Positions 1-64,000 of a stretch of DNA of 64,000 nt are shown piece by piece (the stretch's first letter is position 1; each line of letters starts with the position of its first letter). The DNA is from Lentisphaeria bacterium. Lineage in GTDB: Bacteria; Verrucomicrobiota; Lentisphaeria; Victivallales; Victivallaceae. The notes under the pieces are model-generated. The model was given only the letters and a program-made list of their open reading frames with translations, ran no database searches and had not been told where the DNA came from. Made by a program: the position numbers and the translations under genes. The DNA lies in contig JAFVRD010000060.1 in the NCBI GenBank assembly GCA_017504435.1, forward strand, positions 1-64,000, read 5' to 3'.

Positions 1-632
1 CAGGATTTCATCACATTGAGTCAAAGCAGAGCAAACGCCATAAAGCGCGGACAAACCCGTAACAAAAAGCGGCTTATGCCGCCGCTGGGGGGATGCAAGG
101 GGGGCGGCGTGAGCGCCCCTTTGCAAAAAACGGTGTATGGCGGTTAATCACTTGACAAATCTACGGCCACATTCGCAGTCGGGTACGTATGTACACTCCT
201 GCTAATTTGCCTTGATTTATCATCGACCTTACCACGCCATACACCGTTTTATAAAAGCATGCGGTCTGCGCGTTCGGCGTTCCCCGCCTCGCATCCGCGT
301 GCAAATAAGCGCGGGGAGACTGTAAAAAACACTGGAATTCCATACCATGCGAAGCAGTCTCCCGGTTGGAGAGCGAAAAGCGGAGCGTTTTGCTGAGGGG
401 TACGGGGAAACTTCCCCGGGTGCGGCAAGCCGTGATGAAAGACAAGTCCCTCTTTCCTCAGAAAAGAGGGAAGAGGGCGCAGGATTTCATCATGCAAGAC
501 ATCAATGCCCGTATCATAGTCGCGGTGGAAGCTGCAATGATAAAAACTGCAGAAATGACCTTCTGATGCTTGAATATGGTGAAAAAAAGCTTAAATTGAC
601 ATTGCAGCGAGATTTATTGCAATGAGGTGAAT
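1..632. other. gene-poor, hairpin-rich region
   Basis: I find no convincing gene here: short open frames lack a ribosome binding site and read as low-quality protein. The stretch is rich in dyads. Besides the 16-bp inverted repeat at 127-250 there are 9-bp arms at 314-322 and 355-363 (GGGAGACTG), 7-bp arms at 403-409 and 412-418, and 9-bp arms at 447-455 and 463-471 (TCCCTCTTT). The 13-mer CAGGATTTCATCA occurs at 1-13 and again at 480-492. It may be a structured RNA, a decayed mobile element or a leader region; the sequence does not decide. Confidence 0.6.
127..250. repeat. 16-bp perfect inverted repeat
   Basis: AAAACGGTGTATGGCG at 127-142 is the exact reverse complement of 235-250, with 92 nt between the arms. 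No transposase frame lies between or beside them. It resembles the terminal inverted repeats of a small non-autonomous element or the closing stem of an RNA; no target-site duplication is evident directly outside the arms. Confidence 0.6.
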
Positions 633-1160
633 ATGAAAAAAAACATATTTTGGTGCATTTCCAGTTGTATAATGATCCTGTGTGGTTGTCAGGATGATCC
701 GGGGATACCGGCAGTGAAAAATTTTCAATTGGAGCGTTATATGGGTAAATGGTATGAGATCGCCCGTCTGCCCAATCGTTTTGAGTGCGGTATGAGAAAT
801 GTGTCCACGGTGTATACATTGCAGAAAAATGGTATGGTCAAGGTTTTCAATCATGGTATCAAAGGTGACCGCTGTATAAATATATCCGGGTATGCAAAAC
901 CGGCAGGAAATATCGGCTCCGGAGATTTGAAAGTTTCTTTTTTCCGTCCGTTTTACGGAATGTATCGGATCATAAAACTTGCTCCGGATTATTCATACAG
1001 CATTGTTGTCGGCGGCAGCCGGGATTATTTATGGATATTGGGGCGCAAACCGGAGCTGTTTCCGGCTGAAAAACAAAATATCATAGAATTTTTACACCGA
1101 CACCGATTTCCCGTAGATGAACTTATCTGGTCATGGCAGAGTCCGGTAAGGATGCCGTAA
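633..1160 (+). CDS. lipocalin family lipoprotein (Blc-like)
   Basis: This 175-residue protein has the layout of bacterial outer-membrane lipocalins (Blc), which bind fatty acids or lysophospholipids. A lysine-containing signal peptide ends in a lipobox ILCGC, so the mature protein should start at the lipidated cysteine. Directly after follows the lipocalin signature YMGKWYEIARLPNRFE (G-x-W motif), and near the C-terminus the strand YLWILGRKPEL with the conserved arginine typical of Blc. I chose ATG 633, with GAGG five bases upstream, over the GTG at 627 that overlaps that site. It stands alone; a 9-bp hairpin at 1253-1275 could be its weak terminator. Confidence 0.88.
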   Translation: MKKNIFWCISSCIMILCGCQDDPGIPAVKNFQLERYMGKWYEIARLPNRFECGMRNVSTVYTLQKNGMVKVFNHGIKGDRCINISGYAKPAGNIGSGDLKVSFFRPFYGMYRIIKLAPDYSYSIVVGGSRDYLWILGRKPELFPAEKQNIIEFLHRHRFPVDELIWSWQSPVRMP

Positions 1161-1548
1161 TATATTGTTAAAACGGTTCTTTAAATTAGGTTGTGTACTA
1201 AACATAGACTGACTTTTCTGCAGCGGAACGATACAGCCTTCAACTTCAATCTGTCACGCAAATAAATTGCGTGACTTCGTTTCCGGCAGGAGGTGTCGGC
1301 TTTCTCCGACATGACTGCCTGCGGCAAATATTTCGCCGCTTACGGCGGCGCCCCGCCGTCATCGCGGACAAATAAAAAGCCGCCTTGTCCCGGCGCAGCC
1401 TTGGCGGAGCCGGATGGACCGCGTCCGGGTAGCACCCGGTGGCATATTTTATCTTTTTTATCAGTACTCTTTTAGTACAGTTCTTTAAATTATAGAAAAT
1501 GGGGCTGTCGCCTGACAGGCAACAGCCCCATGAAATACGGAGTTCTTT
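1161..1548. other. intergenic region, GC-rich, no gene
   Basis: No supported gene. It holds a 9-bp hairpin GTCACGCAA/TTGCGTGAC at 1253-1275 just after the lipocalin gene, a small GTCGG/CCGAC hairpin near 1293-1310, a GC-rich stretch at 1310-1440, and the terminator of the leftward operon at 1500-1530. The segment GCGGACAAATAAAAAGC near 1363-1380 partly resembles 47-70 (GCGGACAAA followed by AAAAAGC), hinting at a shared degenerate element. Confidence 0.5.
1500..1530 (-). terminator. Rho-independent terminator of the leftward operon
   Basis: TGGGGCTGT pairs with ACAGCCCCA, with an inner GCCT/AGGC stem, giving a long hairpin. Read on the minus strand it is followed by ATTTTC. It lies about 20 bases past the stop codon of the HTH-cupin-ligase gene. 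Confidence 0.8.
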
Positions 1549-3864
1549 TCAGCGGTTCCGCAAATCAGTGCGGCGGATCTTGCCGCTGGAAGTTTTAGGC
1601 AGACTGTCGATGAATTCGATCAGACGGGGATATTTGTACGGGGCGGTATGCGCCTTGACATAATCCTGAATTTCTTTTTTGAGTTCATCGCTGGGAGTCG
1701 TTCCTTTGGTCAGCATGATCCACGCTTTGATCACCTGACCGCGCACCGGATCGGGGGCACCGGTTACGGCACATTCCAGTACATACGGCAATTCCATGAT
1801 GACGCTTTCGACTTCAAACGGTCCGATACGGTAACCGGAGGTTTTGATGACATCATCACTGCGTCCGACGTACCAGTAATATCCGTTTTCGTCGCACCAT
1901 GCCACGTCTCCGGTGTGGTAAAATCCGTCATGCCACGCTTCGGCAGTACGTTCCGGGTCATTGTTGTAGCAGCAGAAAAGTCCGGGGATCTTGTCAACTC
2001 CATCGGTTTTGATACAGATTTCTCCGGTCTGACCTGCCGGAACCGGATTGCCGTCGGCATCAAGCAATACGATCGGGTATTGCGGGCTGGGACGTCCCAT
2101 GGAACCCGGCTGCGGAGTGGTGCCGACCAGATTTCCCAGAGACATGGTGGTCTCCGTCTGACCGAAAGCTTCCATGATCTTGAGTCCGGTGGCATCGTAG
2201 AATTGCTGGAATACTTCCGGATTCAGTGCTTCACCGGCAGTTGCGGCGTATTTGAGCGATGAAAAATCATATTTACTCAAATCTTCCTTGATGAAAAACC
2301 GGTACATCGTCGGCGGCGCACAGAATGTGGAAATATTATGCTTTTTGAACAGCGGCAATATCTCATTGGCATGGAACCGGTCAAAATCAAACACCAGTAC
2401 TGATGCTTCGCAGAGCCACTGACCGTAATGTTTGCCCCATGCAGATTTTCCCCAACCGGTATCGCTGATGGTAAAGTGAAGTTCACCCGGCTGGACATTG
2501 AGCCACCATCTGGCGGTAAGGATATGTCCTAATGGATAAGCATGGTCATGCAGTACCATTTTTGGATATCCGGAAGTTCCGCTGCTGAAAAACATCAGCA
2601 TGGGATCGGTGACTTTGAGATCGGCAGGCCGGGGGAATTGGGTCGGAAAATCTTTGATGGCATTGTCAAAATCCAGCCAATTTTCATGTTTGCCGTTGAC
2701 ACAGAGTTTGAATTCAACCGTCGGAGAACTTTTTACTGCCTCATTGACCGAATCGATCACATCCTGATCGCTGGTAGTGACGACCATGCGGACACCGGCA
2801 CTGTTGAGACGGTATTCGATATCTTTTGCCAACAGCTGATTGGGGGCGGGGATCGCAATCGCGCCGATCCGGTGCAAGGCATTGATGACGTACCAATACT
2901 GATAATGCCGTTTCAAAATCAGCAGAACTTTGTCACCTTTTTTGATCCCCAAACTGGTGAAATAATTTGCCGCTTGATGGGAGAGTTCCGATATTTCTTT
3001 GAACGAGAAATCACGAACAACGCTCTGATCAGCGGAAATATAACGCATCGCCCGGGCATCGGGAGATTTTTCAGCCAGTACATCCAGTACATCGTAGGAG
3101 AAGTTGAAGTTTTCCGGGATGTTGAATTTTACCGCCTGCAGCAGACCGTTTTCATCCAGAGTTTCATCCATGAACCGGTGGTAGAGCAATTCGCTTTTTT
3201 CGCTCTGGATACCCGTGGAAACTGTTTCCACCGGAACCGGCAGGGAACTGTCCTGAGATTTCATCACGACGGCAAGGAAAAGACAATCTTCACCGCCGGC
3301 GGCAACCATTCCGTGGGGGTGACGGGAGTCATAATAAACACTGTCACCTGCCTCCAGAATTTCGATTTTATCTTCCAGCTGGACTTTGAGTTTGCCCTGC
3401 AATACATAGTCAAACTCCTGTCCGGCATGGGTGGATAAGTGTACCTGAGCATCATCTCCGGTAAAGGGAGCCCGGACGACGAAAGGTTCCGCCATACGGT
3501 TTTTCATTTGAGCCGCCTGATGGAAATATTCAAAATCCGGACGGCGGTCGACTTTGGTACCGGTGACTTTGCGGGTCAGGGTGTAGAAACTCAGCCTGGG
3601 AGATTCGCCGGATATCAAAGCGTTGATATCCATGCCGAAACGTTCGGCAGTTTTGAGCAGAAACGAAAAGGACGTATCGGCATCGCCGTTTTCATGCCGG
3701 AGGTATTCCTCCTCGGTAATGTTGTGCAGAATCGCCATCTCACGAATGCTGATACCGAGCGCTTTGCGCGCTTCGCAAATTCGCTTGCCCGTGAGTTTGA
3801 GCTGTTCTGTTACATCACCGCCGCCAAATACATTGGCTGGCACATTTTCCTGTTTCTCTGCCAT
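1549..3864 (-). CDS. HTH-cupin-acyl-CoA ligase fusion
   Basis: A 771-residue three-part protein. Residues about 18-80 form an XRE-type helix-turn-helix (REMAILHNITEEEYLRHENG). Residues about 105-205 form a cupin barrel (THAGQEFDYVLQGKLKV, then AGDSVYYDSRHPHGM). From about 230 to the end it is an ANL-superfamily ligase with the P-loop FFSSGTSGYPK near residue 426, AFGQTETTM, YHTGDVAWCDENGYYWYVGR and the C-terminal lysine motif PKTSSGKIRRTDLR. XRE-cupin proteins are usually repressors with a small-ligand pocket; the ligase part should activate an acid to acyl-AMP and acyl-CoA and most resembles acetyl/medium-chain acyl-CoA synthetases. The substrate is unknown. The start ATG 3864 has AGAGGT seven bases upstream. 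It is the last gene of the leftward cluster, 34 bases after the pyruvate oxidoreductase gene. Confidence 0.9.
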   Translation of the reverse strand: MAEKQENVPANVFGGGDVTEQLKLTGKRICEARKALGISIREMAILHNITEEEYLRHENGDADTSFSFLLKTAERFGMDINALISGESPRLSFYTLTRKVTGTKVDRRPDFEYFHQAAQMKNRMAEPFVVRAPFTGDDAQVHLSTHAGQEFDYVLQGKLKVQLEDKIEILEAGDSVYYDSRHPHGMVAAGGEDCLFLAVVMKSQDSSLPVPVETVSTGIQSEKSELLYHRFMDETLDENGLLQAVKFNIPENFNFSYDVLDVLAEKSPDARAMRYISADQSVVRDFSFKEISELSHQAANYFTSLGIKKGDKVLLILKRHYQYWYVINALHRIGAIAIPAPNQLLAKDIEYRLNSAGVRMVVTTSDQDVIDSVNEAVKSSPTVEFKLCVNGKHENWLDFDNAIKDFPTQFPRPADLKVTDPMLMFFSSGTSGYPKMVLHDHAYPLGHILTARWWLNVQPGELHFTISDTGWGKSAWGKHYGQWLCEASVLVFDFDRFHANEILPLFKKHNISTFCAPPTMYRFFIKEDLSKYDFSSLKYAATAGEALNPEVFQQFYDATGLKIMEAFGQTETTMSLGNLVGTTPQPGSMGRPSPQYPIVLLDADGNPVPAGQTGEICIKTDGVDKIPGLFCCYNNDPERTAEAWHDGFYHTGDVAWCDENGYYWYVGRSDDVIKTSGYRIGPFEVESVIMELPYVLECAVTGAPDPVRGQVIKAWIMLTKGTTPSDELKKEIQDYVKAHTAPYKYPRLIEFIDSLPKTSSGKIRRTDLRNR

Positions 3865-3898
3865 TTTTTTACCTCTTTAGTTTATAATAACCAGAACC

Positions 3899-6800
3899 TT
3901 ACTGATTATCTTGCATTTTTTTGTATTTCATGTACCGTTCCTGAGCAAGTTTTTCACCCTGAGTAAAGAACTGTTCCGCGTTTTCCGGAAAAGTCCGTTT
4001 CAATGCCGCATAACGGGTTTCACCGGCGAGGAAATCGGTGTACGCCGCAGTCGGGGCTTTGGAATCAAGGGTGAATGGTTTTTCATTATCCGGATTGTAA
4101 CGGTACAATATCCAATATCCGGCATCCACGGCGCGTTTCATCTCCTCCTGCGCTCCACCCATACCGCATTTCAAACCATGCGACAGGCACGGAGTATAAG
4201 CGATGATGACGGAAGGACCATTGAAGTTTTCCGCTTCACGGATCGCTTTGAGCAATTGATTCGGGTCAGCTCCCATTGCTACCTGAGCGACATACACATT
4301 GCCGTAAGTCATGAAAATACTGCCCAAATCTTTTTTGGGACTGTTTTTTCCGGAACTGGCAAATTGTGCCACTGCACCAAGCGGGGTCGCTTTGGAGGAT
4401 TGACCGCCGGTATTGGAATATACTTCGGTATCCACGATCAGCACATTGATATTCTCACCGCTGGCGACCACATGATCCAGTCCGCCGAAACCGATATCAT
4501 ACGCCCAGCCGTCGCCGCCGAACATCCAGAAGGTTTTTTTTGCCAGCATGTCGGCATGTTTCAAAATTTCCTGAGTCAACGGAGTGCTGTTGTTTTCTTT
4601 CAGGATCGCGGTCAATTTATCTGCCGCAAGCCGGGATGCGTTGACATCATCAAAGGCATCCAGAAATTCCTGTGCGGCGGTTTTTACAATTTCAGAAACG
4701 TCACTGTTCAGCAATTCGGCGACCCGCATTCTGGCTTTGCTGCGCTGCTGTTTTACCGAAAGAGCCATGCCGAGCGAAAATTCAGCATTATTTTCAAAGA
4801 GCGAATTGCTCCATGCCGGACCGCGTCCCTGACGATTGACCGTGTAGGGTATTCCCGGCATCGGAGAGCCCCATGCCTGAGAACATCCGGTCGCGTTTGC
4901 CCAATAGACGTGATCTCCGAAAAGCTGAGTCAACAATTTGGCATAAGGCGTTTCTCCGCATCCGGCACAGGCGGCTGAAAATTCCAGCATCGGCTGCCGG
5001 AATTGACTGCCTTTTACCGTCCAGACGTCGAAAATATCACCTTTATCAGAGAGCTTCAGCGCATATTCCCATTTTTCGCTTTGCATGCCGGTCAGACGGG
5101 CAGATTCCATGTGCAAAGCTTTTTCTTTCGCCGGGCAGGCATTGACGCACGCTCCGCAGCCGGTGCAATCTGCAAAACTGGTCTGAAGCGTGAAATACAA
5201 TCCTGCTTTGCTGCGGACTTCCAGCGTATCAAAACCCTCCGGTTTGGCGGCGTTTTCCGCTTCATTGAGCAAAAACGGACGGATGACAGCATGGGGACAG
5301 ACCAACGAACAGCGGTTGCATTGCAGGCATTTGCTGCTTTCCCATACCGGGACTTTTACGGCGATACCCCGTTTTTCCCATGCGGTCAAGCCCATATCGA
5401 TCACGCCGTCTTCATAACCTTTGAATGCGCTGACCGGCAGATCATCACCTTTCTGGCGGTTGATGGGATCGGTAATATTTTTGACGACATCCGGGCGGTC
5501 GGCACCGGTTGAATCATCATCATCTGCGGCATTGCGCCATGCTGCCGGGATCGCGAACTCTTTTACCGCTTTTGCACCGGCATCAATAGCGGCACAGTTG
5601 CGTGCGACGACCTCATCACCTTTGGCAAAATAGGTACGTTTGGCGAGATCTTTCATGTAACGGTCGGCATCTTCACCCGGAATAATATTGACCAGATGGA
5701 AAAATGCCGATTGCAGAACCAGATTGTAGTGATTCCCCAAGCCCAGTTCCGCAGCGATATTCACCGCATCGATCATATACATGCGGATATTTTTCTCTGC
5801 CAGGAGCCGTTTCGCCCTGCCGGGGATAAGGTTTTCCAACCCGTCGGCATCCAAAGAGGTGTTGAGCAGAAGAATACCGTTTTCTTTCAATTCTCCGGCT
5901 ACATCATACTGCCGGATATAAGTTTCGTTATGACAGCCGATGAAATCGGCATATTTTACATAGTAGGATGAACGGATCGGTTTGTCACCGAAACGCAGAT
6001 GGGATTTGGTCACGCCGAAAGATTTTTTGGCATCATATTCAAAATATGCCTGAGCAAATTTTGAGGTGTGAGAATTGATGATCTCCACGGTGCTTTTGTT
6101 GGCACCGACTGTTCCGTCAGAACCCAGGCCCCAGAATTTGCAGCAGACCTGTTCCGCATCATCGGGATAGAGAATACCTTTTACCGGCAGGGACAAATTG
6201 GTCACATCATCCTCAATACCGATCGTGAAATTGCCGTGCGGCATATCTGACTTGAGGTGATCGTAAACGGCTTTGATTTGAGCCGGATCGACATCTTTGC
6301 TGGACAGTCCGTATCTGCCGCCAATAACTTTGACCGGTAATCCGGCTTGAGAGGTGACGGTGCAGACATCTTGAAACAGCGGTTCCCCCGCACTGCCCAT
6401 TTCTTTGCAGCGGTCAAGCACGGCGATTTTTTTGACACTGGCCGGCAATGCGGCAAGCAGTTGTTCCGCCGGGAACGGGCGATAGAGACGGATTTGCAGA
6501 AATCCGCATTTTTCGCCACCGGCATTGAGGTGATCGACGGTTTCTTTTATCGCTCCGGAAACCGAACCCATGGCCACGATTACCCGGTCGGCATCCGGCG
6601 CACCGTAATAGTCGACCAGATGATAATTTCTGCCGGTGATATCGCTGATTTTGTCCATGTATCTCTGCACAATGGCAGGCAATTCACTGTAAAAACGGTT
6701 GTTGGCTTCGCGCACCTGGAAGAATATATCACCGTTCTGCACCGTGGCACGAAGACGGGGATGTTCCGGGTTGAGAGCTTGAGCGCGGAACGCATCAACT

Positions 6801-7408
6801 GCGTCAAAATCCATCAGCTCTGCAAAAGTTTCATAAGGCAGAGCCTCCACCTTGCTCATTTCGTGAGAGGTGCGGAAACCGTCAAAAAAGTGGAGAAACG
6901 GTATTCTGCCTTTGACTGCGGCAAGGTGAGCAACCGGAGCAAGATCCATGATCTCCTGTGAATTGGCAGTAGAGAGCATGGCAAATCCGGTTTGCCGGCA
7001 ATTCATCACGTCCGAATGGTCGCCGAAAATAGACAAAGCATGAGTTCCTACTGTACGGGATGCCACATGCAGTACTCCGGGCAGACGTTCTCCGGCGATC
7101 CGGTGCATGACCGGGATCATCAGCAGCAATCCCTGCGAGGAGGTGAAAGTAGTGGACAATGCACCGGTTTCCAGAGAACCGTGAATGGCACCGGCAGCAC
7201 CGGCTTCAGATTCCATTTCCACCAGGGTGACGGTTTGTCCGAAAATATTTTTTTTACCTTTTGCGCTCCAGGCATCGGTTTTACCTGCCATCGGCGAACT
7301 GGGGGTGATCGGATAGATCGCCGCTACTTCTGTAAAAGCATAGGCAACGTAAGCACATGCTTCATTACCGTCCATCGTGACAAAATTCGGAGTATTATGC
7401 TCTGACAT
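3899..7408 (-). CDS. nifJ: pyruvate:ferredoxin (flavodoxin) oxidoreductase
   Basis: A single-chain 1169-residue enzyme that oxidatively decarboxylates pyruvate to acetyl-CoA and reduces ferredoxin or flavodoxin. All domains are present in order: the N-terminal pyrimidine-binding region (YPITPSSPMAGKTDAW), the transketolase-like and gamma-type middle, two [4Fe-4S] motifs CLQCNRCSLVC (near residue 696) and CTGCGACVNAC (near 750), the proximal cluster cysteines in CAGCGETPY, and the thiamine diphosphate site GGDGWAYDIGFGGLDH (near 971) with NTGGQSSK. An in-frame extension reaches 7531, but ATG 7408 has AAAGGA seven bases upstream and gives the family length. A close relative with another 2-oxo acid as substrate is possible, since the flanking genes encode two acyl-CoA ligase hybrids. 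Confidence 0.96.
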   Translation of the reverse strand: MSEHNTPNFVTMDGNEACAYVAYAFTEVAAIYPITPSSPMAGKTDAWSAKGKKNIFGQTVTLVEMESEAGAAGAIHGSLETGALSTTFTSSQGLLLMIPVMHRIAGERLPGVLHVASRTVGTHALSIFGDHSDVMNCRQTGFAMLSTANSQEIMDLAPVAHLAAVKGRIPFLHFFDGFRTSHEMSKVEALPYETFAELMDFDAVDAFRAQALNPEHPRLRATVQNGDIFFQVREANNRFYSELPAIVQRYMDKISDITGRNYHLVDYYGAPDADRVIVAMGSVSGAIKETVDHLNAGGEKCGFLQIRLYRPFPAEQLLAALPASVKKIAVLDRCKEMGSAGEPLFQDVCTVTSQAGLPVKVIGGRYGLSSKDVDPAQIKAVYDHLKSDMPHGNFTIGIEDDVTNLSLPVKGILYPDDAEQVCCKFWGLGSDGTVGANKSTVEIINSHTSKFAQAYFEYDAKKSFGVTKSHLRFGDKPIRSSYYVKYADFIGCHNETYIRQYDVAGELKENGILLLNTSLDADGLENLIPGRAKRLLAEKNIRMYMIDAVNIAAELGLGNHYNLVLQSAFFHLVNIIPGEDADRYMKDLAKRTYFAKGDEVVARNCAAIDAGAKAVKEFAIPAAWRNAADDDDSTGADRPDVVKNITDPINRQKGDDLPVSAFKGYEDGVIDMGLTAWEKRGIAVKVPVWESSKCLQCNRCSLVCPHAVIRPFLLNEAENAAKPEGFDTLEVRSKAGLYFTLQTSFADCTGCGACVNACPAKEKALHMESARLTGMQSEKWEYALKLSDKGDIFDVWTVKGSQFRQPMLEFSAACAGCGETPYAKLLTQLFGDHVYWANATGCSQAWGSPMPGIPYTVNRQGRGPAWSNSLFENNAEFSLGMALSVKQQRSKARMRVAELLNSDVSEIVKTAAQEFLDAFDDVNASRLAADKLTAILKENNSTPLTQEILKHADMLAKKTFWMFGGDGWAYDIGFGGLDHVVASGENINVLIVDTEVYSNTGGQSSKATPLGAVAQFASSGKNSPKKDLGSIFMTYGNVYVAQVAMGADPNQLLKAIREAENFNGPSVIIAYTPCLSHGLKCGMGGAQEEMKRAVDAGYWILYRYNPDNEKPFTLDSKAPTAAYTDFLAGETRYAALKRTFPENAEQFFTQGEKLAQERYMKYKKMQDNQ

Positions 7409-7439
7409 GAAAAAATCCTTTCTCTTGGCAAGCACAGTG

Positions 7440-9923
7440 TTATTCAGCGACAATGCCTTCTGCTTGAGCGATATTGAGCCGTTTGGCGGCATCTTCGCGC
7501 ATTTTGTATTTGAGGATCTTTCCGGCGGCATTCTGCGGGAACGCTTCTACAAAGTCGATATAACGCGGCACTTTGTGTTTTGCCATATTTTTACGGACAT
7601 AATCCTGCAATTCTTCAACGGTCATTTTTTCTCCGGGTTTAAGGATCACTGCGGCGAGGATCTCCTCTCCGAGTGCCTTATCCGGAATACCGATGACCTG
7701 GACATCTTCAACTTTGGGATGAGTATAGATGAATTCTTCGATTTCTTTTGGATAAATATTCTCACCGCCGCGGATGATCATATCTTTGAGCCGTCCGGTG
7801 ATCCGGTAATTGCCGTCCGGATTCCGCAATGCCAAGTCTCCGGTATGCAGCCATCCCTCACTGTCAATGGCCGCCGCCGTTTCTTTGGGCATTTTGTAGT
7901 ATCCTTTCATGACATGATAACCGCGGGTGACGAATTCACCGATCTGGTCATCGGGCAGATCCCGTCCGGTTTCCGGATCGACGATCTTATTTTCGATTTC
8001 CGGCAGATCGCATCCGACTGTGGCGACCCGGACTTCCAGAGAATCGGTGGATTTACTCATGGTACATCCCGGGGATGCTTCGGTCTGACCGTAGACAATG
8101 GTGATCTCGGTCATGTGCATTTTGTCGATAACGTCCTGCATCACCGCGACAGGGCAGGGGGAACCTGCCATGATACCGGTACGCATGCAGGAGAAATCCG
8201 TATTGGGGAAATCCGGATGTCCCAACAGGGCGATAAACATGGTCGGTACGCCGTGGAAACAGGTGATTTTTTCCCGGTCGATGCAGGCCAAAGCCGGTTT
8301 TGCTGAGAAATACGGCAGCGGCAGCAGTGTCGCTCCGTGGGTCATGGATGCGGTCATTGCCAGAACCATTCCGAAACAGTGGAACATCGGTACTTCGATC
8401 ATCATCCGGTCGGCAGTGGAAAGATCCATGCGGTCACCGATACATTTACCGTTATTGACCACTCCGTAATGGGTCAGCATCACACCTTTGGGGAATCCGG
8501 TCGTTCCGCTGGTATACTGCATATTGCAGACATCATGGATATCGACGGCATCGGCACGGCGGAGCAATTCCTCATGCGGTACACTTTTGGCACGGAGCAG
8601 GGCATCTTCCCAGGTGATCGCGCCTTGCTGACGGTATCCCACGGTGATCACATTGCGCAGGAAAGGCAGACGTTTGGCATGAAGCTGCGCGCCGGGACGG
8701 GTTTGAGCCATTTCCGGACAGAGTTCAGCAATGATCCCGGCATAGTTGGAATCCCGCCATTTTTCTTCGAGGATCAAGGTGTGAGTATCAGATTGTTTAA
8801 GCAGATACTCTGCTTCGGCGATCTTGTATGCGGTATTGACCGTGACCAGCACTGCTCCGATTTTGGTAGTCGCCCAGAATGCGATATACCATTGGGGCAG
8901 ATTGGTCATCCAGACCGCCACATGACTGCCGGGTTTTACCCCCAATGCGATCAGAGAACGGGCGAATTGATCCACATCATCGCGGAATTCGGAATAGGTA
9001 CGGGTGTAGTCCAGCGTTGTGTATTTGAATGCCAGATGATCCGGGAACTCTTTGACCATGGTGTCCAGAACCTGAGAAAACGTTTTCTCGATCAAAGTCT
9101 CTTTTTTCCAGACATATTTGCCGGTACGGGTATTGTTGTCATAAAGCGGCTGTTTTGCCCGTGCCAATTCAAACTGCCCCATGTAACTGACAAAGTGCGG
9201 GAAAATAATATCAATATCGCTGACTTCATCCCATTCCGGAGCCCATTCAATAGAGATAAATCCATCGTAATTGACCGATTTCAGGGCGTTCATCACCGTA
9301 TTTACCGGCAGCGAACCTTCACCGATAAGGGAGTGTTTGTCAAGACTTTCAGAATCCTTGACATGGACATGACGGATATATGCACCGAGATTTTTGACCG
9401 TGGTTTCCGGCATTTCGTTGTGGATGCGGAAAGGATAGTGCAGATCCCAGAGCGCAGCGAGCGTATCGCTGATGAATTCTTCAAAAAGCTCCCGCAATTT
9501 GGCGGTATCGGCAAAGAATCCCACCGTTTCGATCAGCAAAACTGTGCCGTTGCGTTCTGCCAACGGCAGTGCCCTGGTGATGAATTCTTTAGCTGCTGCT
9601 GCCGCCGCTTCATCATTTCCGGCAGTGCGGATGCGGATGAACGGCGCATGAAGCCGTTTGGCGGCATCCAGTACCAATGCAAGTTCATCCAAAGCTGTTT
9701 GAATATCTCCGGCGATATCGGCAACCAGGTCGATACATGAAATATTGAGCCGTTTTTCAATGAGTCTGCGGTAAATGGCAGTGGTTTTTCCCGGTTCTGC
9801 AGGATCGAGAACCGCTTTTACATCATGTATTTCTATGCCGCTGAAACGGTATTCCGCGGCGATATCGATAAACTGGTCAAAAGTGTAATTCTGCCAGTAA
9901 TTAGTGGAAAATGAGAGTTTCAT
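7440..9923 (-). CDS. TIM-barrel (sugar isomerase-like)-acyl-CoA ligase fusion
   Basis: An 827-residue hybrid. Residues 1 to about 265 form a xylose-isomerase-like TIM barrel of the AP endonuclease 2 / sugar phosphate isomerase type, with the metal-site style motifs LIETVGFF, WDLHYPF (near 161), HVHVKDSE and SIEWAPEW. Residues about 285-827 form a long/medium-chain acyl-CoA synthetase with P-loop YTSGTTGFPKG (near 470), VYGQTEASPGCT, WLHTGDLALRNPDGNYRITGR and NAAGKILKYKMRE. Both halves keep their active-site motifs, so this is a fusion and not a decayed gene. ATG 9923 lies two bases after the TGA of the LeuA-like gene; an in-frame TTG at 9929 overlaps it. What the barrel supplies to the ligase is unknown; it may make or process the acid that is activated. 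Confidence 0.88.
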   Translation of the reverse strand: MKLSFSTNYWQNYTFDQFIDIAAEYRFSGIEIHDVKAVLDPAEPGKTTAIYRRLIEKRLNISCIDLVADIAGDIQTALDELALVLDAAKRLHAPFIRIRTAGNDEAAAAAAKEFITRALPLAERNGTVLLIETVGFFADTAKLRELFEEFISDTLAALWDLHYPFRIHNEMPETTVKNLGAYIRHVHVKDSESLDKHSLIGEGSLPVNTVMNALKSVNYDGFISIEWAPEWDEVSDIDIIFPHFVSYMGQFELARAKQPLYDNNTRTGKYVWKKETLIEKTFSQVLDTMVKEFPDHLAFKYTTLDYTRTYSEFRDDVDQFARSLIALGVKPGSHVAVWMTNLPQWYIAFWATTKIGAVLVTVNTAYKIAEAEYLLKQSDTHTLILEEKWRDSNYAGIIAELCPEMAQTRPGAQLHAKRLPFLRNVITVGYRQQGAITWEDALLRAKSVPHEELLRRADAVDIHDVCNMQYTSGTTGFPKGVMLTHYGVVNNGKCIGDRMDLSTADRMMIEVPMFHCFGMVLAMTASMTHGATLLPLPYFSAKPALACIDREKITCFHGVPTMFIALLGHPDFPNTDFSCMRTGIMAGSPCPVAVMQDVIDKMHMTEITIVYGQTEASPGCTMSKSTDSLEVRVATVGCDLPEIENKIVDPETGRDLPDDQIGEFVTRGYHVMKGYYKMPKETAAAIDSEGWLHTGDLALRNPDGNYRITGRLKDMIIRGGENIYPKEIEEFIYTHPKVEDVQVIGIPDKALGEEILAAVILKPGEKMTVEELQDYVRKNMAKHKVPRYIDFVEAFPQNAAGKILKYKMREDAAKRLNIAQAEGIVAE

Positions 9924-9925
9924 GA

Positions 9926-11329
9926 TCAATTATTTTCTTCGTAACAGATTTTATTCAAAGCGTCGACATAGGCACGGATACCGGCACCGATGATATCAGT
10001 GGAAATTCCCTTGCCGGAGTACAGTTTGCCGTTGGAACGGAGTTTGACGATACTTGAACCAATAGCCTCACGTCCTTCGGTGACTGCGGTGATCTGGAAG
10101 TCATCCAGTTCAAAATGGCGTCCGAGGATATTTTCAATGGAAAGAAATGCGGCATCGATCGGCCCGTCTCCCATGCTGAATCCCTGAACTTCTTCACCGT
10201 TTTTCTCCATTACGACATGTGCCATGGAAGTGATTATGTTACCGCTGTTGATAACGAAACTTTTTAAGACATAAGTCGGCGGCACCTGCATTGCTGCAGT
10301 GGCGATGATCGCATCCAGATCTTTGGCACCGACCTCTTTTTTCTGGGCGATGCGCAAAAATTCCTCATAGACATTGGTCAAGTCTTCGGCAGAGAGTTCA
10401 TAGCCGAGTTTTTTTACTGCCTCGCCGATCACGGACATATTGTCTGAAGCAGAAAATTTCCAATCGCCGTCATGATCTGCCGCCGGAACGTGTTTTTCCG
10501 GAGCCGGCAGATTTCTGCCGGAGACCATAACCGATATCTGTTGAACGAGTTTTTCACATGCCGTACGGTTGATCGAATCGGTCACATCCAGTTCCGCACC
10601 TTTGGTACGGAGGATATCTGCGATATCTCCCAATGACAATTTGCCGTTAACACCCACCGCAGTTTTTATCTGTTTTGCACCGGCGCGCAAACATGCCACT
10701 GCACAGGCCGGAGCCATGTGCAACTCATCTGAGCACTCTACAGAAAGAGTGACATGTTCCGGCAATCCGGCTTTGATACCGGAAATGAATTTGCCGATTT
10801 CATCAGGCAGCATCAGCCCGGCGGAATCACAAACCGTTATGATATCTGCGCCGGCTTCAACCGCTTTGGCGATCGCCGCGTTGAGAAACTCCTGTTCCGC
10901 CCGGGTGGCATCGGCAAAAGAAACTTCCGCTTCGATTCCGGCGGCTTTGATCTTGCCGGTGATCTCGGCGATTTTTTCCAACACAACGGCCGGTTTCAGA
11001 TGGCAATGGTATTCCATTTGTACCGCAGAAACCGGGGCAATGATATTGATACGCGGGCGGGCGGCTTTTTTTACCGCTTCGACCGTGATATCGAGCAACG
11101 CTCCATCCAGCGGCAAAGTACAACTGATGACTCTTTTGGATGCCAGCGGAGCGATCGTATGCAGGAGCAGAATATCGGATTTGCCGTTAAGAAGCGGAGC
11201 CGTCTCAATGACATCGACACACAATCGGTCGAGCAATTTAACGATCTCGATCTTCTCTTTGAACCCCAGCGTACATCCTGCCGGGGCGCATACCCGGAGT
11301 GTCGCATCGGCAACGGCAGTTTTGTTCAT
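9926..11329 (-). CDS. LeuA-like (2-isopropylmalate/citramalate synthase) paralogue
   Basis: A 467-residue protein with the HMG-CoA-lyase-like barrel (residues 1 to about 270) and the C-terminal LeuA dimerisation/allosteric fold (about 340-465, ending near GKGISTDIIGAGIRAYVDAL). Family enzymes condense acetyl-CoA with a 2-oxo acid. The fold markers are present (DATLR at 8-12, DVIET, CDSAG at 167-171), but usual metal and catalytic positions differ: the LRDG aspartate is V13, and the H-x-H motif reads E198-C-S200 (SVECSDELHMA). It may therefore be a different lyase/synthase, a metal-independent variant or a regulatory subunit. ATG 11329 is preceded by AAGGAG; an upstream in-frame extension has no site. 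It shares the operon with two acyl-CoA ligase hybrids and PFOR. Confidence 0.85.
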   Translation of the reverse strand: MNKTAVADATLRVCAPAGCTLGFKEKIEIVKLLDRLCVDVIETAPLLNGKSDILLLHTIAPLASKRVISCTLPLDGALLDITVEAVKKAARPRINIIAPVSAVQMEYHCHLKPAVVLEKIAEITGKIKAAGIEAEVSFADATRAEQEFLNAAIAKAVEAGADIITVCDSAGLMLPDEIGKFISGIKAGLPEHVTLSVECSDELHMAPACAVACLRAGAKQIKTAVGVNGKLSLGDIADILRTKGAELDVTDSINRTACEKLVQQISVMVSGRNLPAPEKHVPAADHDGDWKFSASDNMSVIGEAVKKLGYELSAEDLTNVYEEFLRIAQKKEVGAKDLDAIIATAAMQVPPTYVLKSFVINSGNIITSMAHVVMEKNGEEVQGFSMGDGPIDAAFLSIENILGRHFELDDFQITAVTEGREAIGSSIVKLRSNGKLYSGKGISTDIIGAGIRAYVDALNKICYEENN

Positions 11330-11356
11330 TTTTTTTCGACTCCTTATTATTGAACA

Positions 11357-11379
11357 AGTTAGTTTTTGAACAGCTAACT
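11357..11379. promoter_or_regulatory. dyad and direct repeat in LeuA-like leader
   Basis: AGTTAG at 11357-11362 pairs with CTAACT at 11374-11379, and TTGAACA occurs twice as a direct repeat 16 bases apart (11350-11356 and 11366-11372). Direct repeats of this spacing are typical of AraC-type binding sites, and the AraC gene lies next door. It lies between the promoter and the start codon, so repression or a leader structure is as likely as activation. Confidence 0.35.
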
Positions 11380-11389
11380 GTAATTTAAT

Positions 11390-11418
11390 AATATACATCG
11401 TAAAAAATTTTTTTACAA
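11390..11418 (-). promoter_or_regulatory. promoter for the LeuA-like operon
   Basis: On the minus strand TTGTAA (11418-11413), a 17-nt spacer and TATATT (11395-11390) form a sigma70-type promoter about 60 bases upstream of ATG 11329. The operon can thus be transcribed separately from the AraC gene. Confidence 0.6.
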
Positions 11419-11446
11419 GCGTATCGAGTTGGTTTTACCAAAAAAA

Positions 11447-12301
11447 TCAATATTTTCTGTTCCGCTTGAAACACCCCGGAGCAGCACCGTGATACTTGCG
11501 GAAAACTTTGCAGAAATATCCGCAATCCATGAATCCGCATGCGGCAGCAGCTTCTTTTACAGAAAGGTTCTCATTTTGAAGTTTCCGCAAAGCCATATCC
11601 ATCCGCAGTGAAAGAAGATATTCGTGCGGGGTGCATCCGGTATGTTCTTTGAATATCCTGCAAAAATGACTGCGGCTGAATCCGGTGAAGTCAGCCATAT
11701 CTTCCAGCGAGATCTCCCGGTGCAGATTGGCAAGCAGATAAAGGTGGATCTGCCGGATAATGCTGTGAGCGCAGCTGTCGTTCCGGCTGTTGCACCCATT
11801 GACCAGCGACATCATGAATTCATACGCCTGTTTACTGGCATTTGTTCCGGACAGGGCGCGGTTTTCCATATTGGTGCGGATGATCTCCCATGCCAGATCC
11901 ACGGTGGCGGCAGTTGCATAATTGCGGGAAACATCACCGGATATCTTTCGTAATTCTGAGGCGATACGCAAAGATTCACTGCCTTGAATGGAAATAAACA
12001 AAAATTCCCAGAAGCCGGGATTTTCCGGGCGGTAATAAATGTGTTTTTCCGGAATGGTCAGCAGAAAAGCTTCTCCGGGGCGGATATATTTGATTTCATT
12101 ATTGATTTCCAACGCGCCGCATCCGGCGATGGTATATTGCCACAGTACCAGCGGGTGACTTCCGCGGTTCATCCCGTTCCAACGGTAAGAAGCCTCCGAT
12201 GTCCGTTGATGTCCGCACCAGTACACCATTACATCCAGCGGGACGCCGGAACCGGTGGGAATACATGGAGCATTGTGGCAAAAATCAGGTTTTGATTTCA
12301 T
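11447..12301 (-). CDS. AraC-family transcriptional regulator
   Basis: A 284-residue regulator. The N-terminal half (about 1-150) is the cupin-like AraC ligand-binding fold (PLVLWQYTIAGCGALEI, IRPGEAFLLTIPEKHIYY). The C-terminal 100 residues hold the paired helix-turn-helix: ISLEDMADFTGFSRSHFCRI and LSVKEAAAACGFMDCGYFCK, followed by the family end motif. ATG 12301 has AGAGGA six bases upstream; an in-frame extension to 12340 has none. It is transcribed in the same direction as, and just before, the LeuA-like/ligase/PFOR set and is the obvious candidate regulator of it. The ligand is unknown. Confidence 0.92.
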   Translation of the reverse strand: MKSKPDFCHNAPCIPTGSGVPLDVMVYWCGHQRTSEASYRWNGMNRGSHPLVLWQYTIAGCGALEINNEIKYIRPGEAFLLTIPEKHIYYRPENPGFWEFLFISIQGSESLRIASELRKISGDVSRNYATAATVDLAWEIIRTNMENRALSGTNASKQAYEFMMSLVNGCNSRNDSCAHSIIRQIHLYLLANLHREISLEDMADFTGFSRSHFCRIFKEHTGCTPHEYLLSLRMDMALRKLQNENLSVKEAAAACGFMDCGYFCKVFRKYHGAAPGCFKRNRKY

Positions 12302-12347
12302 AAAAGTTCCTCTGATAAAGAGAGTGCGTTGATACCCCAATGATCAT

Positions 12348-12375
12348 AATGTACATCTACTATTTTATAAATCAA
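12348..12375 (-). promoter_or_regulatory. candidate promoter of the AraC gene
   Basis: On the minus strand TTGATT (12375-12370), 16 nt and TACATT (12353-12348) lie about 47 bases upstream of ATG 12301. The elements are imperfect, and the spacing is one short of ideal. Confidence 0.4.
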
Positions 12376-12645
12376 GTTCAAATGTTGCGGCCTGCTCTCC
12401 ACAGCTCAATAAAATTGAGCGGCGGAGAGAAAAATCTGTTCTTCTGAAAATCCACCCCTTTTGCTTGTCCCGCCATAGCTATTTGAGCGGCGGCGGAAGG
12501 GTAAATTGTCTCGACACGGGGAGGTGATAAGCGTTCCTCAAACCGAGCAAGAGGACATCAACTTTTCGACCATCGACTTTAAGGTGGTCATTTGATTTTA
12601 ATTCCGAAATCATCCGGTATTTTCCTGACATAAATCACGCCGCTT

Positions 12646-12670
12646 CGGAATAATATTCGGAATTATTCCG
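12646..12670. repeat. 25-bp dyad, 9-bp arms
   Basis: CGGAATAAT (12646-12654) and ATTATTCCG (12662-12670) are exact inverted copies around ATTCGGA. Its size and spacing suit a dimeric regulator, but no nearby gene start makes the target clear. Confidence 0.45.
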
Positions 12671-12953
12671 CATCCATAGTATATCTGAAACACTCTTTCA
12701 GGGGAAGAATTCCAGTCGAAAGTCAGTCATGTTTTTGATTTACTTTCGACAGAAATATTTTGACCGACCTCACCGCTCCCATTGAAAAAGTAATTTTCTG
12801 CTGCTTCTCCGACTCCGAAATCTACCGTGCGATTTGCAAAAAAATTTGCAATTTTTTTAATTAAAATACGAGAGTGGACGCAAAAAGTCCACTTGCATGG
12901 AGTATATTATGTTTCTGTAATAACTGAAATATTTGTATATGGCTGTTTAACAT

Positions 12954-13092
12954 CATCGGGTGTAGCTCAGCGGTCAGAGCAGCAGAAGAGCGAGGATCGT
13001 CATTGAGAACACATTTGGGTAAGTGTTACAATGCAGGCTTTGCCGTCCTCTGCGCTGCGTGTGGCTGGTTCGACTCCAGTACCCGATGCCCA
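12954..13092 (+). ncRNA. tRNA-like structured RNA with extended anticodon region
   Basis: The ends fold as a tRNA: CATCGGGT (12954-12961) pairs with ACCCGATG (13081-13088); a D-arm GCTC/GAGC (12965-12968, 12977-12980) encloses AGCGGTCA; a T-arm GCTGG-TTCGACT-CCAGT (13064-13080) has the canonical T-loop; CCCA follows at 13089-13092. In place of a 17-nt anticodon arm there are about 80 nt that can form GCAG/CTGC or GCAGA/TCTGC at the base, GAGGA/TCCTC (12992-12996, 13046-13050), CATTG/CAATG with AACAC/GTGTT (13001-13033), and GGC-TTT-GCC (13036-13044). No usual anticodon loop is visible. Possible identities are a tRNA with an insertion, a tRNA-mimicking RNA such as bacterial Y RNA, or a new class; no Ro/TROVE gene is nearby. 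Confidence 0.6.
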
Positions 13093-13291
13093 TTTAACAG
13101 AAGTAGAGGTTAGTGCGTATTCAGGTGTTGTCCTGGTGCGGCTTTCCGGTGACATGATGAAATAGCTCTGCACCTCACGCCCATTCTATTCGGCTCTACT
13201 CGGATAGAACACCGCCTCACCGGTGACGGTGAACGCGGGGAGCCAAGCGGGCTGACTTAAGTGTCAGTCTTGAACCCGCTTGGCTTTTTTT
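13093..13291 (+). ncRNA. structured RNA segment downstream of tRNA-like fold
   Basis: This stretch is probably co-transcribed with the tRNA-like part, because the first terminator lies at its end. It can form CAGG-TGTTGT-CCTG (near 13121-13134), GAGGT with ACCTC (near 13107 and 13172), TCTATTC/GGATAGA (near 13184-13207), and TCACCG-GTGA-CGGTGA (13217-13232) with a GNRA tetraloop. The dense pairing and lack of an open frame suggest a functional RNA of about 340 nt in total. I do not recognise RNase P, tmRNA, 6S or SRP RNA motifs in it. Confidence 0.4.
13241..13291 (+). terminator. strong Rho-independent terminator
   Basis: An 11-bp stem AGCCAAGCGGG/CCCGCTTGGCT (13241-13251, 13275-13285) encloses a nested CTGAC/GTCAG hairpin and is followed by a run of seven T. 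It ends the transcript that carries the tRNA-like RNA, or could act as an attenuator for the small frame that follows. Confidence 0.85.
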
Positions 13292-13364
13292 ATTGATATA
13301 AAAGTTCTTTTACAATATCCCGAAAAGTTCCATTTGCTCCTTCCACGAATAGGGCCATGATCCG

Positions 13365-13568
13365 TTGGATTGCAATGGCAATTTATACTTCGAAACTCCG
13401 GAAGAAGCCATCGCTGATGAGCAAATGCAGAAAGCTCGTGCAATAGGCGGATACAGGACTGAACGCTGTTTTTCCATTCCGGGAGGGTGGGATTATTACG
13501 AAGTTGTTTTTGATGAAAATAATATTGCTGTTTCTCAGAAAATTACTTCTTATTTTGATGGACCGTAA
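13365..13568 (+). CDS. small hypothetical protein
   Basis: A 67-residue frame with protein-like composition, including ERCFSIPGGWDYYEVVFDEN, with an alternation of aromatic and charged residues as in a small beta-rich domain. The only start compatible with the in-frame stop at 13350 is TTG 13365, and no good ribosome binding site precedes it. It may be a genuine small gene or the surviving end of a decayed one. I do not recognise a family. Confidence 0.4.
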   Translation: MDCNGNLYFETPEEAIADEQMQKARAIGGYRTERCFSIPGGWDYYEVVFDENNIAVSQKITSYFDGP

Positions 13569-13725
13569 GATGTCATTCTGCTCAGCAAAAATCAAACAGA
13601 GTCTTCTGTGTGATGCTGCCGATTGAATAACTGCTGTAATTGAAAATAATACAAAGAGTGTTATTTCATTTGTTCTGTTACTTGATTTTCAAACTTCGCA
13701 AATTCCATAACGGACACGCAGCAGT
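13569..13725. other. short intergenic gap
   Basis: Nothing identifiable lies here between the small rightward frame and the leftward hypothetical gene; no clear terminator hairpin was found. Confidence 0.4.
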
Positions 13726-14334
13726 TTAATTTGCAGCATTGCGTATTTCGTTGAGGCGGGCGAGGAATTGTTCCCGGACGATCAGCAAATTTACTTTCAT
13801 CCGGCTGGTATGATGCTGCAGAGCCGGCAGGACTTTACCGATTTCATCCAGCATGAAGGTCAATTCTGCCAAATCCAGCAGCGACCGTTTGCCCAGAGTG
13901 ATCAGGAGAGCCGGCGCGCAATCCTTTTCCGGTTCAGTGAAATCTGCACACCGGGCCAGCAGTTTGGCAAATGCGCAGTTTATACCCATGCCGAAAGACA
14001 GAAATTTCAGCGGCAGTTCCGAGGCAAAAATCACATTCCACTCCACACACATCCGGTCAATGGCATCGACCGGGGCAAAACATGACGGATGGCGTTCCGG
14101 AGGTGGATTTTCTTCATCATCCTGATCGTGTTCTTTCAACCATTCCAGTAACGCCGGATTACAGCTTGCCGGAACCGGATCGCTCGGCGTTGCTGTGCCG
14201 ATTGGGAAGTCTGCTTCTTCGGCTGGCAAATCAAGGCAATAAACCAAACCATGGTAAAACCGGGCTATCCGGCTTTCATATTGCCGGAGCTCCCGTTCCC
14301 ATTGAAATTCATCCCAATCGTTTCTGTGTGTCAT
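13726..14334 (-). CDS. hypothetical protein downstream of rsfS
   Basis: A 202-residue acidic, soluble protein of unknown function with no signal peptide or membrane segment. The N-terminus is rich in aromatic and charged residues (RNDWDEFQWERELRQYESRI), the middle is low in structure and proline/acidic-rich (DQDDEENPPPERHP), and the C-terminal half looks helical (LLDLAELTFMLDEIGKVLPA). It follows rsfS directly and may be co-translated: a TTG at 14352 overlaps the rsfS stop, but ATG 14334 is the more ordinary start. Position after nadD-rsfS hints at a housekeeping role specific to the lineage. Confidence 0.65.
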   Translation of the reverse strand: MTHRNDWDEFQWERELRQYESRIARFYHGLVYCLDLPAEEADFPIGTATPSDPVPASCNPALLEWLKEHDQDDEENPPPERHPSCFAPVDAIDRMCVEWNVIFASELPLKFLSFGMGINCAFAKLLARCADFTEPEKDCAPALLITLGKRSLLDLAELTFMLDEIGKVLPALQHHTSRMKVNLLIVREQFLARLNEIRNAAN

Positions 14335-14348
14335 CACAAAAATTCCGG

Positions 14349-14711
14349 TCAACCTTTGATACGTTCGCCCCAGAGGGTTTCAAGTTGATATTTTTCTCTG
14401 ATTTCCGGCAGCATCAGATGCACGATGACATCACCGAAATCAATAAGAGCCCAACCGCCGGATGCCGAATCATCACCGGCAGAGAGTTTGCGCAGCTGAT
14501 AAACCTCCCGAACCTGCCGTTCGATATAACCTGCAAGGGCATTCAGATGCGGTTCAGAATTGGCTGTCGCCACCACGAAAAAGTCAGCAATGCTGGAATT
14601 TTCTCCCAACGGCAGGATAACCGGATTTTCCGCGATTTTATCTTCCGCGCATTTGATACAGAATTCTGCCAATTCTCTGGCTTTTTCGATACGGGTGTTT
14701 TCAGTGGTCAT
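14349..14711 (-). CDS. rsfS: ribosome silencing factor RsfS
   Basis: A 120-residue protein of the RsfS/Iojap family, which binds ribosomal protein L14 and blocks subunit joining when nutrients are short. Family motifs are clear: AEDKIAENPVILPLGENSSIADFFVVATANS near the N-terminus and GGWALIDFGDVIVHLMLPEIREKYQLETLWG near the end, the latter being the most conserved block. The genomic pairing with nadD is common in bacteria. ATG 14711 has AAGGA five bases upstream; ATG 14717, overlapping the nadD stop as ATGA, is the alternative. Confidence 0.95.
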   Translation of the reverse strand: MTTENTRIEKARELAEFCIKCAEDKIAENPVILPLGENSSIADFFVVATANSEPHLNALAGYIERQVREVYQLRKLSAGDDSASGGWALIDFGDVIVHLMLPEIREKYQLETLWGERIKG

Positions 14712-14713
14712 AC

Positions 14714-15346
14714 TCATCCTTTTTTATTTTGATACAATCTGTGTTCTTCAATATATCCGGCTACTTCAGCAGTCAAACCGGTTCTGCTTATAATATTGCC
14801 CATGGAACTGTTTTTTTCCATTGAATTTCTTACTTCACTTGAAGATATTTCAAAAAAAGTTCCCGGGATTTGGGAATCAAAGAGTTTTCCGGCATTTTTT
14901 TTATCCCAGAAACGGCATAAATATTCCCAGGATACCGGACAATTGTTTCTGGGGTAGGTGATGATCCCGAATTCATCTACCAGTTCTCCGGCGTGATACC
15001 ATGTGTGCAGATTCATCAGACTGTCAGCTCCAATAAGCAATAAATAGTTTTCTCCGGTCATTTCTCTGAGTTTCCTCAGAATGGTCAGGGTATATGATGG
15101 AGAGAGCTGCAATTGATTTTCAAAATCCGATGCACTCATGTTTTTTTCTCCGGCGATCAGCAGCTGCACCATTGCCAGACGATGTATAAATGGTGCGCGT
15201 CCGGTGTTTTGCTTATGCGGCGGCAGAAAACCTGGAAACCAGACGACTTCATCGCATTTGCCGCTGGCAATGGCGGCACGTGCCACACCGAGGTGTCCGG
15301 GGTGCGGTGGATCAAAACTGCCGCCGAAAAAAGCCTTCAGAGTCAT
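14714..15346 (-). CDS. nadD: nicotinate-nucleotide adenylyltransferase
   Basis: A 210-residue enzyme that makes deamido-NAD from nicotinate mononucleotide and ATP. The nucleotidyltransferase motif GGSFDPPHPGHLG lies at residues 8-20 (H15 and H18 bind the ATP phosphates), WFPGFLPPHKQ follows at about 36-46, LLIGADSLMNLHTW is the substrate region, and FFEISSSEVRNSM contains the C-terminal SSTxIR-like motif. ATG 15346 has AAAGGA six bases upstream. It is translationally coupled to rsfS. Confidence 0.96.
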   Translation of the reverse strand: MTLKAFFGGSFDPPHPGHLGVARAAIASGKCDEVVWFPGFLPPHKQNTGRAPFIHRLAMVQLLIAGEKNMSASDFENQLQLSPSYTLTILRKLREMTGENYLLLIGADSLMNLHTWYHAGELVDEFGIITYPRNNCPVSWEYLCRFWDKKNAGKLFDSQIPGTFFEISSSEVRNSMEKNSSMGNIISRTGLTAEVAGYIEEHRLYQNKKG

Positions 15347-15416
15347 AAAAATCCTTTCTGATTACACTGTCTGATGCTTAAAGTAGTGTTTTTTTTCTAA
15401 AAATCAACTGAAAAGA

Positions 15417-15445
15417 TTGAACTTTTTGCAGTGAAATGTTATCTT
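15417..15445 (+). promoter_or_regulatory. promoter, TTGAAC-17-TATCTT
   Basis: TTGAAC at 15417-15422, a 17-nt spacer and TATCTT at 15440-15445 lie about 45 bases before the lipoprotein gene. It fits the promoter type seen repeatedly in this window and probably drives lipoprotein, yicC, cysE, yggS and panE. Confidence 0.65.
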
Positions 15446-15491
15446 TAATAGGTGTACAGTTGTTTTGTTGGAAAAATTTCGGGATCGCATT

Positions 15492-16433
15492 ATGAAAAAA
15501 ATGTCGCTTTTGCTTTTGCCGTTGTTGTTGTTTTGCGGATGTCATTCCGATCAGTACTATCAGAATGAGGCTGTTGAACGGGCCAGACGTTTTTTGCTGG
15601 AAAACAGCACTGATCTTACCTCGGAACAGATAAATTTTGTCCGGTTTAACACTCCGATTTTGCTTCATGCTCCGGTGTTAAGCAAAAAAGTATCTTCAGA
15701 TATTGTCAAAATCCCTGTTGAATTGCATCAGATATGTGTGTCATGGATGATTCCCGGCAAAGAAGAAACGTATATGGTTTTCGGAGTTTCCACTCCCCGG
15801 ATGAGAGATTGGCAACCTGAACGGATCATCCGCAAAAGTATAGAAAAGGAAGTCGCGGTTATGCCGTCTGCGGCCGGTCGTTGTATTTCATACGCCAGAA
15901 ACAACTTTTTTGAGGAGTTGACTTTGGAGGAATACAATATGTTGCGTTATACCAAACCGTATCTTTACAGCACGGATTTTGATCTTAACGTAGATCCGAC
16001 CGGTCAAATTCCGGAGGCGGAATTGATCGGTTTAAGAAAAGGTGTTGCCGCGAAACGTCAATATTCAGTGGTGTGGAAACTGCCGAAACGGAATTTGGTC
16101 TTTTCCGGATGGGGGTACGATAATTTTGCCAATTGGGATATTGCAATGGTCGGATTCATGGATGATGCGGAATTTTCTAAACATGCGCTGCTCGAATTGA
16201 TGATGCCGGATGATTTTTACAAATCCTTCCCGGCAGAAAAAGAGATGCCGCTCCAGGCGGAATCCATTTCGAACCATAATGCTGAAAATATTTTGGAATC
16301 GGATGATGAATCCGCATCTGCGGCAAATGAGTCTGCCCCGGTCGCAAATGGATCTGCCTCCGCAGTAAAAGAGGGCGTACCCGTGGTAAATGAATCTGCT
16401 CCGGAGCAGAAAGAAAAACAGGAGATGAAATAA
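15492..16433 (+). CDS. hypothetical lipoprotein with repetitive tail
   Basis: A 313-residue predicted lipoprotein. The signal peptide MKKMSLLLLPLLLFCGC ends in a clear lipobox, so the protein is probably anchored in a membrane. The body (about 25-265) is of unknown family, with alternating hydrophobic and aromatic residues. The last 45 residues are a low-complexity Ala/Ser/Glu/Val segment built from imperfect copies of a NESAPVAN-like unit (ESASAANESAPVANGSASA and later VVNESAPEQ), likely an extended linker. ATG 15492 follows a start-proximal lysine pair and agrees with the promoter at 15417; the yicC start codon immediately follows its stop. Confidence 0.8.
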   Translation: MKKMSLLLLPLLLFCGCHSDQYYQNEAVERARRFLLENSTDLTSEQINFVRFNTPILLHAPVLSKKVSSDIVKIPVELHQICVSWMIPGKEETYMVFGVSTPRMRDWQPERIIRKSIEKEVAVMPSAAGRCISYARNNFFEELTLEEYNMLRYTKPYLYSTDFDLNVDPTGQIPEAELIGLRKGVAAKRQYSVVWKLPKRNLVFSGWGYDNFANWDIAMVGFMDDAEFSKHALLELMMPDDFYKSFPAEKEMPLQAESISNHNAENILESDDESASAANESAPVANGSASAVKEGVPVVNESAPEQKEKQEMK

Positions 16434-17315
16434 ATGCTGTTCAGCATGACCGGCTTCGGCAAAGGAGAGTGCGCCTGCGGAGATAGAGGTGTACTCAGTG
16501 TGCAAATATCTTCCGTGAACCGCAAACAGTTTGAATTGCGCTGTTCACTGCCGTCAGAGTTGGCTTCTGCAGAGGTCAACGCCAGAAAAATCATTGCGGA
16601 AACGGTATCCCGGGGTGCGGTGCAGCTGCGCTGTTTATTTACGGCTTCTTCATCCGGAAACGGCAAATGCCGGTTGAATACCGCATTGCTGGATGAACTT
16701 ATCCGGGAGTGCCGGGCGGCCCGGGTGCGCGGTAATCTTTCCGGCGAGGTCAATGTGGAACAATTGCTGGTGCTGCCCGGTGTTTTGACATCACCGGGGC
16801 AAAATGATGATTCCCGGGAGCTGTATCAAGCATTTGAAAAAGCTCTGCGTCTGGCATTGGCTGACTATAATGCCATGCGGATCCGGGAAGGCGAAGCATT
16901 GAAAAGCGATTTGCTGAACCGGCTTGAGAAACTTGAGAATATCCACCGTGAATTGGCAAAGGCAAGTGAAGGTTATCCGGATGCGGCAAAACAACGGCTG
17001 CTGGCCCGCTTGGAAGCGGAAAAATTGCCGGTTTCAGCTGATGATCCGGCATTGCTCAAAGAATTGCTGTTTTACGTTGACCGCGGAGATGTCACGGAGG
17101 AGTTGACCCGGTTGAGCAGTCATTTTCAGCAATTCCGGAACTTTTTGGAATCAGATGGTCCGGTCGGGCGCAATCTGGATTTTCTCGCCCAAGAGATCTT
17201 CCGGGAAATCACCACTTTCGGTAATAAATCTGCGGTTCCTGAAACTGCCCCGCAGGTGGTCGAATTCAAATCTGAAATGGAAAAGATCCGTGAACAGATC
17301 CAGAATATAGAATGA
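16434..17315 (+). CDS. yicC: YicC family protein (endoribonuclease)
   Basis: A 293-residue YicC protein. The N-terminal block MLFSMTGFGKGE and VNRKQFELRC are family hallmarks, and the C-terminal domain ends with the signature VVEFKSEMEKIREQIQNIE. E. coli YicC is described as an endoribonuclease that degrades small RNA; the role in this lineage is inferred. The start ATG follows the preceding TAA with no gap, so it is likely translated by coupling with the lipoprotein gene. Confidence 0.93.
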   Translation: MLFSMTGFGKGECACGDRGVLSVQISSVNRKQFELRCSLPSELASAEVNARKIIAETVSRGAVQLRCLFTASSSGNGKCRLNTALLDELIRECRAARVRGNLSGEVNVEQLLVLPGVLTSPGQNDDSRELYQAFEKALRLALADYNAMRIREGEALKSDLLNRLEKLENIHRELAKASEGYPDAAKQRLLARLEAEKLPVSADDPALLKELLFYVDRGDVTEELTRLSSHFQQFRNFLESDGPVGRNLDFLAQEIFREITTFGNKSAVPETAPQVVEFKSEMEKIREQIQNIE

Positions 17316-17346
17316 TTCATTGAAGGAATAAGGTTTGGTTTTCATT

Positions 17347-18261
17347 ATGAACCGTCAGGAAACTCAGCGCGAATTGGGCGCAATACATCAGGAATTACAA
17401 AAAAGTTATGCCGATGGTTTCGGCGTCAATCTTGCCGGAGCAGACAGCTTGCCCCGGCGGGAGGAGGTCGTTACGGTAACCGCAAAACTGCTGGAACTGA
17501 TTTTTCCCGGCTTCGACCGTGCCGGAGCATATCCGGGCGCAGCGGTGCTGCTTGGGGATACCATGCGGGAACTATCTGATCAGATATCCCGGGCAATGCG
17601 CCGGATTTCCGGCAGCAAATGTGACAGCTGCAATGCCGATTGCGGACAGAAGTGTGATGATTTGGCATTGAAACTTATGCAGGAATTGCCGCAGATCAGG
17701 GAGATCATGAAAAAAGATGTGGTCGCAGCTTACAATGGTGATCCGGCGGCAAAGAATTTTGATGAGATCATTTTGAGTTATCCGGGGGTAAAGGCGATTG
17801 CCATTCAGCGTCTGGCTCATGTGCTTTACCGGCTTGATGTGCCGCTGATCCCCCGGATGATGACGGAGTATGCTCACAGCGCAACCGGTATAGATATTCA
17901 TCCCGGAGCCACTCTCGGCGTAGGAGTATTCATTGATCACGGTACCGGAGTTGTGATCGGAGAGACTGCCGTGGTCGGAGACAATGTCCGGATTTATCAG
18001 GGGGTGACTCTTGGGGCGGGCAATTTCCCCAAAAATGCCTGCGGCATGCTTATCAAAGGATTGAAACGTCATCCGACCGTAGGCAGTAATGTGACGATTT
18101 ATTCCGGAGCATCGGTGCTTGGTGATATCACTATCGGCGACAATTCAGTCATCGGCGGCAACGTCTGGCTGACAGAAAGTCTGCCCGCCGGTACCAAAAT
18201 CACCGCCTTGCCGCCTGAACACCGCAAAAAAAGTTTGAACCGGGAGAACAATGTCAAATGA
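17347..18261 (+). CDS. cysE: serine O-acetyltransferase
   Basis: A 304-residue enzyme that makes O-acetylserine for cysteine synthesis. The N-terminal 150 residues are the helical serine acetyltransferase region, including a cysteine-rich stretch SGSKCDSCNADCGQKCD that is unusual and could bind metal. The C-terminal left-handed beta-helix carries hexapeptide repeats with the active-site motif IDHGTGVVIGETAVVG and IYQGVTLGAG. ATG 17347 is chosen; an in-frame TTG at 17335 sits too close to the AAGG. Its stop overlaps the yggS start as ATGA. The length and layout resemble the longer EpsC-like branch. Confidence 0.93.
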   Translation: MNRQETQRELGAIHQELQKSYADGFGVNLAGADSLPRREEVVTVTAKLLELIFPGFDRAGAYPGAAVLLGDTMRELSDQISRAMRRISGSKCDSCNADCGQKCDDLALKLMQELPQIREIMKKDVVAAYNGDPAAKNFDEIILSYPGVKAIAIQRLAHVLYRLDVPLIPRMMTEYAHSATGIDIHPGATLGVGVFIDHGTGVVIGETAVVGDNVRIYQGVTLGAGNFPKNACGMLIKGLKRHPTVGSNVTIYSGASVLGDITIGDNSVIGGNVWLTESLPAGTKITALPPEHRKKSLNRENNVK

Positions 18262-18938
18262 GCCGGCTGATCGAAAATCTTGAATCGGTGCAATCTGAGA
18301 TCCGGCGTGTCGCTGAAATCGCCGGCAATACCGGCGTGAGATTGCTGGTGGTCAGCAAAACCATGCCGCTGAAGCTGCTGCAGGAGTTGTATGATTACGG
18401 AATCCGGGAGTTCGGAGAAAACCGGATCGTTGAATTGGAGTCCAAACATTCTGCCATGCCGGATGATGTGATCTGGCACTTTATCGGTCCGGTGCAATCC
18501 AATAAGGTTCGCAAGATAATAAAATGTGCCTCGGTGATCCATTCCATAGATTCTGTTGACAAGTTGGAACGCTTTGACCGTATCGCCGGAGAAGAAGGGG
18601 TGAATCCGGATATTTTGCTGGAGGTGAATATTTCCGGCGAAGCTTCCAAAGGCGGCATGACGCCTGCGGAACTTCCGGAAGCCGCACTGGCGGCAGCAAA
18701 ATGCAGTCATATCAACTTTCAAGGATTGATGACGATGGCTCCACTGGCGGCAGAGCATGATGAATTGATAAAAATTTTCAATACGCTCCGGGAACTGCGT
18801 GATAATGTTTCGCGGTTGTGCGGGCGTGAATTGCCGGAACTTTCCATGGGAATGAGTGGAGATTTTCCGGAGGCGATTTCCTGTGGTGCCACGATCGTAC
18901 GGGTCGGCAGCAGGATTTTTGCAGGTGTTGAAAAATGA
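18258..18938 (+). CDS. yggS: YggS family PLP-binding protein
   Basis: A 226-residue protein of the PLP homeostasis family (YggS/PROSC), an alanine-racemase-like barrel without known enzymatic activity. The PLP lysine is in LLVVSKTMP (K33 region), followed by REFGENRIVELESK and WHFIGPVQSNKVRKI; the C-terminal phosphate-binding block is LSMGMSGDFPEAISCGATIVRVGSRIFAG. Start and stop overlap with both neighbours (ATGA), so it is translationally coupled to cysE and panE. Confidence 0.95.
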   Translation: MSRLIENLESVQSEIRRVAEIAGNTGVRLLVVSKTMPLKLLQELYDYGIREFGENRIVELESKHSAMPDDVIWHFIGPVQSNKVRKIIKCASVIHSIDSVDKLERFDRIAGEEGVNPDILLEVNISGEASKGGMTPAELPEAALAAAKCSHINFQGLMTMAPLAAEHDELIKIFNTLRELRDNVSRLCGRELPELSMGMSGDFPEAISCGATIVRVGSRIFAGVEK

Positions 18939-19873
18939 AGTTTTTGCTGATCGGGGCAGGGGGTGTTGGAATATATTTCTGCGGACGTGCCGTCATGGGT
19001 GGTACTGATGTGGAAGTGGTGGCACGTTCCGGCTTTGATCAGGTGAAAGAGCATGGGTATCAGGTACAGAGTATTGCCGGTGATTTTTGTTTCCGTCCGC
19101 GGGTGAAGGCTTCGGCCTCAGAGTGTTCTGCAGATATTGATGCCGTGATACTTGCGACCAAAGTTCTGCCGGATGTCGATCGGGTCAAATTGCTGGAATG
19201 TGCCGCCGGTCTGCCGTCGCATCCGCCCATTGTGCTGATTCAGAATGGTATCGGTATTGAAAATGAGATCGCGGCGGCATATCCTGATAATGAGATAATC
19301 AGTGTGATCGCATATATCGGAGTCTCCCGGGAAAATCCGGGACGGATCGTTCACCACGGAGCGGGGAAGTTGCTGTTGGGCAAATATAATTCGTCAGATA
19401 CCGTAACTGCAGAGCGTATCGCTGATTGTTTCCGTGCCGGGGGCGTGGAATGCCGTGTGACCGGCGATATCGCTTTGGAACGGTGGCGCAAATTGTTGTG
19501 GAACTTGCCGTTCAATCCGGTTTCTGTACTTGCAGGAGGAGTGGATACCGTACAAATGTGTGACCGGAGCGATTTGGAGAATTTGTGTACTGCACTTATG
19601 AAGGAGGTTGCTGCAACAGCCCGGGCGGCTGGAGTCATGCTGACTGACGAGATGATTACGGAGCAGCTTGAATATACCCGGAATTTTCCGGCTTACCGAA
19701 CCAGTATGCTTCAGGATTTTACTGCCGGGCGTCCTCTGGAAGTGGATGCGATTATCGGTAATGCGGTGAAAATTGCGGATAAATACGGCGTGCCGGTACC
19801 GGTAATGAGGTGTTGTGCCGCGCTGCTGAAAAGCATGGACAAAATGCAGCAGGAACGTCGGTTAGTAAAGTGA
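18935..19873 (+). CDS. panE: 2-dehydropantoate 2-reductase (ketopantoate reductase family)
   Basis: A 312-residue NADPH-dependent reductase of the PanE family. The dinucleotide site MKFLLIGAGGVGIYFCGR opens the protein; VILIQNGIGIENEIA is the conserved QNG loop; the C-terminal helical domain contains LWNLPFNPVSVLAGG and the catalytic-region block SMLQDFTAGRPLEVDAIIGN. It would reduce ketopantoate to pantoate for CoA synthesis, although family members also act on other 2-oxo acids, so the assignment to pantothenate rests on similarity only. Overlaps yggS by four bases. Confidence 0.9.
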   Translation: MKFLLIGAGGVGIYFCGRAVMGGTDVEVVARSGFDQVKEHGYQVQSIAGDFCFRPRVKASASECSADIDAVILATKVLPDVDRVKLLECAAGLPSHPPIVLIQNGIGIENEIAAAYPDNEIISVIAYIGVSRENPGRIVHHGAGKLLLGKYNSSDTVTAERIADCFRAGGVECRVTGDIALERWRKLLWNLPFNPVSVLAGGVDTVQMCDRSDLENLCTALMKEVAATARAAGVMLTDEMITEQLEYTRNFPAYRTSMLQDFTAGRPLEVDAIIGNAVKIADKYGVPVPVMRCCAALLKSMDKMQQERRLVK

Positions 19874-19908
19874 ATTGACAAACTTTTGAAAAATCTCTGT
19901 CCGGTGAC

Positions 19909-19936
19909 TTGAAAAGCTGTAAAGAAATGGTACATT
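19909..19936 (+). promoter_or_regulatory. candidate promoter for SDR-gnd-epimerase operon
   Basis: TTGAAA at 19909-19914, 16 nt and TACATT at 19931-19936 precede the SDR gene by about 90 bases. A second TTGACA at 19876 has no matching -10 element. Confidence 0.4.
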
Positions 19937-20027
19937 ATGTTAACGACGGGATATTTGTGTCTGCATGCACAAGGAGTTCCGGATGTGGAAATATACTCAT
20001 CTTCAATAAACAGAAAGGATTTTGCAG

Positions 20028-20873
20028 ATGAAAGTGGATTTGAATGGTAAAGTCGCAGTCGTTACCGGCGGCGGCGGAATTTTGTGCGGTGTGATGGCGA
20101 AAGCTCTTGCCAAAGCCGGTGCCAAAGTTGCGATTCTCGACCTCCGTGCTGAAGCGGCTGAGCAGGTCGCCGAAGAGATCAAAGCCGATGGCGGCATCGC
20201 TATGGGACTTTCCGCCAACGTGCTGGAACTTGCCAGCTTGCAGGAGGCTGAAGCCAAAATTTCTGCGGCGTTCGGACCCTGTGATATCCTCATTAACGGA
20301 GCTGGCGGCAATAACCCCAAAGGCACTACCAGCAAAGAATATCTGACCAAAGAAGACCTCGCTGCCAAAGTTGAAGGTGTCACCACTTTCTTTGATCTGG
20401 ATCCCGCCGGTGTCGGATTTGTGTTCAATTTGAACTTCCTCGGTACTTTGCTGCCGACTCAGGTTTTCTGCAAAAACATGGCTGCCGGCAATGGCGGTAA
20501 TGTTATCAATATCTCCAGTATGAATGCGTTCTGTCCGTTGACCAAGATCCCCGCCTATTCCGGTGCCAAAGCTGCGATCAGCAACTTCACCCAGTGGCTG
20601 GCGGTTCACTTCTCCAAAGTGAATATCCGGGTCAACGCCATTGCTCCGGGATTTTTCCTGACCAATCAGAACCGTGCACTGCTCACTAATCCGGATGGTT
20701 CTCTGACCGCCCGCGGCAACACCATTTTGTCTCACACTCCGATGGGCAAATTCGGTAAACCCGAAGATTTGGTTGGTGCGATGCTTTTCCTGCTGGATGA
20801 TGAAGCTGCCGGATTTGTCAACGGCGTGGTTTTGCCGATCGACGGTGGTTTTGCTGCTTTCAGCGGAGTTTAA
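20028..20873 (+). CDS. SDR D-mannonate oxidoreductase (fructuronate reductase)
   Basis: A 281-residue short-chain dehydrogenase. It has the cofactor motif GGGGILCGVMAKAL, the NxxG-like ILINGAGGNNPKGTT, the catalytic set S..Y..K in NISSMNAFCPLTKIPAYSGAKAA, and the family-specific insert FFDLDPAGVGFVFNLNFLGTLLPTQ typical of the YjmF/UxuB group that interconverts D-fructuronate and D-mannonate. ATG 20028 has AAAGGA eight bases upstream; the TTG at 20022 is less likely. It heads an operon with gnd and a LarA-type epimerase, which supports a role in mannonate/gluconate chemistry. Confidence 0.87.
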   Translation: MKVDLNGKVAVVTGGGGILCGVMAKALAKAGAKVAILDLRAEAAEQVAEEIKADGGIAMGLSANVLELASLQEAEAKISAAFGPCDILINGAGGNNPKGTTSKEYLTKEDLAAKVEGVTTFFDLDPAGVGFVFNLNFLGTLLPTQVFCKNMAAGNGGNVINISSMNAFCPLTKIPAYSGAKAAISNFTQWLAVHFSKVNIRVNAIAPGFFLTNQNRALLTNPDGSLTARGNTILSHTPMGKFGKPEDLVGAMLFLLDDEAAGFVNGVVLPIDGGFAAFSGV

Positions 20874-20910
20874 TTTCAATATTTGAATTTCAAAAGTAAG
20901 GAATAATATC

Positions 20911-22368
<1,458 letters not shown>

Positions 22369-22456
22369 GAAAAATCGCAATACAGTAGTATTGACGGCGG
22401 GAACATCTGAAAATGGTGTTGCCCGCCGTTTTACCTGAATATAAGGATAAATTCAC

Positions 22457-23743
22457 ATGGCTATGTATGTTCAAAAAGGCGGAGCCAATGTTGCAGTGAC
22501 CGATGCGGAACTGCAGGAAATGGTGCTTTCTGCGATTGAAAAAAGCGGCAAAACTCTCAAACGCATGCTGCTTTTGCCCCCCGATCACACCCGGTTGAAT
22601 TCCTGTGCCGGACGGATCACTGAGATCATTTACGAAAAATATGCAGATACCTGTCACATCGATATCATGCCGGCACTGGGGACGCACAGTGCGATGAATG
22701 ATGCTCAGCTGGAAATGATGTTCGGAAAAAATATTCCGAAGTCGGCATTCAAAGTTCACGATTGGCGCAATGATGTGGTTACGCTCGGCAAGGCATCTTC
22801 TGATTTCATAAAAGAGTTGTCCGGCGGCAAACTGGATTATGAAGTCAACGTTCAAGTCAACAAAATCGTCTATGACAATTATGATTTGATCGTTTCCATC
22901 GGGCAGGTCGTTCCTCACGAAGTGGTCGGCATGGCGAACTACACCAAAAATATCATGGTGGGTATCGGCGGATCGGATATGATCAACAAATCCCACTTCC
23001 TCGGAGCCGCCTGCAACCTTGAGAATATCATGGGGCATGCCGACAGTCCGGTGCGCAGATTGTTTAATTACGGAGTGGACACCTATTTGTCCGATCTGTC
23101 GTTTTTGTTTATGCAGACGGTTATGGCGCGCGATGAGGCGACCGGAAAAATGGCGATGCGCGGATTTTTCGCCGGTATCGGAGCTGATCCGTTTATGGCA
23201 GCTGCAAAACTCAGCGTGGAAACCAATTTGGAATTGCTGGACAAACCGCTGAAAAAAGTGGTAGTGTTCCTCGACCCTGAAGAATTCAAAAGCACCTGGC
23301 TTGGCAATAAGGCGGTTTACCGTACCCGTATGGCGATTGCGGATGACGGTGATTTGATCGTGCTGGCGCCGGGATTGAAAGAATTCGGTGAAGATCCGGA
23401 AAATGACCGGCTTATCCGCAAATACGGTTACAAAGGTACGCCGAATACGCTGAAAATGGTCGCGGAAAATCAGGAATTGCGGGATAATCTCGGTGCGGCT
23501 GCCCACTTGATCCACGGTTCCAGTGAAGGCCGTTTCAAAATCACCTATTGCCCCGGCGATCAGGTTACTGCGGATGAGATCCGTGCCGTGGGATTTGAAT
23601 ATGGCGATTTGAATGAGATGTTGAAAAAATATGACATCACCAAACTCAAAGATGGGGTCAATGTGGTTGATGGTGAAGAGATTTTCTACATCAGTAATCC
23701 GGCACTCGGACTGTGGGCGTTGAAATCAGCGTTTACTGAATAA
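22457..23743 (+). CDS. LarA-type nickel-dependent epimerase, likely sugar acid
   Basis: A 428-residue member of the LarA superfamily (DUF2088), whose enzymes use a nickel pincer nucleotide to racemise or epimerise 2-hydroxy acids. The key residues of lactate racemase are matched: PPDHTR (43-46), LGTHSAM with H77, and H154, K164 and H180 (VVPHEVVGMANYTK and NKSHFLG). The spacing H+10=K and +26=H is exactly that of LarA (H174, K184, H200). The superfamily includes a gluconate 2-epimerase; the neighbours, a mannonate oxidoreductase and gnd, make D-mannonate/D-gluconate the best substrate guess. ATG 22457 has AAGGA nine bases upstream. The cofactor genes larB, larC and larE are not in the window. 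Confidence 0.88.
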   Translation: MAMYVQKGGANVAVTDAELQEMVLSAIEKSGKTLKRMLLLPPDHTRLNSCAGRITEIIYEKYADTCHIDIMPALGTHSAMNDAQLEMMFGKNIPKSAFKVHDWRNDVVTLGKASSDFIKELSGGKLDYEVNVQVNKIVYDNYDLIVSIGQVVPHEVVGMANYTKNIMVGIGGSDMINKSHFLGAACNLENIMGHADSPVRRLFNYGVDTYLSDLSFLFMQTVMARDEATGKMAMRGFFAGIGADPFMAAAKLSVETNLELLDKPLKKVVVFLDPEEFKSTWLGNKAVYRTRMAIADDGDLIVLAPGLKEFGEDPENDRLIRKYGYKGTPNTLKMVAENQELRDNLGAAAHLIHGSSEGRFKITYCPGDQVTADEIRAVGFEYGDLNEMLKKYDITKLKDGVNVVDGEEIFYISNPALGLWALKSAFTE

Positions 23744-23761
23744 GTGTTGTTGTTTCCCCGG

Positions 23762-23791
23762 GCGGCAGGTCGCGACCTGCCGCTTTTTTTT
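23762..23791 (+). terminator. terminator of the epimerase operon
   Basis: The palindromic stem GCGGCAGGTCG/CGACCTGCCGC at 23762-23783 is followed by eight T (23784-23791), 18 bases after the epimerase stop codon. Confidence 0.92.
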
Positions 23792-23990
23792 ACGTTAAAG
23801 CAGGAGAGCTGAATATTTTTTTCGAAAATCAGTCTTGACTAATTATTTTTTTATACTCTCTTATGTAAAGAGTTCCGGAAATTGGAGCATTCCTGTCCGG
23901 AGTCTCAAATTCTCTGCTGCAATATTTCCGGTTCGGTATTCAGCATTCTTATCTGATGATAAATATATAATGCCGGATATATTGAGAAAA

Positions 23991-24030
23991 AGCCGGGATG
24001 TTTTTGCCGGACGGTAAAATCATCCCGGCT
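23991..24030 (-). terminator. terminator of the Gfo/Idh gene
   Basis: AGCCGGGATG (23991-24000) pairs with CATCCCGGCT (24021-24030). On the minus strand the hairpin is followed by TTTTTC, 20 bases past the stop codon. Confidence 0.85.
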
Positions 24031-24049
24031 TCTGCAGTCCAACCTGATA

Positions 24050-25246
24050 TTACTTCTGACCGTTTATGAAATATTTCACCAGATTTTCATCCAGTTGCGG
24101 TATTTCCATCGGGATGTTGCCGTTACGCATGGAGCAGTGTCCCAGCACACCGGTGGCGACGGCATCCCGGGCGGCGACCGGGTTGGCATTAGTGGGCGCA
24201 CCGTAGCGGACAAAATCCAGAAAACTGGTTACTGTCGGTGTATCAGCTCCGCCATGGTCGATGACCGAACCTTTCAGATCATAAATGATATCCGGCTTCT
24301 GACGGCTGCCGCGGCTTGTCCAGACATGGATCTGGCAATCTCCGTGATCGCCGATGTTTTCGACCCGCCCTTTGGTACCGATAAAGGTGTAGTTGCGTTC
24401 TGAATCCGGAGAATAATGGCACTGCATATAGGTCGCCTGAGCACCATTGGCAAGCTGCATCATGATCATATTGTGATCTTCCACATCAATGACCGGAGAA
24501 AATCCGTTCTGTTCCAGCGGCGGATATTGGGCGTTGCTCCATTTCGCACATCCCGGTGTGCCGTCATCCGGGCGTCTGGCGCAGCGGTTGTAAACGCTGA
24601 GCATTCCCATGCCGACCACCCGGCGGGTTGATGAGCCCATAAGCCAATGCATGACGTCGATATCGTGTGCGCCTTTTTGCAGGAGCAGACCGTTGGAATT
24701 TTTCTGTTCGGAGTGCCAATCCCGGAAATAGGCATCGCCGCCGTAACCGATGAAGTGGCGGCACCAGCCGCACTGGATATCACCGATAATTCCGGAATCA
24801 ATGACTTCTTTCATTTTCAGGACCGAGGGAAAATAACGCATGTTGTGGCCGATGAAAAGTTTGGATTTGGTACGGTATGCGGTTTCCAGTATCCGGTCAC
24901 ATCCCTCCAGGGTGATCGCCATGGGTTTTTCCAGGTAGACTGCTTTTCCGGCTTCCAGAGCGGCGATGGTCTGTTCTTCGTGGCAGAAATCCGGAGACAT
25001 GACAAATACGATATCAATGTCTTTGTTTGCGAGCAGTTCCCGGTAATCTCTGGTCACGGCGGCATCCGGAAATTTTTCCTGAAACGGTTTGAAATCCGGC
25101 AATGCCAGATTGGACTGGGGCGGTTTGTCGTAGAAAGGGTCTGCTCCCATGACGATTTCCAAACCGTTTTCCGGTTGATGTGCTTTATAGGCGTGCATGC
25201 CGCGTCCGTGAACTCCGATGATACCGATTTTCAAGGTCTTGCCCAT
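24050..25246 (-). CDS. Gfo/Idh/MocA family oxidoreductase
   Basis: A 398-residue NAD(P)-dependent dehydrogenase-like protein. The N-terminal Rossmann fold has GIIGVHGRG, the family lysine motif is YLEKPMAITLEGCDRIL (EKP), and the C-terminal alpha/beta domain contains the long block ending VEDHNMIMMQLANGAQATYM. Members oxidise or isomerise sugars, inositols and glycosides, including anaerobic redox-neutral glycosidase accessory steps; the substrate cannot be read from the sequence. It has no signal peptide. ATG 25246 has GGAG nine bases upstream. It is a single gene with its own terminator, divergent from the aldolase gene. Confidence 0.9.
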   Translation of the reverse strand: MGKTLKIGIIGVHGRGMHAYKAHQPENGLEIVMGADPFYDKPPQSNLALPDFKPFQEKFPDAAVTRDYRELLANKDIDIVFVMSPDFCHEEQTIAALEAGKAVYLEKPMAITLEGCDRILETAYRTKSKLFIGHNMRYFPSVLKMKEVIDSGIIGDIQCGWCRHFIGYGGDAYFRDWHSEQKNSNGLLLQKGAHDIDVMHWLMGSSTRRVVGMGMLSVYNRCARRPDDGTPGCAKWSNAQYPPLEQNGFSPVIDVEDHNMIMMQLANGAQATYMQCHYSPDSERNYTFIGTKGRVENIGDHGDCQIHVWTSRGSRQKPDIIYDLKGSVIDHGGADTPTVTSFLDFVRYGAPTNANPVAARDAVATGVLGHCSMRNGNIPMEIPQLDENLVKYFINGQK

Positions 25247-25610
25247 GATATCAAACTCCATAATGTTTTTATTTACACATCAGCGGCACCATGCCGTCTG
25301 AAGTTGTGTTCCATACTGAATAATAAAACACCGTAAAATTATTTTACAAGGCAAAAAAATGCAATTTCATGTAATTGTTCCAAAAAGAACGTTACCGGAT
25401 AATTTATCCTGACAGATATTTATTTACAATAGCTGCAATCAGAAAAAAAATGAATTTTCAGTTTTTTTGCAAAAAAATCCATTATGCGCCCCGCGATTGT
25501 AAAAAAACTGCAGGCAGAACCGCAGGGATGCTTGAAATTTGTTCTCCGGCGGGGTATATTAAGAAACATTCGTCATAGACGTTATCAACCCAAATCTACA
25601 GGAGTGAAAA
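25247..25610. other. divergent promoter region (Gfo/Idh and fba)
   Basis: No gene is supported. The rightward aldolase promoter is at 25532-25560. A leftward promoter for the Gfo/Idh gene is likely at 25321-25349: on the minus strand TTGTAA, 17 nt, TTATTA. A run of AT-rich sequence at 25330-25480 separates them. Confidence 0.6.
25532..25560 (+). promoter_or_regulatory. fba promoter, TTGAAA-17-TATATT
   Basis: TTGAAA at 25532-25537, exactly 17 nt, and TATATT at 25555-25560. Transcription would begin near 25567, leaving a leader of about 44 nt before the aldolase ATG. Confidence 0.8.
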
Positions 25611-26588
25611 ATGGTCAGTTACAAATCTCTCGGTCTGGTCAACACCCGGGAACTTTTCGCCAAAGCCGTAAAAGGCGGTTACGCTATTCCGGCTTACAAC
25701 TTCAACAACATGGAGCAGCTGCAGGCGATCGTTCAGGCCTGTGTTGAAACCGAATCTCCGTTGATTCTTCAGGTTTCCAAAGGTGCCCGTGAATACGCCA
25801 ATCAGACTTTGCTGCGCTACATGGCTCAGGGTGCGGTCGAATACTCCAAAGAAATCAATAACGGCAAAGCGATTCCGATCGTTCTCCATTTGGATCACGG
25901 TCCGGATTTTGAAACCTGCAAAAGCTGCATTGATTATGGTTTCTCCAGCGTGATGATCGACGGTTCCCATCTCTCCTTTGAAGAAAACATCGCCGAAACC
26001 CGCAAAGTTGTGGAATATGCTCATCAGTTTGATGTCACCGTTGAGGGTGAACTCGGTGTGCTCGCCGGTGTTGAAGATGATGTGAAAGCTGAAAATCACA
26101 CCTATACCCGTCCGGAAGAGGTCGAAGAATTCGTCAAACGTACCGGTGTTGATTCTCTGGCTATCGCTATCGGAACCAGCCATGGTGCTTACAAATTCAA
26201 ACCGGGCGATGATCCGAAAATCCGTTTGGACATTCTTCAGGAAATCGAAAAACGCATTCCCGGATTCCCGATCGTTCTGCACGGTTCCTCCAGTGTTCCG
26301 CAGGATCTGGTCAAGATCATCAACGAAAACGGCGGCAAACTCAAAGATGCCATCGGTATCGGTGAAGATCAGCTCCGTGAAGCTGCCAAGAGTGCGGTTT
26401 GCAAAATCAACATCGACTCTGACGGCCGTTTGGCGATGACTGCTGCGATCCGTAAAGTTTTCGCGGAAAAACCGGCAGAATTCGACCCGCGCAAATATCT
26501 CGGTCCCGCCCGTACTGCTCTGAAAGAGCTGTATATGCGCAAAAACCGTGAAGTTCTCGGCAGTGCCGGACATGCGTTTGACAAATAA
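25611..26588 (+). CDS. fba: class II fructose-bisphosphate aldolase
   Basis: A 325-residue zinc-dependent aldolase of glycolysis and gluconeogenesis. Motifs: AIPAYNFNNMEQLQA, the zinc ligand region IVLHLDHGPDFETCK, SSVMIDGSHLSFEENI, VEGELGVLAGVEDDV, AIGTSHGAYKF, IVLHGSSSVP and KINIDSDGRLAMTAAIR. The codon choice is notably biased to a restricted set, consistent with high expression, as is the near-consensus promoter. Tagatose-bisphosphate specificity cannot be excluded by eye. A short hairpin with a weak T-rich tail follows at 26623-26648. Confidence 0.95.
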   Translation: MVSYKSLGLVNTRELFAKAVKGGYAIPAYNFNNMEQLQAIVQACVETESPLILQVSKGAREYANQTLLRYMAQGAVEYSKEINNGKAIPIVLHLDHGPDFETCKSCIDYGFSSVMIDGSHLSFEENIAETRKVVEYAHQFDVTVEGELGVLAGVEDDVKAENHTYTRPEEVEEFVKRTGVDSLAIAIGTSHGAYKFKPGDDPKIRLDILQEIEKRIPGFPIVLHGSSSVPQDLVKIINENGGKLKDAIGIGEDQLREAAKSAVCKINIDSDGRLAMTAAIRKVFAEKPAEFDPRKYLGPARTALKELYMRKNREVLGSAGHAFDK

Positions 26589-26622
26589 TCGGTTCAACTG
26601 ATTATCCAGTCAGAAAAATTCC

Positions 26623-26648
26623 GCCCGCAAGGAGTGATCTTTGCGGGC
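26623..26648 (+). terminator. probable fba terminator
   Basis: GCCCGCAA (26623-26630) pairs with TTGCGGGC (26641-26648) around a 10-nt loop. The downstream ATATTTGTTTTA is only moderately T-rich. Confidence 0.6.
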
Positions 26649-26927
26649 ATATTTGTTTTAAAGTTGAAAAAGCTGATTGCGACTTGCTATGATGGTTCTC
26701 TTGTTGCCGGGTTTGCTTTTCTTCCGTCTTCGTTACACTACGCCGTGACAAGTGAAAAGAGATGAGGGTTCGGGAGAAGGGGAAAACTCTTTTCTCGTGA
26801 ATATATCCCCTTATCGGGAACAGCGCGTATTCAAAATAAGTGCAGCTGCTCAAACTGTTTCGGGCAGCACAGTTCGGTAAAAATCATACAAGTCAAAGTA
26901 AAAACAGTTAATTATAGCTTTTCAAAT

Positions 26928-26956
26928 TTGTAGGTGCTGGAAACTCATGCTATATT
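26928..26956 (+). promoter_or_regulatory. truB operon promoter
   Basis: TTGTAG at 26928-26933, 17 nt and TATATT at 26951-26956. The predicted transcript start near 26963 favours the TTG at 26997 as the truB start over the one at 26970. Confidence 0.6.
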
Positions 26957-26996
26957 ATAAGCGTTTACTTTGATTACCGAAACTGTGGAGGATGAG

Positions 26997-27743
26997 TTGC
27001 GTTACAATCCAAAAAAACACCGTCTGCCGGTGTGTGAAGCCGCCGGTATCCTGGCGGTGGACAAACCTTTGACCTGGACAAGTTTTGATGTGGTTAATTT
27101 TGTCCGTTCCCGTTTTAACGTTCCTAAAGTCGGTCATTGCGGGACTCTTGATCCTGCCGCGACCGGACTGCTGCTGCTGGTGTTGGGCAAATTCACCGCC
27201 TTGAGCGGACGGCTCAGCGGCGAGGACAAAGCATACGACGGCACATTGACTCTGGGCGTGGAAACCGATTCCGGGGATCTGGATGGTAAGGTCATCCGCC
27301 GTTCGGAAAATCTGCCGGATGAAGCCCGGGTGCGGGAGGTGTTTGCTCAATTCAAAGGCAAAAGTCAGCAGTTGCCGCCCATGTATTCTGCGGTGAAAGT
27401 CGGCGGCAAAAAACTTTATGAATTGGCTCGGCAGGGCGTGGAGATCGAGCGTGAACCGCGGGATATCGAAATTTCCCGTCTGGAAATCACCCGCATGGAA
27501 CTGCCGGAAGTGGATTTTTCACTGGATTGCTCCAAAGGAACATACGTCCGGACTTTGTGCATGGATATCGGCACTGAATTGGGATGCGGCGGCATATTAA
27601 GCGGGTTGCGCCGTACCCGTTGCGGCAGATTTACTCTGGACGGAGCCGTGACACTTGATGAATTGAAAAATATGGATCAGGATCAATTCACTTCGCTGAT
27701 GGCGGAGCGTCTGGTTCGTCAACTGAAAGATTTTGGATTATGA
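26997..27743 (+). CDS. truB: tRNA pseudouridine-55 synthase
   Basis: A 248-residue TruB that forms pseudouridine 55 in the T-loop of tRNA. The signature GILAVDKPLTWTSFDVVN is followed by VGHCGTLDPAATGLLL with the catalytic aspartate D52, then KAYDGTLTLGVETDSGDLDG, QLPPMYSAVKVGGKKLYELAR and a C-terminal SKGTYVRTLCMDIGTELGCGG. No ATG fits: TTG 26997 has a perfect GGAGG five bases upstream, whereas TTG 26970 has none. Its stop overlaps the next start (ATGA). Confidence 0.94.
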   Translation: MRYNPKKHRLPVCEAAGILAVDKPLTWTSFDVVNFVRSRFNVPKVGHCGTLDPAATGLLLLVLGKFTALSGRLSGEDKAYDGTLTLGVETDSGDLDGKVIRRSENLPDEARVREVFAQFKGKSQQLPPMYSAVKVGGKKLYELARQGVEIEREPRDIEISRLEITRMELPEVDFSLDCSKGTYVRTLCMDIGTELGCGGILSGLRRTRCGRFTLDGAVTLDELKNMDQDQFTSLMAERLVRQLKDFGL

Positions 27744-29206
27744 GAGCAGAAGAGATCACCAGTATTGATATTGAAAATGCGTTGAATAATGCCGGAGATA
27801 AATTCACCGCCGCCAGTGTGGTCAAATCTCTGATTTCCGGCACTTCTGAACCGCTGCGCCGCCGGGTGGAACGGGCGATTGCCGGAGACGGCAGTTATTT
27901 TTATGATGACAAATGGTCATGCTGCACCCGGAAAAGTTTTTTCTCCGGCAAATCATTTCTGATCACTCCTGATGAATGGGAGATCGCTCAGGGAGTTCTC
28001 TTTCCCGGTCACCGCTTTGTGCCGTTTGTTCCGGAAACCGTTTTCCCATCCACCGTTAAACTGCTGTACCGCAATGGACATCCGGCAGCTCAGAAAAAAC
28101 TTATTTCACCATTGGGAACGGTTTTTCATTACCATATCCTGCTGGGTTCGGAACAGATATTTGATTTTATGCTGGCGGATGATCCTGCCAATGAGTCTCT
28201 TGCCAACGGGGCAGGGCGGACGGATTCGATCACTCTGACGGTCTATGATCTGCAGGATTTTTACCGTGAACATGATTTTGCATTCGGTGATGCGCTGAAG
28301 TGTACAGTCCGGGATTTTTCTGCCGGAGAAATCGTTTTTGAATATCTTTCCCGCCATGACCGCAGTGAAAAAGAGCGGGAAAAGGCGATTGCCGCATTGG
28401 ATGACAGTGCAGAATCGGTCTGGGATAAATTTCAGGATTATCTGGATATCCCGGAACAATTGGCGTGGATCATGTATTTTGTTAAAAGTGAAAAAAATGC
28501 CGCCAATATCTCCTGGGATGAATTTATCGCCGGTTCTGAAAAAGTCCAGCTCCGTCCGGAGGGTGATCATGCTGTATTGACAGTTGCTTCCGCCGTTGAG
28601 GTTCCGGAACATCATCACGATTGTGATTGCGGACATGATCATGGACATGATCTGCTGCCGGATGGATTGTCTTTGTCGGAAGATGGTGAAGCAGATCCGT
28701 TGAAACTGCTTTCTGAAGCCGGGTTCCCGCTTACTCAAATCGAGGTTGACGGTTTTATGCTGGATGCGATTTACGGCAGGGAAACCGATTTTGACGGAGT
28801 CAGAAGCCGGATATTCGGTCATGCCGAATTTGATTTTGCAGATGAGGTCAAACAGGCGATTTTGCTCAACTATCTGGAAGAACGTTTTGAAATACTGCTG
28901 GAAAATTACAATCGGGTCGATGATGAGATAAAAGCGGAGTTGCGTTCGCAGATCATGGAAGCAGTTCAGCACCGTCTGGATTATCTGGCGGCACTTGGCG
29001 CACTGGAGCATGAACCCGGCGAAGAAGAGCAGAAAAAAATGCGTGAATTGGCTGATGTATCCGTTAAACTCGGCGAAGTTCTGCGGCTGCTCAACCATCC
29101 CGGATTTACTCCGGATCAAAAGGAACTTGACCGGTTGGGCGAGTTGATCGATGATGAGATCAACCGTCAGGATGAGATCACCGGCGGTGCGGATGCCGAC
29201 CAGTAA
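27740..29206 (+). CDS. large hypothetical protein with His-rich insert
   Basis: A 488-residue soluble protein of no family known to me. The first 60 residues look like a winged-helix or small helical domain (NNAGDKFTAASVVKSLISG, then RRRVERAIAG). A cysteine pair SCCTRKSFFSGKSF follows. Residues about 290-310 are a His/Asp/Cys-rich stretch, HHHDCDCGHDHGHD, typical of metal-binding loops. The C-terminal half is acidic and helical, probably coiled (EERFEILLENYNRVDDEIKA). It overlaps truB by four bases and precedes iorA by 34, so it is likely co-expressed with both; a role in RNA or metal handling cannot be chosen from the sequence. Confidence 0.75.
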   Translation: MRAEEITSIDIENALNNAGDKFTAASVVKSLISGTSEPLRRRVERAIAGDGSYFYDDKWSCCTRKSFFSGKSFLITPDEWEIAQGVLFPGHRFVPFVPETVFPSTVKLLYRNGHPAAQKKLISPLGTVFHYHILLGSEQIFDFMLADDPANESLANGAGRTDSITLTVYDLQDFYREHDFAFGDALKCTVRDFSAGEIVFEYLSRHDRSEKEREKAIAALDDSAESVWDKFQDYLDIPEQLAWIMYFVKSEKNAANISWDEFIAGSEKVQLRPEGDHAVLTVASAVEVPEHHHDCDCGHDHGHDLLPDGLSLSEDGEADPLKLLSEAGFPLTQIEVDGFMLDAIYGRETDFDGVRSRIFGHAEFDFADEVKQAILLNYLEERFEILLENYNRVDDEIKAELRSQIMEAVQHRLDYLAALGALEHEPGEEEQKKMRELADVSVKLGEVLRLLNHPGFTPDQKELDRLGELIDDEINRQDEITGGADADQ

Positions 29207-29240
29207 CAGAGTTTTTCAACAAAAATTTGGAGATATAACA

Positions 29241-30821
29241 ATGAAGCTTTTAGCAAGTGGAAATGAAGCCGTCGCATTTGCGGCGCGGGATTGCGGAGTA
29301 GCTTTGGGATGCGGTTATCCCGGAACTCCCTCGTCCGAAATTCTTGATGAATTCAGCAAGGCAGGCGGCTGTGCGGAATGGGCACCCAATGAAAAATGTG
29401 CTCTTGAAGTCGCTATCGGTGCGGCATATACCGGAGCCAGAGCATTGGCGACCATGAAACATGTGGGCTTGAATGTGGCTGCAGATCCGTTTTTTACTAT
29501 TGCATACAGCGGAACTCCCGGCGGTCTGGTGGTGATCAGTGCCGATGACCCCGGCATGGCATCCAGCCAGAATGAACAGGACAACCGCCGTTATGCTGTT
29601 TCTGCGGGAGTGCCGATGTTTGAACCGTCTGATTCGCAGGAGTGCTATGATATGCTGTGCGCCGCGTTTGAATTGTCGGATAAATTCCGTTCTCCGGTAT
29701 TGTTCCGCATGACCACCCGTGTTTGTCACAGCCAGTGTGTGATCGAACGGCGTTACGCTGATAATCCGATGGCTCAAAAAGCCACCTGTTTTACCCGTGA
29801 TCCCAAATCCAATGTGATGGTTCCGGCGTTTGCCCGGCTTGCCCATCGCCGGATGCGTGCCGATCTGCACAAAATGGCGGAAATCAATGAACAAAAACAG
29901 TTCGTTATTGAAAAAAATGCCTCCACCGGGCTTGGTATCATCACCAGCGGTATCAGTTATCAGCATGTGCTGGATGCAGTTCCGGAAGCATCGGTTCTGA
30001 AATTGGGCATGACCTATCCGCTGCCTGAAAAAACGATTCGTGATTTTGCGGCAAAAGTGAAACGCTGTCTGATCGTCGAAGAGGGCGACCCGGTGCTGTA
30101 TGAACAGATCATGGCAATGGGTATCGCTGTTGAAAATAAACTTGAAGAGTTCCGGTTCGGTGAATTGAATGTCGGACGGATCCGTAAACTGGTTGCCGGA
30201 GATGATACTCCGGATGCACCGGGAGCCCCCGGCAAACCGCCGCAGCTTTGCATCGGTTGTCCGCACCGTAAAACATTTGAAGTGCTGCGCGACCTCGGTT
30301 GTATCGTTTCCGGAGATATCGGTTGTTACACTCTGGGCGTCATGCCTCCGTTTTGTGCGATCGACAGTTGCGTATGTATGGGCGCAAGTGTAACTGTCGG
30401 TCTGGGAATGCGTCATACTCTGCCGGAAGCAGAGGCACGCAAGGTGGTCAGTGTGATCGGCGACAGTACATTTTTGCATACCGGTATCAATGGTATCGTG
30501 GAAATGGTTTACAACCGTCCGGCGACCGGACATGTGGTGATTATCGTGGATAACCGCATTACTGCGATGACCGGGTGTCAGGAGAATCCGGCGACCGGAC
30601 GTAAACTTGACCACACCACCCCTGCGTATGCGGTATCATTGGAAAATATCGTCAAAGGTATCGGCGTGGACAATGTGGATGTGATCGACACGACTGTTGA
30701 AACCGAAAAATTTGCTGAAGTGCTTAAAAAACGTTTGGCATCCAATGATTGCAGTGTTATTATCGCCCGCCGTCCCTGTATTCTGGCGATGGCAAAAATG
30801 GCAAAGATGGGGAAAAATTGA
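29241..30821 (+). CDS. iorA: indolepyruvate ferredoxin oxidoreductase, alpha subunit, lacking ferredoxin domain
   Basis: A 526-residue alpha subunit of the enzyme converting aryl pyruvates to aryl-acetyl-CoA with ferredoxin. The pyrimidine-binding N-terminus is intact (GCGYPGTPSSEILDEFSK, then ATMKHVGLNVAADP), and the thiamine site is clear: CIGCPHRKTFE, GDIGCYTLG near residue 358, CMGASVTVGLGMRH, GDSTFLHTGINGI and DNRITAMTGCQENP. The usual C-terminal domain with eight cysteines for two [4Fe-4S] clusters is missing: the protein stops at RRPCILAMAKMAKMGKN. Electrons must leave by another route or another subunit. ATG 29241 has GGAG eight bases upstream; the upstream in-frame frame overlaps the previous gene. 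Confidence 0.93.
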   Translation: MKLLASGNEAVAFAARDCGVALGCGYPGTPSSEILDEFSKAGGCAEWAPNEKCALEVAIGAAYTGARALATMKHVGLNVAADPFFTIAYSGTPGGLVVISADDPGMASSQNEQDNRRYAVSAGVPMFEPSDSQECYDMLCAAFELSDKFRSPVLFRMTTRVCHSQCVIERRYADNPMAQKATCFTRDPKSNVMVPAFARLAHRRMRADLHKMAEINEQKQFVIEKNASTGLGIITSGISYQHVLDAVPEASVLKLGMTYPLPEKTIRDFAAKVKRCLIVEEGDPVLYEQIMAMGIAVENKLEEFRFGELNVGRIRKLVAGDDTPDAPGAPGKPPQLCIGCPHRKTFEVLRDLGCIVSGDIGCYTLGVMPPFCAIDSCVCMGASVTVGLGMRHTLPEAEARKVVSVIGDSTFLHTGINGIVEMVYNRPATGHVVIIVDNRITAMTGCQENPATGRKLDHTTPAYAVSLENIVKGIGVDNVDVIDTTVETEKFAEVLKKRLASNDCSVIIARRPCILAMAKMAKMGKN

Positions 30822-30823
30822 AA

Positions 30824-31297
30824 ATGGACAAAGTTACCAATATCGTTGCCGCCGGTTTGGGCGGTCAGGGTGTGCTGAAAGTTACTGATATACTTGCGGA
30901 TGTGTTGTTCCGTGCCGGTTATGATGTAAAAAAGAGTGAAGTCCATGGCATGAGTCAGCGGGGCGGATCGGTTTCCAGTGAAGTGCGTTTCGGCACCAAG
31001 GTCAACAGTCCGATGATTCCGGTCGGCGAAGGGGATATCCTGGTGGTGTTGGATGAAACCCAGTTGGATGTGGCGCGTCCGGTATTGAAAAATGACGGCA
31101 TCGTCATCACGCCTGCGGATGTTCCGACGGATAAATTGTCATCTCCCAAAGCACTCAATGTGATGCTCCTCGGTGCGCTTTCTGCAAAGCTGGATTTTCT
31201 CGGTGAAGAACTTTTTCTGGCTGCATTGGAACGTGCGTTTCCGGAAAAACTTCATGCTGCCAATAAAGAGATGTTCCTGTTGGGCAGACAGTGTTGA
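30824..31297 (+). CDS. iorB: indolepyruvate ferredoxin oxidoreductase, beta subunit
   Basis: A 157-residue gamma-type subunit that completes the IorAB enzyme. The opening NIVAAGLGGQGVLKVTDILAD and KKSEVHGMSQRGGSVSSEVRFG are the conserved CoA/2-oxo acid domain motifs. It is shorter than the common form of about 190 residues, ending at the core fold (NKEMFLLGRQC). ATG 30824 comes two bases after the iorA stop, so the two subunits should be made together. Confidence 0.92.
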   Translation: MDKVTNIVAAGLGGQGVLKVTDILADVLFRAGYDVKKSEVHGMSQRGGSVSSEVRFGTKVNSPMIPVGEGDILVVLDETQLDVARPVLKNDGIVITPADVPTDKLSSPKALNVMLLGALSAKLDFLGEELFLAALERAFPEKLHAANKEMFLLGRQC

Positions 31298-31309
31298 CGG
31301 AGAGGCATA

Positions 31310-32185
31310 ATGTTCGACACCATTGAGGAGTTTGCCGCTGTCTCGCAGTTGAATTCTGCAGAAGTTTCAGCATTGCGCGAAATCGTTGCAGATAAAAAAT
31401 TGCTGGCAAAGGCTGTTGAATTGGAATCTCACTGCTTTGATACTCCGTGGGATAAGTGGGATGGAATCAAAATTGACCGCGAAGAGGGCGGTGAACACTC
31501 CCGGATACGTTACGGAGCTGCATTTCTTGCCGCCCGCCGGGTTCCCGGATATTTTGCTGATTACGGTTTTCCGGATACGGTGATGCGTGAAACCATGACC
31601 GATATGAAAGTGTGGCTGCGTAATGAGCTGCAGCACCGCGGAATTTGCGGTTTGAATGTCCGGGCCTTGGAATGGCAGGTCGCATTGTATCGCGGGCAGG
31701 TCACCCGTCACGGACGTCTGGAGTGCAACAGTGAACATATTTATAAACGTGACGTATTGACTGATGCTGAGGGTAACGTATTACTGTCTCCCGGAGATCA
31801 GGTGATAAATCTGCATATTCCGGAGGATGGTCCCATGCGTATGGAAGATTGTCTGGATTCCATGCGCCGGATGGCGGCGTTTTTTTCCGAATACCGTCCG
31901 CAGATCAATTGGAAAGGTTTTTTGTGTGAAAGCTGGCTGCTGGATACCCAGCTGCGTGCCATGTTGCCGGAGAATTCCAATATTGTCAAATTTCAGGATA
32001 TGGGACAGCACTATCATGTATGTGAGACCCGGGATTCGGTATTCCGTATATTCGGTACTCCGGAGACGGATCCGGATTCGGTGAAAAATCCTACCTCACT
32101 GCAGCGCAAAGCCGCTGAATTTATCCGCAATGGCGGCAAGTTTATCGAAGAAGGTATGTTTGTGCCAAAAAGTATTTTGGATTGA
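31310..32185 (+). CDS. acyltransferase-like protein (NAT_N/GNAT_C type)
   Basis: A 291-residue soluble protein that I place, with moderate certainty, in the two-domain acyltransferase group annotated NAT_N and GNAT_C in Pfam. The N-terminal half is helical (FAAVSQLNSAEVSALREIV), the C-terminal half has alternating strands with NLHIPEDGPMRMEDCLDSM, WKGFLCESWLLDTQLRAMLP and FIRNGGKFIEEGMFVP, which is the family-like end. It follows iorB by 12 bases and is the last gene before a terminator. Use of the acyl-CoA made by IorAB as donor is a plausible inference only. Confidence 0.65.
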   Translation: MFDTIEEFAAVSQLNSAEVSALREIVADKKLLAKAVELESHCFDTPWDKWDGIKIDREEGGEHSRIRYGAAFLAARRVPGYFADYGFPDTVMRETMTDMKVWLRNELQHRGICGLNVRALEWQVALYRGQVTRHGRLECNSEHIYKRDVLTDAEGNVLLSPGDQVINLHIPEDGPMRMEDCLDSMRRMAAFFSEYRPQINWKGFLCESWLLDTQLRAMLPENSNIVKFQDMGQHYHVCETRDSVFRIFGTPETDPDSVKNPTSLQRKAAEFIRNGGKFIEEGMFVPKSILD

Positions 32186-32204
32186 TTTACCCGGAGAAAA
32201 TATG

Positions 32205-32244
32205 AAAACTCCCGGCTGGTGAATTTTACCTGCCGGGAGTTTTG
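32205..32244. terminator. bidirectional terminator between iorAB operon and marC
   Basis: AAAACTCCCGGC (32205-32216) pairs with GCCGGGAGTTTT (32232-32243). A/T runs on both sides make it usable in both directions, as expected between convergent genes. Confidence 0.9.
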
Positions 32245-32262
32245 TATTCAAGCTGCAGAGTC

Positions 32263-32892
32263 TCAGCGCAGAAATCCGGAGACACCGTCAAAAATGATCT
32301 GCGCTGCCAATGCGACGATATACATGCCGGTAAGTTTGCTCAATATCCGGACGCCTTTGTCTTTCAGGACCCGGTTGATCCCATCAGAACAGTAAAGTAC
32401 TGCAGTAATGATTATTCCGGCAAGTATGACCAGACTTAATTCAACAGAAAAAAATATCCAGCGGTTGCACCCGGCATTGAGAGCGCGTTCAACAACGGTT
32501 GCCCCCATGACCAGCAATGTGCCGATCGTACCCGGGCCGACTGTAGTTGGAATCGCCAGCGGAACTACTGCCGGATCGCTGCCGTCAGCATCTTGAGTAC
32601 GGTTTTTCGGCAATGAACTGCGCACCATATCAATGCCGTTGAGCATCAGAACCAGACCGGCGCCGATGCGGAATGCATTGAGAGATATTCCGAGGCAATC
32701 AAAAATGATCTTGCCGAACATATAGATGATCACAGATGCACATATCACTGCAAAGCCGGTTCGCAAAGCCAACTGCTGACGCAATTTTTTCTCCATTCCA
32801 TCGCAAGTGCTCACAAATACGGAAAGAATGAAAAACGGGGTCAATAACAAAATAAGTTTGATCCCCAAACCGATAACGCCGGCTGTTGTCAT
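32263..32892 (-). CDS. MarC family membrane protein
   Basis: A 209-residue integral membrane protein of the MarC/YchE family, with about six transmembrane helices and the family motifs PFFILSVFVS near the N-terminus, IRIGAGLVLMLNGIDM-like AFRIGAGLVLMLNGIDM, and VPLAIPTTVGPGTIGTLLV. The biochemical function of the family is not established. ATG 32892 has AGAGGT six bases upstream; an extension to 32964 has no site. It is a single gene convergent with the iorAB operon. Confidence 0.93.
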   Translation of the reverse strand: MTTAGVIGLGIKLILLLTPFFILSVFVSTCDGMEKKLRQQLALRTGFAVICASVIIYMFGKIIFDCLGISLNAFRIGAGLVLMLNGIDMVRSSLPKNRTQDADGSDPAVVPLAIPTTVGPGTIGTLLVMGATVVERALNAGCNRWIFFSVELSLVILAGIIITAVLYCSDGINRVLKDKGVRILSKLTGMYIVALAAQIIFDGVSGFLR

Positions 32893-33009
32893 GAGAATAC
32901 CTCTGATTTTAAGGTGTGGTGAATAACTTTGATTATAATATACAGGCATTTGAAAAAAAAGCAAGTATGAGGTCAGGGCGTGAGCGTTTGTTCTTTGAAA
33001 AAGAAAGGG

Positions 33010-33038
33010 TTGAAAAAAAGATATTTTGGGTGTATATT
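33010..33038 (+). promoter_or_regulatory. ptsH promoter, TTGAAA-17-TATATT
   Basis: TTGAAA at 33010-33015, 17 nt and TATATT at 33033-33038. The leader to the ptsH ATG is about 105 nt. Confidence 0.8.
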
Positions 33039-33148
33039 ATGAAACTGTCAGTTTTTCCGGGAGGTTATTCGTCAGGAACGTTTTTTATATGTTTCTGAAG
33101 TTTCCGGCAAAACTGAAAATTTTATTCACGTTAAATTTGGGATGTGTC

Positions 33149-33436
33149 ATGACTGAGAACTTAACTGTTTCCAAAACCTTGAAAGTTGGTAATTCAATGG
33201 GGCTTCATGCCCGTCCGGCAGCACAACTGGTGCATATCGCCGGACGTTTTCAGTCTGAACTTAAACTTTACCGCAGCGACAGTCATGCCGAAGCTGATTG
33301 CCGCAGTGTGTTGGCAATGCTGATGCTTGCCGCCGGTAAAGATACTGAACTGGAATTGATCGCCAAAGGAGCAGATGCCTCGGAAGCTGCAGAAGCCATG
33401 GCGTCATATTTTCAGCGCAATTTTGACGAAGCGTAA
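33149..33436 (+). CDS. ptsH: phosphocarrier protein HPr
   Basis: A 95-residue HPr that carries phosphate from enzyme I on the histidine of MGLHARPAA (H20). The regulatory serine position is present in CRSVLAMLM (S53), so control by an HPr kinase is possible, though no such gene is in the window. I place the start at ATG 33149; the frame upstream is open but lacks a signal and lies in the promoter leader. It is 21 bases before ptsI. No PTS permease genes are nearby, so the pair may be regulatory or serve a remote transporter. Confidence 0.93.
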   Translation: MTENLTVSKTLKVGNSMGLHARPAAQLVHIAGRFQSELKLYRSDSHAEADCRSVLAMLMLAAGKDTELELIAKGADASEAAEAMASYFQRNFDEA

Positions 33437-33457
33437 CAAGTCAGGAAAACTTAATTT

Positions 33458-35218
33458 ATGCAGATGAGCCGCACCATACAGGCGACTCCGGTCGCTCCAG
33501 GTATTGCCATCGGCCGGGTGATGTTGCTTCACAGCAGCAGCACCGGGAATGTGCCGGTGACCAGGATAACTGCAGCGCAGACCGGCAAGGAAGTGAAACG
33601 TTTTCACGATGCATTGCAGGTTACCAAAGAACAGATCCATAATATCCGTGAACAGCTTAAACTCCGTTTGAAAGCTGAAGAAGCCGAAATTTTTGATGCT
33701 CATTTGTTGTTGGTCGATGACCGGACAATGATCAGCGAAGTAGAGAAAAATATAACGGTTTCTCTTTTTGGTGCTGAATATGCTGTGCATTTGGCTGTCG
33801 AGAAGTTTTCAGCTGCATTTGCGGCGGTTCAGGATGAGTATTTGCAGGAGCGGGCACTGGATGTCCGTGATGTGGGAGCGCGGATCATCGGCAATATTTC
33901 TGAGAATGCCGCTCAGCTTCCGGAATATGATGAACCGCGGATCATTGCGGCATCTACCCTGACACCGTCCGAAACGGTTGGTTTGGAACGGGAACGGGTG
34001 TTGGGATTTGCTGTTGAAACCGGCAGTACGACCAGTCATACGGCGATATTGGCACGTTCCTTGCAGATACCAGCGGTGGTTGGAGTACCGAAAGAATTGC
34101 TTGATTCCCTGACGATTGCAGATCAGTTGATCGTGGATGGTTTCAGCGGCAAAGTAATTGTCAATCCGGACAGTGCGACATTGGAAGCGTATCATTTGAA
34201 AAGCCGTGAAGCTCAGCGGATTTACAATCAGCTCAGTGCCGATAAGAATCTGCTGCCGGTTACCAGAGACGGTTTCATTGTAGAATTGGCGGCAAATGTG
34301 GATGCTGATGATGATTATTCGGCAGTCCGGCAGGCCGGAGCATATGGTGTGGGGTTATTCAGAACCGAATTTATTTTTATGGATCAAACCCATCTGCCCG
34401 GAGAGGATGAACAGTTTGAAATTTACAAGAAATTATTGGTATCCGCCGGCAATGATCCGGTAACGATCCGCACACTGGATATCGGCGGGGATAAACTTAA
34501 CCGCGGGATCATACGTACCGAGGAGCAGAATCCGTTTTTAGGATTGCGCGGCATCCGTTTGTGTTTGCGTGAAAGACAGGATATTTTCAGAACCCAGTTG
34601 CGGGCATTGATGCGTGCCGGAGTGCATGGACATTTGCAAATAATGATTCCGATGGTCAGTTGTTATGATGAAGTTTTGGAGACAAAAGCGATCATTGAGG
34701 AAATCAAATCTGAACTTGCCGGAGCCGATGTGCCGTTCGCAGATGCGATACCGCTGGGCGTGATGATTGAGACCCCGGCAGCGGCATTGATTGCCGATGT
34801 TCTGGCAAGGGAAGCTGATTTTTTCAGTATCGGAACTAATGATCTTATCCAGTACACGATAGCGGCGGATCGGAGCAATGAAAGGGTCAATCATTTGTAT
34901 CGTCCAGGTCATCCGGCAGTATTGCGGTCGATCAGGGAGACGGTGAATGCGGCAAAGCATCATAATATTCCGGTTACAGTGTGCGGTCAGACTGCAGAAG
35001 ATATCGTGATGACTCCGTTGTTGGTGGGCTTGGGGGTGAATGAATTGAGTATGCCTTCCGGAGCAATTCCGATCGTGCGCCGGACTTTGCGCCAGTTGTA
35101 TATGAATGAATGTGTTGAATTGGTTGAACAGGCATTGCAGTGCTGTTCATCCGCTGATGTGCTGGAATTATCCCGCCGGATGATTCGCCGTTGTGTTCCG
35201 GAATTGGCGGATATGTAA
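33458..35218 (+). CDS. ptsI: PTS enzyme I (phosphoenolpyruvate-protein phosphotransferase)
   Basis: A 586-residue enzyme I that takes phosphate from phosphoenolpyruvate and passes it to HPr. The phosphohistidine is H194 in ETGSTTSHTAILAR; the PEP-binding domain has GVGLFRTEFIFMD, RTLDIGGDKL, NPFLGLRGIRLCL, IPLGVMIETPAAALIAD and FSIGTNDLIQYTIAADR, and the catalytic cysteine is in ITVCGQ-like VTVCGQTAED. The length and all motifs are normal. The start ATG 33458 has AGGA about ten bases upstream. Confidence 0.97.
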   Translation: MQMSRTIQATPVAPGIAIGRVMLLHSSSTGNVPVTRITAAQTGKEVKRFHDALQVTKEQIHNIREQLKLRLKAEEAEIFDAHLLLVDDRTMISEVEKNITVSLFGAEYAVHLAVEKFSAAFAAVQDEYLQERALDVRDVGARIIGNISENAAQLPEYDEPRIIAASTLTPSETVGLERERVLGFAVETGSTTSHTAILARSLQIPAVVGVPKELLDSLTIADQLIVDGFSGKVIVNPDSATLEAYHLKSREAQRIYNQLSADKNLLPVTRDGFIVELAANVDADDDYSAVRQAGAYGVGLFRTEFIFMDQTHLPGEDEQFEIYKKLLVSAGNDPVTIRTLDIGGDKLNRGIIRTEEQNPFLGLRGIRLCLRERQDIFRTQLRALMRAGVHGHLQIMIPMVSCYDEVLETKAIIEEIKSELAGADVPFADAIPLGVMIETPAAALIADVLAREADFFSIGTNDLIQYTIAADRSNERVNHLYRPGHPAVLRSIRETVNAAKHHNIPVTVCGQTAEDIVMTPLLVGLGVNELSMPSGAIPIVRRTLRQLYMNECVELVEQALQCCSSADVLELSRRMIRRCVPELADM

Positions 35219-35260
35219 CTGCAGGCAGAAAGTTGTAATTTTATGAAACGCAGAGATGGT

Positions 35261-35662
35261 ATGAAAACGATTTATCTTTCCGGACCGATCATGGATGAAC
35301 ATGCCGGAGTGGCACGGGAGTGGCGTGAAGCCGCCAAACGGCTGCTCGGAGATGAATTCCGTCTGCTGGATCCGATGCGCCGCAAATTTGTGGATAGAGA
35401 GGTGGACAGTTCCAATGAAATCGTGGAGTTTGATTTGCAGGACGTCCGTGATGCGGATCTGATTTTGGTGAATTACAACAAACCCAGTGTCGGTACGAGC
35501 ATGGAAGTATTCTATGCTGCACATAATCTGGGAAAATTCATAGTTGCATTTTCACCGTTTGAATTTCGTGATTGCAGTCCGTGGATGGTGCGTTTTTGTA
35601 CTAAAATATTGCCGGATCTGGAACAGGCCGCCGATTATATCCGGACACATTTTTCGGAATGA
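35261..35662 (+). CDS. nucleoside 2-deoxyribosyltransferase-like protein
   Basis: A 133-residue protein of the nucleoside 2-deoxyribosyltransferase fold (MazG-unrelated, Nuc_deoxyrib_tr). Motifs: TIYLSGPIMDEHAGVAREWR with the SGP loop, LLDPMRRKF, EIVEFDLQDVRDADLILVNYNKPSVGTSMEVFYA, in which the aspartates and the glutamate of SMEV correspond to catalytic and substrate residues. Members hydrolyse or transfer the 2-deoxyribose of nucleosides or 5-monophosphates. ATG 35261 has AGAG upstream; ATG 35243 gives six more residues. It overlaps closely with the waaA leader. Confidence 0.8.
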   Translation: MKTIYLSGPIMDEHAGVAREWREAAKRLLGDEFRLLDPMRRKFVDREVDSSNEIVEFDLQDVRDADLILVNYNKPSVGTSMEVFYAAHNLGKFIVAFSPFEFRDCSPWMVRFCTKILPDLEQAADYIRTHFSE

Positions 35663-35682
35663 TCGTTGAGGGGGAAGCCATT

Positions 35683-36975
35683 ATGGGCAGATTTATTTAT
35701 AATTTATTATTGCCGTTGGGTTTTGTGTTCTTTCTTCCGGAATTGATCCTGAAATACCGCAACCGCGGCGGTTGGAAAAATACTTTTGGAGAAAGATTTG
35801 CCCGTTACGGTGCGCGGCAGCAGGAACTTGCCGGTTACAAGGGGGCGATTTGGGTACATGCTGTGAGTGTGGGGGAAACAGTGGTTGCCCTGTCTATGAT
35901 CCGGCGTTACCTGCAACGTTATCCGGAACGTAAATTTATTGTATCAACCACGACAACGACCGGGCAGGAGGTGGCGCGGGCGAATGCACCGGATAATACC
36001 ACGGTGATATTCTGTCCGATCGATTTTTCATGGATGGTCAAAAAGGCGTTGAATCTTATGCAGCCGTCGGCATTGGTCGTTTTTGAAACAGAGATTTGGC
36101 CCAATTTGATCTCTCTGGCCTCTGCACGTAAGATCCCGGTGATGCTGGTGAATGCCCGGATGTCCGATCATTCGGCAAAAGGATACCGGCGGCTGGGTAA
36201 ATTGTTTTTTGATCCGCTGCTCCGCAAATTTACCCGGATTCTTGTGCAAACCGAAGTTGATGCGGAACGTTTTTTGTCTGTATCTCCCCGGGCGCAGGTT
36301 TCGGTGGTTGGGAATATGAAATTTGACCAGAAGTTGCCGGAACTTCCGGAGAGCAATATTCTGCATAATTATTTTGACCGTCAGCCGGATAATTTGATAA
36401 TCCTCGGTGCCAGCACTCATCCCGGCGAGGAATTGCTTTTTACCGAATGCTTTCTGACACTGCGTGATGAGTTCCCCGGTTTGAAACTGGTTTTAGTGCC
36501 GCGTCATGCTGAACGAGGCGGCGATATTGCGACGATGCTTCAGGAGAAAAAAGTTTCGTTTGTGCGCCGCAGTCAGGTCACTTCTCCTGATGAATATGTG
36601 GATGTACTGCTGGCTGATACTACCGGCGAAATGCTGCGGTTGATGAGCGGAGCGGATGTGGTGATCATGGGAAAAAGTTTTGCCGGTCATGATGAGGGGC
36701 ATAACTTATTGGAACCGGCATTACTCCGTAAAGCGATCGTTACCGGAACAGTATTGCGTAATTTCCGGTATATATTTAATGAATTGAATGAACATGATGC
36801 TTTGATTCCGGCGGCGGATAATGAGTTGTCCGGAGCATTGCGGAAACTGCTCAGTTCTGCTGAATTCCGGAAAGAGTTGGGAGAACGGGCATTTGAGGTC
36901 GTTGATGCCAATCGCGGTGCGGCTGATAAAACGATCGATGCGCTGGAAAGTGCCTGGAAAGACACAGGAAAGTAA
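35683..36975 (+). CDS. waaA: 3-deoxy-D-manno-octulosonic acid transferase
   Basis: A 430-residue Kdo transferase (KdtA) that adds Kdo to lipid A precursors at the inner membrane, showing that the organism makes lipopolysaccharide. An N-terminal membrane anchor FIYNLLLPLGFVFFLPELIL is followed by WVHAVSVGETVVA (the acceptor-side glutamate), VVFETEIWPNLI, NARMSDHS, and, in the donor half, LGASTHPGEE and LVPRHAERG, then KSFAGHDEGHNLLEPALL. ATG 35683 has a GGGGGA site seven bases upstream; the in-frame ATG at 35659 overlaps the previous gene. Confidence 0.94.
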   Translation: MGRFIYNLLLPLGFVFFLPELILKYRNRGGWKNTFGERFARYGARQQELAGYKGAIWVHAVSVGETVVALSMIRRYLQRYPERKFIVSTTTTTGQEVARANAPDNTTVIFCPIDFSWMVKKALNLMQPSALVVFETEIWPNLISLASARKIPVMLVNARMSDHSAKGYRRLGKLFFDPLLRKFTRILVQTEVDAERFLSVSPRAQVSVVGNMKFDQKLPELPESNILHNYFDRQPDNLIILGASTHPGEELLFTECFLTLRDEFPGLKLVLVPRHAERGGDIATMLQEKKVSFVRRSQVTSPDEYVDVLLADTTGEMLRLMSGADVVIMGKSFAGHDEGHNLLEPALLRKAIVTGTVLRNFRYIFNELNEHDALIPAADNELSGALRKLLSSAEFRKELGERAFEVVDANRGAADKTIDALESAWKDTGK

Positions 36976-36980
36976 ACATC

Positions 36981-37895
36981 ATGTTTCATGGTTTGATCTG
37001 GATCATCGCCACCGGTGTGTCATGGGCGAGTATATCGGCAGTGATGAGCAACGTGGCGCGTTACCGGGTACCGACATTTCTGTTTTATTCTATCGGAGCG
37101 GTATTGACTGCGGTCATGGCTTGGGTGTTTCTGGTGGATTGGCGGGCAGCGGTCAACATGCCGCTGGGGGATTTTCTGATTGCTGCACCGGCGTTTTTGA
37201 TTCCCGGATTGATAAATGTGGTAAGTCAGGCTGTAATGGTACGAACCTTGAAACTCGGTCACAACGGGTTATCTGTGGCGATCCGGAATTGTGCCGGAAC
37301 CGTGCCGTTCATGGTCGGATTTCTTTTTCTTGATGCCAGAGTTTATTGGTTCAACTGGGTAGGTTTGCTGCTGATAACGTCCGGATTTGTTTTGATAACG
37401 TTGAGCCGAAAAAAGTCGGCAAGTGATAAAAAGACCGGATTCTCCATGAAGTGGTTGATGTTTGCCCTTGCTTCGATGATGTTGAGCGGTACATTTCAAA
37501 CTTGCAATACATTAGCGACCATGAAATTCAACACGGTGGTGAAACTCGGTATGGCAACTCCGCTGCTGATGACCTGTTGTGCCGCCGGTTACATAAGTGC
37601 ATTTCTGATTTGGCAGCGTGACAGTCTGAAAATCTGGGGATTTTCCGGACAGGTTTTGCGTTATGCTGCGGTATGGGCGGTATTGGCACTGCTCTCGTAT
37701 TACTTTATGTTCAAGACTCTTGATGTGATGCGGGATATCAATGCCGCTGCATTGGTATTTCCCACTGTGATGGGCGTGAATGTCTGCTGTTTTTTTACCT
37801 ACAGTAAATTCAAACTGCGGGAACCTTATACATTCGTAAACATCTGTTGTCTGCTGATGTGTCTGCTGGGTGTGGTAATGCTCAGTGTGCGGTAA
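36981..37895 (+). CDS. EamA/DMT-type membrane transporter
   Basis: A 304-residue polytopic protein with about ten hydrophobic helices in two repeats of five, as in the drug/metabolite transporter superfamily. The repeats start near GLIWIIATGVSWASISAVMS and KWLMFALASMMLSGTFQTCN. No substrate signature can be read. It begins five bases after waaA, so it could transport a lipid or sugar precursor for the envelope, but that rests only on position. Confidence 0.8.
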   Translation: MFHGLIWIIATGVSWASISAVMSNVARYRVPTFLFYSIGAVLTAVMAWVFLVDWRAAVNMPLGDFLIAAPAFLIPGLINVVSQAVMVRTLKLGHNGLSVAIRNCAGTVPFMVGFLFLDARVYWFNWVGLLLITSGFVLITLSRKKSASDKKTGFSMKWLMFALASMMLSGTFQTCNTLATMKFNTVVKLGMATPLLMTCCAAGYISAFLIWQRDSLKIWGFSGQVLRYAAVWAVLALLSYYFMFKTLDVMRDINAAALVFPTVMGVNVCCFFTYSKFKLREPYTFVNICCLLMCLLGVVMLSVR

Positions 37896-37911
37896 AATTT
37901 TCAAGGAATGA

Positions 37912-37943
37912 AAAATCCGCTGCCGGTGACGGCAGCGGATTTT
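37912..37943. terminator. bidirectional terminator, waaA operon and metXW
   Basis: AAAATCCGCTGCC pairs with GGCAGCGGATTTT across a short loop between convergent genes; both sides end in A/T runs. Confidence 0.9.
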
Positions 37944-37960
37944 GAATATCGGTTGAGAAT

Positions 37961-38581
37961 TTATTTTTCTTCTTCCAGAACAAATACACAGCTTGTTGCA
38001 AAAAGATTGGGAAAATAACCGGTCAGTTTCGGGAATTTGGCTGCGATTGGGTATTCAGCCACGATTTTTATGCCGAGAGCGTGGCACAGTTCCCGGAAAT
38101 CCTGCAGAGTGCAGAAATGGATATTCGGTGTATCATACCATTGAAATGGCATTTGAGAACTGCGGGGCATTCTGCCGCTGCATGAAACTTGCAAACGGCA
38201 TCGCCAATGACCGAAGTTTATGACACTTACGGCGGCAAATTTACCGATTCTTACAATATCTTTGAGCAGCAGATCCGGTCGGCGGGTCTCCTGCAAAGTA
38301 TGGCTGAGTACTGCCAGATCAAATGATTTATCCGGCAGATAATCCAGATCATCATTCAAATCTCCCTGAATGACCGGGACTCCGTTACCGACACAGCGGA
38401 CAATGGAATCCTGATCAATTTCCACACCGAGGATCGAAGCACCGTGATTTTGCTGCAGATCCCGGAGAAACAGACCATCTCCGCAACCGAGATCAAGCAC
38501 CCGGTCACCTTTTTTTATCAGCGAGGCAATGATCTCCAGATCCTGTCTGCGATTGGGATCAAGGATTTTGTTTTTACTCAT
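37961..38581 (-). CDS. metW: MetW-type methyltransferase-like protein
   Basis: A 206-residue SAM-binding protein of the MetW family, which accompanies MetX in methionine synthesis. Motifs: RRQDLEIIASLIKKGDRVLDLGCGDGLFL (SAM motif I), VEIDQD, IQGDLNDDLDYLPDKSFDLAVLSHTLQ, and NFGHWRCRLQVSCSGRMP followed by PFQWYDTPNIHFCTLQDF, characteristic of the family. It overlaps metX by eight bases and is co-transcribed with it. Confidence 0.95.
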   Translation of the reverse strand: MSKNKILDPNRRQDLEIIASLIKKGDRVLDLGCGDGLFLRDLQQNHGASILGVEIDQDSIVRCVGNGVPVIQGDLNDDLDYLPDKSFDLAVLSHTLQETRRPDLLLKDIVRIGKFAAVSVINFGHWRCRLQVSCSGRMPRSSQMPFQWYDTPNIHFCTLQDFRELCHALGIKIVAEYPIAAKFPKLTGYFPNLFATSCVFVLEEEK

Positions 38582-39737
38582 GATATGCCTCCTGTTGATG
38601 ATTGAGGAAATCCCGTACCATCCTGCCGAGAGTATTTACTTCCAGAAGGAATGCATCATGACCATAGGCTGATGTTATTTCACAGAAAGAAACCTCTTTG
38701 TTATTTTTCAGCAAAGCATCCACGATCCGTTTGGATTGACATGTCGGGAAGAGCCAGTCACTGGAAAAAGAGACGATCAAAAATGCCGCTTTGACTTTTT
38801 CCAGAGCTTTGGCGAGATCACCTCCGGAGGATGCCGTCAAATCAAAATAATCTGTGGCGCGGGTGATGTAAAAATAACTGTTGGCATCAAAACGTTCCAC
38901 GAAACGTTTGCCCTGATGCTGCAGGTAACTTTCCACGGCAAAGTCAAAATCGAAATCGTACTCATAGGAGTTGTCTTCGGCTTTGTTTTGAAGTGAACGT
39001 CCGAATTTACGGCTCATGGATTCTTCAGAAAGGTAAGTGATGTGGGCCAGCATCCGGGCGGCGGCAAGACCGCGGGCGGGTACAGTTTCTTCAGTATATT
39101 CTCCTCCGTTCCAGTTGGGATCGGCTTTGATCGCTTCTCTGGCGACCCAGTCAAAAGCGATATTTTGCGGAGAGAATTGACATGCTGTAGCGATAGGGAT
39201 GACCGCCTGCATCATATCCGGATAAGATACCGCCCACTGCAGCACCTGCATGCCGCCCATGGAACCTCCGAGTACAGCGAGCAGTTTTTTGATACCGAGA
39301 TGATCGACCAATTGTTTCTGAGCGCGAACCATATCGGCAACAGTTATGACCGGGAAGGTCATATTATACGGTTTCCCGGTGTCCGGATCAATAGATTGCG
39401 GTCCGGTAGAGCCGGAACATCCGCCGATAACGTTGGAACAGATGACAAAATATTTGTTGGTATCGACCATTTTTCCGGGGCCGATCATTTCATCCCACCA
39501 GCCGGGTTTTTTATCCTGCGGGGTATGACGTCCGCAAACGTGAGCATCACCGGAAAGGGCATGAGTGACCAGTACGGCATTGGAGCGGTCAGCATTTAGC
39601 GTTCCTGCCGTTTCAAATCTGATATTGACCTCTTTAAGCACTCTGCCGCACTCCAGCTGCAGCGGTGCCGGAAGTTTGAAATCTTGCGGGGTGGTCAAAA
39701 ACGGGACATCGATGTTGTTTTGCGTATCGATTTTCAA
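38574..39737 (-). CDS. metX: homoserine O-acetyltransferase
   Basis: A 387-residue alpha/beta hydrolase-fold enzyme that acetylates homoserine with acetyl-CoA (succinyl-CoA specificity cannot be excluded). Motifs: ALSGDAHVCGR, GWWDEMIGPGKMVDTNKYFV, NVIGGCSGSTGPQSIDP, the nucleophile elbow LGGSMGGMQ, the aspartate in SFSSDWLFP and the histidine in AYGHDAFLLE. The only start that suits the length is TTG 39737, with AGGAG directly upstream; no ATG occurs for more than 80 codons. A TTGAAA-17-TATATT promoter precedes it. Confidence 0.94.
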   Translation of the reverse strand: MKIDTQNNIDVPFLTTPQDFKLPAPLQLECGRVLKEVNIRFETAGTLNADRSNAVLVTHALSGDAHVCGRHTPQDKKPGWWDEMIGPGKMVDTNKYFVICSNVIGGCSGSTGPQSIDPDTGKPYNMTFPVITVADMVRAQKQLVDHLGIKKLLAVLGGSMGGMQVLQWAVSYPDMMQAVIPIATACQFSPQNIAFDWVAREAIKADPNWNGGEYTEETVPARGLAAARMLAHITYLSEESMSRKFGRSLQNKAEDNSYEYDFDFDFAVESYLQHQGKRFVERFDANSYFYITRATDYFDLTASSGGDLAKALEKVKAAFLIVSFSSDWLFPTCQSKRIVDALLKNNKEVSFCEITSAYGHDAFLLEVNTLGRMVRDFLNHQQEAYHE

Positions 39738-39795
39738 AGACTCCTTATAACGAAGAGATTAAAAAAATATGGCAGAAAACAGTGCCACTGTGTAT

Positions 39796-39824
39796 AATAT
39801 AACCCGGGATGGCATTTTTTTCAA
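39796..39824 (-). promoter_or_regulatory. metX promoter, TTGAAA-17-TATATT
   Basis: On the minus strand TTGAAA (39824-39819), 17 nt and TATATT (39801-39796), about 60 bases before the metX TTG start. Confidence 0.8.
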
Positions 39825-39957
39825 CATATCTTTGCCATTCCGGATAAAATGATGTATTGAAATCTGACAAAAAGCATCTATATTTATTGGCAATGAGTTT
39901 TTTATGCGGTATCTCCGGATAGATTTTTTTGCAACTGATCAAGGATTACGACCGGAA

Positions 39958-40833
39958 ATGAGAAAAATTGCAATTTTGGCAATTGTATGTCTGGCGACAG
40001 CCTGCGGTGATGTTTCCGGAGAAGTATGGTTTGTCCCGGGATGGCGCACCGGTTTTTCCAGCCGGGATGGATGCGTAAGGATATTGAAAGATATCTATCC
40101 GGGGCAGAACATCCGGGTATGTTCATGGGATTCACTGCAGCCGTGGCAGACTGCGGTGCGTAATTCCAGAGAATTTACCGGGCAACTCAATCAGGAGATC
40201 ATGCGCCTTGACCATTCCCGGCGGCGTGATATTATTCTGGTAGGTCATTCTATCGGCGGTGAGATCGTTCTGGAAATATTGAGCCGTCTTGCCGGACATA
40301 AAATGTCGATCCATTCGGCTGCAATTCTGGGAGGGGCTGTTCCTTGTGATGATCCCCGGATCGTTCAGGCGTTGCATGCGGTGCGTTTTCATATCAGCAA
40401 TGTATATGATCCAGGGGATTGGGTGTTGAAATACCTCTATCCGCTGGGCAATTCACGGGTAGTTCCTCTGGGGCTTGCCGGGTGGGCGGGCAGTGATCCG
40501 CGTTTTCTGGAAATATCTGCCAGTGGAAAAAAAAGCAGTTTCTATAATCATTATGCGTATTTGTATTTGGAAGTGCTGGCAAAAATGCCGGACAAGCACT
40601 CCGAATTGCTGGAAACTGCATATATTGAACCATTTGAACTCCGGCGACCTGCCGACACTTTGTTTTGGAATGATCTTGAAACCGTTGGCAGTTGGAAATT
40701 GCAGACCCATTATGATGGGACAAGCCGGATCCTTGATCCGTACGGAGTGCGTCGTGCAGCAGGGACCCGGCAGGAAATGGAAAATCTTTTCACCGGGCTC
40801 AAAGCTGAATTGAAAAAAGCCGTCCCCCGGTGA
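39958..40833 (+). CDS. secreted alpha/beta hydrolase-like protein
   Basis: A 291-residue exported protein. Residues 1-20 form a signal peptide (RKIAILAIVCLATACGDVSG) with a possible lipobox at ATAC. The body is a lipase-like alpha/beta hydrolase with the nucleophile elbow VGHSIGGEIV near residue 100 preceded by FVPGWRTGFSS, which can form the oxyanion region. A later YDPGDWVLKYLYP supplies a candidate acid and NHYAYLYLE a candidate histidine. The substrate is not evident. ATG 39958 is chosen because it sits directly before the signal peptide; an upstream in-frame ATG at 39904 would bury it. Confidence 0.75.
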   Translation: MRKIAILAIVCLATACGDVSGEVWFVPGWRTGFSSRDGCVRILKDIYPGQNIRVCSWDSLQPWQTAVRNSREFTGQLNQEIMRLDHSRRRDIILVGHSIGGEIVLEILSRLAGHKMSIHSAAILGGAVPCDDPRIVQALHAVRFHISNVYDPGDWVLKYLYPLGNSRVVPLGLAGWAGSDPRFLEISASGKKSSFYNHYAYLYLEVLAKMPDKHSELLETAYIEPFELRRPADTLFWNDLETVGSWKLQTHYDGTSRILDPYGVRRAAGTRQEMENLFTGLKAELKKAVPR

Positions 40834-40847
40834 AAGTTTATCGAGAA

Positions 40848-43553
40848 TCACCGTTTTTCGCTGAAAATATAAGCGGCAGTAAATGGTGGCAGAACGCCTG
40901 AAACAATGATATCCTGATCATTTTCATCCCAGGTCAATTTTGCGGCGGAATTTTTTTCCGGATTGAGGAAAAACGCTTCGCCAGTGGCGAGATCAGCTTT
41001 GTTCCAGTTGAATTTCCGGAAATATTTTTTCTGCAGCCGGAGCGTGAATTTTTCCGGAATCGTATTGTCATTGTAAATGACCGTCCGGGCAGATTTTTCA
41101 TTCAGCCATGCCGAGGCGTAAAGCGGATTCATCCGGTCTTTGCCGTTGGGCAGACGGACAACAAAACTTTCCACGATCAGCGGAATACTTACACTGTCCT
41201 GCGCCATGGTCAGCATTTTTTCCGGCAGACGCGGCAAACCTTCCATATATCCGGGTGACGCTCCCAATGCCTGATCCAGCAGATTCATCCGCAATTGACA
41301 CCTCAGTGCGAGTTCCTGCTGATTTTCGCGCAATTCCGGCTGGAGTTTCAGGATATGGTCCAAATATTTTTTATTCAGAGCCAAGCCTTTTGCGCTGAGC
41401 CAGCTGCTTTTTCCATTGGTCATATTGAGGATGACCGCGCCTTTGAAAAGTTCACTCCGTTCAATACAGACCATCGCATTGCCGAAAGCTTTGATAAATT
41501 CATAATTGTATTCATCTCTGCCTCCCAGTGCGCCGTTTTCCAGCATGACCAGATCGCTGTAAAAAATGGTCGGACTGCCGCCGCATTCATTGGTCGCAAC
41601 TTTTTTATCAGGATATTTTTCCCGCATACATTTGAAAATACGTGCCTGTGCGGCAAAAATACCGGGATGATCCGGCCGCCATGCCATATCCCAGCCGACC
41701 GCTTTGGGATCGTAGTAATCGACGGCGGTCAGGATTTGTTTGACATAAAAATCATTGAATTCCTGATTGTCAAAATTATAGGTTCCCCACGGGATATCCT
41801 GCCAATTGAATTCTTTTTGCATTTCCGGAGAAATTTTGATGCGGAGCGCACCGGCATAAATATCCAGAGAACCTCCGGCTTTGTGCTTGAACCAGCTTTC
41901 CGGAAATTTGCTGCCTTTCAAATTCAAATTGGCAAGCTGCCGGCAGTAGAGTGCCAGTTTATGCCCTTTATTCTGCAAGCGGGTGATCTCTGCTTTCATT
42001 TGTTCAGCAGACGTTTTGTGCCATTCTCCCCGCACCGCCTTGTTCCACCACGACCCTGAAACCGGATAGGTTTCATGCGCCCAATCCAGCCATCCGAACC
42101 ACCAGATGTTGCTGTTGGGTGAAAGTTTGGCTTCTCGGCTTGCCATGAAAAATGTGGAACCGGCATGTGCACCGCGGAAATAGTTGCGGTAGGGACGCTC
42201 CTTGTAAGGAACGAAATCTTTGATCATCGGATTATTGCTGTAAATATTTTTGCAATATTCTCTCCAGACATCGCGGAGCCAGTAGCGGTCGGCAGGGTAA
42301 AAACGGCAGTTATAAACAAATTCAAATTTTTCACCTTTTTTTGCTGATAGCGGATTTTTCTGCAAACTGGGGAAATATCCTTGCGGATGATTGGGGGAAA
42401 TGGTGACAAATTTATCCAGATCAAAAGAACCTGCCAGAAGTATGCCGCGTTCACTTTTCAGCATGGTCAGCGGATATACCGGATACTGGTATTGATCCAT
42501 CATGGTACGGTTGCGGTCATTTTCCTTTTCACTGTAAGAAAACAGGGTACTTTCTCCGGCATCGATCACCCGGGCGGGGTATAATGCACAGATTATTTTT
42601 TCCCATGCTTTGCTGTTAAAGCCGTGCCGCACTCCGATTTGAAAGTGGGTGTTGACTGCTTCAAGCGCAGTAAAGATGATTTTTTCGGTAAAAAATCCAT
42701 TGGAGATTTTGTATTCCACATCGGCCTTGAAAGGAATGTTTTTCTCTGCCGGCAAAAGTTCTGCAACGATGCTGCTGCCTTTCCTGACCGGTGCTTTTTT
42801 TCCGCACTTGAACGTGACAGGTTTGCCGTTGATACGGATGAAGATCACACTGTTGTCTGCGGCAGCAGGATGGATGACCTCACTGCCGGAAAGCAAAGAA
42901 TCCAGAAGTCCGCTTGCCATGTCGATATGTGCGGTAATGCCGTCACTTTGGAGAGTTAGCGTACGGGCGGTATTTTTCTTTTTTTCCGGGGCAAAGGGTT
43001 TTTCATTGCCGAACTCAGAGAAAAAGATGTTATCCCAGTAAACGGAATCTTCTGCCGTCATGCCGCTTTGCACCAGATAAAACTGCAGCTGTCTGGTCCG
43101 CGGGGAGGGAGTGAAAAATTTTTCATAGAGCGTATATTGTGCGTTGTGTGGATTTACCGGAATATCCTGATAAGCAACTGTTTTTCCATCTGCATCAACT
43201 TCCCGGATGGAAAATTTAGCAAATTTACCGGCGGATGATTTCATTTCCGCCTGGGCAAATCCGCCGAAAACATAAGTTTTTTTTGCGGATGGAATGGTTT
43301 TTATATCCTGCACCAGAGTGATGAAATTATTGAAACGATTGTTCTTATCGCCGGAGGATTTCAAATGATATCCTCCGGAATTGTTATTATTGCCTCCGGG
43401 AATGACTTTAAAAAGCTCCACCTGACCGTAGGGCTGCTGACGGCTGGCCCAACTGCTCAGATCACCGCTTTCAAAATCGGCGTTGGAGACAACTCCGGCG
43501 GACAATGCCGTACAAATAAGTGCGAGTGCCGATACGGGAATGATTTTATTCAT
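40848..43553 (-). CDS. secreted glycoside hydrolase-like protein with N-terminal binding module
   Basis: A 901-residue exported protein. A signal peptide (MNKIIPVSALALICTALSA) is followed by a carbohydrate-binding-like jelly roll (about 20-180) beginning GVVSNADFESGDLSSW. The rest has a beta-sandwich super domain and a TIM-barrel-like region with the possible catalytic stretch KAVGWDMAWRPDHPG, NECGGSPTIFYSDLVM and a C-terminal beta domain (ARTVIYNDNTIPEKFTLRL). The arrangement resembles large GH36/GH31-like or DUF6259 glycosidases, but the family is not certain. It is divergent from the 1707-residue protein, with 252 bp between, so the two are likely co-regulated. Confidence 0.75.
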   Translation of the reverse strand: MNKIIPVSALALICTALSAGVVSNADFESGDLSSWASRQQPYGQVELFKVIPGGNNNNSGGYHLKSSGDKNNRFNNFITLVQDIKTIPSAKKTYVFGGFAQAEMKSSAGKFAKFSIREVDADGKTVAYQDIPVNPHNAQYTLYEKFFTPSPRTRQLQFYLVQSGMTAEDSVYWDNIFFSEFGNEKPFAPEKKKNTARTLTLQSDGITAHIDMASGLLDSLLSGSEVIHPAAADNSVIFIRINGKPVTFKCGKKAPVRKGSSIVAELLPAEKNIPFKADVEYKISNGFFTEKIIFTALEAVNTHFQIGVRHGFNSKAWEKIICALYPARVIDAGESTLFSYSEKENDRNRTMMDQYQYPVYPLTMLKSERGILLAGSFDLDKFVTISPNHPQGYFPSLQKNPLSAKKGEKFEFVYNCRFYPADRYWLRDVWREYCKNIYSNNPMIKDFVPYKERPYRNYFRGAHAGSTFFMASREAKLSPNSNIWWFGWLDWAHETYPVSGSWWNKAVRGEWHKTSAEQMKAEITRLQNKGHKLALYCRQLANLNLKGSKFPESWFKHKAGGSLDIYAGALRIKISPEMQKEFNWQDIPWGTYNFDNQEFNDFYVKQILTAVDYYDPKAVGWDMAWRPDHPGIFAAQARIFKCMREKYPDKKVATNECGGSPTIFYSDLVMLENGALGGRDEYNYEFIKAFGNAMVCIERSELFKGAVILNMTNGKSSWLSAKGLALNKKYLDHILKLQPELRENQQELALRCQLRMNLLDQALGASPGYMEGLPRLPEKMLTMAQDSVSIPLIVESFVVRLPNGKDRMNPLYASAWLNEKSARTVIYNDNTIPEKFTLRLQKKYFRKFNWNKADLATGEAFFLNPEKNSAAKLTWDENDQDIIVSGVLPPFTAAYIFSEKR

Positions 43554-43805
43554 GTCCGACTTCCTTTCTGTATGATATTCACTGTCAATAATGATATTTT
43601 ACTTCACAATCAGCCGATCCACAATGGATAAAATTGCCAATATTGGGATTTTGATATACAAAATATATTCAGGAAGCGGACTGGGAGAAATTTGAAATTT
43701 GGCGTTTTGTACCATTTTTTTTTACATTTGTTCAAGAAAATAAATTATTCAGGCAGTATAATATAGTCAGAAACTAATTTTCATAACCAAATACAGGAGG
43801 CTTGT
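43554..43805. other. divergent promoter region of two secreted proteins
   Basis: No gene. A perfect 10-bp palindrome CCAATATTGG lies at 43637-43646 and could be an operator. TATAAT at 43757-43762 is the likely -10 element of the rightward gene, with no good -35 at the usual spacing, which suggests activator dependence. AT-rich runs fill the rest. Confidence 0.5.
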
Positions 43806-46800
43806 ATGAAAAAATCGTACATCGGAGTTTGGCTGTTTGCCGTTTGTGCCGGATTTTCGGTATGTGCCGGAGAATCCATGCTGAGTGTTCCCTGGTCATA
43901 CCGGGTACGCGGTGGCGCACAAGGGGAGGTCAAAATCGTTCAGAAACAACAGATAACTGCGCGGCGGGACAACAGTGCCGGACAGATCGTGGCTTTGAGC
44001 AATAAACGTTTTCAAGTTGAACCGGGTGCGACTTACCGGGTTAGTTTCACACTTACCGGACCGGAGAATGGCATCGTTATTCCGCAGGCTCCGATCCCGG
44101 ATCGCCGTCCGTTCCCGACTCCCGGTAAAATCAAAACTACCGGCAAAGAGCAAACCATCAGTTTCAATGTGGCGGTCAAACCGACTGAACGTGAGATGTC
44201 TGCCGTTATATATTTCAACGAGCCCGGCAGTTACACCGTTACCGGAGTGACTTTGGATAAAATTTCTTCTGCTCCGGCAGCCGGAGAGCGTTTGAATGGC
44301 AAATGGGGCAAACGCATTCGCGGCGGCGCGCAGGGTGAAGTTAAAATGTTCAAGGACCGTATCGAGGTGCGCCGTGACAATGAAGCCGGACAGATCCTGG
44401 CTTTGAGCGATATTTCATATCCGGTCGAATCCGGAGAAACCTACCGGATCACTGCCCGGATCAAAGGGCCGGCTGACGGTGCAGTTGAATTGCAGGGCCC
44501 GGTGACCGGCCGCCGTCCATTTCCCACCACCCGGAGTGTCCGTACCACCGGGCAGGAACAGGATATCACATTGAATGTAAAAATGCGTGACGCTGACAAA
44601 CAAATGGGGGTGGTCATATATTTCCACAAGCCCGGAAATTATACAGTTTCTTCGGTGACCGTCAATAAGGTTTCCGCTTCAGTTGTAAAAACAGCTCCTG
44701 CCGCTGCTGCCAAAGTCCCCTCAGTTTCGGGCATGGAATGTTTGAATGGCAAATGGGGCAAACGCATTCGCGGCGGCGCGCAGGGTGAAGTTAAAATGTT
44801 CAACGATCACATCGCGGTGCGCCGTGACAATGAAGCCGGACAGATCCTGGTATTGAGCAACCGTGCATTTCCGGTAAAACCCGGTGCGACTTACCGGCTT
44901 ATTGCCAAAGTAACCGGCCCGGTTGACGGTGCAGTTGAATTGCAGGGCCCGGTGACCGGCCGCCGTCCATTTCCCACCACCCGGAGTGTCCGCACTACCG
45001 GAGGGGAGCAGGAGATCGCTCTTACAGTGCCGATGCAGGCGGCGGACAAGCAGATCAGCGCGGTCATATATTTCCACAAGCCCGGAAATTATACAGTCTT
45101 ATCGGTGACTCTTACCGAAGTGAGTTCGCCGGTCACCGGCAAAGCGCTCAAAGCGGATGCTGAATTTCTTGCCGGCAAATGGCGCACCGGATATCACGGC
45201 AACGCCGCCGGGGATTTCAAATTCTCGGATAAACAGTTGGCGATAGAGGTTTTTGACACGCTTGGTTCCGGTTTTGCCGATCTTACCGATCACATTGTTG
45301 TAAAACCGGAGACCCGTTACCGTTTGCTGCTGGATATCAACGGTTCCGGTAAAGTATCTATAAGTGTTCCGGTTTTCGGTGATAAAAACAGCCGGACTTT
45401 ACGGGCCGGGTATCTGGGGTGTAACGGTCACTGGGAAACGCTTAAATACGATTTTAAGACCGGCAAAGGAGAGAGTAAAATCTCTCTTTCTTTTATTTTT
45501 ACCATCGGCAGATTCAAAATCCGTTCGATCCGTTTGATCGAAACAGACCCCAATGATGAATTCGCAGCTGACCAAAAAGAGTTTATGGTCGTGTGGCGCA
45601 GCGGCAGTAACCCGGAAGCAGACCCGGTCTATTCCGAAAAGTTTCAATTGAACAACGGCAGATTCACCGGTAAACTTGCGGTATTGCTGGGCAAAGCATA
45701 TCCGGAACATAAACTTAAATTTGAATCCGGTTATCGCACATCTGACAATGTAAAAGCTGAAATCGTAGTGCGTGATGTCAATAAGCAAATTATTTATCGT
45801 GCTGCAGTCACTGATGCCGGAGTATTGCTGCCAGAGCAGGCGGCATACACTTTTTTGGAATTGACCGCCCCGGCAAATGGTGCGGCGTACCGTGAATTCA
45901 CTGTGCGGGATGATATTTCTGCACCTGAGGCATTTCATTGGCGGCAGTGGAACAGTTACGAGGTCGGCAATCCGGCTGCCAAAGCCACGCTTTACCGGGT
46001 GCGTTTCAAACTGGATAAAAGTCCGGTCGGAGCTTTGGGGCGTTTTCTGACCTCCGGCAGGGTCGGTGTCAACGGAAAAGAGCTCGGTGCCGGTGTAACT
46101 CACGACAGTTCTGATTGTTACCGCAATTTGCTGCCGCATTTGAAAACCGGAGACAATGAGATCACTGTAAATATGTCCAATCCCAGACATCAGGGGATGC
46201 AGACGGATATTCTGATCGGTTTTGCGGATGGCACTCACAAAGTTATTCGCGGTGATGACGGCAGCTGGGAAATGCAGGAACACGGCAGTGATAAATGGGT
46301 GAAAGTGCCAGTGAAAAAATCCGCATTCCGCAGCCAGTATTTCCAGCAACGCTGGATCTCTCCCGGAGAAATTCCGGATCGGGTGGTGCAGAAGGTGAAA
46401 TTCTCCGGCAAGGCGGAGTTTGCCTCCACCGGTTTGCGGGGGCAGAAACGTTTGCCGGTCAATGTGGAAATGGATATCAAAGAATGGATGTTCCTCGGTG
46501 CCAACCGCTTTGATATTTCCGTGGTTGATTCAGCCGGAAAAAGTTGCTGGCGCCAGACGGTTTTCGGTGAAAAACACGATTTTGTCAAAGGCTTCAAGGG
46601 TAAATTAAATTTCCGGATGGATCTTTGTACGGAATTTCTGCCTCCGGGGACATACCATTTGGAAACTCCGGAATTTCTGTGCGGTAAGATCACCGGAAAC
46701 TTTACGGTGCTTGAAGCATGCAAACCGCAGATCGATTTCTCGGTGGATTACAGTGGATATCTGCCGATGTTCAAAGTCAACGGCAAATATTATCCGGTGG

Positions 46801-48929
46801 CGATTTACCGTCATTTGAGCCGTTTCAAGATCGGCAGAGAAAATTATTTCCTCCATGATTTCTGGCGCGGCATGCAGAAAGACGGCGAAGTGAAATTTCA
46901 TATCGCCAATGCCGAAATGGGGCCGGACGCCCACAAGAATGCCGGAGTTTGCAGCGGAGAGATGTGGACAGGACCGGGACAATACAATTTCGGGATCCTT
47001 GACCGGATGTTTGAAAATATTCTGGCAGTAGATCCGGATTCATTGATAATGCTCAGTGTCAATATTGATGCTCCGCAATGGTATTTGAAAACCTATCCCG
47101 GCACCCGTGCCATCTGGCATACCGGCGAATTAAGCGGCGGTGTAAGCTGGGCATCCACCCAGTGGCGGAGAGATTCCGTGGCCGCGGCGCGGGCGATGAT
47201 GTCTTACGTCAATTCCCGTCCGTATGCTTCCCGTATAGTCGGAGTATTTTTCAGCGGCGGCTATGACGGACAGTGGTTCCATCACCTCAGCTGGCGGCAT
47301 TTTCCCTACAAAGTAACCGACTACAATCCGGAAATGCTGGCATATTTCCGCGGATATTTACGCCGGATCTATGGAGATGATGTGAAAAAATTGCAGGCGG
47401 CATGGCATGATCAGAGTGTGAATTTTGAAAATGCTCAGATTCCGACATTTGAACAACGCCGGGGGCAGGGGTATTATCTGGATCATGCCAAAGGAGAACG
47501 GCGGATCATCGACTTTATGGATGCCCAGGCGGAGGTATTGAAAACCCATTTGGATGAGCTGTTTATGGCGGCGAAAAGTGAAAACCCCAAACTTATTGCC
47601 GGCAGTTATTATGTGCCGAACTGGGATTGCACTTATCGCTGGGGACAGGTGCAGCGTCAGATCACCGATCAGATGTTTGACAGTCCGTGGTATGATTTCG
47701 GAGCTGCGCCGATGGATTACACCTGGCGCAACATTGATGAAGTGGGACACACCCGTTTCGGGCGCAATCAATATTATCATGTGAATAAGAAACTGGAATT
47801 GCTGGAAGATGACAACCGGACATTCAAGTTTGCCCAAATGCCGGTTTCCAGCTGGGGCAATTACACTCCCGGCGAGTGTGTCGATACTATGCGCCGTAAT
47901 TATGCCCAGCGTTTGAGTTTGGGTGCGGGGGTGTGGTATTATGATATTTTCGGAGCGTTCTTTGATACGCCGCTTTTGTTGCGGATCATCCGTGAAGAAC
48001 AGATACTGTGGCGTGCTTCCAATGAATTCAAAGCCGTTCCGGAACTCAACGCCCAAGCGACTGTTTTGCGCCGGATCGGGGATTTCAACAATCGCCGTAT
48101 GACTACTAATGCTGATTTGAGTCAAACCCATTATTGGCGCAGATTGGAACGTTTCGGTTATCCGGTCGATGATTCTCTGGTGCGTGATTTGGGTAATCCC
48201 CGCCAACCGGAATACAAACTGTATCTCATTGATGATATCATTTGTTTGACAGATGCCGAACGCAAAAAAATTGATGCTCTGAAAAAAGACGGCAATATTC
48301 TGGTTTTCCAGCATGTGGCAGGCTATTCAGATGGCAAATCGCTTTCGGCACAGCATATTTCCGATGTAGTCGGCATCAATATTATTGAAGACCGCCCCGG
48401 AGAAGAGCTTTCTGATTTGTCGTGGACATTTTCTGATGCATCCCACATGCTGCTTGATGGGTTGCGCGGCAAAAAAGCGTTGCGGACCAAAGAATACCGG
48501 GCCAAACGTTTTGCCGTCAAGGACAGCGGGGCGGTCGCGCTGGGATACTTTAATGACGGCGGCAGTGTGGCGGCGGCGATTAAAAAATATCCGGATTGGA
48601 CTGCGGTTTATCTGCCGACCAGACTGCCTCCGTTTGCGTTTCAGGATAATTTGGCGAAATTTGCCAAAATCCATGTATTTACCGAAGCACCGGTGGCATT
48701 CCGTGCCGGCGGCCGTTTCATGAGCGTATATTGCTTGGAGGAACAAGCCTCCGGTACGGTGAAATTGCCCAAAGCATTTGCATTGTACGATGTGTTTGCA
48801 AACAAGATTATTGCACCGGTTGAAAAAGTCGACTTCAAACTGCGTCAGGGCGATACCAAATTGTGGTTTGCCGGTACTCTGGACGAGGTTGAAAAGTTCG
48901 CTCAAATGGTCAGGAAATCAAATTTCTGA
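43806..48929 (+). CDS. giant secreted GH42-like protein with tandem modules
   Basis: A 1707-residue exported protein. After the signal peptide (1-22) come three tandem modules of about 128 residues, at 28-154, 163-290 and 313-440, with a more diverged fourth at about 453-590. Modules 2 and 3 share long identical blocks such as GKWGKRIRGGAQGEVKMF and GPVTGRRPFPTTRSVRTTG. They look like carbohydrate-binding jelly rolls. The middle carries beta-sandwich domains and residues from about 980 form a TIM-barrel-like region similar to GH42 (AYFRGYLRRIYGDDVKKLQAAW, QMFDSPWYDFGAAPMDY), but I see no standard NE acid/base motif. It may cleave galactose-containing polysaccharides; the family is not certain. 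A strong terminator follows. Confidence 0.78.
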   Translation: MKKSYIGVWLFAVCAGFSVCAGESMLSVPWSYRVRGGAQGEVKIVQKQQITARRDNSAGQIVALSNKRFQVEPGATYRVSFTLTGPENGIVIPQAPIPDRRPFPTPGKIKTTGKEQTISFNVAVKPTEREMSAVIYFNEPGSYTVTGVTLDKISSAPAAGERLNGKWGKRIRGGAQGEVKMFKDRIEVRRDNEAGQILALSDISYPVESGETYRITARIKGPADGAVELQGPVTGRRPFPTTRSVRTTGQEQDITLNVKMRDADKQMGVVIYFHKPGNYTVSSVTVNKVSASVVKTAPAAAAKVPSVSGMECLNGKWGKRIRGGAQGEVKMFNDHIAVRRDNEAGQILVLSNRAFPVKPGATYRLIAKVTGPVDGAVELQGPVTGRRPFPTTRSVRTTGGEQEIALTVPMQAADKQISAVIYFHKPGNYTVLSVTLTEVSSPVTGKALKADAEFLAGKWRTGYHGNAAGDFKFSDKQLAIEVFDTLGSGFADLTDHIVVKPETRYRLLLDINGSGKVSISVPVFGDKNSRTLRAGYLGCNGHWETLKYDFKTGKGESKISLSFIFTIGRFKIRSIRLIETDPNDEFAADQKEFMVVWRSGSNPEADPVYSEKFQLNNGRFTGKLAVLLGKAYPEHKLKFESGYRTSDNVKAEIVVRDVNKQIIYRAAVTDAGVLLPEQAAYTFLELTAPANGAAYREFTVRDDISAPEAFHWRQWNSYEVGNPAAKATLYRVRFKLDKSPVGALGRFLTSGRVGVNGKELGAGVTHDSSDCYRNLLPHLKTGDNEITVNMSNPRHQGMQTDILIGFADGTHKVIRGDDGSWEMQEHGSDKWVKVPVKKSAFRSQYFQQRWISPGEIPDRVVQKVKFSGKAEFASTGLRGQKRLPVNVEMDIKEWMFLGANRFDISVVDSAGKSCWRQTVFGEKHDFVKGFKGKLNFRMDLCTEFLPPGTYHLETPEFLCGKITGNFTVLEACKPQIDFSVDYSGYLPMFKVNGKYYPVAIYRHLSRFKIGRENYFLHDFWRGMQKDGEVKFHIANAEMGPDAHKNAGVCSGEMWTGPGQYNFGILDRMFENILAVDPDSLIMLSVNIDAPQWYLKTYPGTRAIWHTGELSGGVSWASTQWRRDSVAAARAMMSYVNSRPYASRIVGVFFSGGYDGQWFHHLSWRHFPYKVTDYNPEMLAYFRGYLRRIYGDDVKKLQAAWHDQSVNFENAQIPTFEQRRGQGYYLDHAKGERRIIDFMDAQAEVLKTHLDELFMAAKSENPKLIAGSYYVPNWDCTYRWGQVQRQITDQMFDSPWYDFGAAPMDYTWRNIDEVGHTRFGRNQYYHVNKKLELLEDDNRTFKFAQMPVSSWGNYTPGECVDTMRRNYAQRLSLGAGVWYYDIFGAFFDTPLLLRIIREEQILWRASNEFKAVPELNAQATVLRRIGDFNNRRMTTNADLSQTHYWRRLERFGYPVDDSLVRDLGNPRQPEYKLYLIDDIICLTDAERKKIDALKKDGNILVFQHVAGYSDGKSLSAQHISDVVGINIIEDRPGEELSDLSWTFSDASHMLLDGLRGKKALRTKEYRAKRFAVKDSGAVALGYFNDGGSVAAAIKKYPDWTAVYLPTRLPPFAFQDNLAKFAKIHVFTEAPVAFRAGGRFMSVYCLEEQASGTVKLPKAFALYDVFANKIIAPVEKVDFKLRQGDTKLWFAGTLDEVEKFAQMVRKSNF
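44287..45110 (+). repeat. 450-bp tandem duplication inside the giant gene
   Basis: Blocks beginning at 44291 and 44741 (period 450 bp) are identical over long runs, and those at 44474-44541 and 44924-44991 likewise. The synonymous positions are also identical in these runs, so the copy arose recently or is maintained by gene conversion. Confidence 0.85.
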
Positions 48930-48947
48930 CTTGAGCTTTGTGTTTTG

Positions 48948-48984
48948 CCTTCTGCTGGATCCGTTCTGCAGAAGGTTTTTTTTT
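48948..48984 (+). terminator. terminator of the giant secreted protein gene
   Basis: CCTTCTGC (48948-48955) pairs with GCAGAAGG (48968-48975) and is followed by nine T (48976-48984). Confidence 0.92.
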
Positions 48985-49006
48985 GTCAACGGAATGTTGA
49001 TGCTGC

Positions 49007-49035
49007 TTGACAAAAGAAAGGAAATGTGCTATAAT
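49007..49035 (+). promoter_or_regulatory. near-perfect sigma70 promoter of LacI gene
   Basis: TTGACA (49007-49012), 17 nt and TATAAT (49030-49035): full consensus. Transcription should start near 49042, just before the palindrome at 49051. Confidence 0.9.
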
Positions 49036-49050
49036 AAGTTCCTTGAAAGG

Positions 49051-49068
49051 ACGTACATTAATGTACGT
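49051..49068. promoter_or_regulatory. 18-bp perfect palindrome, operator
   Basis: ACGTACATTAATGTACGT is its own reverse complement, 9 bases past the predicted start of transcription and 18 bases before the LacI start codon. The position is ideal for autorepression by roadblock. I see no exact second copy in the window. Confidence 0.75.
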
Positions 49069-49086
49069 ATAAAAATAGGCAAATGT

Positions 49087-50082
49087 ATGAAGAAAAAAAT
49101 CACCTTGAAAGATATTGCCGAACACTGTGATTTGGCGGCAACAACCGTATCCCGGATATTGCGTGACAAACCGACCTACTGTTCTGCGGCAAAGATCGAA
49201 ATGGTCAAACGGATCGCCAAAGAGTGGGATTACCGGCCGAATATCGGTTATCACATCATGACCGGGCGCAGTACCAATATTGCGGCACTGATATTTTCTC
49301 AGTTCCGGTCGACCCAGGATGATCAGACCAATCGCCTTTACATGGCACTTTCCAAAGGATTGGATTTGCGTGATTTTGCCAGTTATACCGCGGTGATGGA
49401 TGAAAATATGGATTCCCAGCTGCGTAAGATCAGGGATTTGGATGAACGCGGCTGCCGTTATTATATTTTTTTGGGGACTCCATCGCACGATGAACCGATT
49501 TATGCGTTTTTGGAAAGACAGAAACGCTGTTATGTCGGATTTGACAACAACCGGGTGCCCCGGCGGATTGTTCCGGATCGGGCAGGGGCATATCTGGAAT
49601 ATCACCGGCTTGCGGCAGAGCAGGGGATGAAAAATTTCCGGATCGCGGTGACCTCCAATTATTTTGATCGTTACATATTGCCCCGGGTCGATGCCGGGGG
49701 ACGGGAACAGTTCCGTCGCGATCACTTATTGGAAGTTTCTCCGATTCGTTTGAAAGACGGCAGCAGTTGTGATTATTATTTTACTCTGGGACAGGAGATA
49801 ATGGAACGGGCGCTGCATGAATATCCGGATATTCACGCGTTGGCATTTACCACGGATTACCATGTGTTCGGGGCTGCGGATGTTTTACAGAAAAAAGGTC
49901 TTGCCGGCAAAGTACAGCTTTTCGGAATGCGCGATGCAGTGGCATCAGGATTTGTCAAAATACCGTTTACAACTGTCCGTTTTGATGTGGAATACGGAGC
50001 TGAATTGATATTGGATCATCTTTCCGATCCCGGAAAATGGGAATTTGTGCTTCCAGGTAAACTTATTACTTATAACAACTAA
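49087..50082 (+). CDS. LacI-family transcriptional regulator
   Basis: A 331-residue regulator. The N-terminal helix-turn-helix is ITLKDIAEHCDLAATTVSRIL at residues 5-25, followed by the hinge region; the rest is a periplasmic-binding-protein-like effector domain, with the Y-x-F-L-G-T stretch at CRYYIFLGTPSHDEPI and a C-terminal GAELILDHLSDPGKWE. It is 14 bases before the secreted glycosidase gene 50097-52406 and has its own consensus promoter with an 18-bp palindrome. It probably senses a saccharide and controls this operon including itself. Confidence 0.92.
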   Translation: MKKKITLKDIAEHCDLAATTVSRILRDKPTYCSAAKIEMVKRIAKEWDYRPNIGYHIMTGRSTNIAALIFSQFRSTQDDQTNRLYMALSKGLDLRDFASYTAVMDENMDSQLRKIRDLDERGCRYYIFLGTPSHDEPIYAFLERQKRCYVGFDNNRVPRRIVPDRAGAYLEYHRLAAEQGMKNFRIAVTSNYFDRYILPRVDAGGREQFRRDHLLEVSPIRLKDGSSCDYYFTLGQEIMERALHEYPDIHALAFTTDYHVFGAADVLQKKGLAGKVQLFGMRDAVASGFVKIPFTTVRFDVEYGAELILDHLSDPGKWEFVLPGKLITYNN

Positions 50083-50096
50083 TAAAAGGAAATGGT

Positions 50097-52406
50097 ATGA
50101 AAAGAGTTGTTTTATTTCTGGCTGGAGCTGCGATTTTGCTTGCCAACGCAGCTGACGTAAAAAAGGTTCCGCGTAAACGGCTGACTCCGGCTCAGGAAAA
50201 AGCCTCTCAGTTCCGGGCGTGGGAACGTGAAGATGTAAAAGCTCCGCGGCGGAAAAAACTGGCGGCGTGGTTTGCCCGCAAAGCCTCCGGAAAGAGTTAT
50301 GTTATTCCGGAAAAAGAAGGGCGTTTTGCCGATAAAAAAATCGTCGGATTCCGTTCCGGGGATTTTGCTTTTGCGGTGGACAGAAAAAACGGTTTGCCGG
50401 CATATTTGAGTGTTAAAAATTCCGGTAATTTGTTGAATAATGCAGTTTGCGACTATCCGCTGTGGGAAATTGAAATGGTTGTTCCCGGACAGGAAAAAAA
50501 TGTGTGGACCGGACATTTTGATGGTAAATTTTCGTACCGTTTCATTAATGACGGAATGATTCTGATCTGGGAGACCCCGGTCGTGAAGACCGCAGTTTCG
50601 GTCAGTCGCGGTGCTGATGGTTTCGCACTTTTTGATATTAAAATCAAAAATCTCCGCAAAGATGTCAAACTCTGGACATTGGATTTCCCGAAATTGGCAT
50701 TGACTGTTCCCGGTCAGGCAGCTGATGCCAAAGTGGTTATTCCGTGGCGGCGCGGACGGCTGCAGGATCTGACCGGGATAACCAGCGTCCGGCATCAGGA
50801 ATATCCGGGCAGTTCAGCACGTTTTCAAATGACGGCACTTTATGATTCTGTCAACGGAGACGGGCGGATTTTTACCGCTGTGGATAATGAAGGTTTTGAA
50901 AAACAGTTTCGTGAAACGTTTTTACCTGAATATAATGTATTGCTGCACACATTGCGTCGTTTTCCGGTAAACCGGGGCAGTGCCGGTAATCAGGTCGACA
51001 AAACATTTGTCTGTAAATTGGGAGTATTTAACGGTGACTGGTATGATGCGGCAAAACTTTACCGGGCATGGTGGAAAGAGCAGAAATGGTCAAAACGCGG
51101 TCCGATCTATACCAATGATACTCCGGAATTTTTGAAACATGCTCCGGTGTATCTGCGCTGGTATCTCCGGCAGAGCCAGAATATGACTGCGGATATCATG
51201 GAACGTTTTGCAAATGCGTGGACAGAGTTTCTGCCCGGACGCAAATTGCCGGGGACGTTGTATCACTATTCGGCATTTGTGGAGCCGCCGAACCGCAAAC
51301 GTTATCCGGTTTGTGAATATTACGGTTTTTGCGCAGATCCTTTCCCCGGCATGGTGGATGCATTGCAAAGGATGTGGGCAAAAGGCATCCGGCCGAGTGT
51401 TTATTTGCAAAGCGAGATCTACAATCAATTTGATTCCCGTAATGATGCGCTTGCTCCGTCGTTGAGACTGGATATCAACGGCGTGCCCCGGCTTTATGTG
51501 CAGGAGCGTTATATTGCATGCCGCGGCGTTCCGGTGTGGCGCACCCGGCATCTGGAAATGATCGCTCATTTGAAAAAGATGGGATTTTGCGGAATATATA
51601 TGGATACATTCGGCAAGACCAAAATCAATCATGAATGTTTTGATGTCCGGCACGGTCATGCTCACGGCGGCGGCAATATCGATTGTGAAGCTTCACGTAC
51701 GCTGGGTAAAGATGTCCGGGCGGTGACCGTCGCGCAGCGTGATCAGTACATCGGCGGTGAAGCGAGTACTGAAGCATTTGTGGATATTCTGGATTATAAA
51801 CTCAATGCGGTACATGCATACAACGGTATGATCCCGCTGGAACGTACGCTGTACGGAGATTATATTCTCAGTCACGGCAGAAATATCCGCGGCTCGTACG
51901 GGGATGATGAATGCCGTTCAATGTTGCTGGATTTTCTTGAAGGAGTGATTTTCGGCAGATTTTTCGGGATGCCGCCGAAACCGGGTCCGGCACGTGATTT
52001 GCTTAAAAAACTGATTGCTTATAATGATTTGGGCTATGAATACATGCGCACCGGTGAAATGCTCCGGGAATTGAAATTCAAAGATAACAGCGGTATTTAT
52101 AAATTCACTACGGAACCGGAAATGCACCGCAATGTCAAAGTTCCAACGTGGCGCAACAGTGTATTCCGTTCATATAAAGATGGTTCGATCGGTATCGCAG
52201 TTGCATATCTGGGCAGTGAAGCTAAAGAAAATACGCTTTTTATCGGAGAGAAAAATATTGCGGAATGGCAACTGGGAGCAGCTGCCAAAATTTACCGGAT
52301 GAATGTTGACGGCAAAAAAGAGTTTTTGGGCACACTTGAAAAAGTCCGGAAAATCGATTTGAAAATGCCGTCGATGGGAGTTGAAGTTTTTGTTGTTGAA
52401 AAGTAA
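50097..52406 (+). CDS. secreted glycosidase-like protein (DUF6259-like)
   Basis: A 769-residue exported protein. Signal peptide at 1-18 (KRVVLFLAGAAILLANAA), then a basic region, a beta-sandwich part (about 90-340) and a TIM-barrel-like region. The barrel holds CGIYMDTFGKTKINHE, with a candidate catalytic aspartate, and EASTEAFVDILDYKLN; the C-terminus is a beta domain ending VGVEVFVVEK-like MGVEVFVVEK. I compare it to GH36/GH31-like or DUF6259 glycosidases without being able to choose. It shares the LacI operon and probably supplies substrate to the transport and phosphatase genes downstream. Confidence 0.75.
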   Translation: MKRVVLFLAGAAILLANAADVKKVPRKRLTPAQEKASQFRAWEREDVKAPRRKKLAAWFARKASGKSYVIPEKEGRFADKKIVGFRSGDFAFAVDRKNGLPAYLSVKNSGNLLNNAVCDYPLWEIEMVVPGQEKNVWTGHFDGKFSYRFINDGMILIWETPVVKTAVSVSRGADGFALFDIKIKNLRKDVKLWTLDFPKLALTVPGQAADAKVVIPWRRGRLQDLTGITSVRHQEYPGSSARFQMTALYDSVNGDGRIFTAVDNEGFEKQFRETFLPEYNVLLHTLRRFPVNRGSAGNQVDKTFVCKLGVFNGDWYDAAKLYRAWWKEQKWSKRGPIYTNDTPEFLKHAPVYLRWYLRQSQNMTADIMERFANAWTEFLPGRKLPGTLYHYSAFVEPPNRKRYPVCEYYGFCADPFPGMVDALQRMWAKGIRPSVYLQSEIYNQFDSRNDALAPSLRLDINGVPRLYVQERYIACRGVPVWRTRHLEMIAHLKKMGFCGIYMDTFGKTKINHECFDVRHGHAHGGGNIDCEASRTLGKDVRAVTVAQRDQYIGGEASTEAFVDILDYKLNAVHAYNGMIPLERTLYGDYILSHGRNIRGSYGDDECRSMLLDFLEGVIFGRFFGMPPKPGPARDLLKKLIAYNDLGYEYMRTGEMLRELKFKDNSGIYKFTTEPEMHRNVKVPTWRNSVFRSYKDGSIGIAVAYLGSEAKENTLFIGEKNIAEWQLGAAAKIYRMNVDGKKEFLGTLEKVRKIDLKMPSMGVEVFVVEK

Positions 52407-52423
52407 GGATTTCCGGATCAGCT

Positions 52424-53176
52424 ATGTTTATACAAAGTGATTTTCATATACATGCGTCGTTTTACCGGGCAAAAAATCCCGGAGACACTCCCGGGCCGCG
52501 GGCAATTGATCAGCTCCGCTCCGCCCGGGCGGCAGGAAGCAAGTTTGTCGGTATAGTTGAACACTGCAATGCCTCTCCCCGGCATCCGTTTCATTGTCTG
52601 GAGGCGTTGTCTGCGGAGTATTATGCCGATGATTTTGACCGGGAAGATGTTTTTCTCGGAGTGGAAGCTGATCTTGCAGAAGACGGCAGCGATGCCTGTG
52701 GCGCAGCAGGCCGTAAAAAATTGGGATTGCATTATGTGATCGGTTCGGTGCATCTGTCTCCGCCGATCATTCCGGAGGTGAATGATTATATAAATTCTGA
52801 ATATAAGCGGATCACCAATGCACTGAAATATAACCGCAATGTTGATATTATCGGTCATCCTTTCGGGGAGGGGATCCGTTGGGAACGTTCCGGTGCGGTT
52901 GCCAAATGGCAGTGGAGCATGATTCCGGATGAGTATTTAAGTGAAGTTATCCGTTTGGCGGGTGAAAGCGGTAAAGCATTGGAAATGAACCGCTGCGATT
53001 TGAATGATCCGGTGTATGTGGATTTCTGGAACCGGATCCGGGATAACGGAGTATTTTTTTCGGTAGGTTCTGATGCTCATTCAGTCGGCGGTACATTTGA
53101 AGTTGTATCCCGGACAGCGTATCTGGAAGCGCATGGATTTTCAGAAAGTAAACATTGGAAAGTGAGTATAAAATGA
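52424..53176 (+). CDS. PHP-domain phosphoesterase (HisK-like)
   Basis: A 250-residue soluble PHP-fold phosphoesterase. Metal ligand motifs are complete: QSDFHIHAS at 5-13, VEHCNASP, GVEADL, YVIGSVHLS, DIIGHPFGEG and FFSVGSDAHSVGG. Family members include histidinol phosphatase, but there is no histidine operon here; position in the glycosidase operon suggests a sugar phosphate or cyclic phosphate substrate. It lies 17 bases after the glycosidase gene, and its stop overlaps the next start (ATGA). Confidence 0.88.
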   Translation: MFIQSDFHIHASFYRAKNPGDTPGPRAIDQLRSARAAGSKFVGIVEHCNASPRHPFHCLEALSAEYYADDFDREDVFLGVEADLAEDGSDACGAAGRKKLGLHYVIGSVHLSPPIIPEVNDYINSEYKRITNALKYNRNVDIIGHPFGEGIRWERSGAVAKWQWSMIPDEYLSEVIRLAGESGKALEMNRCDLNDPVYVDFWNRIRDNGVFFSVGSDAHSVGGTFEVVSRTAYLEAHGFSESKHWKVSIK

Positions 53177-53853
53177 TTATCCGTTTTGCCCGTCATGGGC
53201 AGCCTGCTTTGGAAGGAATGCCCAAAGGCGGTAATTATGAATTTCCCGCCGGAGATTATGTATTAAGTCCATTGGGACGCAAACAGGCGGAATTTTTGGG
53301 GAAACACCTGAAAAGTATCGGTTTTAAGGGGCGGGTTATCTCATCACCTTATGCCCGGACTGTGGAAACGGCTTCAATTGCTGCTGAGATTTGCGGATTG
53401 TACATATATTTTGAACCGCGTATTCAGGAAATGCGTTTTTATCCGGAACCGCCGTGTCCGGGGATGACATTGGAAATACTGCGTCAGAATTATCCCAATG
53501 TGGCACCGGATGCAGAATTGACTTATCCGTGGCTCACTCCGGGCGGAGAAGAGGTGCTGGAAACGGTTTGCGCGCGGGTGGACAAATATGTGGCAGAGTT
53601 GATTGCCAATCCCCCCGCGGATGATATCTTGCTTTTCGGTCACGGTGCATCATTACAGGCGTTGAAGTGGAATTTTTACAAACGCTGCGGCTATACCGGT
53701 CAAGATCATTACAATTGGAATTGCTCCATGTCCACATTTGAAGTCGATGCTTCCGGTGCGGCAAAGATGATCGAAGTGGCGCGGTTTGATTTTATTCCGT
53801 TGGAATTTGTCACCAGCAATAAACGTCTGTACGGCGATCCGGAGTGTGTATGA
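53173..53853 (+). CDS. histidine phosphatase (phosphoglycerate mutase-like)
   Basis: A 226-residue member of the histidine phosphatase superfamily, with the catalytic RHG motif in RFARHGQPAL (H8 region), the conserved glutamate in RIQEMRFYPE, and the second histidine in LLFGHGASLQALK. Between them VISSPYARTVETASIAAEI is typical. It probably hydrolyses a phosphate ester; the substrate is unknown. ATG 53173 overlaps the PHP stop and ATG 53850 of the next gene overlaps its own stop, so all three phosphoesterase genes are translationally coupled. Confidence 0.9.
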   Translation: MIIRFARHGQPALEGMPKGGNYEFPAGDYVLSPLGRKQAEFLGKHLKSIGFKGRVISSPYARTVETASIAAEICGLYIYFEPRIQEMRFYPEPPCPGMTLEILRQNYPNVAPDAELTYPWLTPGGEEVLETVCARVDKYVAELIANPPADDILLFGHGASLQALKWNFYKRCGYTGQDHYNWNCSMSTFEVDASGAAKMIEVARFDFIPLEFVTSNKRLYGDPECV

Positions 53854-54572
53854 AAATTCTATTGCTCAGTGATTTGCACTTGTGCGATATTCGTAATTCG
53901 CGTGAATTTGAATACCGCCGGATGGATAAGCTGGCTGATTTTATCAAAAACAGCGGTGCTGGCATGGTTTTGAATCTGGGGGATGCGGTGTCGCGCAAGG
54001 AATTTTTGCGGGAAGAGTTTGCGGATGAGTCTGCCGGATTTGATTACTATTTGCAGTGGCGCAAGCAGTTTGATATTCCATTTACTGAGTGTGCAGTAGC
54101 GCGTGAATTCGGTTTTTTTGCGGAAAAAGTCGGGCAGCAGCCGGATTCATTCCGGCAGATTGATGATTTTATGAGTTTGATAACCGTAGCTCCGCAGGAA
54201 GCGTTTGATCATAATTTTACACTGGATCAATTGGATTTTCTGGAACAGGCGGTCTCCGGATGCCGCACGCCGAAACTTTTGATAGCGTCCCATGTGCCGT
54301 ATCCCGGCAGTTGTTCAAGGGGGATCGCTCCGGGTATATTTTTAGACATCCCGGAACGGTTGCGGATGCTGGTCGAAGAGTCTGAATTGGATATATTCTG
54401 GGGTGGCGGTCACTTTCACTGGGATGCTGAACCGGCAGGTAAATTCGGTTCACTTACGGCATTTTACGGTGGCAGATTCAGTAATGAAAATGGCAAAAAA
54501 AATGGCTATTTGCGTTCCATAGATACTGTTTCCGGAGAGATAAATACCGAATTGCCATCATTTTGGTGGTGA
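53850..54572 (+). CDS. calcineurin-like metallophosphoesterase, atypical
   Basis: A 240-residue metallophosphoesterase-like protein. Motif I DLH is at residues 8-10 (LSDLHLCD), motif II is NLGDAVSR (G44, D45), the histidine of motif IV is in IASHVPYP and motif V is GGGHFHWDAE. The usual GNHD/GNHE motif III, which supplies a metal ligand and the catalytic histidine, is absent: the region reads FTECAVAREFG. The enzyme may be altered in metal use or activity. It is the last gene of the operon, coupled to the histidine phosphatase. Confidence 0.85.
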   Translation: MKILLLSDLHLCDIRNSREFEYRRMDKLADFIKNSGAGMVLNLGDAVSRKEFLREEFADESAGFDYYLQWRKQFDIPFTECAVAREFGFFAEKVGQQPDSFRQIDDFMSLITVAPQEAFDHNFTLDQLDFLEQAVSGCRTPKLLIASHVPYPGSCSRGIAPGIFLDIPERLRMLVEESELDIFWGGGHFHWDAEPAGKFGSLTAFYGGRFSNENGKKNGYLRSIDTVSGEINTELPSFWW

Positions 54573-54601
54573 GAAAAAAGCGGTAAAACAGTCAAAAAAT
54601 T

Positions 54602-54633
54602 ACGGGAGGCCGCAAGACCTCCCGTAGTTTTTT
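54602..54633. terminator. terminator of the LacI-glycosidase operon
   Basis: ACGGGAGG (54602-54609) pairs with CCTCCCGT (54618-54625); AG and six T follow. The gene on the other side is convergent, so it may serve both. Confidence 0.9.
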
Positions 54634-54646
54634 GTTTTTCAGTTTG

Positions 54647-56029
54647 TTACAGCGATGCTGCAATGACTGCCTGACCGTGACGTTTGAATGTTTCGTCCGG
54701 GATGTGAATTTCGACTTTCAATTCGGGGAATTCGGTTTTCAGGACTTTTGCCGCAGTTTCGATGATCTCCGTTCCGCCTTCACCGCTGGAAACACGACCG
54801 AGCAGCAGCAGATTTTCCAGATCATAGAAATCGGCATAATGGGCGATCGCATATCCGAGGTAAACTCCGACAGAACGGTAGATTTTTGAGGCACGCGGAT
54901 CGTTTTCAGCGCGGGCCTTCTGGACGATTTTCAGAACTTCCGGCAACGGTGTTCCGGCAGGAATGTCAAAACCGGCAGGTTTGACCAGACGGCCGACCGC
55001 CTGCTGGGAGAGGTACATTGCTCCGACACCGGCATCGCCGCTCCATTCATCACACGGCGGATCATCTTCACGGTAATCTACCGGCGCAAACGCCAACTCA
55101 TTGAGATAATCAGTCAGAGAACCATCGGGCGTTACATAGCCGACAGCTTCACTGGTACCCATGGCGAGCCCGATCAGGCTGTTGCGTTTCAAACTGATCG
55201 CACCGGCAAGGGCGGTAACTTCACCGTCATTGAGAACGACGAAAGGCACACCGGGAAACTCTTTGGCGATTTCCAGAAAGATCGGCTGAACTTTGGTTTT
55301 GAAATCAGCTTCCGGGATCCCGCGGAAAAGCGAGGCGATCCGGGGTTGATTTTCCACATAGACTCCGGCAGCAGAACCGCCGATAGCATCAATGCGCGGC
55401 ATTTTTTCGGCAGCGCGGCGGAGAGAATCGAGGATACCTTCACGATGATAATTGACATCTTTCTGGAAGTAGGGATCCCAAACCACCTCTTCGCTGTGGA
55501 CCGCTTTGCCGTCAATAACGGCGGCGCATTTACGGTCTGAACCGCCGAGGTCGAAACCGATCCGGCATCCGGAGAAATTGCCGCCGAGTTTTACGGAAAT
55601 CTTCTTTTCCGGTACGGCATCGGCATAGGCAACGCTGCGTACTTCAAATTTATCTCCGTAAATGCGTTCACCCATTACCTGATAATCAAACGCGCGAGCT
55701 CCGTTTTCGGAATAAACTTTTGCCAATTCCGCAGCGACCAGCGGAGCCCCGGCAATGGTGACGACTCTGCCGCCATATGCCCAGAACATAAATTTGACAA
55801 TACGCTCAACGTAACGGAAGTTAAGTTTGAGATTCTCCCGGGTATCTGCCAGCAATTTGGTGTCAAACCGGGAAACCGCACCATTGGAGCGTTCCAGGGT
55901 GATCGCTGCATCAATGGCATCCGGAGCTGCCGCGGCAATGCGGCGGAATTCCCGGTTCCAGAGCGCGGCGGGTACAAATCCCGGATCAAGTTCCGGAATG
56001 ACTTGACAATTGACTTTGATTTCAGCCAT
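54647..56029 (-). CDS. ROK-like/ASKHA kinase family protein
   Basis: A 460-residue protein of the actin/hexokinase/Hsp70 superfamily closest to ROK sugar kinases. About 165 N-terminal residues are extra. The phosphate-1 motif is GFDLGGSDRKCAAVIDGK; FVVLNDGEVTALAGAI resembles the ROK VxNDANAAALGE block; LAMGTSEAVGYV takes the place of the GTGIGGG loop. The ROK zinc motif (CxCxxxxC) is not present. It lies downstream of nagB on the same strand with 65 bases between, so an amino-sugar kinase or regulator is the likeliest role. The start ATG 56029 has no strong site. Confidence 0.75.
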   Translation of the reverse strand: MAEIKVNCQVIPELDPGFVPAALWNREFRRIAAAAPDAIDAAITLERSNGAVSRFDTKLLADTRENLKLNFRYVERIVKFMFWAYGGRVVTIAGAPLVAAELAKVYSENGARAFDYQVMGERIYGDKFEVRSVAYADAVPEKKISVKLGGNFSGCRIGFDLGGSDRKCAAVIDGKAVHSEEVVWDPYFQKDVNYHREGILDSLRRAAEKMPRIDAIGGSAAGVYVENQPRIASLFRGIPEADFKTKVQPIFLEIAKEFPGVPFVVLNDGEVTALAGAISLKRNSLIGLAMGTSEAVGYVTPDGSLTDYLNELAFAPVDYREDDPPCDEWSGDAGVGAMYLSQQAVGRLVKPAGFDIPAGTPLPEVLKIVQKARAENDPRASKIYRSVGVYLGYAIAHYADFYDLENLLLLGRVSSGEGGTEIIETAAKVLKTEFPELKVEIHIPDETFKRHGQAVIAASL

Positions 56030-56051
56030 GATTTTTATCTTTCAAGTTAAA

Positions 56052-56083
56052 ATCCCGGACACAGATGACTCCGTATCCGGGAT
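56052..56083 (-). terminator. partial terminator or attenuator between nagB and ROK-like gene
   Basis: ATCCCGGA (56052-56059) pairs with TCCGGGAT (56076-56083). On the minus strand the hairpin is followed by TTTTAAC, a short T run. It would reduce, not abolish, read-through into the kinase gene. Confidence 0.55.
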
Positions 56084-56094
56084 GATGCAGTTGC

Positions 56095-56880
56095 TCAGCG
56101 GTAGGCTTCCCATTTCGGATCGTTTTCAAAGACTTCTTTGTAGAAATCTTTGAGTTTCAGATCGGCGGCAGCGGCTTCATCAAGGATGATGACCGTATCC
56201 GGGTGAAGCTGGAGTGCGGTGGAACTGATCATGGCAGTCATCGGGCCTTCAATAGCGGCGGCGGCGATGGCAGCTTTGCGTTCACCGGTGATGAGCTGCA
56301 GAACTTTTTTAGCATCCAGCACGGTTCCGACACCGGCGGTATAAGCACGGCGGGGCATGGATTCCGGCGGGTTGAAATAGATTTTGTTCTGTTCGTAGGT
56401 GGTATTATTCAAATATGCCACATGGGTACGGCTGGAAAAACTGGTTCCGGGGTCATTGAATCCGACATGACCGGATTTGCCGATACCGACGAGCCAGAGA
56501 TCAATGCCGCCGGCTTCATCAATTGAATCATCATAACGGGCGGCTTCAGCTTCTTCATCAGCGGCCAAACCATCGGGCAGATGGGTGTTGCGGATGTCAA
56601 TATTGACATTGTTGAAAAGGTGTTTATTCATGTAGTAGCGGTAGCTCTGGTCATGTTCCGGAGCCAAACCGGCATACTCATCGAGATTCCAGGAACGGAC
56701 TTGTGAAAAGTCGACTTCTCCGGCTTTGTTGAGTCTGGAAAGTTCGGCATAAACGTTTTCCATCGTTGCTCCGGTGGCGAGACCGAGTTTGAATTCCGGT
56801 TTGGCATTGATCGCATCAGCGATCATGCGCGCCGCGAGTTTCTCCGCATCGGCGGAAGTTTTGCAGATGATGACATCCAT
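56095..56880 (-). CDS. nagB: glucosamine-6-phosphate deaminase-like protein
   Basis: A 261-residue NagB-type protein, which converts glucosamine 6-phosphate to fructose 6-phosphate and ammonia. Conserved: KLGLATGATMENVYAEL, VRSWNLDEYAGL with the catalytic D67, and VGIGKSGHVGFNDPG with H138. Two positions of the usual triad differ: E. coli D141 and E148 (GVGNDGHIAFNEP) correspond to S136 and D143 here. The fold and the substrate loop SSRTHVAYL fit a NagB, but the chemistry may be altered or directed to a related amino sugar phosphate. ATG 56880 has AAGGA upstream. Confidence 0.88.
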   Translation of the reverse strand: MDVIICKTSADAEKLAARMIADAINAKPEFKLGLATGATMENVYAELSRLNKAGEVDFSQVRSWNLDEYAGLAPEHDQSYRYYMNKHLFNNVNIDIRNTHLPDGLAADEEAEAARYDDSIDEAGGIDLWLVGIGKSGHVGFNDPGTSFSSRTHVAYLNNTTYEQNKIYFNPPESMPRRAYTAGVGTVLDAKKVLQLITGERKAAIAAAAIEGPMTAMISSTALQLHPDTVIILDEAAAADLKLKDFYKEVFENDPKWEAYR

Positions 56881-57247
56881 AGTTACAATTCCTTTACGTT
56901 AAGTTGACGTATTGTGTGTACTATGGGAAATATATCACCAATAGAAATTTTTACAATGCAATTTTTATCATAAATGATAGAAATTATTGCAAGTAATGTT
57001 TTACAAATTCCCGGCAAAGGTCAAATATTACAAAAAATTCTGCAGATGTTCCGGATGATTATGGATGATTTGTTGAAAAATATGGGATTTGGTATAACAA
57101 ATTTCGTGAAAATATAAAAAAAAGACGTATTAGTTGCGATAAATACTTGAAATTTGCCGTTCACGGTTTATTTTTGTAAGATGACGGAATTTTTTCGGCG
57201 TGAAGAGGAGAGAACGCTGAAAGGTAAACCAAAGAAAGGAATAGATT
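56881..57247. other. divergent promoter region of nagB and foldase gene
   Basis: No gene. For nagB the minus strand has TTGTAA (56956-56951), 16 nt and TATATT (56934-56929). Directly upstream lies a dyad: TATCAT-AA-ATGATA at 56966-56979, flanked by TGCAAT (56957-56962) and ATTGCA (56986-56991). For the foldase a candidate promoter TTGTTG-17-TATAAC is at 57070-57098, about 150 bases before its ATG. Confidence 0.55.
56957..56991. promoter_or_regulatory. dyad upstream of the nagB promoter
   Basis: The 14-bp core TATCATAAATGATA (56966-56979) is symmetric, with outer half-sites TGCAAT and ATTGCA. It sits next to the nagB -35 element, a position suited to a regulator of amino-sugar genes. Confidence 0.5.
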
Positions 57248-58336
57248 ATGAAAATGATGAAGTGGATGCTCGGCGGAGTGATCTCCGCAGCCGTGCTTGC
57301 CCAGCTGGGAGCCGCGGAGGCAAAAACTGCAGCTCCGGCGGCGGAAGTGGTCAAACCGGTGGCTGCTCCGCAGTTGACGGTTGATCAGCTGATGGCACTG
57401 GTTCCGGAAAAACTCGCTGAATACGATGGCAAAGTTTTTACCAAAGCAGATTTTATGAATAAATTTCTGCCGCAGCTGCCGGATGGTAAAGTTCCGCCGG
57501 CTTTGACCAAGGAACTTTTTGTCAAGATCCTGCCGCAGATGGTTGAAGAAATGGTAGTCGAAAGTTTGCTTCGTCAGGAAATGGCCAAAGCCGGTTTTGT
57601 TCCCTCCAAAGAGGCTGCCAAAGCGTATATTGAAAAACGCATCAAAGCGATGGACAAACAGCAGCTTGATATGTTGACTCAGATGATCACTATGCAGAAT
57701 ATGACTCTGGATCAGTTTATCAATGCACAGTCTGACAGCAAAGAAATGCAGCTGCAGCTGGCGATGGAGCAGTTTGCGGAACAAACATTTGCCAAAAACA
57801 TCAAAATCACAGAAGCGGAAGCCAAAAAGTTTTATGATGCAAATAAGCAGATGTTCACAGTTCCTGCCGATCAGCCCGACACGATGCGTGCTTCCCACAT
57901 TTTGATCATGGTTGACAAAAATGCAGATGCGGCGGCTAAAAAAGCTGCTCTGGAAAAAATCAACAGCATTCTTGCGGAGCTGAAACAGAATCCGGCATTG
58001 TTTGAAGCCAAAGCCAAAGCTGACAGCCAGTGCCCGTCCGGCAAACAGGGCGGTTCATTGGGAGCATTCGGCAAAGGCCAGATGGTTCCGGAATTTGAAA
58101 AAGCGGTTCTGACTCTCAAACCGGGTGAAATCTCCGGAGTCGTGGAGACTCAGTTCGGTTATCACATCATCCGCCGGGATGCTCCTCAGCGGGAGTCCGT
58201 GAGACCTTTTGATGCAGTCAAAACGCAGTTGATCAATATCCTGCAGCAGCAGGAGATCGGCAAAGCGTTTCAGAATTATGTTCAGAAGCTTAAGACTCAG
58301 GCTCATTACAAATCTCTGATCCCGGCTGCCAAATAA
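57248..58336 (+). CDS. parvulin-type peptidyl-prolyl isomerase (PrsA/SurA-like)
   Basis: A 362-residue exported foldase. The N-terminus is a Sec signal peptide (KWMLGGVISAAVLAQLGAAEA), then an alanine-rich linker, a helical SurA-like N-terminal region (about 45-200) and a parvulin domain (about 215-315) with ASHILIMVDKNA, CPSGKQGGSLGAFGKGQMVPEFEKAV and TQFGYHIIRRD. It assists folding of outer-membrane or secreted proteins in the periplasm. The start ATG 57248 has AAAGGA upstream. It is a single gene with its own terminator. Confidence 0.92.
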   Translation: MKMMKWMLGGVISAAVLAQLGAAEAKTAAPAAEVVKPVAAPQLTVDQLMALVPEKLAEYDGKVFTKADFMNKFLPQLPDGKVPPALTKELFVKILPQMVEEMVVESLLRQEMAKAGFVPSKEAAKAYIEKRIKAMDKQQLDMLTQMITMQNMTLDQFINAQSDSKEMQLQLAMEQFAEQTFAKNIKITEAEAKKFYDANKQMFTVPADQPDTMRASHILIMVDKNADAAAKKAALEKINSILAELKQNPALFEAKAKADSQCPSGKQGGSLGAFGKGQMVPEFEKAVLTLKPGEISGVVETQFGYHIIRRDAPQRESVRPFDAVKTQLINILQQQEIGKAFQNYVQKLKTQAHYKSLIPAAK

Positions 58337-58695
58337 CGGTTGACAAACTGAAAAATGGCTGTTGCAAAAACCTCAAAAAAGGTGAGCGACAGCCTTTTTT
58401 GTTGTTTGAGGATAAAAAGATAAATAAGTTATGAGGGGAAAACAGCATGGCTTATTTTACAAATTCTCAATATCGGTTGCCTTTTCCCTGAAACGGTTTG
58501 TTTGAGAAAAGGTGGATCGGATATATTTTTGAGGAAATTCAAAAAATTCGGAATTGTTTTTATCAGCAACGATAAAAGCAATTCCTTTCAAAAGTTTTTG
58601 GAAGATGTGGAGCGGGGAAGTAAACCTTTTTTTCAAAAGGAGTCCTCCCCGCAGAGTTATTTTGCCACAGTCATTTGGAGGCTTGGCATTTGCTT
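58337..58695. other. intergenic region between foldase and clpB
   Basis: The foldase terminator is at 58357-58400. Near 58612-58652 an inverted repeat GCGGGGA/TCCCCGC contains an inner CCTTTT/AAAAGG; it has no T run on the minus strand, so it is not a standard terminator for clpB. No gene is supported; the region reads poorly as protein. Confidence 0.5.
58357..58400 (+). terminator. terminator of the foldase gene
   Basis: GGCTGTTGC (58357-58365) pairs with GCGACAGCC (58386-58394), one wobble pair, followed by six T. Confidence 0.85.
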
Positions 58696-61272
58696 TTATT
58701 TGAATATCAATTCTCCGTTTTCGGCAGAGACCTTTACCGAACTTCCCGGCAGAATATCTCCGGCAATAAGTTTGCGTGAAAGCGGTGTTTCCAGCAGTCT
58801 TATTACTGCCCGTTTCAGCGGTCTGGCTCCAAAATCCGGATCGAATCCCGCATCCGCAATCAGATCGCAAGCAGAATCATCGACATCCAGAGTTATTCCA
58901 TTATCTTCCAGACGTTTGCTCAATTTCGCAAGCTGCAGAGAAACGATCCGGCGTATTTCGTTTTTATTCAGTGCATGAAAGACCAGAGTTTCGTCGATCC
59001 GGTTGAGAAATTCCGGTCGGAAATGCCGGCGCAGTTCTGCAAAAAGAGCATCTTTGAGTTTTTCATCATCCTTGCTGTGTGATTCCAGAATCATCGCGCT
59101 GCCCAGATTGCTGGTCATGATGATAATGGTATTTTTGAAACTGACGGTTCTGCCCTGGGAATCGGTGACAATACCGTCTTCAAGTATCTGCAGCAGAATG
59201 TTAAACACATCCGGATGGGCTTTTTCGATTTCATCAAAAAGCACCACAGAATAAGGACGGCGGCGCACTGCTTCAGTCAATTGTCCGCCTTCTTCGTATC
59301 CGACATATCCCGGAGGAGCTCCGATCAGGCGTGACACACTGAATTTTTCCATATATTCAGACATATCGATACGCACCATGGCGCGTTCGTCATCAAACAA
59401 CTGTTGAGCCAAAGCGCGTGCCAATTCGGTTTTTCCCACTCCGGTCGGACCGAGGAATATGAAACTGGCGATCGGCCGGGCGGGATCTTTCAGTCCGGCT
59501 CTGGCGCGCAGTACCGCATCTGAAACTGCTGAAACGGCTTCATCCTGACCGATGACCCGTTCATGGAGATGTCCGGCGAGGGCGAGGAGTTTTTCTTTTT
59601 CGCTTTGAATCAGTTTAGTCACCGGAATATGGGTCCAGCGGCTGATTATAGCGGCGATGTCCTCTTCATCGACCTCTTCCTTGAGCATTCTGGCGGAGTG
59701 ATTTTCCCGGATGGCATTTTCGGCATCGGCGAGTTGTTTTTCCAATCCGGGGATCGTTCCGTGCCGGAGTTCAGCGGCACGTTCCAGGTCATAGGAACGT
59801 TCGGCTTTTTCCAACTGTGAACGGGCGAGATCGAGAGCTTCCCGGTAATTGCGCAGATCGGTGATGGATTTTTTCTCATTTTCATACCGGATCTGCAATT
59901 CTTTTCCGGCGGCACGCAGTTCGGCGGCTTCTTTTTCCAACAGTTCGCGCCGTTTGATCCCGGCAGGATCTTTTTCGTTGCGCAAACTGGTGATTTCGAT
60001 TTCCAGCTGCATGAGTTTGCGCCGGTTTTCATCGACTTCTACCGGGCTGCTGTCGATTTCTGTGCGTAAGGCAGCGGCGGCTTCATCCACCAGGTCAATG
60101 GCTTTATCCGGCAGAAAACGGTCTGCGATATATTTATCAGAGAGTACCGCGGCAGCGACCAGGGCACTGTCCTGCAATCTTACGCCGTGATGCAATTCAT
60201 AGCGTTCCTTGAGACCGCGCAGAATGGAAATGGTATCTTCCACACTGGGCGGATTGATCAGAACTGATTGAAAACGCCGTTCCAAAGCCGGGTCTTTCTC
60301 AATATATTTGCGGTATTCATCCAGTGTGGTTGCACCGATACAATGCAATTCGCCTCTGGCAAGCATGGGTTTGAGCAGATTTCCGGCATCCATGGAACCT
60401 TCAGAGGCACCGGCACCGACAACAGTATGCAGTTCATCAATAAAAAGAATGATCCTGCCATCAGCACTGGTTACTTCCTTGAGTACCGCTTTGAGGCGTT
60501 CCTCAAATTCGCCACGGTATTTTGCTCCGGCGATCAAAGCCCCCATATCCAGTGCGACCACCCGGCGGTCTTTGAGATTTTCCGGTACGTCACCGCGCAC
60601 CACCCGGCGGGCAAGTCCTTCGGCGATAGCGGTTTTACCGACGCCGGGTTCTCCGATCAGAACCGGATTGTTTTTGGTGCGGCGGGACAGGATTTGAATA
60701 ACTCTGCGAATTTCTTCATCTCTGCCGATGACCGGATCAAGTTTGTCCTGCATCGCCATTTGGGTCAGATCGCGTGAATACTTGTTCAAGGCATCAAAAG
60801 TTGCTTCCGGATCAGCTCCGGTCACCCGCTGGTTACCGCGGAGAGATTGGAGAGATTGCAGGATTTTTTCCTGAGTGATCCCGGAATTTTCCAACAGTTC
60901 CCGGCACTCTCTGCTTTCGGCAATGATCCCCAGAAGCAGGTGTTCGACGCTGACATATTCATCTTTCATTTCCTGAGCGCGTTCCATGGCTCTGGTCAGC
61001 ATCATTCCGAATTCCCGTGAGGTCACGACTTCATGTGAATTGCTTCCTTCCAGGCGGGGAAGTCTGGCAAGAGCTGATTCGATTTTATTGCGGAAAAGCG
61101 GGACATTTACGCCGCATTTTTCCAGAATGGACGGGGTCAATCCGTTCTCATCATTGAGCAAAGCTGCCAAAACGTGCAATGCCCGCAATTCCGTGTGTCC
61201 GGAGTTGACAGCAATATTTTGAGCTCCCATCAGAGCTTCACGGCTTTTGTTGGTGAATTTTTCCATGTTCAT
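58696..61272 (-). CDS. clpB: ATP-dependent chaperone ClpB
   Basis: An 858-residue disaggregase, the full ClpB length. Domains in order: N-terminal Clp repeat region ([18 protein letters not shown]), first AAA+ with Walker [16 protein letters not shown] and Walker [15 protein letters not shown], a coiled-coil middle domain (about 400-525, with [20 protein letters not shown]), second AAA+ with [15 protein letters not shown] and [13 protein letters not shown], and the C-terminal small domain ([20 protein letters not shown]). ATG 61272 has AGGAGG nine bases upstream; the longer in-frame extension has none. I see no clear heat-shock promoter or CIRCE element upstream. Confidence 0.97.
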
Positions 61273-61351
61273 AATGTATATCCTCCTGTGGTTGGTTGTT
61301 TCATCATCACATAAGCAAAAGCCATGCCAAAGAGTTTTTTCTCCGTATCGC

Positions 61352-61380
61352 TTGAATAAATCTTTTTGCAAGTGTATATT
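61352..61380 (+). promoter_or_regulatory. promoter of the methyltransferase gene, TTGAAT-17-TATATT
   Basis: TTGAAT (61352-61357), 17 nt and TATATT (61375-61380). Transcription from about 61387 rules out the start codons at 61247 and 61382 for the downstream gene. Confidence 0.75.
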
Positions 61381-61423
61381 TATGACACATACAAGTGACA
61401 AAAATACACATGTGAAACAAATT

Positions 61424-62236
61424 ATGGAATATATCACTATCACCAGTGCCCAGAATCCAGCACTTAAAAATCTTGTAAAATTGCGTGACCGCCGTACCCG
61501 TGATCAGCAAGGTGTAACTTTATTGGAAGGATACCGGGAGTTGACCCGTGCCGGAGAATACGGCATGAAATTGCTGGAGGTTTATTTTTCTCCGGAGCAT
61601 TTTTTGGGAAGTAATGAGTTCCCGCTGCTGGAATCGCTTGCCGCATCCGGCGTGAAAGTTACCCGTCTGGCTCCGCATCTGTTGGAAAAAGTTTCCTACC
61701 GGGATCGTCCGGAGGGACTTATTGCAGTAGCGGTCATGCGTCGTCATGATTTGAGTTTGCTGCCGGAATTTGAATCCCCGCTGTTTCTGGTGGCGGAAAC
61801 CATAGAAAAACCGGGCAATCTCGGTTCCATGCTCCGCAGTGCCGATGCTGCCGGGGCTGATGCACTGATTGTTTGTGAAAAAAAGACCGATCTTTATAAT
61901 CCCAATGTCATCCGGGCCAGTACCGGAGCGATTTTTTCGGTTCCGGTCGGAGTGTGTGACAATGAGTCTGCCATGGCATATTTGCGTGAGCGCAATGTCA
62001 AAATACTTGCCGCCACTCCGCATACAGATTTCAAATATACAGATGTGGATTTGACGCAGCCGGTGGCGATCGTAGTTGGTGCGGAGCAGACCGGATTGAC
62101 TGATTTCTGGATGGATCAGGCGGATTTAAAAGTAAATATCCCGATGCTGGGAAAAATCGACTCTCTGAATGTTGCTTCTGCGGCAACGATATTGTTGTAT
62201 GAAGCCGCACGTCAAAGGCAGTTCAAGAAACGGTAA
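61424..62236 (+). CDS. SpoU/TrmH family RNA 2'-O-methyltransferase (RlmB-like)
   Basis: A 270-residue SPOUT methyltransferase. Residues 1 to about 105 are the L30e-like substrate-binding domain (SAQNPALKNLVKLRDRR, GVTLLEGYRELTRAG). The SPOUT part has the three motifs: VAETIEKPGNLGSMLRSADAAG, VVGAEQTGLTD and IPMLGKIDSLNVASAATILLYEA, the last with the cofactor knot. It methylates 2'-hydroxyls of rRNA or tRNA; the target cannot be chosen. The start ATG 61424 follows from the promoter. A short terminator hairpin overlaps its stop codon. Confidence 0.92.
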   Translation: MEYITITSAQNPALKNLVKLRDRRTRDQQGVTLLEGYRELTRAGEYGMKLLEVYFSPEHFLGSNEFPLLESLAASGVKVTRLAPHLLEKVSYRDRPEGLIAVAVMRRHDLSLLPEFESPLFLVAETIEKPGNLGSMLRSADAAGADALIVCEKKTDLYNPNVIRASTGAIFSVPVGVCDNESAMAYLRERNVKILAATPHTDFKYTDVDLTQPVAIVVGAEQTGLTDFWMDQADLKVNIPMLGKIDSLNVASAATILLYEAARQRQFKKR

Positions 62237-62248
62237 ACCGTTTTTTTT
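62228..62248 (+). terminator. terminator of the methyltransferase gene
   Basis: AAACGG (62228-62233) and CCGTTT (62238-62243) form a short stem whose loop is the stop codon; T-rich sequence follows directly. Confidence 0.75.
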
Positions 62249-62565
62249 ATATGTCCGTTTTCATTTGGCAGGGATGAGAACTTGAAAAAGATCCTGTAAA
62301 TATTTTCTTTTTTCCTGCGGTGTTTTTTTGGGGCAGGGACAGATGAGTTTGGGATAACATTCTGATGAAAGAGAATGTTATGTAAGATTATTTTTTTTAT
62401 TTTTGTCTTGACAAACTGTCGTTTGGTGTTATAGTATTAAGGATGTGGCAGTTGCGTACATTGTACGTCCCGGTTACAGCCTCTGAATTTGTGAAATTCA
62501 GAGATTGTGATTCTGATTTGAAAAATTGATTTTTAGTATAGTTTTTAATCAAGGAGACAAAAATT
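62249..62565. other. leader region of the Pmp-like gene
   Basis: No gene. The promoter is at 62408-62435. The leader (about 124 nt) has a small dyad CGTACA-T-TGTACG (62455-62467) and a perfect 10-bp hairpin CTCTGAATTT-GTG-AAATTCAGAG (62481-62503), about 60 bases before the start codon. Confidence 0.6.
62408..62435 (+). promoter_or_regulatory. promoter of the Pmp-like gene
   Basis: TTGACA (62408-62413), 16 nt and TATAGT (62430-62435). The strong -35 hexamer suggests a high basal level. Confidence 0.75.
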
Positions 62566-64000
62566 ATGGCAGACGCAGGGATTCTTTCCATTGGCGGTAC
62601 CGCGACTCAATTGACGATCGGAGAAGAAGTTTACTCCGGTAGTGTTTATTCCAGTTTGGCAGAGGCGTTGGCTGCAGAGGGCACTGTCGCTGTTGACGCC
62701 GGGAGTTATACTGCGACCGGTTACAAAGTTTCCGGTACGACTAAAACCATTATTTCCAAAAAAGGCGCGATTTTTACCGGCGGTAATGATACTACTGAAG
62801 GCGGCGGGGCGTTTAAAATCGGTTCTGGTGCCACATTGAATATTGACGGCGGAACCTTTGCCAACAATGAATATACCGGAGCAGAAGCCGCCAATCAAGG
62901 CGGCGGCGCAATTTTCTCCAAAGGAAATTTGATTATCAACGATGCACTTTTTGATGCCAATCATGCAAGTAGTTACGGCGGTGCCATTTATACGATAAAC
63001 AATAGCACGCTTGAAATCACCAATACTGTGTTTACCAATAATACTGCCAAATCCGGTAAACCGGCGGCGGCTGTTTACAGTGCCAGTAAAGGTGCGGTCA
63101 TCAGTGGGTCGACGTTTTTCCACAATTACAGTGCTGTAGCAAGCAGTAATGCCGGAGCAGTTTATTCCGCTGCCGATATAACAATTCAGGCAAACGGCAA
63201 TCGGAAAACTGTTTTTGAAGGCAATACTGCATCTTCCAACGGCGGTGCGTTGTATCTCAATGCAGGTACTGCAACGGTTTCTGACACAATATTCAAAAGC
63301 AACGTTGCCACCCGCGGTGGAGCTGTAAAAGCTTACAATGCAAATTATTTTGACATTGACGGAGCGACTTTTTTTGAAAATATCGCCAGCACCTGTGGTG
63401 CAGGTATTGATCTTGAAGTTCGTGACAACAAGAGTGTTGTGTTGAAAATCACGGATACTGTTTTTGAGAAAAACTATGCCAAAAATGCAACTAAAGGTTA
63501 TGGCGGTGCGCTTTATCTCAGCGGTGAGTTGTCAGGATCATCATTGACAACCACGCTGCAGGGAGTTACTTTTTCTGCCAATACCGCAAGTGTATCCGGC
63601 AGTGCTCTGTATCACTGCGCCAATTCGGAAACTCCCAATGCGATCTTGACGATTGCCGGAGATGGCATCGTTTTGGATGGCAATTCTGTCGCCGGAGCTG
63701 ACGGGGTCGCATTTTATAACGGGGCGAATGCCACTGTTGATATCAAAGGCAAAATTGTTTTGAAACAGGCATCTGATACCATTTTGAACTTGGGGACCAT
63801 GACCATTGACGGAGCACTCTTTCTGCCGGAGGATACATTGTGCGCTCAAGTTATTGATGCGAATTTCTCATCGGCATGGCTGACAGATGGCAGTAATGCT
63901 GTTGGCACGACAGAAGGCTATACCACCTTTATGTACGGCAACGACCTTTATGTTACTGCAGCAGGAAATGAATTTACTGCGATTGATTATGTTCTGGTCA
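62566..64000 (+). CDS. Pmp-like repeat protein (partial, runs off the window)
   Basis: ATG 62566 has AAGGAGA seven bases upstream, and the frame is open to the window end (478 codons seen). The protein is a repetitive beta-helix: GGA(I/L/V) tetrapeptides (GGAIFSK, GGAIYTI, GGALYLN, GGAVKAY, GGALYLS) alternate with FxxN motifs (FANN, FDAN, FTNN, FFHN, FEGN, FKSN, FFEN, FEKN, FSAN), the pairing that defines chlamydial polymorphic membrane proteins. The N-terminus, MADAGILSIGGTATQLTIG, has no Sec signal peptide, so export may use another route, or the start is unusual. The C-terminal part is not in view, so an autotransporter beta-barrel cannot be confirmed. Probably a surface adhesin or structural protein. 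Confidence 0.85.
   Translation, partial: MADAGILSIGGTATQLTIGEEVYSGSVYSSLAEALAAEGTVAVDAGSYTATGYKVSGTTKTIISKKGAIFTGGNDTTEGGGAFKIGSGATLNIDGGTFANNEYTGAEAANQGGGAIFSKGNLIINDALFDANHASSYGGAIYTINNSTLEITNTVFTNNTAKSGKPAAAVYSASKGAVISGSTFFHNYSAVASSNAGAVYSAADITIQANGNRKTVFEGNTASSNGGALYLNAGTATVSDTIFKSNVATRGGAVKAYNANYFDIDGATFFENIASTCGAGIDLEVRDNKSVVLKITDTVFEKNYAKNATKGYGGALYLSGELSGSSLTTTLQGVTFSANTASVSGSALYHCANSETPNAILTIAGDGIVLDGNSVAGADGVAFYNGANATVDIKGKIVLKQASDTILNLGTMTIDGALFLPEDTLCAQVIDANFSSAWLTDGSNAVGTTEGYTTFMYGNDLYVTAAGNEFTAIDYVLV

Follow-up and report, generated by a model that had tools for sequence, protein, structure and literature searches.

What kind of RNA keeps the acceptor stem, D-arm and T-arm of a tRNA and carries a branched structure where the anticodon arm should be? 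The question is raised by a locus in a 64,000-nt stretch of the genome of a Lentisphaeria gut bacterium (hereafter the window). The earlier note on this DNA had described a tRNA-like acceptor, D-arm and T-arm followed by CCA at 13090-13092, with about 80 nt folding into stems of their own in place of the anticodon arm. Every one of these elements could be located in the sequence. The interval between D-arm and T-arm measures 82 nt (12982-13063), the 7-nt anticodon loop is absent, and the helices of the arm covary among homologues. The parts of the RNA are as follows.

12954-13092, plus strand: whole tRNA-shaped RNA, 139 nt, with C73 and CCA encoded; homologues in five other genomes
12954-12961, plus strand: 5' strand of the acceptor stem, pairing with 13081-13088 (CATCGGG(T)/(A)CCCGATG, 7-8 bp)
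12965-12980, plus strand: D-arm, GCTC-AGCGGTCA-GAGC
12982-12985, plus strand: 5' strand of the anticodon-position stem, GCAG; partner CTGC at 13055-13058
12986-12991, plus strand: internal loop AAGAGC, facing TGCG at 13051-13054; sequence largely conserved
12992-12996, plus strand: second arm stem, GAGGA; partner TCCTC at 13046-13050; covaries
13001-13033, plus strand: long hairpin with conserved loop ATTTGGGTAA; duplex energies compared for own and swapped strands
13034-13045, plus strand: small hairpin CA-GGC-TTT-GCC-G in the three-way junction; enlarged in genome G009
13055-13058, plus strand: 3' strand of the anticodon-position stem, CTGC; covaries
13064-13080, plus strand: T-arm, GCTGG-TTCGACT-CCAGT
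13081-13092, plus strand: 3' strand of the acceptor stem, C73 (13089) and CCA (13090-13092)

The architecture common to the homologues runs from the acceptor through the D-arm, a 4-bp anticodon-position stem, the internal loop AAGAGC/UGCG (probably a kink in the arm) and a 5-bp stem to a three-way junction bearing the long and the small hairpin, and then through a variable loop of 4-5 nt, the T-arm and the acceptor to C73. The loop of the long hairpin reads [U/C]AUGGG(A/U)NAAG in the relatives and AUUUGGGUAA in the window.

Standard annotation missed the RNA: ARAGORN reported no tRNA gene in the window, and Rfam gave no match there to the canonical tRNA family (RF00005). Around the RNA (12700-13500), Rfam at E<=10 returned weak chance matches only, the nearest being selenocysteine tRNA at 21 bits (cutoff 47) over part of the RNA. 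This identity was ruled out by the weak match, by C73 in place of G73 and by the 5-nt variable loop. The folding energy was unremarkable for the 142-nt core (z = -0.66) and lower for a 353-nt stretch including the terminator (z = -2.8). Folding energy alone is no evidence for such a core, and comparative evidence was therefore needed.

Conservation and Covariation

A DNA search of 60 related genomes yielded full-length copies in G012, G008 and G032 (75-76% identity) and a partial one in G009. Covariance model R1 added the full-length G009 copy and a second G032 copy across the genus, and a copy in G106, which belongs to a different genus, across 388 genomes of the phylum; model R2, run on 78 genomes of the family, found the same seven copies and none further. 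The window RNA scores 155 bits against R1, a model built partly from the window RNA itself. All seven copies, from six genomes of one Lentisphaeria/Victivallaceae-type family, have the common fold, with strong covariation; their contigs belong to Lentisphaeria/Victivallaceae bins recovered from the rumen of goat, the cecum of roe deer and the feces of horse, and to two Lentisphaerae bins, SIG89 and SIG96.

An alignment of homologues had been proposed in the earlier note as a way to look for compensatory changes, and such changes were found in the acceptor and throughout the arm of the seven copies. All 7 acceptor pairs are retained in every copy, with compensatory exchange in the second G032 copy (CGCCGGG/CCCGGCG). 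The anticodon-position stem occurs as GCAG/CUGC, GUCG/CGGC, GCGG/CCGC, GUGA/UCAC, GAGA/UCUC and GAGG/CCUC, and the second arm stem keeps 34 of 34 pairs, a bulged G in G106 being allowed for. In strand-swap tests on the seven sequences, the true pairing was equalled in 2 of 5040 permutations (identity included) for the anticodon-position stem, again in 2 of 5040 (identity included) for the second arm stem, and in 1 of 5040, that is, by the identity only, for the long hairpin, whose mean duplex energy was -12.0 kcal/mol with its own strands vs -5.4 with swapped strands. Segment boundaries were drawn manually, with knowledge of the structure, and the permutations take no account of relatedness; relatedness, however, improves the pairing of swapped strands and does not impair it.

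CCA is encoded in five of the seven copies (not in G012 and G106). C73 is present in all seven vs none of the 40 tRNAs that ARAGORN found at tRNA loci of the window genome. C73 is otherwise typical of tRNA-His; the 40 tRNAs include no His, Ile(GAU), Ala(UGC) or Thr(UGU) species, probably due to assembly gaps. A nucleotide search of phage records and a pattern search of viral contigs gave no match to the RNA, and no description of it was found in the open-licence literature.

Flanking Sequences

Two further features border the RNA:

12871-12909, plus strand: conserved upstream element containing the hairpin GTGGAC-GCAAAAA-GTCCAC (12874-12892)
~13239-13291, plus strand: strong intrinsic terminator closing a non-conserved trailer

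The transcript had been thought to continue for some 200 structured nt, past a GNRA tetraloop hairpin, to a strong terminator at 13241-13291. The hairpin (GUGA, at 13218-13231) and the terminator (at ~13239-13291) are both present. The proposed extension of the RNA did not hold up: the 150-200 nt after the CCA lack significant similarity in the relatives, and no significant homology was detected for 13093-13240 in the relatives searched. Because it is unconserved there, we regard this stretch as a trailer running to the terminator and not as part of the RNA proper.

The 39-nt upstream element is 89.7% identical (E 1.8e-8) to the sequence separating rtcB from the RNA gene in G012 and 84.6% identical to the same spacer in G008; in G016, 23 of 23 nt match DNA downstream of, and close to, rtcB. 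The window contains a single instance of the element. Its hairpin is common to the rtcB-downstream DNA of G012, G008 and G016. Directly upstream of the window RNA no sigma-70 promoter was found, and there is no sigma-54 site near it; elsewhere in the window, at 34049-34065, lies an exact sigma-54 type sequence, TTGGCACGTTCCTTGCA.

Genomic Context of the Copies

Three of the seven copies, from two genera, sit 14-515 nt downstream of rtcB (G106, G012 and G008). Given genome sizes of 2-3 Mb, chance is a very unlikely explanation for finding three of the seven, from two genera, within about 500 nt of rtcB. Two of these three (G012 and G106) belong to operons with Ro60, RtcR and a sigma-54 promoter, exact sigma-54 sites being found upstream of both; the third contig (G008) is truncated at its beginning. 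In G106 the order is a divergent RtcR gene (PF06956, 236 bits; NF038308, 733 bits, exceeding the cutoff of 650), a Ro60-like protein, a 155-aa ORF and RtcB, and the RNA starts 14 nt past the rtcB stop. In G012, with a divergent RtcR gene at the contig end, the order is Ro60 (vWA_Ro60 39 bits, over cutoff; phmmer 5e-13 to a solved Ro60), tRNA-Ile(UAU), RtcB (PF01139, 358 bits), a degenerate tRNA, the RNA, a WG-repeat protein, two P-loop proteins and a Thg1-like protein. G008 has the RNA after RtcB in the same arrangement, its contig beginning just ahead of the upstream tRNA-Ile. The TROVE Pfam model misses the Ro60 proteins of the relatives, and PF25045 with a protein query was used instead. 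A Ro60 gene lies nearby in G106 and G012 and not in the window genome, G032 or G009; the G008 contig starts too late to tell. A conserved and covarying fold is linked to this operon in two genera.

Other small RNA genes accompany these loci. A tRNA-Ile with a UAU anticodon separates the Ro60 gene from rtcB in G012 (L040:5353-5428) and just ahead of rtcB in G008 (L041:154-229). In G008 a second odd tRNA immediately upstream of the RNA (L041:1868-1952) has normal acceptor, D- and T-arms and, as its anticodon arm, a 10-bp hairpin with a 5-nt loop; the arm has been lost from the same gene in G012. In G009 an exact sigma-54 site occurs ~20 nt upstream of a tRNA-Asn heading an RtcR/RtcB locus (L085:7141-7252); might this be a damage-induced tRNA? 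A conserved leader RNA (L084:5729-5812 and, on the minus strand, L040:7805-7887), situated after the sigma-54 promoter and ahead of the Ro60 gene, has a hairpin flanked by AAYGC and GUC within an AUGGAG/CUCCAU stem and is a candidate for a separate Y RNA. In G024 a tRNA-like element missed by ARAGORN lies directly downstream of rtcB (L087:668-743).

The window copy is an orphan, with the RNA standing alone. The earlier note had proposed looking for a Ro60 homologue elsewhere in the genome, and none was detected. In the window genome, which is 95.5% complete, neither Ro60 nor RtcB nor RtcR is detectable, an absence that is likely, not certainly, real, and the same three are undetected in G032, which is 97% complete and carries two copies. 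The RNA can therefore exist apart from these genes. Conversely, G021 and G011 have Ro60 and RtcB, yet no convincing R1 match. Since the upstream element resembles the relatives' rtcB-RNA spacer, the sequence suggests that the window locus is a remnant of a repair operon, presumably the 3' end of one that was lost; tblastn detected no repair-gene remnants in the window. Alternatively, the window RNA may act with other partners. Near the second RNA copy of G032 (C21) lies a Mrr-type type IV restriction gene (L043:414-1328).

Comparison With Known RNAs

A bacterial Y RNA or another tRNA mimic had been suggested at the outset. The idea of a tRNA mimic stood, and a bacterial Y RNA is the best lead because relatives encode the RNA in Ro60/RtcB/RtcR operons; identity with YrlA (RF02553) was not supported: the Rfam model gave no match, the RNA is a circular permutant of YrlA in its anatomy, and no Ro60 is detectable in the window genome. 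The RF02553 covariance model gave no match at E<=10 in 12700-13500 and none above cutoff in 78 family genomes, with a positive control in Rhizobium at 92-95 bits.

The anatomy of YrlA was taken from the Rfam consensus and a review (PMC8394870). Its consensus order is 5' Ro stem, anticodon-position stem, T-arm, closed acceptor, D-arm, anticodon-position stem and 3' Ro stem. Both RNAs have a tRNA-like D-arm, T-arm and acceptor stem in an identical cyclic order, an anticodon-position stem with an internal loop at the matching place (GUAUG/CUAC in YrlA) that runs into a further stem, and a gene in RtcR/Ro60/RtcB operons (for the window RNA, in its relatives). YrlA, however, is permuted, with its 5' and 3' ends in the Ro60 stem and its acceptor closed by a 3-nt loop, whereas the ends of the window RNA pair as a free acceptor stem with CCA, its arm is closed by a conserved loop and bears an extra small hairpin, and it has no Rfam score and is also present without Ro60. 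The Ro60-binding signature of the YrlA consensus, GAAUGC/UUGUCG, has a loose UGC/GUC counterpart at the corresponding place, in another pairing register. Rhizobium Y RNAs scored 31 bits with a permuted model (R3) vs 29 with the un-permuted R2, mostly from the shared tRNA parts, a difference too small to discriminate. The shared cyclic order is thus a matter of architecture, not of demonstrated descent.

On Rhizobium plasmids YrlA is located between the Ro60 and RtcB genes. Upstream of the Rfam-found YrlA we noted a second Y-RNA-like RNA, itself unreported by Rfam (L147:4552-4697 and L092:4549-4694), and at L148:4546-4697 a Y-RNA-like RNA that is the sole one seen there.

Canonical tRNA (RF00005) shares with the window RNA the acceptor, D-arm, T-arm, variable loop of ~5 nt and CCA, but the window RNA has no anticodon loop and differs in its 7-8 bp acceptor with C1-G72, in C73 and in the branched arm of ~75 nt. 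The operons of the relatives resemble the RtcR-regulated rsr-yrlBA-rtcBA operon of Salmonella in RtcR, sigma-54 promoter, Ro60, RtcB and a tRNA-like RNA. They differ in that the RNA follows rtcB and does not lie between rsr and rtcB, in the insertion, in some relatives, of tRNA genes that are either ordinary or odd, and, in G106, in the lack of rtcA between rsr and the RNA.

Proposed Function

On balance, we favor the view that the RNA is a tRNA-mimicking non-coding RNA of the family's RtcR-controlled Ro60/RtcB repair system, Y-RNA-like with its tRNA parts in un-permuted order, and that it probably helps cells cope with damaged tRNAs. Such an operon responds to tRNA damage (PMC7790460), the tRNA-like domain of YrlA is modified by tRNA enzymes and Ro60 with Y RNA redirects PNPase (PMC8394870), and Ro/TROVE has been described as a repair platform with a tRNA-like partner (PMC7824862). 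In the relatives RtcR would sense tRNA damage and the RNA behind rtcB would be transcribed; its acceptor end may be trimmed in tRNA fashion, its tRNA body would engage tRNA-handling proteins, and its branched arm, lacking the anticodon loop that an anticodon nuclease would cut, could dock Ro60 or another partner. The RNA would then serve as a scaffold or competitor when broken tRNAs are repaired or removed. The reading that assumes least is that the repair system has here a tRNA-shaped partner that cannot be cleaved at the anticodon and possibly docks Ro60 through its arm. A more specific form of this proposal, which we hold only tentatively, is that the RNA is an un-permuted Y RNA with a free acceptor on which CCA is possible and an anticodon arm turned into a dock for Ro60 or a partner, with YrlA as its circular permutant, and that it can also act independently of Ro60/RtcB, as in the window genome.

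The main rival, in our judgment rather unlikely, is a decoy or inhibitor that acts on its own against an anticodon nuclease: a tRNA body lacking a cleavable loop would titrate a tRNA-cutting toxin or phage effector, with no need of Ro60/RtcB, and would travel with defense genes. In its favor are the orphan copies in genomes without repair genes, the surroundings of the G032 copies, with a Mrr-type restriction gene nearby and an ImmA/Xre pair on the same stretch, and the hairpin-armed second tRNA just upstream in G008; the competitor idea is already published for YrlA, whose tRNA-like part, uncut by anticodon nuclease, was proposed as a competitive inhibitor of that nuclease (PMC7790460). However, the conserved three-way junction, apical loop and internal loop exceed what a decoy would need, and no partner nuclease was identified.

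A specialized tRNA charged at its CCA end and used as an amino-acid donor off the ribosome is quite improbable: the encoded C73-CCA of five copies and the intact D- and T-arms would suit it, but CCA is unencoded in G012 and G106 and no aminoacyl-transferase gene was seen nearby. Nor is C73 with U at position -1 known to match any usual bacterial synthetase identity. There is still less to recommend an intron-interrupted tRNA gene or a decaying tRNA pseudogene, suggested by the insert at the anticodon position of a tRNA body and by degenerate neighbors in some relatives (the armless hairpin tRNA of G012). The insert covaries and is conserved across two genera, its removal would leave no U33 anticodon loop (the internal loop being AAGAGC/UGCG), it falls far short of the size of a group I intron, and no intron was found by Rfam. 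A tmRNA or other trans-translation RNA, considered unlikely from the start, can be dismissed despite the tRNA-like body at the RNA end, since neither ARAGORN nor Rfam gave a tmRNA match in the window, the D-arm is that of a normal tRNA, and there is no tag reading frame, no pseudoknot chain and no messenger part flanked by tRNA halves.

A free acceptor end is missing from the tRNA-mimicking Y RNAs known so far (YrlA). If the RNA is indeed a partner of the Ro60/RtcB repair system, association of a tRNA-shaped RNA with Ro60/RtcB would have been reached in two topologies, and a mimic in natural tRNA order would offer a simple way to ask whether the tRNA shape serves as decoy, scaffold or repair substrate. 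The copies add a structured RNA family that is unseen by Rfam and ARAGORN and whose covariation lends itself to a model.
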